From: Akkermansia muciniphila
GTDB lineage: Bacteria > Verrucomicrobiota > Verrucomicrobiia > Verrucomicrobiales > Akkermansiaceae
Length of the DNA: 32,459 nt
Assembly (NCBI GenBank): GCA_945860285.1
Contig: CAMAQB010000040.1
Location: 1-32,459, forward strand
Direction of reading: 5' to 3'
Within the stretch, counting starts at the first letter, position 1. Each line of letters begins with the position of its first letter. Positions 1 through 32,459 of the stretch are shown here, piece after piece. The translations under genes were made by a program, and so were the position numbers. The notes beneath the pieces were generated by a model. That model made no database searches. It was given only the letters and a program-made list of their open reading frames with translations, and was not told the DNA's origin.

Positions 1-290
1 GATGTTTTTGTAAATCGGCGTGATCCGGTCGACGTGAATCGACTCGCCTCCTTCATCGCGGATGATTTCAAACTCGGGGTGATCGACGACCAGTTTGCCT
101 TTTTGGTCCTTCACTTTTCCGTAAACAATCACCTCCTGACCGGCGGCGAGGGTTTTGGAAAGAAAGGGCATGTTGAACCAGCGACAGGTGATTTTGTTAG
201 AACCGAACACGCCGCCGAAGCCATCGAGAACCACCGCTTCATAGGTCGCGAATCCTTGGGAAAACCGCATTGCCCGCGCATCGATCACTG
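1..290 (-). pseudogene. recG: RecG helicase fragment (OB/wedge domain), 5'-truncated and running off the left edge
   Basis: The minus strand from about 290 to 1 reads as the wedge (OB-fold) domain of the branch-migrating DNA helicase RecG, which remodels stalled replication forks and Holliday junctions. Recognisable parts are the TVIDARAMRFSQG strand, CRWFNMPFL, the VIVYGKVKDQKGKLVV strand, HPEFEII, and the ITPIY entry to the helicase core. RecG is normally about 690 residues; only about 95 are in the window and the helicase motifs would lie beyond position 1. The 5' part of the gene is missing: homology stops near 290, where a 25-bp repeat begins, and a TAA inside the repeat closes the frame. 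An in-frame ATG at 270 exists but would give a protein without its N-terminal domain. Family assignment is fairly sure; calling it broken is inference from the abrupt end of homology. Confidence 0.72.
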
Positions 291-313
291 TGAGATAGGG
301 ACAGACAAATTAT
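289..313 (+). repeat. 25-bp dispersed repeat, left copy, at a gene-gene junction
   Basis: The segment matches 32238-32262 at 23 of 25 positions in the same orientation. The core is TGAGATRGGGACAGAC followed by AAATTAT. It lies exactly where recG homology (minus strand) stops and just before oxidase homology (plus strand) begins. The other copy lies where an ISL3 transposase is cut off, 45 bp before a RAYT gene. Confidence 0.8.
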
Positions 314-323
314 TGAAGACGTA

Positions 324-695
324 ATGGAAACGCTCGCCCGGCAAGTCGCAGCGACGCCAGGAGTCATCTGGCAGGTCAACACGCTGGGTGGCGCCATCCA
401 AAACAAAGAATTCGAAGCGGTCTCAGTTTTTGCACATCGCGATTGCGGTTACATGTCGGAAATCCAGGGCTACTGGGACGATGCTTCCCGCGAACAGCGC
501 GTGATCAAAGCTGTGGATGACATCCAGGTGTTGCTGGCGAATCATGGAATCAAACGCCACTACTGTAATTATCCCGACCGCAATTTCATCAACCCGCAAA
601 GCGCCTACTTTGGCAACCTCGATTTTCTCCAGAAAATCAAACGCCATTACGATCCAAGCGATCTATTCCATCACCCACAGGGGCTGAGGGTGTGA
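324..695 (+). pseudogene. FAD-linked oxidase C-terminal fragment (BBE domain)
   Basis: The 123 residues match the C-terminal part of berberine-bridge-enzyme-like FAD-linked oxidases, which oxidise sugars or alcohols with a covalently bound flavin. Visible are the substrate-domain piece with LGGAIQ, then the BBE region YCNYPD ... AYFGNLDFLQKIKRHYDPSDLF, which in full-length members closes the flavin pocket. The FAD-binding (PCMH) half, about 300 residues, is missing. The frame is open only from about 294, inside the 25-bp repeat, so the start at ATG 324 is nominal. With no FAD-binding half the product could not be an active oxidase. I read this as the 3' remnant of a gene cut by recombination or insertion at the repeat; a chimeric assembly join is the alternative. 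Confidence 0.72.
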
Positions 696-1052
696 GAGCT
701 GACATTCATTTTCGCTCCCATGATCGCTGTGAGCGGTGACTTGCATCACGGTCTATTGCGTACGGTTCGCTGGATTGTAGAGCAGTCGTGAGATGGGTAT
801 AGACGCGATCTCTGCTCGTCCTGAGAAAAAAACCGGCAGATGCTATCGCAAAGAACTGCATTTCGGATTCGAGGAAATACCGTGCATCCGCATGGAATAT
901 CTGGAAAATGATCTAACGGAAATCTAAGCCGACAAAGTGCGGGGATTCACGCCAAGGACGACCCCATTCTCCTGACATCAGGCCTCGTGCTCAGGCAGGA
1001 GAAAGGGGTGCGAAACCAACAGCGATCAGCTGATGGCCGACAGCCGGGACTA
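696..1052. other. Intergenic region without a gene
   Basis: About 350 bp lie between the oxidase remnant and the stop of the beta-strand repeat protein gene. I see no coding region with family resemblance. The only structure worth naming is the inverted repeat at 962-1008, annotated separately. Confidence 0.5.
962..1008 (-). terminator. Stem-loop downstream of the beta-strand repeat protein gene
   Basis: CCCCATTCTCCTG at 962-974 pairs with CAGGAGAAAGGGG at 996-1008 with one mismatch in 13. It lies 45 bp beyond the stop codon at 1053 on the minus strand. There is no T-tract, so it is a weak intrinsic terminator candidate or an mRNA-end stabilising hairpin. Confidence 0.4.
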
Positions 1053-3743
1053 TCATGGTTGCGTGACTTGCGCGCGCAGGAAGCCCTTGGCGGACAGGCC
1101 GGTGGAGCTGTCGAGGGTGAAGCTGCGGTATTCATATCCGGCACCGGCGGGAGGCAGGCCGGAGGTCACCGGGGTGGCGAGGACGCTGACACTTGCGGAG
1201 CTGTCCAAATCGAAGCTGCCCTGGATGGTGTAGGTGATGCCACTGTAACTGGCCGTGGGCGAGCTGTCGGCGCTGAAGACCGGCGTTCCGGCGAGCACCG
1301 CGATGGTCAGGATGAGCTTCCGGCTGCTGTCGTTGTCGGTTGTTGTTACAAACACCTTGCCGTTGTCCGAGCCGCTCAGCGGATTGCCGTTGAAGGCGAA
1401 CTCGGCGAGGTTGGTGGTGCTGTCGTTGTCGGGATCCTGGCCCGCGCCCTTGTTGAGGTCAGTTAGCCCCTTGTCAACGGTCCAGTTGTTGTAAGCGGTG
1501 GTGCCGGTACCGGCGAGGGAGATATGGAACGGGTTCGCGCTGGCGGTGTTGTTGGCGATGTGGATGGCCGCACTGGCCGCCCCGATGGCACTCGGCGCGA
1601 ACTGCACGGAGAAGGTGGCCGAGCCGCCTGCCGCCACGGGGGCCGCCGGGCTGACAGCGGACACCGTGAAGTCTGCCGCGTTGGCGCCGTCCTTGCTTAT
1701 GATCAGGCCCGTTAGATCGGCGCTGCCGGTGTTCCTGATGGTGAAGGTCAGGCTGGCGTTCGCCCCAAGCAACACAGTACCGAAGTCCTGCGTGCCGGTG
1801 TTGTTGACGATGTTGGTTGTCAGAGGCGCTGGCCCCTCCACCGCAATATCAGGCGCGCCGCCGCTGCTGAGCGTGAGGGTGCCGGTGGTTTCATCAAAGG
1901 TGTAGATTTTGGAGCCCACGGTCTTGGTCCAGATGTCACCGGACACGCTCCAGGTCGTGTCTCCACTCAGGACCCGGAAGGAGCTGTCGTAGGCACCGGT
2001 GAGGGATGTGACGTTTTCGAGCACCCAGCTGCCGGTGGTGAGGGCCGTTGCATCGGTGAGAGAAGTGTCGATGTTGAAATCGCCGGCCAGGACGACTGTG
2101 CCGGCTCCGCTGATGCTGTTATTGACGCCGCTGGTGGCACCGATGACAAACTTGAGCTGCGCGGCGGCGGAGAGGGTCAGTGTGCCAGCGCTGACGGTGG
2201 TGTTGCCCGTATAAGTGTTCACGCCAGAGAACGTGGCCGTGCCCGCGCCGGACTTGGTCAGCGCGCCACTGCCCGCCAGATTGGCGCTGACGGTAAACCC
2301 GCCGTTGCCAGGGGAAGCCCCGTTCAAAGTAAAGCCGCCGCTGCTGCTCAGCGTGCCGTTTCTGAGGGTACCGTCGGTCAGCCAAACGCCCTTGTTTTGG
2401 GTGATGGTCTTGCCACCCAAATCCAGCACGCCGTAGCCAATCCACAGGGCGTTGGCGTTGCTGCCGAGCGTGCCATCGCCGGAGAGGGTGATGCCGCCCG
2501 CGTTAATGACCGTGCCCACGGTGTAGGTGTTCGCGCCGGTCAGGGTCAAGGTGCCGCGGGCTGCCGTTACAATTGTGGCAGTATAGCCGCTACCGAGGGC
2601 CACTGCGGCATTGCCCAAGAGACTGCCAGCGGGCACGCTGCCAATTTGGTTATTACTGCCCGCTCCGCTGATCACGCCGGCATAGGTTGTTGGGCCCATG
2701 TTTTGCCAGACCGCGCTGCAACTCAGGATCAAATTGGGGCTGTTCACCAGCGAGCCGTCATTGGCCATGTTGGCATTATCGCCAAATCCCATGGTGCCGC
2801 TGCCGCACGTGTTGGTTGTGTTCCCGCTGTATGTCATAGCCGCCCGGAACCAAGGGCGCGAGCTGGGGCCCGGGGACGCCAAGCTCAGGTTTCCCAAACC
2901 GGAAATCACGTTTTTGAAAAACTCGTTTTGCCCGCCTTTGATTAAAATGTTGGCGGTGCCGGCACCCAGCGTGATGCCACGCCTCACCTCAAAGGTGTTA
3001 TTGTTAACGTTCAGGAACAAGGTGCTGCCATCGTTGATGGTGATGTTGTCAGCCTGAGTGCTGCCGGGGTAGGCACCCAGAGAGTTCGCCGCACCCGTGT
3101 TATCGGCCCCAATAACGGCGAGGGTGCCGCCATTGATCACGGTCTTGCCGGAATAGGTGTTGGCGGTGCCGATGGTGAGCGTGCTCGTGCCCGACTTGGT
3201 GAGCTTGAAGGCTCCGCTGATGGCACCGGAAAAAGTGAACCCCGCCCCTGAGCTGGCGCTGTTGGCGTTGCCATTGCCGGTGAAAGTGATGTCCTGGTTG
3301 AGCGCGATTTTGGGCAGGAAGGTGGGCGCCAACCTCTGGCTGCCGTTCACGCCATTGAGATTGACGGTCGGAGTCGTTCCATCGAACGTCCAAGTATTAG
3401 CGCCCGTGCCGATGCTGACTGTGGTTGTTGCCGTCGCCGCGGCACCCCTGCCATTGATCGTGAGGTTGTTCAGGGTGAGCGCCGCCGGATCCATGTTCAC
3501 CGTGAAGGTGCCATTGCCCAAGGCCGTGGTCGTGTCGCTGAACAACGTGACCCCGGCATCAGTGGCAGATACGGGCACTCCGTTTACATCCCAGTTCCCC
3601 GCATTGGTCCAAGCGTAGGTCCCAATCGTTGTTGGTGTGAATGTGTAGGTCGCGGCGTGGGCGGATTGCCCGGCAAGCAAAGTGGACAAGATGGTGCCGC
3701 AAAAAACGGCGCGAGACAGTCCGTAGACGTGAGGAATTTTCAT
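1053..3743 (-). CDS. Secreted autotransporter-associated beta-strand repeat protein with choice-of-anchor D domain
   Basis: This 896-residue protein has a Sec signal peptide (about 1-30, ending AHA). It is rich in Thr, Ser, Gly and Asn. At least three autotransporter-associated beta-strand repeats (PATR) are visible, with the hallmarks LTKSGTSTLTIGTANTYSGKTVINGGTL (given here only as family form), near residues 175-215, 395-440 and 485-540. A choice-of-anchor D (ASH-like immunoglobulin) domain follows at about 630-745, recognised by FGTVLLGANASLTFTIRNTG and FSVQFAPS. The C-terminal ~140 residues hold an Asp-rich DPDNDSTTNLAEFAFNGNP segment that is common at the ends of large verrucomicrobial secreted proteins. 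There is no autotransporter beta-barrel and no clear PEP-CTERM tail, so how it is retained is unknown. It is likely a surface or extracellular beta-helix protein, perhaps adhesive; substrate unknown. It is transcribed alone. Confidence 0.8.
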   Translation of the reverse strand: MKIPHVYGLSRAVFCGTILSTLLAGQSAHAATYTFTPTTIGTYAWTNAGNWDVNGVPVSATDAGVTLFSDTTTALGNGTFTVNMDPAALTLNNLTINGRGAAATATTTVSIGTGANTWTFDGTTPTVNLNGVNGSQRLAPTFLPKIALNQDITFTGNGNANSASSGAGFTFSGAISGAFKLTKSGTSTLTIGTANTYSGKTVINGGTLAVIGADNTGAANSLGAYPGSTQADNITINDGSTLFLNVNNNTFEVRRGITLGAGTANILIKGGQNEFFKNVISGLGNLSLASPGPSSRPWFRAAMTYSGNTTNTCGSGTMGFGDNANMANDGSLVNSPNLILSCSAVWQNMGPTTYAGVISGAGSNNQIGSVPAGSLLGNAAVALGSGYTATIVTAARGTLTLTGANTYTVGTVINAGGITLSGDGTLGSNANALWIGYGVLDLGGKTITQNKGVWLTDGTLRNGTLSSSGGFTLNGASPGNGGFTVSANLAGSGALTKSGAGTATFSGVNTYTGNTTVSAGTLTLSAAAQLKFVIGATSGVNNSISGAGTVVLAGDFNIDTSLTDATALTTGSWVLENVTSLTGAYDSSFRVLSGDTTWSVSGDIWTKTVGSKIYTFDETTGTLTLSSGGAPDIAVEGPAPLTTNIVNNTGTQDFGTVLLGANASLTFTIRNTGSADLTGLIISKDGANAADFTVSAVSPAAPVAAGGSATFSVQFAPSAIGAASAAIHIANNTASANPFHISLAGTGTTAYNNWTVDKGLTDLNKGAGQDPDNDSTTNLAEFAFNGNPLSGSDNGKVFVTTTDNDSSRKLILTIAVLAGTPVFSADSSPTASYSGITYTIQGSFDLDSSASVSVLATPVTSGLPPAGAGYEYRSFTLDSSTGLSAKGFLRAQVTQP

Positions 3744-3814
3744 TATGGTAGTATTGTTTTTTGGCGTTTTTCCACAAGCTTGGTTATGCCAATGGAGTTG
3801 ATCAGCGCACTCAT

Positions 3815-3838
3815 GTTGTCAAGCCCGACCGTTGTCAA
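3815..3838 (-). promoter_or_regulatory. Tandem GTTGTCAA boxes upstream of the beta-strand repeat protein
   Basis: Two copies of GTTGTCAA (3815-3822 and 3831-3838), spaced 16 bp start to start, read TTGACAAC on the minus strand. They lie 72-95 bp before the start at 3743. Each contains a consensus -35 hexamer TTGACA, but I see no good -10 at the proper distance. They could be alternative -35 elements or a regulator binding site. Confidence 0.25.
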
Positions 3839-3930
3839 CCTTTATTTTGCCTTATCAGCCAGGCGGTGGGTTCATTTTTGGGGTTACGATATGCGAACGG
3901 ACAAATGATCGGCCATGACAGGCGTGAACG

Positions 3931-3955
3931 TGAACAGTCGGTGGCGAGCTGTTCA
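3931..3955 (-). terminator. Weak stem-loop after the ThuA-like gene
   Basis: TGAACAG (3931-3937) pairs with CTGTTCA (3949-3955) across an 11-nt loop, 7 bp beyond the ThuA-like stop on the minus strand. No T-tract follows. Confidence 0.25.
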
Positions 3956-3961
3956 AAACCC

Positions 3962-4882
3962 TCATTCCGCGACTCTCGCGCCGGTGTAAATGGCCGCGTC
4001 CAGGCGGTTGAGGGGACGTTTGGCGGACCAGCAGATGCCACGGTAGGCGAGGACCCGGAAGAGGGGGTCGTCGTGCGTCCATGTGAAGTGGCAAGGGATG
4101 CAGACGAAGATGCGCCCGCCGCCGCGTTCCACGCTCCAGGCCTGCGGTCGCGCGGCGCCGTCGGCATCCATGGCGGCGATGGTCGTGGTGCCTTCGCCTT
4201 CGCCGAGCAGGTTCCAATAGGGTTCCTCGGGACGAATGTCGGATCCCGGGAAACCCTTGGTGATTTCGTGCGGGCTGTATTTCAAATTCACGTCGCCGCG
4301 CATCCATTTGTTGCCGGTCCACGCGCGACCGATGCGGTCCGCGAGCGCCTTGGGTTCGGTGTTTCCATTGATCGAGAAATGCAGAAAGACAAGCCCGCCG
4401 CCGCGCGCGAGAAAGGCGTCCAAGTCGGGAGCCTTGGTGGCGTCCCACACGGGGTTGTTGTGAAAGAAGGCGATGACATCCGCGTTTTTGAACTGTTCCG
4501 CCGTCGGCCATTTGTCCGCAGGTTCTGTGGAAACACCGGGAACTCCGGCGAGAATTTTTGTCCAGCGTGCGCGCCACACCGGGTAGTCGTGAAAGCCGAC
4601 GTCGATGTGCCCGGCGTCTTTTTCCGCCGCGCAGAGAACGATGCGGAAAGAGCGTTTCTTTTCCTCGTCGTTCATCGGCTTCACCGCGGCGAGCACGGTC
4701 TCGACTTCCTTTTTCGCACGGGGTGCGGGCATTTCGATTCCCTGCACGGTCGTCGGGCTGGGCCATGGCTTGGTGATGTCCACAACCGGCGCGGGCGGGG
4801 GTGCGGGGGAGCTTGGCGGTTCTTGTGCCGAAGAGATGGCGAGGTTGGCGGCGAATGCAGCGAGGGCAATGTGGATTTTCAT
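3962..4882 (-). CDS. Secreted ThuA-like domain protein
   Basis: The product has 306 residues with a signal peptide (about 1-20, ending ISSAQ), a Pro-rich linker, and a ThuA-like (class I glutamine amidotransferase-like fold) domain from about residue 75 to the end. Family features seen are VLCAAEKDAGHIDVGFHDY, the long ADVIAFFHNNP strand, GGGLVFLHF, and the C-terminal cluster CHFTWTHDDPLFRVLAYRGICWSA. ThuA-like proteins occur in carbohydrate gene sets and are linked to trehalose and 3-keto-glycoside metabolism. In this phylum they are often exported and paired with sugar dehydrogenases or heme-c proteins. The gene follows the multidomain dehydrogenase gene by 42 bp on the same strand, so the two are probably one operon acting in the periplasm. 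The exact substrate cannot be read from the sequence. The start at 4882 is favoured by the signal peptide. Confidence 0.8.
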   Translation of the reverse strand: MKIHIALAAFAANLAISSAQEPPSSPAPPPAPVVDITKPWPSPTTVQGIEMPAPRAKKEVETVLAAVKPMNDEEKKRSFRIVLCAAEKDAGHIDVGFHDYPVWRARWTKILAGVPGVSTEPADKWPTAEQFKNADVIAFFHNNPVWDATKAPDLDAFLARGGGLVFLHFSINGNTEPKALADRIGRAWTGNKWMRGDVNLKYSPHEITKGFPGSDIRPEEPYWNLLGEGEGTTTIAAMDADGAARPQAWSVERGGGRIFVCIPCHFTWTHDDPLFRVLAYRGICWSAKRPLNRLDAAIYTGARVAE

Positions 4883-4924
4883 GATGTGGAAGCGGCGAGT
4901 GAGGTGATGGATAGTCTGGCTGAT

Positions 4925-7540
4925 TTATTTTTTGCGGTTGGTGAAATGGACCCAGTTCAAGTCGAGTACGCCGCTCTTTTGCGGTGTTCCGGCGCGCGCG
5001 ATGAAGAACAGGTCGTTCACGCCGCCGGGGTCGATGACGGGGATGGTGACCTCGCGGAAATCGTTCGCCGTTTCGAGCAGTTCGGTTTTCGCGACGATCG
5101 TGCCTTGTGGCGAACCGGCGCGCACTTCGAGCGAAGATACAGCGTGCGGCGTGAGGTGGAGAGTGAGGCTTTCGATGCCAGCGAGATTGACGGTGGAGAA
5201 TTTCAGCCAGCCGTCGTTCGACAGGCGCGCGACGAGGCCGTGCCCTCCCTCCATGAAGTCCACGATATCCACGCCCTGCGATGCATCGTTCATGGCGGCT
5301 TTGCGTTTGCGCGCGTGCAAGACGTGCCCGGCGATTCCGCGCAGCGGCGGCAATCCATTCGTGCCATTGTCGTTGTAAGCAGCGGTGATCACGAATACGC
5401 CGCCGTCCTGACGCTCTCCGCCGACCGTTGTTCTGAGCGAGCCGCTCGTTCCCGTCACGGCTTGCGCATCGGGTGCGTGCGCGAGGTCGAGAATCCAGTC
5501 CGTCATGAGTTGTGTTTCAGCAAGCGAGTGCTGCGGATGCGGCGGCATCGGGGTTTGTTGTCCCCACACGCCCACGCCACCGGAGATGATTTTGGCAGAG
5601 AGCTTTGCGGGAGCGGTTGCATCGCCGTCGTATTTTTTGGCGACATCCAGATATGCCGGGCCCGCTGATTTTTCGCGGATGGTGTGGCACGCGAAGCATG
5701 TCGTGCGTTGCATCAGCGCCAGGCCGGGATGGACGGCATCGCCACTGCGCGCCGCGCGATAGGCGCCCTGCACGACGACGCGCTGCGGATCAACGGCGTC
5801 GCCGTCCTCTGCGTCGGTGACGCGCACTTTGAAATCAATCACGTCATTCGCGTCAAAAAATCCACCATTCGGCGGCGCGAGAATCTCCACGACGGGTATC
5901 GCATTTCCCACGGTTATGACCGTTCGCGCTTCGCTCACAGCACCCGCAGCATCTGTCACCCGCAGCGAAACGGCATGCTGGCCCGGTTCGGTGAAAGTGA
6001 GACGCGGTGTTGCTTCGGCGGAAGTTTTTCCGCCGCCAAAGTCCCACGCATACTTGAGCGCATCTCCATCGGCATCGTTCGAGGCGGACGCATCGAAGCG
6101 CACTTCGAGTGGTTGTTTCCCGGCGGGCGGCGACGCGTTCAACGCAGCCACCGGCGCGCGATTTCCGCGTCGATAGACGATGCGCGACAACTGCCCGTCT
6201 CCGTTGCCGTGCCATTTGTCGCCATACTCCAGCAGCAGAAGCGTGTGATCCGGCGCGAACTTGATGTCGATCGGCTTTCGCAGCGCAAACTGCGGGACGA
6301 AGGACTCGATGCCGCCGAGTTTCCCCTCCGCTGTGAGCCGCACAATTTTGATCCAATTGCGCGTCCATTCGTAAATGAACAGCGCGCCGTCGAACTGTTC
6401 CGGCAGCTTGAGGTCGGACTTCACCGCAGCATCGAAATGATAAAACGGCCCGGCCATCGCGGAACGAGCGCCGCTGCCAAGCTCGGGAAATTCCTTCGAT
6501 GCCGTCGTGGGATACCACAGCAGGGCTGGCTGCGCGGGGGGCAGCTCCTTTAGTCCAGCATTGCGTGGCGAATTGTTCATCGGGTGCACTGCATCGAAAG
6601 GCTCGCCTGTTTTTCCATCGGCAGTCACGGCGCGATACGCCTCGTTGGGCCCCGTGAACATCGGATGACCGAAGTTACCGGCTTTCGTCGCGAGATTGAA
6701 TTCATCAAATCCCACCGATCCCCATTTTTGATCCGTGTTCGGCCCCACATCGCCCCACGCAATCCAGCCCGTCTTCGGATCCACCGAAGAATGAAATCCA
6801 TTGCGCACGCCCATCGCAAAAATCTCCGGCCTGCCCTGCTTCGGATCGGAGAAAAGATTCCCTGCAGGTATGTCGTAGCCGCCATCGTCGCGCGGATGAA
6901 TGCGCAGGATCTTGCCGCGCAAATCCTGCGTGTTCGCGCTGGATCGCAGCGAATCACGCAGCAGCCCGTGTTCGGAAATATCAATCGGCGGCTCGGGAAT
7001 CGGCGGCGAGTTGTCGCCCGTGCCGAGGATCAGGTTCCCGGTCGCCTTATCGAAAAACAGCCCGCCGCCCATGTGAATCGCACCGCCATATTCAATCGGG
7101 TATTCCAGCAGCACTTTTTCCGAGGCCAGGTCGAGTTTTCCATTCACGCCAAACGTGAACCTCGCCAGGCGCTGAACATCCTGTTTCGCCGCCGGGCAAA
7201 AAAACAAAAATACATTTCCGCTGTTCGCGAAATCTCCCGCAGCCGCCACGCCGATGAGACCAAGTTCCGGTCCCGACGCCACCGGCAGACTCCCCACTCT
7301 CACCAAGCTCCTCGTCACCGCGCTCCAGCGTTGCAGCGTCCCGCCTTGCTCGGCGAGGAGCACGTCTCCATCCGGCAGCGCCTCCATCTGCACCGCATCA
7401 TTCAGCCCCGTCGCCAAAACCTCGCGCTCCAGACGCCCTGGATCGTAAGTCTCTTCAGCGTCGTTGACCTCCGCCGTGATTGCGGTGATGAAAACAACCA
7501 GCGCGTGGTGAAGAAGGGGCTTTATGTACGGCATTGCCAT
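4925..7540 (-). CDS. Multidomain glucose/sorbosone dehydrogenase-like protein with PKD, cytochrome c and CBM6-like domains
   Basis: This exported 871-residue protein starts with a signal peptide (about 1-29). Residues 33-450 form a PQQ-type glucose/sorbosone dehydrogenase beta-propeller, with GGAIHMGGGLFFD, LRGKILRIHP, IFAMGVRNGF and IDIKFAPDHTLLLLEYG in the usual order. A PKD domain follows (about 454-545; FDASASNDADGD and YAWDFGGG). Then comes a class I cytochrome c domain with a CFACH heme site near residue 613 and a likely axial Met in MPPHPQHS near 665. The C-terminal ~160 residues resemble a CBM6-like carbohydrate-binding module. The predicted role is periplasmic oxidation of a sugar or glycoside, with electrons passing to the heme on the same chain. 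It is the first gene of the unit with the ThuA-like gene. The PQQ requirement and substrate are inferred from family only. Confidence 0.83.
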   Translation of the reverse strand: MAMPYIKPLLHHALVVFITAITAEVNDAEETYDPGRLEREVLATGLNDAVQMEALPDGDVLLAEQGGTLQRWSAVTRSLVRVGSLPVASGPELGLIGVAAAGDFANSGNVFLFFCPAAKQDVQRLARFTFGVNGKLDLASEKVLLEYPIEYGGAIHMGGGLFFDKATGNLILGTGDNSPPIPEPPIDISEHGLLRDSLRSSANTQDLRGKILRIHPRDDGGYDIPAGNLFSDPKQGRPEIFAMGVRNGFHSSVDPKTGWIAWGDVGPNTDQKWGSVGFDEFNLATKAGNFGHPMFTGPNEAYRAVTADGKTGEPFDAVHPMNNSPRNAGLKELPPAQPALLWYPTTASKEFPELGSGARSAMAGPFYHFDAAVKSDLKLPEQFDGALFIYEWTRNWIKIVRLTAEGKLGGIESFVPQFALRKPIDIKFAPDHTLLLLEYGDKWHGNGDGQLSRIVYRRGNRAPVAALNASPPAGKQPLEVRFDASASNDADGDALKYAWDFGGGKTSAEATPRLTFTEPGQHAVSLRVTDAAGAVSEARTVITVGNAIPVVEILAPPNGGFFDANDVIDFKVRVTDAEDGDAVDPQRVVVQGAYRAARSGDAVHPGLALMQRTTCFACHTIREKSAGPAYLDVAKKYDGDATAPAKLSAKIISGGVGVWGQQTPMPPHPQHSLAETQLMTDWILDLAHAPDAQAVTGTSGSLRTTVGGERQDGGVFVITAAYNDNGTNGLPPLRGIAGHVLHARKRKAAMNDASQGVDIVDFMEGGHGLVARLSNDGWLKFSTVNLAGIESLTLHLTPHAVSSLEVRAGSPQGTIVAKTELLETANDFREVTIPVIDPGGVNDLFFIARAGTPQKSGVLDLNWVHFTNRKK

Positions 7541-7636
7541 TGTGGATTGAGCGATGGAGTCCGCGTTGGCGCAGACAATACACAGGTAACACCGGTTGCG
7601 GGTTGTTTGCTGCCTTTCCCGCTGAGGATCCCAGGA

Positions 7637-8140
7637 TTATTCCGTGTCGCTGCCTTCGTCGGAGATTTTGCCTTTTGACATACCCAAGGTCGGCATCACC
7701 TTGCGCATGAGTTTTTTCAGGCCGCTGTCCTGATCCTCGGCGTGGAGTTCGGCCTCGCGCAGCGCGCGTTCCCAGGCCGGGGCGAAGCCGGGAGCCTGCT
7801 CGCGCATGGTGCGCACGGCGGCTTCGGTGATCTGCATGTGGCGGATTTCCGCACGACCGGGCTTTTGCTGGATCGCGGCGAGGTTGATGCGCAGCGTTTC
7901 GTTCTGCGCGCGCAGTTGATCGAGTTCCTTTTGCAAGGCATCGTTGCCGCTGGCGTTGATCTTGAGCTGGGTGTTCAAATGCGACTGCAGGTCGCGCAAC
8001 TCGGCTTCGAATTTCTGCTTCTCCTTTTTGAAGAGCAGCTTGGCCGCAAAAGCGCTTTTCCAGGCAAGGGCACAGGGGAGAAGCCCGACGATCAGACCGA
8101 GAACGAAGGGATTGGAGAAAATTTCTTTGAGAGTTTGCAT
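7637..8140 (-). CDS. Small membrane-anchored coiled-coil protein of unknown function
   Basis: The 167-residue protein has one N-terminal membrane segment (about residues 10-30, FVLGLIVGLLPCALAW). A charged coiled coil follows (about 35-95, with KKEKQKFEAELRDLQSHLN and KELDQLRAQNETLRINL). The rest is a hydrophilic C-terminal region ending in an acidic tail. I do not recognise the family. The topology resembles small scaffolding or membrane-tethering proteins, but no function is assigned. I start it at ATG 8140 rather than the in-frame ATG 78 bp further upstream, because a near-consensus promoter lies at 8168-8196, between the two. It is transcribed away from the ABC-F gene, so the two share a divergent intergenic region. 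Confidence 0.6.
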   Translation of the reverse strand: MQTLKEIFSNPFVLGLIVGLLPCALAWKSAFAAKLLFKKEKQKFEAELRDLQSHLNTQLKINASGNDALQKELDQLRAQNETLRINLAAIQQKPGRAEIRHMQITEAAVRTMREQAPGFAPAWERALREAELHAEDQDSGLKKLMRKVMPTLGMSKGKISDEGSDTE

Positions 8141-8167
8141 GGCTCGGATACGCGCGGGCGCGGCGGG

Positions 8168-8196
8168 ATTATGCAACAGGTTTGCCCTGCTGTCAA
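8168..8196 (-). promoter_or_regulatory. Sigma-70-type promoter with overlapping inverted repeat
   Basis: On the minus strand TTGACA (8196-8191) is followed after 17 bp by CATAAT (8173-8168), close to the sigma-70 consensus. The start site would be near 8161, giving a leader of about 20 nt for the gene starting at 8140. The perfect inverted repeat CCTGCT-GTCA-AGCAGG at 8186-8201 overlaps the -35 box and could be an operator. Confidence 0.65.
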
Positions 8197-8319
8197 GCAG
8201 GAGAATTGCACAAACCATGGATCGTCACGCGAGGGGCGTCGCGCCGACGGCAATTTAGTTCGATGGCGTCGGGCGAATCTTGTTGCCCCGGTCGAGCTTG
8301 CTGACTAGCGTGCCGCGCC

Positions 8320-10206
8320 GTGTCCGCCCTGCTCTCCGCCAATGAAATCCGCCTGTCCTACGGCTACCAAACGCTGTTGGACGGAGTGACCCTAGCCGTT
8401 TCGGCGGGAGAGAAAGCGGGACTGGTGGGACGCAATGGCTGCGGCAAGTCGAGTCTTTTGAAAATCCTCACCCGCGTTCAGCGACCGGACTCCGGTGAGA
8501 TTTCGTTGCGACGCGGACTGCGCATCGGTTACCTGCCCCAGGATTTTGAAATGGATGGCACGCTGAATATTCTGCAAAGCATCGAACAGGGAGCGGCCGA
8601 TTTGATCGATGCGATCCGGCGCTACGAAAACGGCGAGGGCACGGAAGTCGAGCTGGCGGACTTGCTGCACCTGATCGACCACGCCGACGGCTGGAATCTG
8701 CACGCGCGGATCAAGTCGCTGGCCACCTCGCTGGGTTGTCCGCCGCTCGACGCTCCCGTGGGGCCCTTGTCCGGCGGGGAAAAACGCCGGGTCTCGCTGT
8801 GCCGCGCGCTGGCATCGCAACCGGATTTGTTGTTGCTCGACGAACCGACCAACCACCTCGATTCCGAGTCAATCTCCTGGCTGGAGGACTGCCTGCGCGG
8901 TTTTCCCGGAGCGGTGATCTTCGTCACCCACGACCGTTATTTCCTCGATGAAATCGCCACCCGCATCATCGAGATCGATCAGGGGCGGGCGTTTTCCCAT
9001 CCGGGAAATTACACCGCGTATCTGGAATCGAAGGCCGTGCGACAGTCGATTTCCGAGCAAACCGAGCGGCGGCGGCAGCGGTTTTTGCGCGAGGAACTGC
9101 AATGGGTCCGGGCCGGTGTAAAGGCGCGGTCGACCAAATCGCGGCATCGGCTCGATCAATTTTACGCCGTCGCCGGCATCGAGGCGCCGCCGGAGGAACG
9201 GGAGATGGATTTGCTGATCCCCCCTGCCCCGGAGATCGGCAACATCGCGGTGGAAATGGAAAACGTCTGCGTCACGGTCGGCCCGCCCGAGGCGCGTCGA
9301 TCCCTGTTTCACAACCTAACACTTTCGATCCGCCCCGGCCAGTGTACGGGCATTGTCGGTCGCAACGGTGCCGGCAAAACCACCCTGCTCAATGTCTGCC
9401 TCGGCAAACGCCCCCCGGATCAGGGCACGGTGCAGATTGGCAAAAAAGTGCGGGTGAACTACATCGATCAGGGGCGCATGCAACTCGAGGGCAAAGGCTC
9501 GTTGCTCGACGAGGTGGCCGATGGCAACGAAAAAGTGCAGTTCGGCGACGAAATGATGGGAGCGAGGGCGTATCTGCGGCGGTTTTTGTTTGATGACAAA
9601 CGCATCAACGAGCGCGTGGATTTGTTGTCCGGAGGAGAAAAAGCCCGGCTGATGCTGGCCAAGGTCTTGAAAAACGGCGGCAACCTTCTGGTTCTCGATG
9701 AACCGACCAATGACCTCGACCTCCCCAGTTTGCGGATGCTGGAAGAAGCGATCGTCGATTTTGACGGAGCCGTGCTGGTGGTATCGCACGACCGCTATTT
9801 TCTGGATCGGATCTGCGATCAAATCGTGGCGTTTGAGGACGGTGGTGTTGTCGTGCAACCGGGGAATTTTTCCTACTATCTGGAGAAACGCAAGGCCCGG
9901 GAGCAGCGCGAAAAAACGCAGGCCCAGAGTCTGGCGCGCGATTTGTCGAAGATCAAACAGACGGAGCAAAGCAAAAAGCCGCGCAAGCGCACCCTGGCGG
10001 AAAGCAAAGAGTGGGAAGGCATGGAAGCGCGGATCATGCAGGCCGAGGAAAAAGTCCAGGCCTTGGAACAACTTCTCAACGATCCGGAATTTCACAGTAC
10101 ACGCTTTCATGAAACACCCGCCGTGATGGGGCAATTGGAAAAAGCCAAAGCGGATTGCGCGATGCTCTACACGCGTTGGGAGGAATTGGACAAAATTGCC
10201 GATTAG
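8320..10206 (+). CDS. uup: ABC-F family ATPase, Uup type
   Basis: This soluble 628-residue protein has two ABC ATPase domains and no membrane segments. Domain 1 has Walker A GRNGCGKSS (about 37-45), signature LSGGEKRR (about 149) and Walker B LLLLDEPTNHLD (about 172-183). The inter-domain linker (about 240-290) is Arg-rich, including WVRAGVKARSTKSRHRLDQF. Domain 2 has Walker A GRNGAGKTT (about 345), signature LSGGEKARL (about 434) and Walker B LLVLDEPTNDLD (about 455). A C-terminal coiled coil (about 545-628) has the form of the Uup C-terminal DNA-binding domain. ABC-F proteins act at the ribosomal E site or, for Uup, affect transposon excision and ribosome biogenesis. All catalytic motifs are intact. 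The start is a GTG at 8320 with no visible ribosome binding site, and the gene stands alone. Uup rather than EttA is chosen from the linker and C-terminal tail. Confidence 0.88.
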   Translation: MSALLSANEIRLSYGYQTLLDGVTLAVSAGEKAGLVGRNGCGKSSLLKILTRVQRPDSGEISLRRGLRIGYLPQDFEMDGTLNILQSIEQGAADLIDAIRRYENGEGTEVELADLLHLIDHADGWNLHARIKSLATSLGCPPLDAPVGPLSGGEKRRVSLCRALASQPDLLLLDEPTNHLDSESISWLEDCLRGFPGAVIFVTHDRYFLDEIATRIIEIDQGRAFSHPGNYTAYLESKAVRQSISEQTERRRQRFLREELQWVRAGVKARSTKSRHRLDQFYAVAGIEAPPEEREMDLLIPPAPEIGNIAVEMENVCVTVGPPEARRSLFHNLTLSIRPGQCTGIVGRNGAGKTTLLNVCLGKRPPDQGTVQIGKKVRVNYIDQGRMQLEGKGSLLDEVADGNEKVQFGDEMMGARAYLRRFLFDDKRINERVDLLSGGEKARLMLAKVLKNGGNLLVLDEPTNDLDLPSLRMLEEAIVDFDGAVLVVSHDRYFLDRICDQIVAFEDGGVVVQPGNFSYYLEKRKAREQREKTQAQSLARDLSKIKQTEQSKKPRKRTLAESKEWEGMEARIMQAEEKVQALEQLLNDPEFHSTRFHETPAVMGQLEKAKADCAMLYTRWEELDKIAD

Positions 10207-10454
10207 GGCATTTTCTTTCCCGCCTGAAGTTGACATCACCTCGCCGGCTCTGCGCGACATGATGCGTGCAAGGCAACACTAAAGCAGTGCTCAGAAAAAA
10301 TGTAAAATGCCATTTTTTTTTCTGGCAATGCGGAGGGGAGAAGGTAATATTGTTTCACATTGTATGGACAATCCGATGAACATTTTGTTCGGCTCGCCGA
10401 TACTGAAGTGTCGTCGTTCTATCTGATTCAATAAAACCAACCGTCTCTATTTGT

Positions 10455-13400
10455 ATGCCGAAAACCCAAAAAACCAAGTTGAGCAAGCCCCGTCGCGGCT
10501 TCACTTTGATCATCACCATCACGCTGATGGTGTTGCTGACCCTGATCGGAATTGGCCTGCTGAGTTTGTCGAGTGTGACCTTGCGGGCCAGCAATCAGGC
10601 TGATTCGATGTCGGTGGCCCGCGCTAATTCCCGCATGGCATTGATTCTGGCGATCAACGAGCTGCAAAAATCCGCCGGTCCGGACCAGCGGATCACGGCC
10701 CGGTCGGACATTTTAGGCGAAAATTTGGTGCGCCCGCGGCTCACCGGAGTGTGGAAGTCGCGCAATCCGATTGCCACGCCGCCGACCACCGCCGATTACT
10801 CGCCGGGTTCGAAAAAAGGAATGTTCCTGAACTGGCTGGTTTCGACCGCCAATTCCAGCGACGCGACGAATCAGGATTTTGCCAACACGCTCGCGAAAGA
10901 TCCGATTCGCTTGTGGGACAAGGGAACGTTGGGCAACGATGCGCCCCAGGCGGATTTGATCGAAGCCGGAAAAATGCTGGTGACAGGAAGCAACGACCGG
11001 ATAAGCGCTCTGGCTTGGGCGGTATCGGACGAGGGCATCAAAGCGCGGATCAACACACCGTATGACAAAGCAGCAGTGACCGACGGGGCGAAAACCGCAC
11101 AGCTGGGGTCCGGTGAGCGGGCCGGGGTGGAATTCATGAGCGGCCTGGATGGCTTGTCGCGCGACAAATTCGAAGTGACCACGCCGACGTATGCATCGAT
11201 AAAAAAAGGCATCACCAGCCTCAATTCACAGCTCGCGGCAAGCGACCTGGCTGCCAATGTGGCGGGAGCGATGAAGCAGCACACGCATGATTTGACGGCC
11301 TATTCCACCGGTTTGTTTGTGGATGTGGCCACCGGGGGACTCAAGGAGGATTTCCAGACGATCCTGGAAAACACTACCCTGCCTGCCGCGTATGCTTCAA
11401 AGGGCGTCTATGCCTCGCGGCTCGGCATGTCGGCCGTGCAGGCACCCGGCGACCCTCGATGGGAGTCGTTTTTTCAATACGGTCGGCTTTATCGGGATAA
11501 GGTCATCAATTCCAGCGGCGTGCCGTTGGTGAAAGCCCAGACTCCCAACAGCTGGGTGGCAGGCACAGTGCAGCCAGACGTCAATACCGGGCAGGCGGAT
11601 ACGACGACGGTCAACAAAACGCCACCAGCGGGCATGGTGATCATGCCCTCGGTAGCCAAGGTTCAGGTGTTGTTCAGCCTGCAGGGCAACGACACTCTCG
11701 AGTACCCCGGTCCGATCGGGGCACCGGTGCCGGACACGGCACCGCAGTTGCACAACCCCCAAGGCAACTACTGGCGCGGCACGCCTTTCCACTACGAGCT
11801 GGATTTGGAATACACTCCGGTCATCACCCTGCACAATCCCTACAATGTGGCCATGGAGTTTTCCAATATGAAGGTGGTGTTCAAAAACGTTCCCTTCGCC
11901 GCGCAGATCTACCGCAACGGCGTGGCCCAGTGCACCGACGGCCCGGCCGGTACCGGAGGGTTGGTGCCGATCGATCAAATGTTCTTCCGGAGTAACGAAC
12001 TGGGCCTGGTGAGCAAGAAGTTCGGGATTTCTCTCAAGTCGAAGGGCCCCAGTGGCCAGCCTGATTCGACGACGATCCGCTTGTTGCCGGGCGAGGTGAA
12101 AACGTTCGCGCCGTATCTCGATCCGAACCACACCTGGTACATGGAGCATCGTGGCAACCGGATTTGGTGGGATTTCGACAGCAACGACGCGAATAACATG
12201 ACCCAGAACATCGTCGCGATCCCCGGCTGGCGCGGGCACGGCACGGGCTTCGTGCTCGACTGGTGGAACGCAGCGCCCTGGCGCATCGGTGGTCCCGACA
12301 AGGAATACGGGCGCTGGGCCGGATGCATTGGCATGGCGCGGAATGACCAGATGCATGTGCGTTTCGCCCCGCGCAGCGTACCCAATCTTTGCCAAAACAA
12401 ATTCACGATCCTACTGACTGCGGACTTGGCAAGCGGCTCCTCCACAACTGCTACCTTGTCAAAAATCATCGAAGTCGATTACGAAAATCCCGACGGCATG
12501 CAGACCTTCCTCTACGGAGCCGGTGGATCCAAACGCTATCCGAAAACGGGCACCGTCACCGCGTTGGATATCGTCGATCACTCCAGCACCCCGCTCAAGG
12601 AACGGGTCCGGGCCCGGCCGTTCGCGCTGCTCACCGTGCAGGCGAAAACGACCTACGGTGCGTTTGATGCCGACAAGCGCGATGGCCGTCATGCGGCCAA
12701 ACCCTGGTCCTTTGCCCACGCGGTGAGCAACGGAACCTCCGGCAAAGTGATCAGCGAGCATCCCGCCAATCACGCCTACGAACTGGATTTGATTGCCTTG
12801 GAAAAACAAACTGACGTCGCGGACCTGATTGAAATCGATGGTTCTGACCGCAGCAATTTCATCAGTGGCCACACCTCGCAGAAAGGGGCGAAGTTCGGCG
12901 TGATGTATGACATTCCGCTGGCACCCGTGCAGACGCTCGCCAGTCTGAACGGGGTCAACCCCGGCGGATCCTCGGGCTTCCTCCCGCGGATTGCCCAGCC
13001 GATCGGAAACTCCTGGGCCTGTCCGATGATGTCACCCTCCTTGTTCAAGGAAGCCGGCGCGGCTTCGTTCCTCAACGACCATACGTTCCTGCTCAACATG
13101 GCGCTCTACGACCGTTTCTATTTTTCCGGTCTTGCCACTCAGGTGGGTGCGTTTTCCACGGGCAAGAACTATGCCCAGTTGGTCTCGGATTTTTCGAAAG
13201 GCACAAGCCTCACCGACCCGCGCATGGCGCTGCACCTGCCCGACGGCGCCAAACCCACGGACATGAGCGCCAAGCTGGCGGCTGGCAATGCCAACCGCTA
13301 CGCCCAGGTCGCGGCTTGGCAGAAAATGAACGGTGCCTTCAACATCAACTCGACCTCGGTGTCGGCGTGGAAGGCGATGCTGGCATCGATCCATTCGAAC

Positions 13401-14159
13401 GAGGCGATCTACAACAAGATCACCGGCATCAACTCTTCGGCACTGACAAAACTGCCCGCCACCGGCAGCACGGACGCCCGCATCAGCCGCTTGCGCCTGC
13501 CGGTCAGCGCGGCCGGGGAAGTCGGCGCGTTCTGGCTTGGCCCTCGCGAGCTTTACGAAGGCGACCTCGATACACTGGCCACGGAAATTGTCAAACAGGT
13601 GCGCAGCCGCGGTCCGTTTCTGTCGATGGCCGAGTTCGTGAACCGCCAGCTGGGCACCGATGCCAAGGCGCAGAATGGCGCGCTGCAACAGGCGATCGAA
13701 CTCTCGAAAATCAACCAGAAAAGCACGCCCGAGGCGAAACTGCTGGTCAACCAACACAGCGGATACAACATCGACGCAGTCAAGGTCGCGACCTACAAGT
13801 ACAAGAACGCCACCGCCGGCACGGGGTCGAGCGCCCAAGGTGCCCCCGGAGCGATCAGCCAGGCCGATCTGTTGAATGTTTTGGGCAATGCGGCGACTCC
13901 GCGATCGGACACCTTCACGATCCGTGCCTATGGCGAGGCCCGCGACAGCAGCAACAAGATCACGGCGGTCGCGTATTGCGAAGCGGTGATCCAGCGCCAG
14001 CCTGAATACGTCGATCCCGCTGACCCGGTGTATGCGATGATCAAACCGCCGCCACCATCGACCACCACCAATCCCATCCTCACCAGCACCAGCAACATAA
14101 ACTTCGGCCGCAAGATGAAAATGATGTCGTTCCGCTGGCTTGCCAAGGATGAGGTCTGA
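10455..14159 (+). CDS. Verru_Chthon cassette protein A
   Basis: The 1234-residue protein begins with a basic segment and a type IV pilin-like leader: cleavage is expected after Gly15 in RRGFTLI, followed by a hydrophobic stretch (about 17-40, ITITLMVLLTLIGIGLLSL). This N-terminus together with the very large exported body matches Verru_Chthon cassette protein A (TIGR02600), a family known from Verrucomicrobia. There it occurs in sets with proteins B, C and D, all with prepilin-like leaders, and the role is thought to be a pseudopilin- or secretion-like surface assembly. The body is rich in Asn, Gly and aromatic residues and has no other domain I can name. Its stop overlaps the next start by one base (TGATG). 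None of the B, C or D partners is present nearby. No ribosome binding site is visible before ATG 10455. Confidence 0.82.
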   Translation: MPKTQKTKLSKPRRGFTLIITITLMVLLTLIGIGLLSLSSVTLRASNQADSMSVARANSRMALILAINELQKSAGPDQRITARSDILGENLVRPRLTGVWKSRNPIATPPTTADYSPGSKKGMFLNWLVSTANSSDATNQDFANTLAKDPIRLWDKGTLGNDAPQADLIEAGKMLVTGSNDRISALAWAVSDEGIKARINTPYDKAAVTDGAKTAQLGSGERAGVEFMSGLDGLSRDKFEVTTPTYASIKKGITSLNSQLAASDLAANVAGAMKQHTHDLTAYSTGLFVDVATGGLKEDFQTILENTTLPAAYASKGVYASRLGMSAVQAPGDPRWESFFQYGRLYRDKVINSSGVPLVKAQTPNSWVAGTVQPDVNTGQADTTTVNKTPPAGMVIMPSVAKVQVLFSLQGNDTLEYPGPIGAPVPDTAPQLHNPQGNYWRGTPFHYELDLEYTPVITLHNPYNVAMEFSNMKVVFKNVPFAAQIYRNGVAQCTDGPAGTGGLVPIDQMFFRSNELGLVSKKFGISLKSKGPSGQPDSTTIRLLPGEVKTFAPYLDPNHTWYMEHRGNRIWWDFDSNDANNMTQNIVAIPGWRGHGTGFVLDWWNAAPWRIGGPDKEYGRWAGCIGMARNDQMHVRFAPRSVPNLCQNKFTILLTADLASGSSTTATLSKIIEVDYENPDGMQTFLYGAGGSKRYPKTGTVTALDIVDHSSTPLKERVRARPFALLTVQAKTTYGAFDADKRDGRHAAKPWSFAHAVSNGTSGKVISEHPANHAYELDLIALEKQTDVADLIEIDGSDRSNFISGHTSQKGAKFGVMYDIPLAPVQTLASLNGVNPGGSSGFLPRIAQPIGNSWACPMMSPSLFKEAGAASFLNDHTFLLNMALYDRFYFSGLATQVGAFSTGKNYAQLVSDFSKGTSLTDPRMALHLPDGAKPTDMSAKLAAGNANRYAQVAAWQKMNGAFNINSTSVSAWKAMLASIHSNEAIYNKITGINSSALTKLPATGSTDARISRLRLPVSAAGEVGAFWLGPRELYEGDLDTLATEIVKQVRSRGPFLSMAEFVNRQLGTDAKAQNGALQQAIELSKINQKSTPEAKLLVNQHSGYNIDAVKVATYKYKNATAGTGSSAQGAPGAISQADLLNVLGNAATPRSDTFTIRAYGEARDSSNKITAVAYCEAVIQRQPEYVDPADPVYAMIKPPPPSTTTNPILTSTSNINFGRKMKMMSFRWLAKDEV

Positions 14160-14875
14160 TGATAACTCCCTTCCTGAGGCGAGTCCGTCTCATCAAAACC
14201 ATGCGCGTCCTATTTGCCATTCTCCTGCTTCCCCTGTTCTGTCACGCCCAACAAACGCGCACGCTGTCGTGTCGTTTCCTGGGTTTCCAAACGGTGGAGG
14301 ACGAAAACTCGCTGACCTGCGTTGCTCCCAAAGTGGAACTGGCCTGTCCGTTTCAGGATGCGGAAATTTCCCCGCCGGTGATGGTGGTTGCCGTGGACAA
14401 CGTGATTACCTTCATCGACACCAAGACGCGCAAACCGGCCTGTTCGATCACGGTGCCGGCAAACCTGCGGCAGGCGATTCTCGTGCTGATGCCCGCGCCC
14501 AAAACTTCGGCCCTGCCCTGGCGCGGATTTCCCATCGAAGACACCCTGAAAACGTTTCCGAACGGCGGTTCGCTGGTCATCAACATGCATGTGGCCAGTG
14601 TCCGCTTCATCATCGGCGAATACAAAAACGAACTCAAACCCGGCGGGCAGAACACCCTGGAGATGCCGAAGGAGCGCGACGACTTCAACATGGCCACCGT
14701 GGCGTTTCAATTCAACCAGGAGGAACAATGGGTCACGGCCAAGGAGACCCGGATGCGTTTCACCCAGGGCCTGCGCTATCTGATGTTGTGCTGTTCCGAT
14801 CCCGAAACCAAGCGGCCGATCATTTCGATGTACCAGGACCATCCCTACGTCGCTCCACCGCCGCCGCCGAAGTAA
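14159..14875 (+). CDS. Secreted protein of unknown function, coupled to Verru_Chthon A
   Basis: The 238-residue protein has a signal peptide; the hydrophobic core MRVLFAILLLPLFCHA spans about residues 15-30. An internal ATG at 14201 is an alternative start directly before that core. The mature part has several Cys residues (LSCRF, LTCVAP, LACPF, PACSI, MLCCSD), an all-beta look, and ends in a short proline stretch. I do not recognise the family. The start at 14159 shares its A with the TGA stop of the preceding gene, so translation is probably coupled. A joint role with the Verru_Chthon A protein at the cell surface is likely but unproven. Glycerate kinase follows after 28 bp and may be co-transcribed. 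Confidence 0.65.
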   Translation: MITPFLRRVRLIKTMRVLFAILLLPLFCHAQQTRTLSCRFLGFQTVEDENSLTCVAPKVELACPFQDAEISPPVMVVAVDNVITFIDTKTRKPACSITVPANLRQAILVLMPAPKTSALPWRGFPIEDTLKTFPNGGSLVINMHVASVRFIIGEYKNELKPGGQNTLEMPKERDDFNMATVAFQFNQEEQWVTAKETRMRFTQGLRYLMLCCSDPETKRPIISMYQDHPYVAPPPPPK

Positions 14876-14903
14876 TGGGGAGTGGACGGTCGATTCCCAG
14901 CCG

Positions 14904-16037
14904 ATGAAATCAGGAAAACCGATCGCTCTGGTTGCCTGCGACAAGTTCAAAGGTTCGCTCGATGCCATCCAGGCATGCTCCGCCGTGCAGCGCGGACTCG
15001 GCGAGGCATGGCAGGTGGATCTTTGCCCCGTTGCCGATGGCGGGGAAGGATTCGTGTCGACGATGGTCGCGGCGATGAATGGCACGATGGTTCGCGCCCG
15101 CTGCGAAGACCCGCTTGGACGGGAAGTTCTCGCGGACTATGGATTGGTCGAAGAGAACGGCCAAACCACGGCTTTGATCGAGATGGCGGCGGCGAGCGGA
15201 CTATGGCGGATCGACCCCGCAGAACGCGACATCGTTTGTGCATCGACTTTCGGCACCGGGCAATTGATGGTCGATGCCATCCATCGGCATGCGGTGACAA
15301 AGATCATCATCGGCCTTGGCGGTTCCGCTACCAACGATGGCGGTGCGGGTTTGGCTGCGGCGCTTGGCGTGAAATTCCTCACCGCCCGCGGACCGCTCGA
15401 TCGGGTGAATCCGCGGACTTTGCGCGATGTGGTGTCGATCGATCTCTCTCAGCGGATCGCCCTGCCGGAAATCATCGCCGCCTGCGATGTCGACAACCCG
15501 TTGATCGGTCCAAACGGTGCCTCGGCGGTGTATGGACCGCAAAAAGGCGCGACAGCGGAGGATGTGATTTGGCTGGACGAGATGCTGGGAAACATCGTTG
15601 CTCTAACAAAAGGAGAAACCCAGGCGTGCACGGCCGGTGCCGGTGCCGCCGGTGGTTTGGGTTTTGGATTGATGCGTTTTGCCGACGCGCGATTGCAGCC
15701 GGGTTTCGAACTTGTTGCCGCAGCACTGCGCCTCCGCGATCGCATAGCCGCAGCGGACCTGGTCATCACCGGCGAGGGCTCGCTGGATGAACAATCCCTT
15801 TCAGGAAAAGGTCCAGTGGCCATCGCCCGGCTCTGCTCGGAACACGGAAAACCCTGTGTCGCAGTGGCGGGAAAAGTCTCCGCCGCCGTCGAGGATGCCG
15901 GGATTTTCGCCGATGTGGCCGTCATTGCTCCCTGTGGAATCAGTCAGGAGGAGTCCATGGCCCGGGCGGGAGAATTGTTGGAAACCACCGTGCGCAACCG
16001 GGAAACCCGGTGGGGCACGATTGTGCGGTCGGACTGA
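14904..16037 (+). CDS. glxK: Glycerate kinase (class II, GlxK/GarK-like)
   Basis: The 377-residue protein matches the GlxK/GarK glycerate kinase family (TIGR00045), which phosphorylates D-glycerate (2-phosphoglycerate product in characterised members) and feeds it to glycolysis. Seen in order are the N-terminal DKFKGSL (about 13-19), VADGGEG (about 43-49), the Gly-rich IIIGLGGSATNDGGAG (about 134-149), the AACDVDNPLIGPNGA segment, GAAGGLGFGL, and LVITGEGSLDEQSLSGKGP (about 288-306), all conserved. Length is normal for the family. It is cytoplasmic. It lies 28 bp after the unknown secreted protein gene and 47 bp before fabD. No glyoxylate or tartronate pathway genes are beside it, so the source of glycerate is open. 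The symbol reflects the family; garK is equally defensible. Confidence 0.87.
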   Translation: MKSGKPIALVACDKFKGSLDAIQACSAVQRGLGEAWQVDLCPVADGGEGFVSTMVAAMNGTMVRARCEDPLGREVLADYGLVEENGQTTALIEMAAASGLWRIDPAERDIVCASTFGTGQLMVDAIHRHAVTKIIIGLGGSATNDGGAGLAAALGVKFLTARGPLDRVNPRTLRDVVSIDLSQRIALPEIIAACDVDNPLIGPNGASAVYGPQKGATAEDVIWLDEMLGNIVALTKGETQACTAGAGAAGGLGFGLMRFADARLQPGFELVAAALRLRDRIAAADLVITGEGSLDEQSLSGKGPVAIARLCSEHGKPCVAVAGKVSAAVEDAGIFADVAVIAPCGISQEESMARAGELLETTVRNRETRWGTIVRSD

Positions 16038-16084
16038 GCATTATTGTTGCAGTCCGCTGCGATCCATCATTATTCTGCGCCGCC

Positions 16085-17008
16085 ATGAAGGTCGTTGCGT
16101 TGTTTTCAGGACAAGGTGCCCAAAAGGTGGGCATGGGCAGGGATTTTTACGAGACATCCGCCACGGCGAGGGCGATGCTGGATCACGCGGACGACGAACT
16201 TGGTTTCGCTCTATCGCAAGTCATGTTTGAAGGGCCCGAGGAGGAATTGAAGCGCACGTCGAGGTGTCAGCCCGCCTTGTATATGCACGGCCTGATCGCC
16301 CTGGCCCTGTTGTCGGAGCGCGTTGCGGAACTCGAAATCGTCGCCACCGCGGGATTGTCGCTCGGGGAAATCACCGCGCATGCGGCGGCGAAGACCCTTA
16401 CGTTCGAGGACGGCCTGCGGCTGGCGATGCGACGCGGGGTATTCATGGATAAGGCTTGTGAGGAGACCGATGGCGCGATGATGGCATTGATCGGCGGAGA
16501 AGAATCCGCGGTTCGCGAACTTGCGGCGCTCTGCGATGTGGATGTCGCCAATTTGAACGCACCAGGGCAGATCGTGCTTTCCGGCACCGCAGCGGGAATC
16601 GAAGCCGTGGCGGAGAAATACAAGGACTTCGGGATTCGTCGGGCGATCAAACTCAATGTCGCCGGCGCCTATCACTCGCGGTTAATGCGCAGCGCCCAGG
16701 AATCGCTGACCACCGAAATGGCCGGGATCGCGATGCATCGCCCGCAGATTCCAGTGGTTTGCAACTACTCGGCATCTGCCGTCAGCGATCCCGCGGAAGT
16801 CCGCTCCATGCTGGAAAAACAAGTGACCGGTTCGGTGCGCTGGACCGAGTCGATGCAGGCATTGTGCGCACAGGGGCATCGACGTTTCATCGAATTCGGG
16901 CCCGGCCGGGTGCTTGCGGGTCTGATGGGGAAAATCAACAAAGAGGCCGAGCTGATGAGTATCGAGGATCTCGCAGGTTTGGAAGCGGTGATCGAGAAAT
17001 GGGGCTGA
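16085..17008 (+). CDS. fabD: Malonyl-CoA:ACP transacylase
   Basis: The 307-residue enzyme transfers malonyl groups from CoA to acyl carrier protein, feeding type II fatty-acid synthesis in the cytoplasm. It begins MKVVALFSGQGAQKVGMG; the oxyanion-hole QGAQ is at 10-13. The nucleophile Ser92 sits in GLSLGE and the catalytic His197 in GAYHSRLM. The usual GHSLGE has Leu in place of His here; the GxSxG core is intact. ATG 16085 is chosen because it directly precedes the conserved N-terminal strand; an upstream in-frame start at 16010 would overlap the glycerate kinase stop and add unrelated residues. No other fab gene or acpP is adjacent, so it is separated from the usual fab cluster. tRNA-Asp lies 82 bp downstream. 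Confidence 0.9.
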   Translation: MKVVALFSGQGAQKVGMGRDFYETSATARAMLDHADDELGFALSQVMFEGPEEELKRTSRCQPALYMHGLIALALLSERVAELEIVATAGLSLGEITAHAAAKTLTFEDGLRLAMRRGVFMDKACEETDGAMMALIGGEESAVRELAALCDVDVANLNAPGQIVLSGTAAGIEAVAEKYKDFGIRRAIKLNVAGAYHSRLMRSAQESLTTEMAGIAMHRPQIPVVCNYSASAVSDPAEVRSMLEKQVTGSVRWTESMQALCAQGHRRFIEFGPGRVLAGLMGKINKEAELMSIEDLAGLEAVIEKWG

Positions 17009-17040
17009 ATTGCCGAAAATGGATTTTTTCAATTTAGATA

Positions 17041-17068
17041 TTGCAAAAACAAAGAATTCTCCTAAGTT
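17041..17068 (+). promoter_or_regulatory. Candidate promoter for tRNA-Asp
   Basis: TTGCAA (17041-17046) and TAAGTT (17063-17068), 16 bp apart, lie upstream of the tRNA with an expected start near 17076. Both hexamers are imperfect, so this is weak. Confidence 0.3.
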
Positions 17069-17089
17069 TTCGCCCGCCCGAGTGAACGG

Positions 17090-17166
17090 GGAGCGGTAGC
17101 TCAGTTGGTTAGAGCGCCAGCCTGTCACGTTGGAGGCCGCGGGTTCAAGTCCCGTCCGCTCCGCCA
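17090..17166 (+). tRNA. tRNA-Asp (GTC), CCA encoded
   Basis: A full cloverleaf can be drawn. The acceptor stem is GGAGCGG with CCGCTCC, discriminator G at 17163 and an encoded CCA at 17164-17166. The D arm contains AGCTCAGTTGGTTAGAGC. The anticodon stem CCAGC/GTTGG (one G-T pair) encloses CTGTCAC, giving anticodon GTC. The T arm is GCGGG-TTCAAGT-CCCGT. It closely resembles bacterial tRNA-Asp. A strong intrinsic terminator follows. Confidence 0.97.
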
Positions 17167-17201
17167 CTCACTCCGGTTGTTTGATTGTTCTTGTTTTTTC
17201 C

Positions 17202-17235
17202 GGCTTCCCAGTGCTCCTGGGAAGCCTTTTTTTTT
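17202..17235 (+). terminator. Rho-independent terminator of tRNA-Asp
   Basis: GGCTTCCCAG (17202-17211) and CTGGGAAGCC (17217-17226) form a perfect 10-bp stem with a 5-nt loop, followed by nine T. It reads on the plus strand and its T-tract touches the stop of the convergent DUF1501 gene. Confidence 0.95.
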
Positions 17236-18764
17236 CAGGCCAGGATCTGTTGCACCACCTTGCCCGGCACGACACCAAAGGGTTTCAAATCCACGCCCAA
17301 GACGCGTTTGGACAGTCGGTCGGCATCGATGCCCAGCACATGACAAAGGGTGGTGGTGAGATCGCGCACGTGCACCGGGTTCTCGACCGTGGAAAAGGCG
17401 AAGTCGTCGGTCCTGCCGTACGCGGTGCCGCCCTTGATGCCGCCGCCGGCAAGCCACATGGTGAAGCATTTCGCATGGTGGTCACGACCATCTCCGCCCT
17501 GCGAATAAATGGTGCGTCCGAATTCCCCGCCCCAAACGACGAGTGTGTCCTCGAACAAACCGAGACGTTTGAGGTCGGTGATCAGCGCATAGGCCGGGCG
17601 GTCGGTGGCCGCCGCCAGCAGGGGCATGTGGGCCGCCAGCGCACCATGAACGTCCCATCCGCGCTGATACACCTGGGTGAATCGCACGCCGCGTTCCGCC
17701 AGTCGGCGGGCCATCAGGCAGTTGTACGCGAACGATCCCGGGACTTTGGCTTCTTCGCCGTACAGATCCCACGTGCTTTGTGGTTCTTTGGAAAAGTCGG
17801 ATAGCTCCGGCACGCTCATTTGCATTTGGAATGCCATTTCATACTGCTGGATGCGCGCGTGGGTTTCGGGATCGCCCACCGCGTTGTAGGTTTCCTCGTT
17901 GAGCGCCGCAACGCCATCGACCAAGGCCCGCCGCATGTCGCGGGTCATGCCTTCGGGGTCGCGCAAATACAACACCGGGTCTTTGCCGGTGCGCAGCGGC
18001 ACTCCGGCGTATTCGGTGGGGAGAAAAGAACTGCTCCACAATTTGGGCGTGACGGTCTGGGTGTTGGTGCCGGGAATGCTGTTGGAATTCAGCACGACGA
18101 AGGCGGGAAGGTTCGCGTTCATGCTGCCGAGGCCGTAGGAAACCCACGCACCGAGGGCGGGACGACCGGGAAACATCGCACTGGTATTCAACAACAGGAT
18201 CGCCGGTTCATGATTGATGGCATCGGTGTACATCGAATGAATGAAGGCAAGGTCATCGATGCATTTGGCGGTCCACGGCAGCAGGTCGCTCACCCAGGCC
18301 CCGCGCTGGCCGTATTGCTTGGCCGCCCAGGGCGATGCGGTGACGACATAACGCGACTGCCCGGAGGTCATGCCCGTGGGGCGGAAGTCGGGCGGAAATG
18401 CCGAGGGTGGCATGTCCTTGCCATCCCACTCTTTGAGTCCGGGTTTGTAGTCGAACAAGTCCATGTGCGGGGGACCGCCGGCCATGAACAATTGAATGAC
18501 CCGCTTGGATTTCGCCGGTCGATGCGCCGCGCCCAAGGCACCATGGCCATGGCTTGATTCCTCCGCGCCGGCGGGAGGATCGAACAAGCTCGCCAGGCCG
18601 AGTGCTCCGAGCATTTGTCCGGACTTCGTCAAAAAGTGCCGGCGGGTAGCCGCGTGTTTCCACTCGTGTTTCAGCGCCGCTGGGATCGGCAGGTTCCAAG
18701 GGCTGGTTCCTTCGCCGTGATGGTCGGGGCAGGGTGAATGGGGCATGGGCGGAAAAGGTTTCAT
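17235..18764 (-). CDS. DUF1501 protein with Tat-type signal
   Basis: The 509-residue product is a DUF1501 family protein, a sulfatase/alkaline-phosphatase-like fold found mostly in Planctomycetota and Verrucomicrobiota. A twin-arginine-like signal is seen at 40-62 (TRRHFLTKSGQMLGALGLASL). Family marks follow: VIQLFMAGGPPHMDLFDYKP (about 88-107), the DLLPWTAK and HSMYTD segments, and near the C-terminus LVVWGGEFGRT ... GRDHHAKCFTMWLAGGGIKGG. The start ATG 18764 overlaps the TGA of the upstream PSCyt1 gene (ATGA), so the two are translationally coupled, as is usual for DUF1549/DUF1553-DUF1501 pairs. The pair is thought to act in the periplasm on complex, perhaps sulfated, polysaccharides, but the reaction is not established. 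The open frame continues far upstream of the start but that part is a shadow of the neighbour. Confidence 0.88.
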   Translation of the reverse strand: MKPFPPMPHSPCPDHHGEGTSPWNLPIPAALKHEWKHAATRRHFLTKSGQMLGALGLASLFDPPAGAEESSHGHGALGAAHRPAKSKRVIQLFMAGGPPHMDLFDYKPGLKEWDGKDMPPSAFPPDFRPTGMTSGQSRYVVTASPWAAKQYGQRGAWVSDLLPWTAKCIDDLAFIHSMYTDAINHEPAILLLNTSAMFPGRPALGAWVSYGLGSMNANLPAFVVLNSNSIPGTNTQTVTPKLWSSSFLPTEYAGVPLRTGKDPVLYLRDPEGMTRDMRRALVDGVAALNEETYNAVGDPETHARIQQYEMAFQMQMSVPELSDFSKEPQSTWDLYGEEAKVPGSFAYNCLMARRLAERGVRFTQVYQRGWDVHGALAAHMPLLAAATDRPAYALITDLKRLGLFEDTLVVWGGEFGRTIYSQGGDGRDHHAKCFTMWLAGGGIKGGTAYGRTDDFAFSTVENPVHVRDLTTTLCHVLGIDADRLSKRVLGVDLKPFGVVPGKVVQQILA

Positions 18765-21700
18765 TTGTTGAGCGCGGCGTCCGAATTCATGAGCATGCTG
18801 GCGAGGCCCATCCACACCGCGTGGTTCACCGGGTCGATGGATTCGTCGCGTTTGATTTCGCCAACCGCCAGCATTTTTCCGGCGCGTTCGGCATTCATTT
18901 CCTTGTTGAAAATTTGCTGTGCGTTGGTCAGAGCCGCGAGTTCTTTGGCAGTCAGCGGTCGACTGAGCAAACGCACGGCCATGAAATTCAGGCGTGCGGC
19001 ATCGTCGGTCGGCACTTCCTTCAGCGCCTTTTCCGCCATGGCACGTGCCGCCTCGAGAAAGGTGGTGTTGTTCATCAGCGCCAGTGCCGCGAGCGGCGTA
19101 TTGGTGCGGTTGCGGCGGGCGCACGATGCCAGGCGGTCGATGCCATCGAACACCTCGAGGTCCGGTTGGGGCATGGTGCGTTTGTTGAGAATGTACATGC
19201 TGCGTCGATACAACACCGGTCCGTGGTGGTTTTCGTAACCGCAGCAGTTGGTGCCGACGACCGAAGAAAAAAGCCCCGGTGGCACGTAGCTCTTGAAACT
19301 CGGCCCGCCGAGTTTTTCGGTGTTGAGCAAACCCGCCGCCTGCAGCGCGGCATCGCGGATTTGTTCTGCATCCATGCGGTAGCGCGGCCCCCGGCTCACC
19401 CAGGCATTGTGCGGGTCGCGATCGGATTTTTCCGGGCTGAGCACGGCGGACTGGCGGTAGGCAGCCGACATCACCAGCATTTTGTAAAGGCGTTTGGCAT
19501 CCCAGCCGTGCTCGCGGAAATCCACGGCGAGAAAATCCAACAATTCCGGATGCGACGGGCGCATGCCGACGACACCGAAGTCTTCGGACGACTCGACCAG
19601 TCCCGCGCCGAAAAGCTCCTGCCACATGCGGTTGACGACCACCCGGGCGGTGAGCGGGTTGTCGGACGAGGTCACCCATGCCGCAAGGCCGAGGCGGTTC
19701 GGTGGCGAGCCGGGTTTTTGCGGTGGCAAAAAGGATGGCGTGTTCGGATAGACCCGCTCTTTCAGCTGGGTGTATTCGCCGCGGGCCAGGATGTGGGCGA
19801 AGGCCGGGGTTTCCTTTTCACGGCACACCAGAGTCAGCGCGCCGATCTTTTCTTCGTAGGCATCGCTCAGCAGCTTGTAGAGGAGCTTCGGATCGTTGCC
19901 GCTTTCAAGGACCGGTGGCTTTTGTTTGGCGGTCAATGCATCCATGTCCTTCTGCGCGGCGGCGATTTCCGCCAGCAAGGCGTCGCGCTGTTCGGGGTGA
20001 CGCGTGAAATAGGCTTCGACCGCGCTGCGTTTCTCGAACGGTGTCCACACCTGTGCATAGGGGTCTTGTCGAGCAGCCACGGCTTTGCTGACATCGGCTT
20101 GCGCCAGGAAATCGGGCTTGCGAGCGAGAATGCCCGCCACCGGATCTTCAAACGGCAGACGCGCGGCTTCTTCGGCGCTCAATGCCCGATTGTAGAAACG
20201 CACGTCTTCGAAACCGGTTTGCCGCGAGGGCAGCGAGCTGGTGTCGGCTCCGGAGCGACGCGAAAACATCAGCGGTGCCGGGGTGCGGATCGATCCGCTC
20301 AGCGTGTCCGCCGTGACCGTGAGTGCCATCGCTTTGCCGTCGCGATAGACTTTCACGCCCGCCGCTTTGCCGGAACCGTCGTAACTTACCGTCAAATGCA
20401 CCCATCCCGGTCGAGGCAGGGTGTCGCCGCTGACACTGATCGCGTTGTCGGGCCAATGATGGATGAGTTGCACAAGCAACTGGTTGTTTTCAACATAAAG
20501 ATTCCAACCGCGCAGATCGCCACCGTCCATGCGGGAAATGATGGTGCCGGAATTGGTGCCGAACTCCTGGTGCGCCACCACTTCAAAGAGGCGGATCCAC
20601 CCGGAAAACGTGAAGGCCTGGTCTTTTTCAAAGTCGCCGACATCCGCGCAGGCGAGACGGGTGTTGTCGGCGGTGCGGAATGAAGTGACGAGGTTCGGAT
20701 AGTCATCCCAAACCGGCGGCGATCCTTCGCATGGGTGTTTTTTGCCGCCGATGCGCTCGGTCACTTCGGACCCCTTGGACTCATCGAGCGGAAACCACGC
20801 GAGCAATCCATCGCGCACCTGCTGCGGCCCCGTGCCGAGCCATGCGGTTATGTTTTTGCTTTCCTTCTCAGCGAGAGCGCGCAAGGCAGCCTCTGCTTTG
20901 GCGCGACGGCCCAGCGCGGCATCAAAGGCCGGTCGATCGGCGGCTTGACAGAGCACCTGGTTCGGCTCCCAGGCGAGATCGTCGCCAGTCCATGATTTCT
21001 CGCGGATGTTGCCGAAATAGGCAGCCAGTGAGTACATGTCGCGTTGGGACAGCGGATCGTACTTGTGATCGTGGCACACCGCGCAACCGGTGGTCATGCC
21101 CATGAACACCGCGCCAAATGCCTCGGTGCGCTCGCGGATCAGGTTGTTCCAAAGTTCCTCGACAATCGTGCCGCCTTCGCCGGAGGAAATGCCGGCGCGC
21201 ACGAATCCCGATGCCACCAGCGCATCCTGATCGCCGTCGGCCAACAGGTCCCCGGCCAGTTGCTCGGTGATGAAGCGATCAAAGGGCTTGTTGGCATTGA
21301 AGGCCCGGATGACGTAATCGCGGTAACCCCAGATCGAACGAAAGACATCGTAGTGAATGCCGTGACTGTCGCCGTAGCGCGCGTAGTCGAGCCAGTGCCG
21401 GGCGCGATGTTCGCCGTACTGCGGTGATGCCAGCAAGCGGTCGACCACCTTTTCGTAGGCCTGATCAACGGGCGCGGGGTCGTTGACAAATGCGACGCTC
21501 TCTTCCGGTGTCGGCAGCAGTCCGGTAAGGTCGAGGGTGACACGGCGCAGCAATCCGTGTCGGTCGGCCTCGGGATTGGGTGCGATTTTTTCCGCTTCGA
21601 GTTTGTTCAGAATGAAACGATCCACCGGGGTTTTGCCCCAGCTTTCATCGGCCACGACCGGCAGCGCGGATTTTTCCGGCGTTTCAAATGCCCAGTGGTT

Positions 21701-22135
21701 GCTGAACTCGGCTCCCTGGCGGATCCATTCGGTGAGCAGTTGAATCTGGTTCGCGTCTAACAGTTTCTCCACGTCCTTCGGCATCCGCTCGTCGGGGTCG
21801 TGCGAGCGGATGCGCCGCACCAACTCGCTTTCCTCGGGTTTGCCGGGCACGATGTTGCGTTTGCCCTCGGCATTGACAAATCCCAGTGCGTTGTCGCGCA
21901 GGTCGAGGCGCAGGGTTTCACCCGCTGCATTCACGGCTTTTTTGGCGCGACTTGCGGTGTCGGGTCCATGGCAGTGGTAACAGTGGTTCGACAGGATCGG
22001 CTGCACGTCGCGGTTGTAATCGATGCGCCCGGCGTGCGGGGCTGCGGCTCCCGCCACGACCGTGCCGGTCCTGCTCTTGCCACAGGCGGCAAGCAGGGCC
22101 AGCAAGACAATCAACAGTATGCGGGAACAGGACAT
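18761..22135 (-). CDS. PSCyt1-DUF1549-LamG-DUF1553 cytochrome c-like lipoprotein
   Basis: The protein has 1124 residues from ATG 22135. An N-terminal lipoprotein signal ends in the lipobox LAAC (about residues 14-17), which is why I prefer this start to the in-frame ATG at 22210. Next is PSCyt1 with a CYHCH heme site near residue 52. DUF1549 (PSCyt2) spans about 160-365 and holds CAVCHDHKYDP near 350, a second CxxCH. A LamG/concanavalin-like domain (about 445-655) is inserted. DUF1553 (PSD1) covers about 800-1120, with LTARVVVNRMWQELFG and PSHPELLDFLAVDF. This architecture is characteristic of Planctomycetota and Verrucomicrobiota. It is probably an outer, periplasm-facing redox or polysaccharide-processing protein acting with the DUF1501 partner encoded immediately downstream. 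Enzyme activity is unknown. Confidence 0.88.
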   Translation of the reverse strand: MSCSRILLIVLLALLAACGKSRTGTVVAGAAAPHAGRIDYNRDVQPILSNHCYHCHGPDTASRAKKAVNAAGETLRLDLRDNALGFVNAEGKRNIVPGKPEESELVRRIRSHDPDERMPKDVEKLLDANQIQLLTEWIRQGAEFSNHWAFETPEKSALPVVADESWGKTPVDRFILNKLEAEKIAPNPEADRHGLLRRVTLDLTGLLPTPEESVAFVNDPAPVDQAYEKVVDRLLASPQYGEHRARHWLDYARYGDSHGIHYDVFRSIWGYRDYVIRAFNANKPFDRFITEQLAGDLLADGDQDALVASGFVRAGISSGEGGTIVEELWNNLIRERTEAFGAVFMGMTTGCAVCHDHKYDPLSQRDMYSLAAYFGNIREKSWTGDDLAWEPNQVLCQAADRPAFDAALGRRAKAEAALRALAEKESKNITAWLGTGPQQVRDGLLAWFPLDESKGSEVTERIGGKKHPCEGSPPVWDDYPNLVTSFRTADNTRLACADVGDFEKDQAFTFSGWIRLFEVVAHQEFGTNSGTIISRMDGGDLRGWNLYVENNQLLVQLIHHWPDNAISVSGDTLPRPGWVHLTVSYDGSGKAAGVKVYRDGKAMALTVTADTLSGSIRTPAPLMFSRRSGADTSSLPSRQTGFEDVRFYNRALSAEEAARLPFEDPVAGILARKPDFLAQADVSKAVAARQDPYAQVWTPFEKRSAVEAYFTRHPEQRDALLAEIAAAQKDMDALTAKQKPPVLESGNDPKLLYKLLSDAYEEKIGALTLVCREKETPAFAHILARGEYTQLKERVYPNTPSFLPPQKPGSPPNRLGLAAWVTSSDNPLTARVVVNRMWQELFGAGLVESSEDFGVVGMRPSHPELLDFLAVDFREHGWDAKRLYKMLVMSAAYRQSAVLSPEKSDRDPHNAWVSRGPRYRMDAEQIRDAALQAAGLLNTEKLGGPSFKSYVPPGLFSSVVGTNCCGYENHHGPVLYRRSMYILNKRTMPQPDLEVFDGIDRLASCARRNRTNTPLAALALMNNTTFLEAARAMAEKALKEVPTDDAARLNFMAVRLLSRPLTAKELAALTNAQQIFNKEMNAERAGKMLAVGEIKRDESIDPVNHAVWMGLASMLMNSDAALNK

Positions 22136-22269
22136 CGGATGAAACAAAACGATTCCGCCGCCCATGCGAGGGAACGCCGGGACTTTAGCGCACGAAATTT
22201 GAGAAAACAAGTTCGAGCACGACCCGGCATGAATTCCATCATGTCCGGCGGTCTCGATGAACAGCTCGA

Positions 22270-23610
22270 TTATTTCTTCAACACGATCACATCCGAAGCG
22301 GCATGGTTCATGCGGCCACCGCCGACGGTCTTGAATCCATAGATGTAATACGCCGTTGTATTGCCGGGGATCGGTTGTTGCGAGACCAGTTCACCGTTGG
22401 CGAGGTTGCACTGGATGAAGTTCCATTTGCGGTCCTTCATCAAGCCGCCGGCGTTGGTGAAATACACCCATGCCTCCGAAAAGTCGCCTTTGTATTTCGA
22501 ACGAATCACGCTGCCAGGATTTCCCGTCGGCTTTTCGATTTTCGGCAGCGGCGGTCCGCCTTTGACGATGTTGTCGGCGAAAGTATAAATTTCCGGCGCG
22601 TCCTCCCAGCAGTTGCCGTGACCATGGGCGAGAAACGGTCGCAGGCACAGGCTGGTCGGTCCGGCGGCGGTTCGGGCGGATTTGGCGACGATGTCGATTT
22701 GAAAAACCGGATCGGCCACGCCGGTGACCCACAACATCGGCATTTTGGCAAAGGGCAGATGAGCCGAAGGATCCCACTTCTTCCGGTAGTCGCCGAACTG
22801 TGCTTCGGTCATGTTCGTCGGCGGAAACCAGCAGGCCAGGCCGGGGTTGTCGCTTTCATGAATGAAGCCACCACCATAAACCGGGATCACGAAGGCAAAA
22901 CGCGAATCGATTCCCGCGACCGCGCTGACCAGTGTGCCGCCCCACGAAATCCCATTCAGACCGATTTTTTTCGGGTTGATCTCGGGAAAGGATCGCAGCA
23001 GCGAATGCGCGCGGATGATGTCGGCAACGGCGTGATAGTACCACTGCTCCTTGTCGGGCAATGCGCGATCACCGAACCAGTCGATGCGCGAGGGCCCGGC
23101 ATTCGGATGTGCAGTACCGACCGGGGCATTGCCTTCCAGTCCGTGCACATTGCCGCCGGGCAGGTGACCTTCCAGGTCCATGACGATCGCCGCATATCCG
23201 TGGTTGTTCCAAGTCCGGACCCATCCCGGATAGGCAGTGCCGCCACCACCGTGGGCGCAAACCACCGCAGGCCAGCCGCCAGCCGGTGGCGTGCCCTGGG
23301 GTGCGGCGTAGTAGGCGAACACCCAGGTCGGTTTGCCTTTGTAGGGCAGTCCCTCGTAAAACAGGGATTTCATTCCAGCGGCCGGACGTTCCGCAGCAGG
23401 ATGTGTCGGCGGCGCCTTGGCGAGCGTGGCGGTGTCCCAGACCGCTTGGGCTGCGGGGTTCGCCGCTGCTGGGGGCACGGAAAGTGCGACAAAGACGGAG
23501 ATAATGGCGAGCCACGCGATTTTCTCCGCAGCGGATTTACGTTTCTTGTGCGGATTTTCGAGGGCGACCGGGGGATGTGAGTTTGGGGATCCGTGGTTTT
23601 TTGATTGCAT
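22270..23610 (-). CDS. Secreted alpha/beta hydrolase (dienelactone hydrolase/acetylxylan esterase-like)
   Basis: The 446-residue protein from ATG 23610 has an N-terminal hydrophobic signal (about 25-50, IAWLAIISVFVALSVPPAAA) after a basic stretch. The alpha/beta-hydrolase core follows: the oxyanion loop VVCAHGGGGTAYPGW, the nucleophile elbow LNGISWGG (Ser near 222), VTGVADPVF near 299 (likely acid) and a His-rich HGHGNCWED near 328. A C-terminal beta-rich region of about 110 residues follows. Related verrucomicrobial proteins are annotated as acetylxylan esterase or dienelactone hydrolase family, acting on acylated polysaccharides in the periplasm. It lies upstream of the PSCyt1 gene by 134 bp on the same strand and may share its role in polysaccharide use. 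An alternative start at 23691 would add residues before the signal and is unlikely. Confidence 0.78.
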   Translation of the reverse strand: MQSKNHGSPNSHPPVALENPHKKRKSAAEKIAWLAIISVFVALSVPPAAANPAAQAVWDTATLAKAPPTHPAAERPAAGMKSLFYEGLPYKGKPTWVFAYYAAPQGTPPAGGWPAVVCAHGGGGTAYPGWVRTWNNHGYAAIVMDLEGHLPGGNVHGLEGNAPVGTAHPNAGPSRIDWFGDRALPDKEQWYYHAVADIIRAHSLLRSFPEINPKKIGLNGISWGGTLVSAVAGIDSRFAFVIPVYGGGFIHESDNPGLACWFPPTNMTEAQFGDYRKKWDPSAHLPFAKMPMLWVTGVADPVFQIDIVAKSARTAAGPTSLCLRPFLAHGHGNCWEDAPEIYTFADNIVKGGPPLPKIEKPTGNPGSVIRSKYKGDFSEAWVYFTNAGGLMKDRKWNFIQCNLANGELVSQQPIPGNTTAYYIYGFKTVGGGRMNHAASDVIVLKK

Positions 23611-23778
23611 AGGGAAGTGATGGATTGATGGAAAAAAGCAGCGGGCAGAACCGTTTTCGAGGGAGAAAATTACCACCGCGACCTTGCCCAATGATACAGC
23701 TTCAGGCCCGTGGCTCTATCAAGTCATTGAAAAAAGTGCGGATCTTCCGCCATTCACATCCGCGCCAGCTCGATGTGG

Positions 23779-24225
23779 CTACTCCTCTTTTTTCTTCGCA
23801 TCCGCCGCCGCTTTCTTCTTTGGTGCGGGAGCCTTTTTGGGTTTCTTCACCGCAGGCTCAGCAACGGGTTCGTTGACGATGCGGTCAATCTCGTCCGTGT
23901 CGATTTTTTTATTGGAATTGACATCGAGTTTGGCGGCCATGAAGTCCTGTTTTTCGAAGGCTGCGGTCACGGCTGCGCGCTCCGTAGGGTCGAGTTTCAA
24001 ATCCTTGTTGCTGTCGTATCCCGTCATCAACCATTCAAACAGCGGCGAGTGACCGGGAAAAGCCGCGGGCGGCGTGGCAGGTTTCTTGGAACGTTTCTTG
24101 GCAGGATTCGCCGCGGGTGCATCCGGAGGAACTTCTGGAGGTGTTGCCGGTGGTATTTCCGCCAGGCTGCGAGTGATCACGCCGACGGCGAGCGCGAAGA
24201 GGAAAGCACAGGTTTTCAAATTCAT
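23779..24225 (-). CDS. Secreted EF-hand protein
   Basis: The 148-residue protein has a signal peptide (about 1-22, ending SLA), a Pro/Lys-rich linker, two EF-hand calcium-binding loops and a Lys/Ala-rich C-terminal tail. Loop 1 is DSNKDLKLDPTE and loop 2 is DVNSNKKIDTDE; both keep the Asp/Asn ligands at positions 1, 3 and 5 and Glu at 12, so both should bind calcium. The C-terminus (KKPKKAPAPKKKAAADAKKKEE as a repeating Lys-Pro-Ala pattern) is strongly basic and could bind polyanions or DNA. Small exported EF-hand proteins are common in Verrucomicrobiota; their targets are mostly unknown. It sits between the esterase and the sulfur operon with gaps on both sides (101 bp upstream), so it is probably transcribed alone. 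The longer open frame to 24858 is not the gene. Confidence 0.75.
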   Translation of the reverse strand: MNLKTCAFLFALAVGVITRSLAEIPPATPPEVPPDAPAANPAKKRSKKPATPPAAFPGHSPLFEWLMTGYDSNKDLKLDPTERAAVTAAFEKQDFMAAKLDVNSNKKIDTDEIDRIVNEPVAEPAVKKPKKAPAPKKKAAADAKKKEE

Positions 24226-24326
24226 AAGGTTGTTGAGCCTGAAACTACGGAACCCGACTGGTGTGTCGAGGTTTTTTTCACATGGCTCGTGCCGTGAACA
24301 GCATGTTCCCTGATCGCGGGCAACTC

Positions 24327-25133
24327 TCAGGATCGGAAAAAGGCGGGAAGATTTCGGGCGAGCATATAGGCGGCGACGAACCACATGCCGATGGCGAAAA
24401 CCCGCTGCAGCGCGGCTCCCGAGAGGCGGGATCGCAGTGCGCCGCCGACAAACATGCCAGTGAATCCGCCGCCGATGAACAGCGCGGTGACGGGCATCGG
24501 AAACTGTTGCCCGTGTGCGAGGTGCGCGGCCAAACCGGAGAGCGAGATCAGGAAAATGACGAGCAGCGATGTTGCGACCGCGCGATGGATGCTCATGCCG
24601 GTCACGTAGAGCAGCGCGGGAACGATGATGAAACCGCCGCCCACACCGAAGAGTCCCGACATCAGGCCCGCCGCGCAGCCGGCCAGCGAGAGCCGCACGT
24701 AGCAACCGGGACCGAGCCCTCCACCGGGCCGCACAGTGCAAGGACCAGGGACGGTGCCGGTTTCGACCTTGCCACGCCACATGCGCAGGCCGATGAAAGC
24801 CATGATCAAAGCGAAAGCCGAGAGCAACAGCGCGGGGGAAACCTTGGTGCCGATCCATGCCCCGAGCGGGGCGAGCACCATGCCGGCGACGGCAAAAACC
24901 AAACCTGCGCGCAGGTCCACTTCCTTTTCCTTCAGCCGCAGCGCGGCTCCGAAACCGGCGGTGATCCCGACGGCGGCGAGGCTGAGTCCGATCGAGGTGC
25001 CGACCGGAATGTTCAGTCCATAGACCAGCAAAGGCACGCCGAAAATGGAGCCGCCGCCACCGGTCAGGCCGAGCGAGATGCCGACGATCAAGCCGAAAGC
25101 GAGACCCAACAAGTCATGCATCCAGACGTCCAT
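24327..25133 (-). CDS. TauE/SafE family sulfite exporter-like permease
   Basis: This 268-residue integral membrane protein has about eight hydrophobic segments in two related halves. Each half has the family glycine motif: ISLGLTGGGGSIFGVPLLV near 20-38 and MSGLFGVGGGFIIVPALL in the second half. TauE/SafE permeases export sulfite, sulfoacetate or related sulfur anions, or move sulfur in the related YeeE type. The gene starts 3 bp after the stop of the metallo-beta-lactamase/rhodanese gene, so it is almost surely in the same operon. That context supports export of sulfite or thiosulfate produced by persulfide oxidation. The start ATG 25133 lacks a ribosome binding site, and coupling to the upstream gene is likely. 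Confidence 0.88.
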   Translation of the reverse strand: MDVWMHDLLGLAFGLIVGISLGLTGGGGSIFGVPLLVYGLNIPVGTSIGLSLAAVGITAGFGAALRLKEKEVDLRAGLVFAVAGMVLAPLGAWIGTKVSPALLLSAFALIMAFIGLRMWRGKVETGTVPGPCTVRPGGGLGPGCYVRLSLAGCAAGLMSGLFGVGGGFIIVPALLYVTGMSIHRAVATSLLVIFLISLSGLAAHLAHGQQFPMPVTALFIGGGFTGMFVGGALRSRLSGAALQRVFAIGMWFVAAYMLARNLPAFFRS

Positions 25134-25136
25134 GGG

Positions 25137-26555
25137 TCAGGCGAGAAGTTCCTGCGGAGCGTGGTCGAATTTATCGGCCACGCAGATCACGTCGCGGCCC
25201 TGGCGGGCCAGAAAGCCGCACGCACCAGTGGCGCGCAAGCCGCTCTGGCAGGAAACAATCAGCGGACCGTCAGCAGGTAATTCACCGAACCGCGGACGCA
25301 GCCTGGTGTGGGCGATGTTTTGTGCGTTGCGCAAGTGTCCGGCGGAGAATTCGGTGGCTTTTCGCACATCGAGCAAGCCGTACTGCGTGCCGTTGGAAAG
25401 CAGCGCCGCGACATCGGGGAATGCAACCGACCGCGTGATCGTTTTACTCCCGGCCGGTGCGGCATCGACGGCGCTGGCAGAGAGCGTGCCTACGATGTTG
25501 TCGAAGCCCATGCGCACCAGTTGGCGCACGTATTCTGCCGACTCCGCGGGGTTGTTCACCACGAGCACGATCTCGTTTTCCGGCGAGAGGTAACTCCCGG
25601 CGAAGTCGGCGAATTTCTCCGGCGGTGTGAACAGGCTGCGGTGCAGATGTCCGGCGAGGAAGCTGCCGCGTTCCCGCGTGTCGAGCACCACGAAGTTTTT
25701 TTCGCCAAGTCGCGCCGTGACTTCATCGAGCGGAAGTTCATGCGGTTGCGGCAGCGTGCCGAGCACGGCGGGACCGACCTTATTGACGCGCTTCATGTTG
25801 GCGAAATAGGCGGGCGGTTCGGGTTGTCCGCTGAGGATGAATTTCACGAACTCCGCTTCTGCACCATTCATTGCAAGCTTAAAGGCTGGATTGAACTTCA
25901 CCTCGTAGCCGAATGTGGAAAGCGGCACCGAGCCGAGCGCTTTGCCGCACGCACTGCCTGCCCCGTGTGCGGGCAGGACCTGGAGATGACACGGGAGATT
26001 CGCGACGCGGCGCAGGCTGGCGTAAAGTTGCCGAGCCCCGGCTTCCTGCGTTCCCATCAGCCCTGCGGCCTGCTCAAGAAGATCGGGGCGACCCACATCG
26101 CCAACGAAAATGAAGTCGCCGGTTAGCAAGGCCACGGGCTCATCCGCACCGCCGCCGATGTCGGTGACAAGATAGGCAAGGTGCTCGGGTGTGTGTCCCG
26201 GGGTGTGCAGCGTCTGAAACCGGATGTTGCCGATTTTGAAAATGTCGCCGTCGTGCAGAAGAGTGACGTTGGCAAGGTCGCGCGCCCATTCGCTCTGCCA
26301 GTCCGACCCGCCTTCGGCGGAAACATACACGTGCAATGCGGGATCGGCCGCGAGTTCCCTTGCGCCGCTTACGAAGTCCGCATGGATATGCGTTTCGGCA
26401 ACGGCCGTGAGGCGCAACCCTTCCTCTGCGGCGGCCGCACGATAGCGGTCGATGTCGCGCTCGGGATCGATGACGATGGCCTCGCCGGTTTTTTGGCAAC
26501 CGATGAGGTAAGCGTACTGCGAGAGATGCGGGTCGAAGATTTGACGGAGAAACAT
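25137..26555 (-). CDS. Persulfide dioxygenase-like metallo-beta-lactamase fused to two rhodanese domains
   Basis: The 472-residue protein has an ETHE1/CstB-type metallo-beta-lactamase domain (about 1-245) and two rhodanese domains (about 265-355 and 375-470). Iron ligands expected in persulfide dioxygenases are seen: His56 and His58 in THIHADF, His121 in HTPGHTPEH, Asp147 in TGDFIF. The DH of classical two-metal beta-lactamases is DF here, in line with a mono-iron enzyme. The first rhodanese lacks an active-site Cys; the second has it (near 436, in SCQSGLRA). Such fusions oxidise glutathione or low-molecular-weight persulfides to sulfite or thiosulfate in the cytoplasm. It is the middle gene of the sulfur operon, 39 bp after the rhodanese-DUF2892 gene and 3 bp before the exporter. 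Confidence 0.9.
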   Translation of the reverse strand: MFLRQIFDPHLSQYAYLIGCQKTGEAIVIDPERDIDRYRAAAAEEGLRLTAVAETHIHADFVSGARELAADPALHVYVSAEGGSDWQSEWARDLANVTLLHDGDIFKIGNIRFQTLHTPGHTPEHLAYLVTDIGGGADEPVALLTGDFIFVGDVGRPDLLEQAAGLMGTQEAGARQLYASLRRVANLPCHLQVLPAHGAGSACGKALGSVPLSTFGYEVKFNPAFKLAMNGAEAEFVKFILSGQPEPPAYFANMKRVNKVGPAVLGTLPQPHELPLDEVTARLGEKNFVVLDTRERGSFLAGHLHRSLFTPPEKFADFAGSYLSPENEIVLVVNNPAESAEYVRQLVRMGFDNIVGTLSASAVDAAPAGSKTITRSVAFPDVAALLSNGTQYGLLDVRKATEFSAGHLRNAQNIAHTRLRPRFGELPADGPLIVSCQSGLRATGACGFLARQGRDVICVADKFDHAPQELLA

Positions 26556-26594
26556 GGCGGGTGTCGTTGGAGTTTTGGTTGTCGATGAAAACGG

Positions 26595-27143
26595 TTACTT
26601 TGCAGGGCACGAGCCACCGCGTTGATTCCACGGGAGCTTGGAGATCAACATGCCCATCGCGCAGGTATCGGTGATTCCGGCAAAGATCAGTCCCGCGCCG
26701 ACAAAGCCGGAGAGCCACATCAATGCGGGATTTACGAAATGGGCGAGCAGCACGCCGCAGAGCACGATGGCTCCGGCGGCAATGCGCACCTGGCGTTCCA
26801 ACGACATGACCTTGCTGGTGCCGCGATTCACCGGCAGTCCCGCTTCGGCCCAGGCCAACGTGCCGCCTTCGACGACGTGGCATTCCCTGAAGCCGTCTTT
26901 TTCGAGCTTCTCCGCCGCCTGCTTCGCGCGACTCCCCGATCGGCAAAGCACGAAAATCGGCTGATCCTTGGCAAACCCTTGCTCACCCGCGAGTTGAACC
27001 GGGTCGAGCCGGTCGAGCGGCGCAAGATGCACGCCGGGGACATGAACTTCCGCGTGCTCCGCAGGAGTGCGGACGTCGAGAAGGTGGAGTTTTTCCCCGG
27101 ACTGAATGCGGGATTGGAGTTGGGCGGGAGTGATGGTTTTCAT
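26595..27143 (-). CDS. Rhodanese-DUF2892 membrane sulfurtransferase (YgaP-like)
   Basis: The 182-residue protein has an N-terminal rhodanese domain (about 1-108) with the active-site Cys67 in LCRSGSRA, then a DUF2892 region with two hydrophobic segments (about 120-140 and 142-165). This is the E. coli YgaP layout: a membrane-tethered sulfurtransferase that carries sulfane sulfur as a Cys persulfide. It is the first gene of the operon, so persulfide is probably handed to the dioxygenase encoded next. The end CPAK adds a further Cys. The promoter region (27144-27301) is purine-rich on the plus strand; I saw no regulator of the ArsR or CsoR type beside it, although these usually control such operons. 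Confidence 0.88.
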   Translation of the reverse strand: MKTITPAQLQSRIQSGEKLHLLDVRTPAEHAEVHVPGVHLAPLDRLDPVQLAGEQGFAKDQPIFVLCRSGSRAKQAAEKLEKDGFRECHVVEGGTLAWAEAGLPVNRGTSKVMSLERQVRIAAGAIVLCGVLLAHFVNPALMWLSGFVGAGLIFAGITDTCAMGMLISKLPWNQRGGSCPAK

Positions 27144-27301
27144 AAGGATCTCTGAGTGTTGTGAAGTTGCGTTTGGGGCTTGGCAGGCATGGAAAAGAAA
27201 ATGTGGGGGCTAATGGAACGAAGAATAGGAAAGGGGGAAAGGGGAAATTTTAAAGGAAAGAAGTCGTCGCAACAGCGGTCTTGGCGAAGTTGGTTAAGAT
27301 T

Positions 27302-27835
27302 CTAACTGATTGTTTCATTCACTGCGAGAATCGTTTTTCCTTCCAACCGGACCTGGTAGAGGACGGAAGGCAGGTATTTCGCGCCGAGGCAGGCCCAGAG
27401 TTGATTCCGCTGTTCCATGTTCAGTGGCTGACATTCGACCCTCATCATCTTGATCCGTGAATCAAGGGCCGGAAATTCAGCCTGTGTGAACACGGAACAT
27501 CGGTGAAAAAACTGCACAACCTCGTACAGGCACCTGAGCGCTGCGTCGGGCCGCGAGAAGTTGGCGGCGCAGAGCACCTGCAGATTGAGGTGCAACGCTG
27601 GTTCCGTGATGGCGGACCGGGTGGCGACGCCGTTGTCCACGGGCGGCTTGTTCCTCAGCGTTTGATCCTTCTCCAGATTGACGACGCAGAGACCCAACGA
27701 GTCTTTTGCGAATGCGTAATGGCCCGTGTCATCCAGCATTTGCGTCAACATGACTTTGAACTCGGCGTTACCCAAGCTGGCCCGCAAATGAGCGTGTAAC
27801 TGACCCGTCAGGAATTGTAGCGCGACATCCAACAT
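27302..27835 (-). CDS. Pvc16-like (DUF4255) protein, orphan
   Basis: The 177-residue protein from ATG 27835 resembles the DUF4255/Pvc16 N-terminal family: MLDVALQFLTGQLHAHL at the start, VVNLEKDQTLRN, LHLNLQVLCAANF, the helix CLYEVVQFFHRCSVFT, and the conserved end WACLGAKYLPSVLYQVRLEG. In contractile injection systems (Photorhabdus virulence cassettes, Afp, MACs) this protein caps or terminates the tube. Length fits the short form of the family. No sheath, tube, baseplate or AAA ATPase gene is in the window, so it is an orphan here; the upstream neighbour is the proline-rich secreted protein and the downstream one is the sulfur operon. The start is placed at the conserved MLDVALQFL; an extension to 27955 has no family resemblance. 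Confidence 0.75.
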   Translation of the reverse strand: MLDVALQFLTGQLHAHLRASLGNAEFKVMLTQMLDDTGHYAFAKDSLGLCVVNLEKDQTLRNKPPVDNGVATRSAITEPALHLNLQVLCAANFSRPDAALRCLYEVVQFFHRCSVFTQAEFPALDSRIKMMRVECQPLNMEQRNQLWACLGAKYLPSVLYQVRLEGKTILAVNETIS

Positions 27836-27975
27836 GACTTCATTGCTTTCTATGAGATTTCTGCGCCGATCAGTAATTCGCAGCCCTGCCACCCGGGGGA
27901 ATTTTTTCCGCTTCGGCCACGCTGAATTCGCGGTCGGAAAAACGTCAGAACACACCCGTAAGAATGATGTTCAGG

Positions 27976-28025
27976 AAAAAAAAACCGCGCGACCCGCAGA
28001 GCGGAGCCATGAGGGTTGTGCGGTT
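27976..28025 (-). terminator. Intrinsic terminator of the proline-rich protein gene
   Basis: On the minus strand AACCGC (28025-28020) pairs with GCGGTT (27988-27983), enclosing an inner CCGC-TCT-GCGG hairpin, and is followed by nine to ten T. It lies about 20 bp beyond the stop at 28047. Confidence 0.65.
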
Positions 28026-28046
28026 CAAAACAGTTTTCTCCAGACC

Positions 28047-28394
28047 TTACTTCGGTTTTTTCACCTCAGCAGGCGCAGGAACGGGAGGTGTTTTGGGTTT
28101 TGGCGGGGTGGGAGGAGTAGGCGGAGCGGGCAGAGCGGACGGGGTCTTGTCAGGTTTTGCCTCGATTGTGGCGGCGGTCATCGTATATTCGATCGTGACT
28201 TTCGAACCCACCTTCAACTCGCCGGTGACTTTGGTTGCGGCGGTGCGGGCGATTTCCCATTTCTCCTTCTCCTTCTGAACTACGATTTTTGTATCGGTGA
28301 GTTCAAGGATGGGACCGGTGACCTGATAGGCTCGGGCGGGTGCGGCGAATCCGATCAGGGCGAAGGAGGCGGCGAGTAGGACTGAATTTTTCAT
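28047..28394 (-). CDS. Small secreted protein with proline-rich tail
   Basis: The 115-residue protein has a clear signal peptide (about 1-22, ending APARA), then a short beta-rich domain (about 24-75) with QVTGPILELTDTKIVVQKEKEKWEI and KVGSKVTIEYTM, which looks like a small OB- or SH3-like barrel. The rest is a Pro/Lys/Thr tail. Similar secreted beta-barrel proteins of unknown role occur in Verrucomicrobiota. ATG 28394 is chosen because the signal peptide follows directly; upstream in-frame residues have no signal. The long leader (about 130 nt if the promoter at 28532-28559 is real) separates it from the hairpin array. No function assigned. Confidence 0.7.
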   Translation of the reverse strand: MKNSVLLAASFALIGFAAPARAYQVTGPILELTDTKIVVQKEKEKWEIARTAATKVTGELKVGSKVTIEYTMTAATIEAKPDKTPSALPAPPTPPTPPKPKTPPVPAPAEVKKPK

Positions 28395-28531
28395 GTTGAT
28401 ACTGTTGTTGATTGATTGCTGGGATTTTGTGTTGGTTTGCTTGGGATCGAAAACGGGGAAAATATGGCGCGCTCCTCGACAGCTTTTGAAACAGGTCGGA
28501 CGAAGATCCGCACGCGCATGCATGGAACGAA

Positions 28532-28559
28532 AGAGTATTTTTATCCTCCCCAGTGTCAA
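28532..28559 (-). promoter_or_regulatory. Candidate promoter for the proline-rich protein
   Basis: On the minus strand TTGACA (28559-28554) is perfect and TACTCT (28537-28532) follows after 16 bp; the -10 is weak. It lies between the hairpin array and the gene starting at 28394. Confidence 0.35.
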
Positions 28560-28745
28560 GAATTTTACCGACCGCCTTAGTATGGCGATCAAGCCAGGGA
28601 GATTCTTAAAGGCAGGGAAGGCTCTCCGAGCGTTCCGGTGGGGGACGGCCACATTTCACCCTAACGTAACCTACCTTCACCCCACGCTATCGTTCGCCAA
28701 CAACGCCGGTGAGTCAGGAAGATCCTTCATGAGCAAACAACCCTG

Positions 28746-28828
28746 CCCCCGCCGGAACTTTCGGAGAAACTTCCCTGCCTGAAAGGCATCAAAAGGCAGG
28801 GAACGATCTCCGAGCGTTCCGGTGGGGG
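28746..28828. repeat. Long hairpin of the array, copy 1
   Basis: CCCCCGCCGGAAC (28746-28758) pairs with GTTCCGGTGGGGG (28816-28828), with a G-T pair that keeps the stem. TCGGAGA/TCTCCGA and TTCCCTGCCT/AGGCAGGGAA continue it inward. The apical loop is longer than in the other copies. Confidence 0.85.
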
Positions 28829-28929
28829 ACGGTCGCGGATCACCCTAACGTAATCTACCTTCACCCCACGCCCTCGTTCGCAAACAAAGCGAGTGAGTCA
28901 GGAAGATCCTTCATGAGCAAACACCCCTG

Positions 28930-29010
28930 CCCCCACCGGAACTTTCGGAGAAACTTCCCTGCCTTTGGAATCAAAAGGCAGGGAACGATCTCCGAGCGTT
29001 CCGGTGGGGG
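28930..29010. repeat. Long hairpin of the array, copy 2
   Basis: CCCCCACCGGAAC (28930-28942) pairs perfectly with GTTCCGGTGGGGG (28998-29010); TCGGAGA/TCTCCGA and an 11-bp apical stem TTCCCTGCCTT/AAGGCAGGGAA follow, with loop TGGAATCA. Confidence 0.88.
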
Positions 29011-29111
29011 ACGGTCGCATCACGCCGTAACGCATCCAACCTTCACCCCACGCCCTCGTTCGCAAACAAAGCGAGTGAGTCAGGAAGATCCTTCATGAGC
29101 AAACAACCCTG

Positions 29112-29192
29112 CCCCCACCGGAACGCTCGGAAAAACTTCCCTGCCTTTGGAATCAAAAGGCAGGGAACGATCTCCGAGCGTTCCGGTGGGGG
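29112..29192. repeat. Long hairpin of the array, copy 3 (perfect 20-bp outer stem)
   Basis: CCCCCACCGGAACGCTCGGA (29112-29131) is the exact reverse complement of 29173-29192. After a small internal loop the 11-bp stem TTCCCTGCCTT/AAGGCAGGGAA closes over TGGAATCA. Substitutions against copies 1 and 2 improve pairing. Confidence 0.9.
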
Positions 29193-29239
29193 ACGGACGC
29201 ATCACGCCGTACAAGTGACAAACGGGCCGGCTTGGTCGG

Positions 29240-30355
29240 CTACTTCGACGCCTGCGGTGGTCGGGCACTGATTTCCAGCTCGATGGAATAGGATCCGTCG
29301 TCACTTTTTTCCAGCACCTTCATGACCGCGGGCGCGTCCTTGTTCTCAAAGCGGTCTCCCGGTTGAAAAGGAGCGTTCAACAAGTCGCCTTTCGGATAGA
29401 CGACCACCGAATTCTGTCCGGACGGCAGCGTGGCATCGACGCTGTAAACAAGAACGCCGCTGGCATTTTCAGCTTTGTCTTGATCGCGGAAAGGCTGTGC
29501 AATTTCGAAAACAAAAACCTTGCTGGGCTTGGTCGGATCATCGGCGGGTACGGCGATCATCGAGAGACCGGACGATCCATTCAATGGTGTCAGCTTGAAT
29601 TGATGTTTCCCCGAGACCACATAGGTCTTCCGGTCGGCTTCGAGCCAGGTCAGCTTGTGGCGATGCCAGCCGAGGAAGCCCGCGGCTTTTCCGGCGGCTG
29701 ACATGAGGTCCCATTCCCCTGTCGGATTCTTCGTACCTTTGGCATCGGCGTAAGAATACAGGTCGGGCAGTCCCAGCAGATGTCCCGTCTCGTGGGCGAG
29801 CACATACGGGGTCGACGTGGTGATGTTCAGCGCGAGATTGATCTTCTTGCCTTTGTAGGGGATGGCGATCTCATCGCGCTCGCCGAATGCGGTATTGCCG
29901 ATATGCGGCAGATTGACCATGATGAGGTCGTAGGCAAGGAAATCGACTTCCGGATAGAGGCGGAAGATTTCGACGAACAACTCGCGATGCTCCTCCGTTG
30001 TTTTGCTGCTGTATTCCTTGTGGGACTTGGGCAGGCGACGCCATCCATCGATGTGTTTGATGTCAAAACTCAGTTTTCCATACGATTGCACGCGGAAAAG
30101 GTCCTGGAATTTGCCTTCGCCCAGAACTGTTTTGCCCCGCTCCACGGTCGCGACGTCCATCGGAGCATCCGGGAAGTCGACATAGAGCATGATGGTTTTC
30201 TTGAGGCCGACGCTGCTGTCATAGATCAACGGATCATTGGGTCCTTCGGTTTTGTAGACATCGCCCTTGGGGTCCAATGCGGGGATTTCCAAAGCGGCGG
30301 CACCAAGAATGGCGCTGGCTGCGAGAATTATGCCTAAGTTGAATGTTGTAGTCAT
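29240..30355 (-). CDS. Secreted M6-family metalloprotease-like protein
   Basis: The 371-residue protein has a signal peptide (about 1-21, ending GAAA) and an M6 (immune inhibitor A-like) peptidase domain. The zinc site HETGHLLGLPDLY lies at about 184-196, and the downstream GEWDLMSAAGKAAGFLGWHRHKLTWL segment is the usual Met-turn-like region of the family. Upstream, FPDAPMDVA and YGKLSFDIKHIDGWRRLP also fit. M6 members cleave extracellular proteins. The C-terminal third is beta-rich with no anchor seen, so release from the cell is likely. ATG 30355 is chosen because the signal peptide follows at once and AAGGA lies about 12 nt upstream, one of the few Shine-Dalgarno-like sequences in the window. 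The ExbD-like gene ends 80 bp upstream on the same strand; the hairpin array follows downstream. Confidence 0.85.
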   Translation of the reverse strand: MTTTFNLGIILAASAILGAAALEIPALDPKGDVYKTEGPNDPLIYDSSVGLKKTIMLYVDFPDAPMDVATVERGKTVLGEGKFQDLFRVQSYGKLSFDIKHIDGWRRLPKSHKEYSSKTTEEHRELFVEIFRLYPEVDFLAYDLIMVNLPHIGNTAFGERDEIAIPYKGKKINLALNITTSTPYVLAHETGHLLGLPDLYSYADAKGTKNPTGEWDLMSAAGKAAGFLGWHRHKLTWLEADRKTYVVSGKHQFKLTPLNGSSGLSMIAVPADDPTKPSKVFVFEIAQPFRDQDKAENASGVLVYSVDATLPSGQNSVVVYPKGDLLNAPFQPGDRFENKDAPAVMKVLEKSDDGSYSIELEISARPPQASK

Positions 30356-30435
30356 TTGTGTGGTTGTCCTTACTTGTTGAGTTTGATTGTGCGGAATTTG
30401 TCTTTGTGGATGGTGTGCATTTAAAAGTGCGGGGC

Positions 30436-31542
30436 TCAATCGAGCCGCTGTTTCGGAGGTGGCGGCGCGGGTGGCGCCGCCGGGCCCGGCGGACCGGGCG
30501 GAGGAGGTTCGGCCAGCCGGTTGACTTCGAATTCGAGCGGTCCGTTGAACACGGTGTTGCCGTCCACTTCCCAACCACAGGGGATGCGCATGATGTCGGC
30601 AATCTCACGTGCCTTGAGATAGGTTTCAAAGCCATCGGGGTTCACCTTGAAAATCAGGGCGATGCCGTTGTAGGAACTCAGCTTGTAGGCGATTTCATGA
30701 AAGCGGCCTTTCGGCTGGTTCATGTCGTCCAGCGTCGCGTCGCCTTTCCCCGCTCCGAAATCGATCTGATAATTGAGGGTGGTGCCGAATTTGTTTTCCG
30801 GCACTCTGATCGACTGACCGCGCACGGTGAGGTTGAGCTTGGCAAAATGGTTCACGATCTTGCTCTGGTCGTAAATGATGCGGTCGAGCGCGCGCGGCAC
30901 TTTGACCCTTTGATGAATGAAGTTGCGCTTCTCCTTATCGAACGCGTCCATCACCATGTCGTGAGCGGTGATGGGATCGACAAGGCAGGCCTGTTTGCCG
31001 CGAATGTAGCAGTAGTAAAGTTTTGCGTTCTTCGGAATATCGCGGCTGTTGGGGATGCGCACGACTTTGGGCGGCGCGGGTTTTTCGGAGGGCATTTTGT
31101 CGAGCAGCGCCTTGAGGCTGTCGCGCTCGGTGATCATCGCGGAAAGCGCGGACTGTTGTTTGGCGAGTTCCTCCGCGCGGGCGGTCGATTCTTTTTGCAG
31201 CGTGGGGATGTCGAAAAGTTTGATGTTCTTTTCCTTCCACTCCTCTTCGAGCAGTTTGAGTTCGGCGGCAACGCCGGGGTCGGCGCGATAGTTGGCAAGG
31301 CTGGCGATTTCGGTTTCCGCGGATTTTTTTCCGGCATTGGTCTGTTCGAGCGAAGTCTGAACCTGTGAGACCTGGGCGGCGGTGGCGGGAACCAGATCGG
31401 TCAACACCTTGCGGACCGCGTGGGCGATGCTGATGCCCATCATCACCAGCACGATGGTGAGCACGCCGACGACATTGGTCATCGTGTCCATCAGGGCCAC
31501 GAAGGGCAGCTCATCGCCGTGATCATTTCTGCGCTTGGCCAT
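30436..31542 (-). CDS. ExbD/MotB-like membrane protein with coiled coil
   Basis: The 368-residue protein has a short basic N-terminus, one membrane segment (about 14-42) containing LPFVALMDTMTNVVGVLTIVL, a coiled coil (about 55-145), a beta-rich C-terminal domain and a proline-rich end. The Asp at about 18, at the mouth of the membrane helix, corresponds to the proton-path Asp of ExbD, TolR and MotB. Such proteins pair with an ExbB/TolQ/MotA-like channel to turn the proton gradient into motion in the periplasm. The partner would normally lie directly upstream, but there the window holds an ISL3 remnant from about 31572. Either the partner was lost or the operon was split. The specific role (outer-membrane transport, gliding or another work cycle) is not visible. 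Confidence 0.68.
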   Translation of the reverse strand: MAKRRNDHGDELPFVALMDTMTNVVGVLTIVLVMMGISIAHAVRKVLTDLVPATAAQVSQVQTSLEQTNAGKKSAETEIASLANYRADPGVAAELKLLEEEWKEKNIKLFDIPTLQKESTARAEELAKQQSALSAMITERDSLKALLDKMPSEKPAPPKVVRIPNSRDIPKNAKLYYCYIRGKQACLVDPITAHDMVMDAFDKEKRNFIHQRVKVPRALDRIIYDQSKIVNHFAKLNLTVRGQSIRVPENKFGTTLNYQIDFGAGKGDATLDDMNQPKGRFHEIAYKLSSYNGIALIFKVNPDGFETYLKAREIADIMRIPCGWEVDGNTVFNGPLEFEVNRLAEPPPPGPPGPAAPPAPPPPKQRLD

Positions 31543-31571
31543 TTTTCAGAAGTTCATGGGTTCCTTTATTT

Positions 31572-32237
31572 GCCTCTTCCGCAAAATCTGTGGGTAAAAA
31601 GCACCATTGTGGGAAAATAAACATTTGTGATGACGAGCGTAATTGGTAAGTCAAGTGGTCAAAAAAAACAACCATTCCGTTCGCCATCACAGTTAAAAAC
31701 CTACTCAGTAAATCGCGCCCGATCAAGGGCTTTCTTTTTCGCACCGTCGAAATGACTGAGAGCCCCAAGAAGCTGATCAAAGTCACCATCGAGCCACGCA
31801 AAAACAACCGTGCCAAATGCTCTTGCTGCGGCAAATCCGGTCCCACCTACGACACCTCCCCCTCAGTTCGCTCATTCGACTACATTCCCCTCTGGAACAT
31901 CCCCGTGCGCTTCTACTACCGTATGCGCCGCGTCGATTGTCGTCACTGCGGCCGTATCATCACCGAAGCCATTCCCTGGGCGAGCGGCAAGCACCGCCTC
32001 ACTAACGACTTCCGCATCTTCCTTGCCCAATGGTCGCGCCTGCTAAGCTGGAAAGACTGCGCTAGGATGTTTCACGCCAAATGGGACAGCGTATTTCGCA
32101 GTGTGCAATGGATCGTCCAATACGGTCTCGCCCACCGCGTTCTCGAAGAGATCACCGCCATCGGCATCGATGAAGTCGCCTACACCAAAGGCCACCATTA
32201 CATGACCCTCATTTACCAGATCAATGATGGAGCACGC
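31572..32237 (+). mobile_element. ISL3-family insertion sequence remnant
   Basis: It comprises a candidate left terminal repeat starting near 31572 (GCCTCTTCCGCAAAATC then TGTGGG, in the style of ISL3 ends) and the first 162 codons of the transposase. The right part is missing; the element stops at the 25-bp repeat at 32238. Target duplications cannot be checked because no right end remains. Confidence 0.55.
31752..32237 (+). pseudogene. ISL3 transposase, 3'-truncated
   Basis: Residues 1-162 match ISL3 transposases. The zinc ribbon is present (CSCCGKSG at 23-30 and CRHCG near 62-66), then the helix-turn-helix region HRLTNDFRIFLAQW ... FHAKWDSVFRSVQW, then the first catalytic Asp (Asp140) in GIDEVAYTKGHHYMTLIY. 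Full-length members are about 400 residues, so the second Asp, the Glu and the C-terminal half are absent. Homology ends after INDGAR at 32237, exactly where the 25-bp repeat begins; the frame then reads on into non-family sequence for about 28 codons. The protein would be inactive. The coding start ATG 31752 fits the usual N-terminus. Confidence 0.85.
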
Positions 32238-32262
32238 TATGAGATGGGGACAGACAAATTAT
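32238..32262 (+). repeat. 25-bp dispersed repeat, right copy, upstream of a RAYT gene
   Basis: This matches 289-313 at 23 of 25 positions (core TGAGATGGGGACAGAC and AAATTAT). It begins where ISL3 homology ends and lies 45 bp before the GTG start of the RAYT. The GGGACAGAC core is a sequence I associate with the surroundings of RAYT genes, from memory and unverified. Confidence 0.8.
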
Positions 32263-32307
32263 CAAAATTCTTCTTGCTATCAGAGAAGATTGGGATAGGG
32301 TGGGGGC

Positions 32308-32459
32308 GTGCGTCGTTCTAGATGGTTGGTCCCTTGGAAAAAATCGTTGGTGAAACCGGCGATTTACCACTGCATTTCGCGGGTGGTGGATCGGCGGTTT
32401 GTGTTTGGGGATGCGGAGCGGGAGCAGTTCCGGATTTTTTTGCGGATGTATGAAAATTT
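32308..32459 (+). CDS. REP-associated tyrosine transposase (RAYT), N-terminus, cut by the right edge
   Basis: Fifty codons are present from GTG 32308; the rest lies beyond the window. The sequence has the RAYT N-terminus: a basic start, then PAIYHCISRVVDRRFVF and DAEREQFRIFLRMYE, which corresponds to the Y1_Tnp (IS200-like) fold. RAYTs are single-stranded DNA transposases related to IS200/IS605 TnpA that move or maintain REP palindromes and are usually domesticated, without flanking insertion-sequence ends. A TAG at 32296 closes the frame upstream and GTG 32308 is the only start before the conserved part, with a G-rich stretch in front. The HUH histidines and catalytic Tyr are outside the window. 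Confidence 0.82.
   Translation, partial: MRRSRWLVPWKKSLVKPAIYHCISRVVDRRFVFGDAEREQFRIFLRMYEN

Follow-up and report, generated by a model that had tools for sequence, protein, structure and literature searches.

What kind of element is the tandem array that lies between two minus-strand genes of Akkermansia muciniphila, a functional RNA or mobile DNA? We analyzed a stretch of 32,459 nucleotides from this species (the window), in which a sequence-only reading had noticed units of 182-184 bp with long palindromes at 28608-29212 and had offered four guesses, a tandem non-coding RNA, a RAYT substrate family, a protein-binding array or a chain of mRNA-end structures. TRF reported a single tandem array in the window, at 28608-29211, with a period of 182, 3.3 copies and 91% matches, and the units are spaced by 184, 182 and 182, confirming that the array is real. 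It is flanked by a 115-aa frame that starts at 28394 (-) and has no Pfam match, and by a gene with a Peptidase_M6 match at 29240-30574 (-), whose stop codon lies at 29240. The proposed bounds needed correction at both sides, as the element already starts at 28581 with the remnant of a transposon end, which had been missed, and the fourth unit ends after its first hairpin, at 29211, 28 nt past the stop codon of the M6-like gene.

Each array unit consists of a tagged hairpin A (+) followed 141 nt on by a tagged hairpin B (-), leaving a gap of 113 nt (Table 1). The hairpin consensus is GGCAG-[GGA NNNN TC TCC GA NNNN TCC]-GG, in which GGCAG is the tag and TCTCCGA the loop. The degenerate hairpin, at up to 3 mismatches, matched the window seven times, compared to 0.01 expected, and all seven matches fall inside the array. 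The end at 28581 is probably an inverted R end, because the linker that follows it is closest by eye to the R-end linker.

Table 1. Parts of the array and of the element that contains it, in window positions.
Feature	Position	Strand	Remark
Decayed ISAs1-type TIR (TATGGCGATCAAGCCAGGGA, 2 mismatches)	28581..28600	+	Outer left edge of element; 0.02 matches expected in window at <=3 mismatches
Linker GATTCTTAAA	28601..28610	+	Nearest by eye to the linker at the R end of complete MITEs (GATGCTCAAA)
REP hairpin A1, variant GGCAGGGAAGGCTCTCCGAGCGTTCCGG	28611..28638	+	
REP hairpin B1, inverted	28752..28779	-	A1-B1 is REPIN unit 1
REP hairpin A2 (GGCAGGGAACGATCTCCGAGCGTTCCGG)	28795..28822	+	
Small internal stem-loop (CTCGTTCGC/GCGAGTGAG)	28873..28897	+	Unit 2 spacer; stem 28873-28881/28889-28897
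REP hairpin B2, inverted	28936..28963	-	A2-B2 is REPIN unit 2
REP hairpin A3	28977..29004	+	
REP hairpin B3, inverted	29118..29145	-	One half A-type (GAGCGTTCC)
REP hairpin A4	29159..29186	+	Truncated fourth unit
Spacer stub of fourth unit	29187..29211	+	Homology to other units stops at 29211; right TIR absent

The sequence-only reading had regarded the ~81-nt palindromes as structures kept by compensation. We found junction palindromes in three copies, with arms that are 85% (28930-28969/28971-29010), 88% (29112-29151/29153-29192) and 83% (28746-28780/28794-28828) complementary, and we also recovered the perfect 20-bp stem (29112-29131/29173-29192), a G-T pair at the copy-1/copy-2 junction as read from the sequence, and the second, smaller stem in unit 2. 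Comparison with the 31 A-B doublets of the same genome gave no support for maintenance of the long palindrome, as the variable stem positions pair in 184 of 248 cases within the local hairpins versus 97 of 248 between the A and B arms, and the maintained structure is therefore the local hairpin of ~21 nt. The perfect stem with A4 had been taken as a sign of selection; it is due to B3 being an A/B recombinant that carries an A-type half.

We extended the comparison to other genomes with a pattern in which four positions of each stem arm could vary freely, and this pattern matched at least 77 stretches in named genomes. The titles among the matches listed were Verrucomicrobiota or Lentisphaerae, with one labelled Neomarinimicrobiota. 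Among 24 distinct cores, 74 of the 96 free pairs were Watson-Crick, whereas 20,000 permutations gave 48.8 on average and never more than 65. The covariation that the sequence-only reading suggested looking for is thus present, in the stem of the local hairpin and not in the 81-nt palindrome. The hairpin pattern is uncommon: of a phylum-wide sample of 288 genomes, 5 contained it. In a set of 57 genomes, seven had the hairpin when up to 1 mismatch was allowed, and the reversed control gave a single match, in G009.

The hairpins are widely dispersed in their own genome (G000; 3.7 Mb, 162 contigs). A search with the unit gave at least 140 BLAST matches, arm-to-arm matches included and 40 of 91 candidates scored, and the 28-mer matched 74 places at up to 3 mismatches, compared to none for the reversed pattern. 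In the stretches examined we mapped 120 hairpins, on 46 contigs and in 62 clusters, including 31 A-B doublets that measure 140-142 nt from low end to low end. Fifty-three of the 120 match the A or B consensus exactly, and five have 6 to 8 mismatches. The tag reads GCAG in 86 hairpins and GTAG in one (C10:54853), and is changed in the others; the hairpin tag therefore fits GYAG and not strict GTAG. The window units resemble one another (0.88-0.92) no more than they resemble their best matches elsewhere (0.92-0.95), so the array is no fresh local duplication. At C1:16075 and C129, by contrast, units of one array resemble each other (0.97) more closely than they resemble units from outside, a pattern expected of local duplication, and this counts against our preferred explanation below.

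We evaluated the possibility of a tandem structured non-coding RNA with a function of its own, for which a fixed gene context of such arrays had been proposed as the sign. Unit 2 folds strongly as RNA, which speaks for this reading, with z about -7.6 on both strands (-7.64 and -7.61; none of 200 shuffles was equally stable). Genes were called with a simple home-made caller, and all but one of the 62 clusters (61) are free of overlap with a called gene; 24 clusters sit at the edge of a contig or locus. The 37 clusters with both neighbours called comprise 21 tandem, 10 divergent and 6 convergent intergenic regions, where the background has 59, 22 and 14, and this resemblance to the background indicates that the clusters have no fixed gene context. 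A scan of 28000-30000 gave no Rfam family at the gathering score, all matches being below it, in agreement with the earlier exclusion of a CRISPR, an attC array and a terminator series. With the anatomy of a mobile element throughout, a non-coding RNA of this kind is scarcely credible. The array is very probably parasitic DNA of the genome, known in kind and unusual in its double form, and not a conserved regulatory RNA.

The search for a transposase that could act on these hairpins led to a RAYT-like gene at C160:381-857, which lies between a hairpin B at 233-260 (-) and a hairpin A at 870-897 (+). The gene was found only by an HMM built in this analysis and was missed by our gene caller. It matches the NCBIfam model REP_Tyr_transpos with E = 1e-20 and 74.1 bits, under the curated cut-off of 80, a shortfall that weakens the assignment, and it has no Pfam match. 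Its alignment to TnpA_REP (PDB 4ER8; E = 1.3e-7) places both HUH histidines and the tyrosine, with its HLH opposite the HMH of 4ER8 and its tyrosine opposite position 115 of the 4ER8 chain. PMC8266576 terms Y115F of TnpA_REP the catalytic mutant, and describes recognition of both hairpin and tag by the enzyme. One group-3 enzyme in the same study barely cleaved GCAG, which speaks against RAYT action on the tag found here.

Close RAYT homologues, for which we chose a cut of E below 1e-60, occurred in two of 56 other genomes, G015 (59%) and G021 (64%). The G015 gene has on both sides, at ~75 nt, a hairpin that differs by a single change in the tail. The G021 gene is flanked by a variant hairpin with another loop, an observation that does not favour the proposed pairing of enzyme and hairpin. 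Counting its own genome, a close RAYT is present in three of 57 genomes, and all three are among the seven that have the hairpin; the remaining four (G006, G009, G016 and G028) hold the hairpin with only distant RAYT homologues, which is a further point against. The HMM set matched four of the 77 named hairpin loci listed, L178, L184, L230 and L194. L184 has hairpins on both sides of its RAYT. At L178, which is cut by the locus end, and at L230, just one side of the RAYT shows hairpins within 1 kb; the nearness in these three is partly a matter of selection, since the loci were chosen for holding the hairpin. Six matched RAYTs, that of C160 and five from other genomes, form one clade (60 rows; SH-aLRT 97) in a tree made by a quick method with several rows under half filled. 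L194 falls outside this clade and was rejected as a member. The HMM set also matched L129 in the own genome, which looks like a decayed RAYT of another group and was left out of the tree.

We considered the Y1_Tnp genes of the own genome as alternative partners and rejected them, as none of the 16 matches had this hairpin in the flanks examined. These 16 matches (L031-L046) make up a large set of RAYT-type genes, of which the C160 gene is a more divergent relative, and at least eight of them lie beside other palindromes or long inverted repeats. At 30 of the 41 Y1_Tnp loci listed in relatives, the hairpin was seen only at L152, ~860 bp off.

The features of the array agree with those of REPINs or BIMEs as given in PMC3116915, namely a pair of tagged hairpins in inverted orientation around a spacer, an extragenic and dispersed distribution, a RAYT in the genome, and ordered tandem clusters. 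The largest REPIN cluster in Bertels and Rainey 2011 has four REPINs and one extra REP over >700 bp, and some ordered tandem clusters adjoin RAYT genes (PMC3116915). The present doublets differ from those described there in having their outer first residues ~168 nt apart, compared to 71 in the GI doublets, in their GCAG tag, and in often lying inside the TIRs of a DDE transposon. They also resemble the GTAG REP superfamily (Di Nocera 2013), which according to PMC3733652 allows a GYAG tag and has inverted dimers with conserved spacers; the comparison is with the description of the superfamily, which comprises 24 families. The same paper reports that O. terrae, a member of the Verrucomicrobiota, is rich in GTAG-tagged REPs, and that some RAYT genes bear long TIRs (PMC3733652).

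We conclude that the array is very probably a tandem REPIN cluster (BIME), which bears out one of the four original guesses, that of a RAYT substrate family, through the dispersed copies, the GYAG-type tag, the inverted dimers and the RAYT-like gene that has these hairpins on either side. The RAYT would bind each GGCAG-hairpin in single-stranded DNA, and cut and rejoin the DNA there; this action would spread the doublets and help to amplify them head to tail.

The remnant at 28581 belongs to a second kind of mobile DNA. The sequence CACGGCGATCAAGCYAGGGA lies upstream of many A hairpins and is inverted at the far end, and this TIR matches 84 places in the own genome at up to 2 mismatches. One or both ISAs1-type ends accompany 29 of the 62 clusters (16 with both, 8 with only L, 5 with only R). 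The other 33 have no recognisable TIR, a point against capture between ISAs1 ends as the general state. An IS of 1276 bp at C106:4639-5914 has the same 20-bp TIRs and an ISAs1 transposase (360.7 bits; cut-off 70). ISAs1-type TSDs measure 8-10 bp. The IS is without a TSD of its own (4/10), a point against the explanation preferred here, and a further TIR pair on C7 (1210 bp) has no transposase-like frame by eye and no clear TSD. We examined the 31 TIR pairs in the stretches covered and found a 10-bp TSD of at least 8/10 around 22, with 13 of these at 10/10 and nine pairs without, so that the family has both marks of ISAs1-type MITEs, TIRs in common with an ISAs1 IS and TSDs.

Nineteen of the 22 TSD-flanked elements hold recognisable hairpins, and 12 of these 19 measure 244-251 bp and consist of A, spacer and an inverted C hairpin. 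Two are longer by whole units, C35:12278-12707 (430 bp) being the ~250-bp element with one extra 182-bp unit and C1:16025-16637 (613 bp) with two, both with perfect TIRs and a 10/10 TSD. With their TIRs and target duplications, the elements of 250, 430 and 613 bp seem to capture successive stages in the addition of units. Five further hairpin elements, of 370-460 bp, have other inserts or arrangements. The window copy has a single, decayed TIR and has lost its right end, so it offers no TSD to test and lacks the two TIRs and TSD of the family, which weakens its own assignment.

The ends raise the possibility of a pure ISAs1 MITE family, in which the hairpins are the mere interior of a DDE-transposon derivative, the RAYT is irrelevant, and arrays arise via slippage or recombination inside the MITE. 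Such a family is very unlikely. It would account for the TIRs with 10-bp TSDs and the ISAs1 IS in the same genome, for the two expanded arrays within intact TIRs and for the two arrays of closely similar units. It would not account for the 33 own clusters without TIRs or for the RAYT clade adjoined by such hairpins in six genomes. The sister species G009 has the same doublet with compensated stems and no match to the TIR at up to 2 mismatches, and one element each in G003 and G007, of ~155 bp, shares the TIR and has no hairpins by eye; from these two observations, two independent parts seem to have met in this lineage. The elements share with ISAs1-family MITEs their short length, the TIRs of an IS in the same genome and the 10-bp TSD; unlike those MITEs, they enclose a REP doublet that is also found alone elsewhere, and two are expanded by 182-bp units.

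Returning to the REPIN cluster as the preferred reading, we suggest that a doublet was captured between ISAs1 ends in this lineage to give the ~250-bp MITE, which the ISAs1 transposase would move, also after internal expansion by 182-bp units. The window copy would be one of these expanded elements, which lost its right end through a deletion 28 nt past the stop codon of the M6-like gene. That the elements transposed at all we infer from their sequences. We put forward more tentatively, at somewhat less than even confidence, that the family is a chimera, in which a RAYT-dependent REPIN sits inside an ISAs1 MITE and could spread by either of two routes unrelated in their chemistry, a single-strand HUH/tyrosine route and a double-strand DDE route. 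In this view the first may expand the element internally and the second may bring the array, once expanded, to other sites, and there would be a strong orientation of insertion or survival behind the 3' ends of genes. A REPIN cluster would be of a known kind and a REPIN within an ISAs1 MITE would be a new arrangement; a small open-access literature search, which is no proof of absence, found no REPs inside ISAs1 MITEs. The elements show one way for a REP doublet to become part of a classical MITE. To our knowledge RAYT-driven transposition has not been seen directly, and a merger of REPIN and MITE therefore bears on how REPINs spread.

Some MITE copies have additional features. At C10:54802-55313 (L071) two MITEs lie side by side, separated by 10 bp, and the 10-mer GACAGGTTGG flanks them on the outside; the pair therefore seems to have moved as one composite. 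The copies at C99:4973-5430 and C120:368-827 have an apparent further insert with the palindromic ends of another family. Elements of 292, 356 and 302 bp at C21:11759, C70:664 and C140:4530 have the same TIRs, TSDs of 9/10 to 10/10 and no hairpins that we could find, and they may represent another line of MITEs that goes back to this IS.

The elements are oriented with respect to genes, in that, of the 31 elements that follow the 3' end of a called gene by no more than 150 nt, 29 have the A hairpin first in the sense of the gene (p = 4.6e-7, on the assumption of independent clusters). The bias was similar without TIRs (17 of 18) and with them (12 of 13), persisted at stricter gene scores and was weaker at 250 nt (30 of 38). 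It was absent near gene starts (7 of 13), and GC skew of the stretches examined failed to separate the two orientations (p = 0.92). Together with the strong folding, the bias fits the proposal that sense-oriented doublets behind stop codons are selected as stabilisers or attenuators of transcripts. The window array is itself one of the two exceptions, the intergenic classes match the background, and both strands fold strongly, so that stability alone would not give an orientation bias. Selection as a 3'-end mRNA structure thus appears unlikely as the explanation of the family, and for the REPIN cluster any effects on neighbouring mRNA would be secondary. The bias of 29 in 31 at gene 3' ends is directly testable.

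We attempted to follow the locus by synteny of the M6-like gene, which was absent from nine same-genus genomes searched. The M6-peptidase-like gene is patchy, occurring in three of 38 genomes, its own included. Elsewhere in the window, 27302-27955 (-) encodes a protein with a Pvc16_N domain, a type known from contractile injection systems, and 31752-32321 (+), near the contig end, matches an ISL3-type zinc ribbon weakly, at 22.3 bits where the cut-off is 25.5, and is perhaps a transposase fragment.
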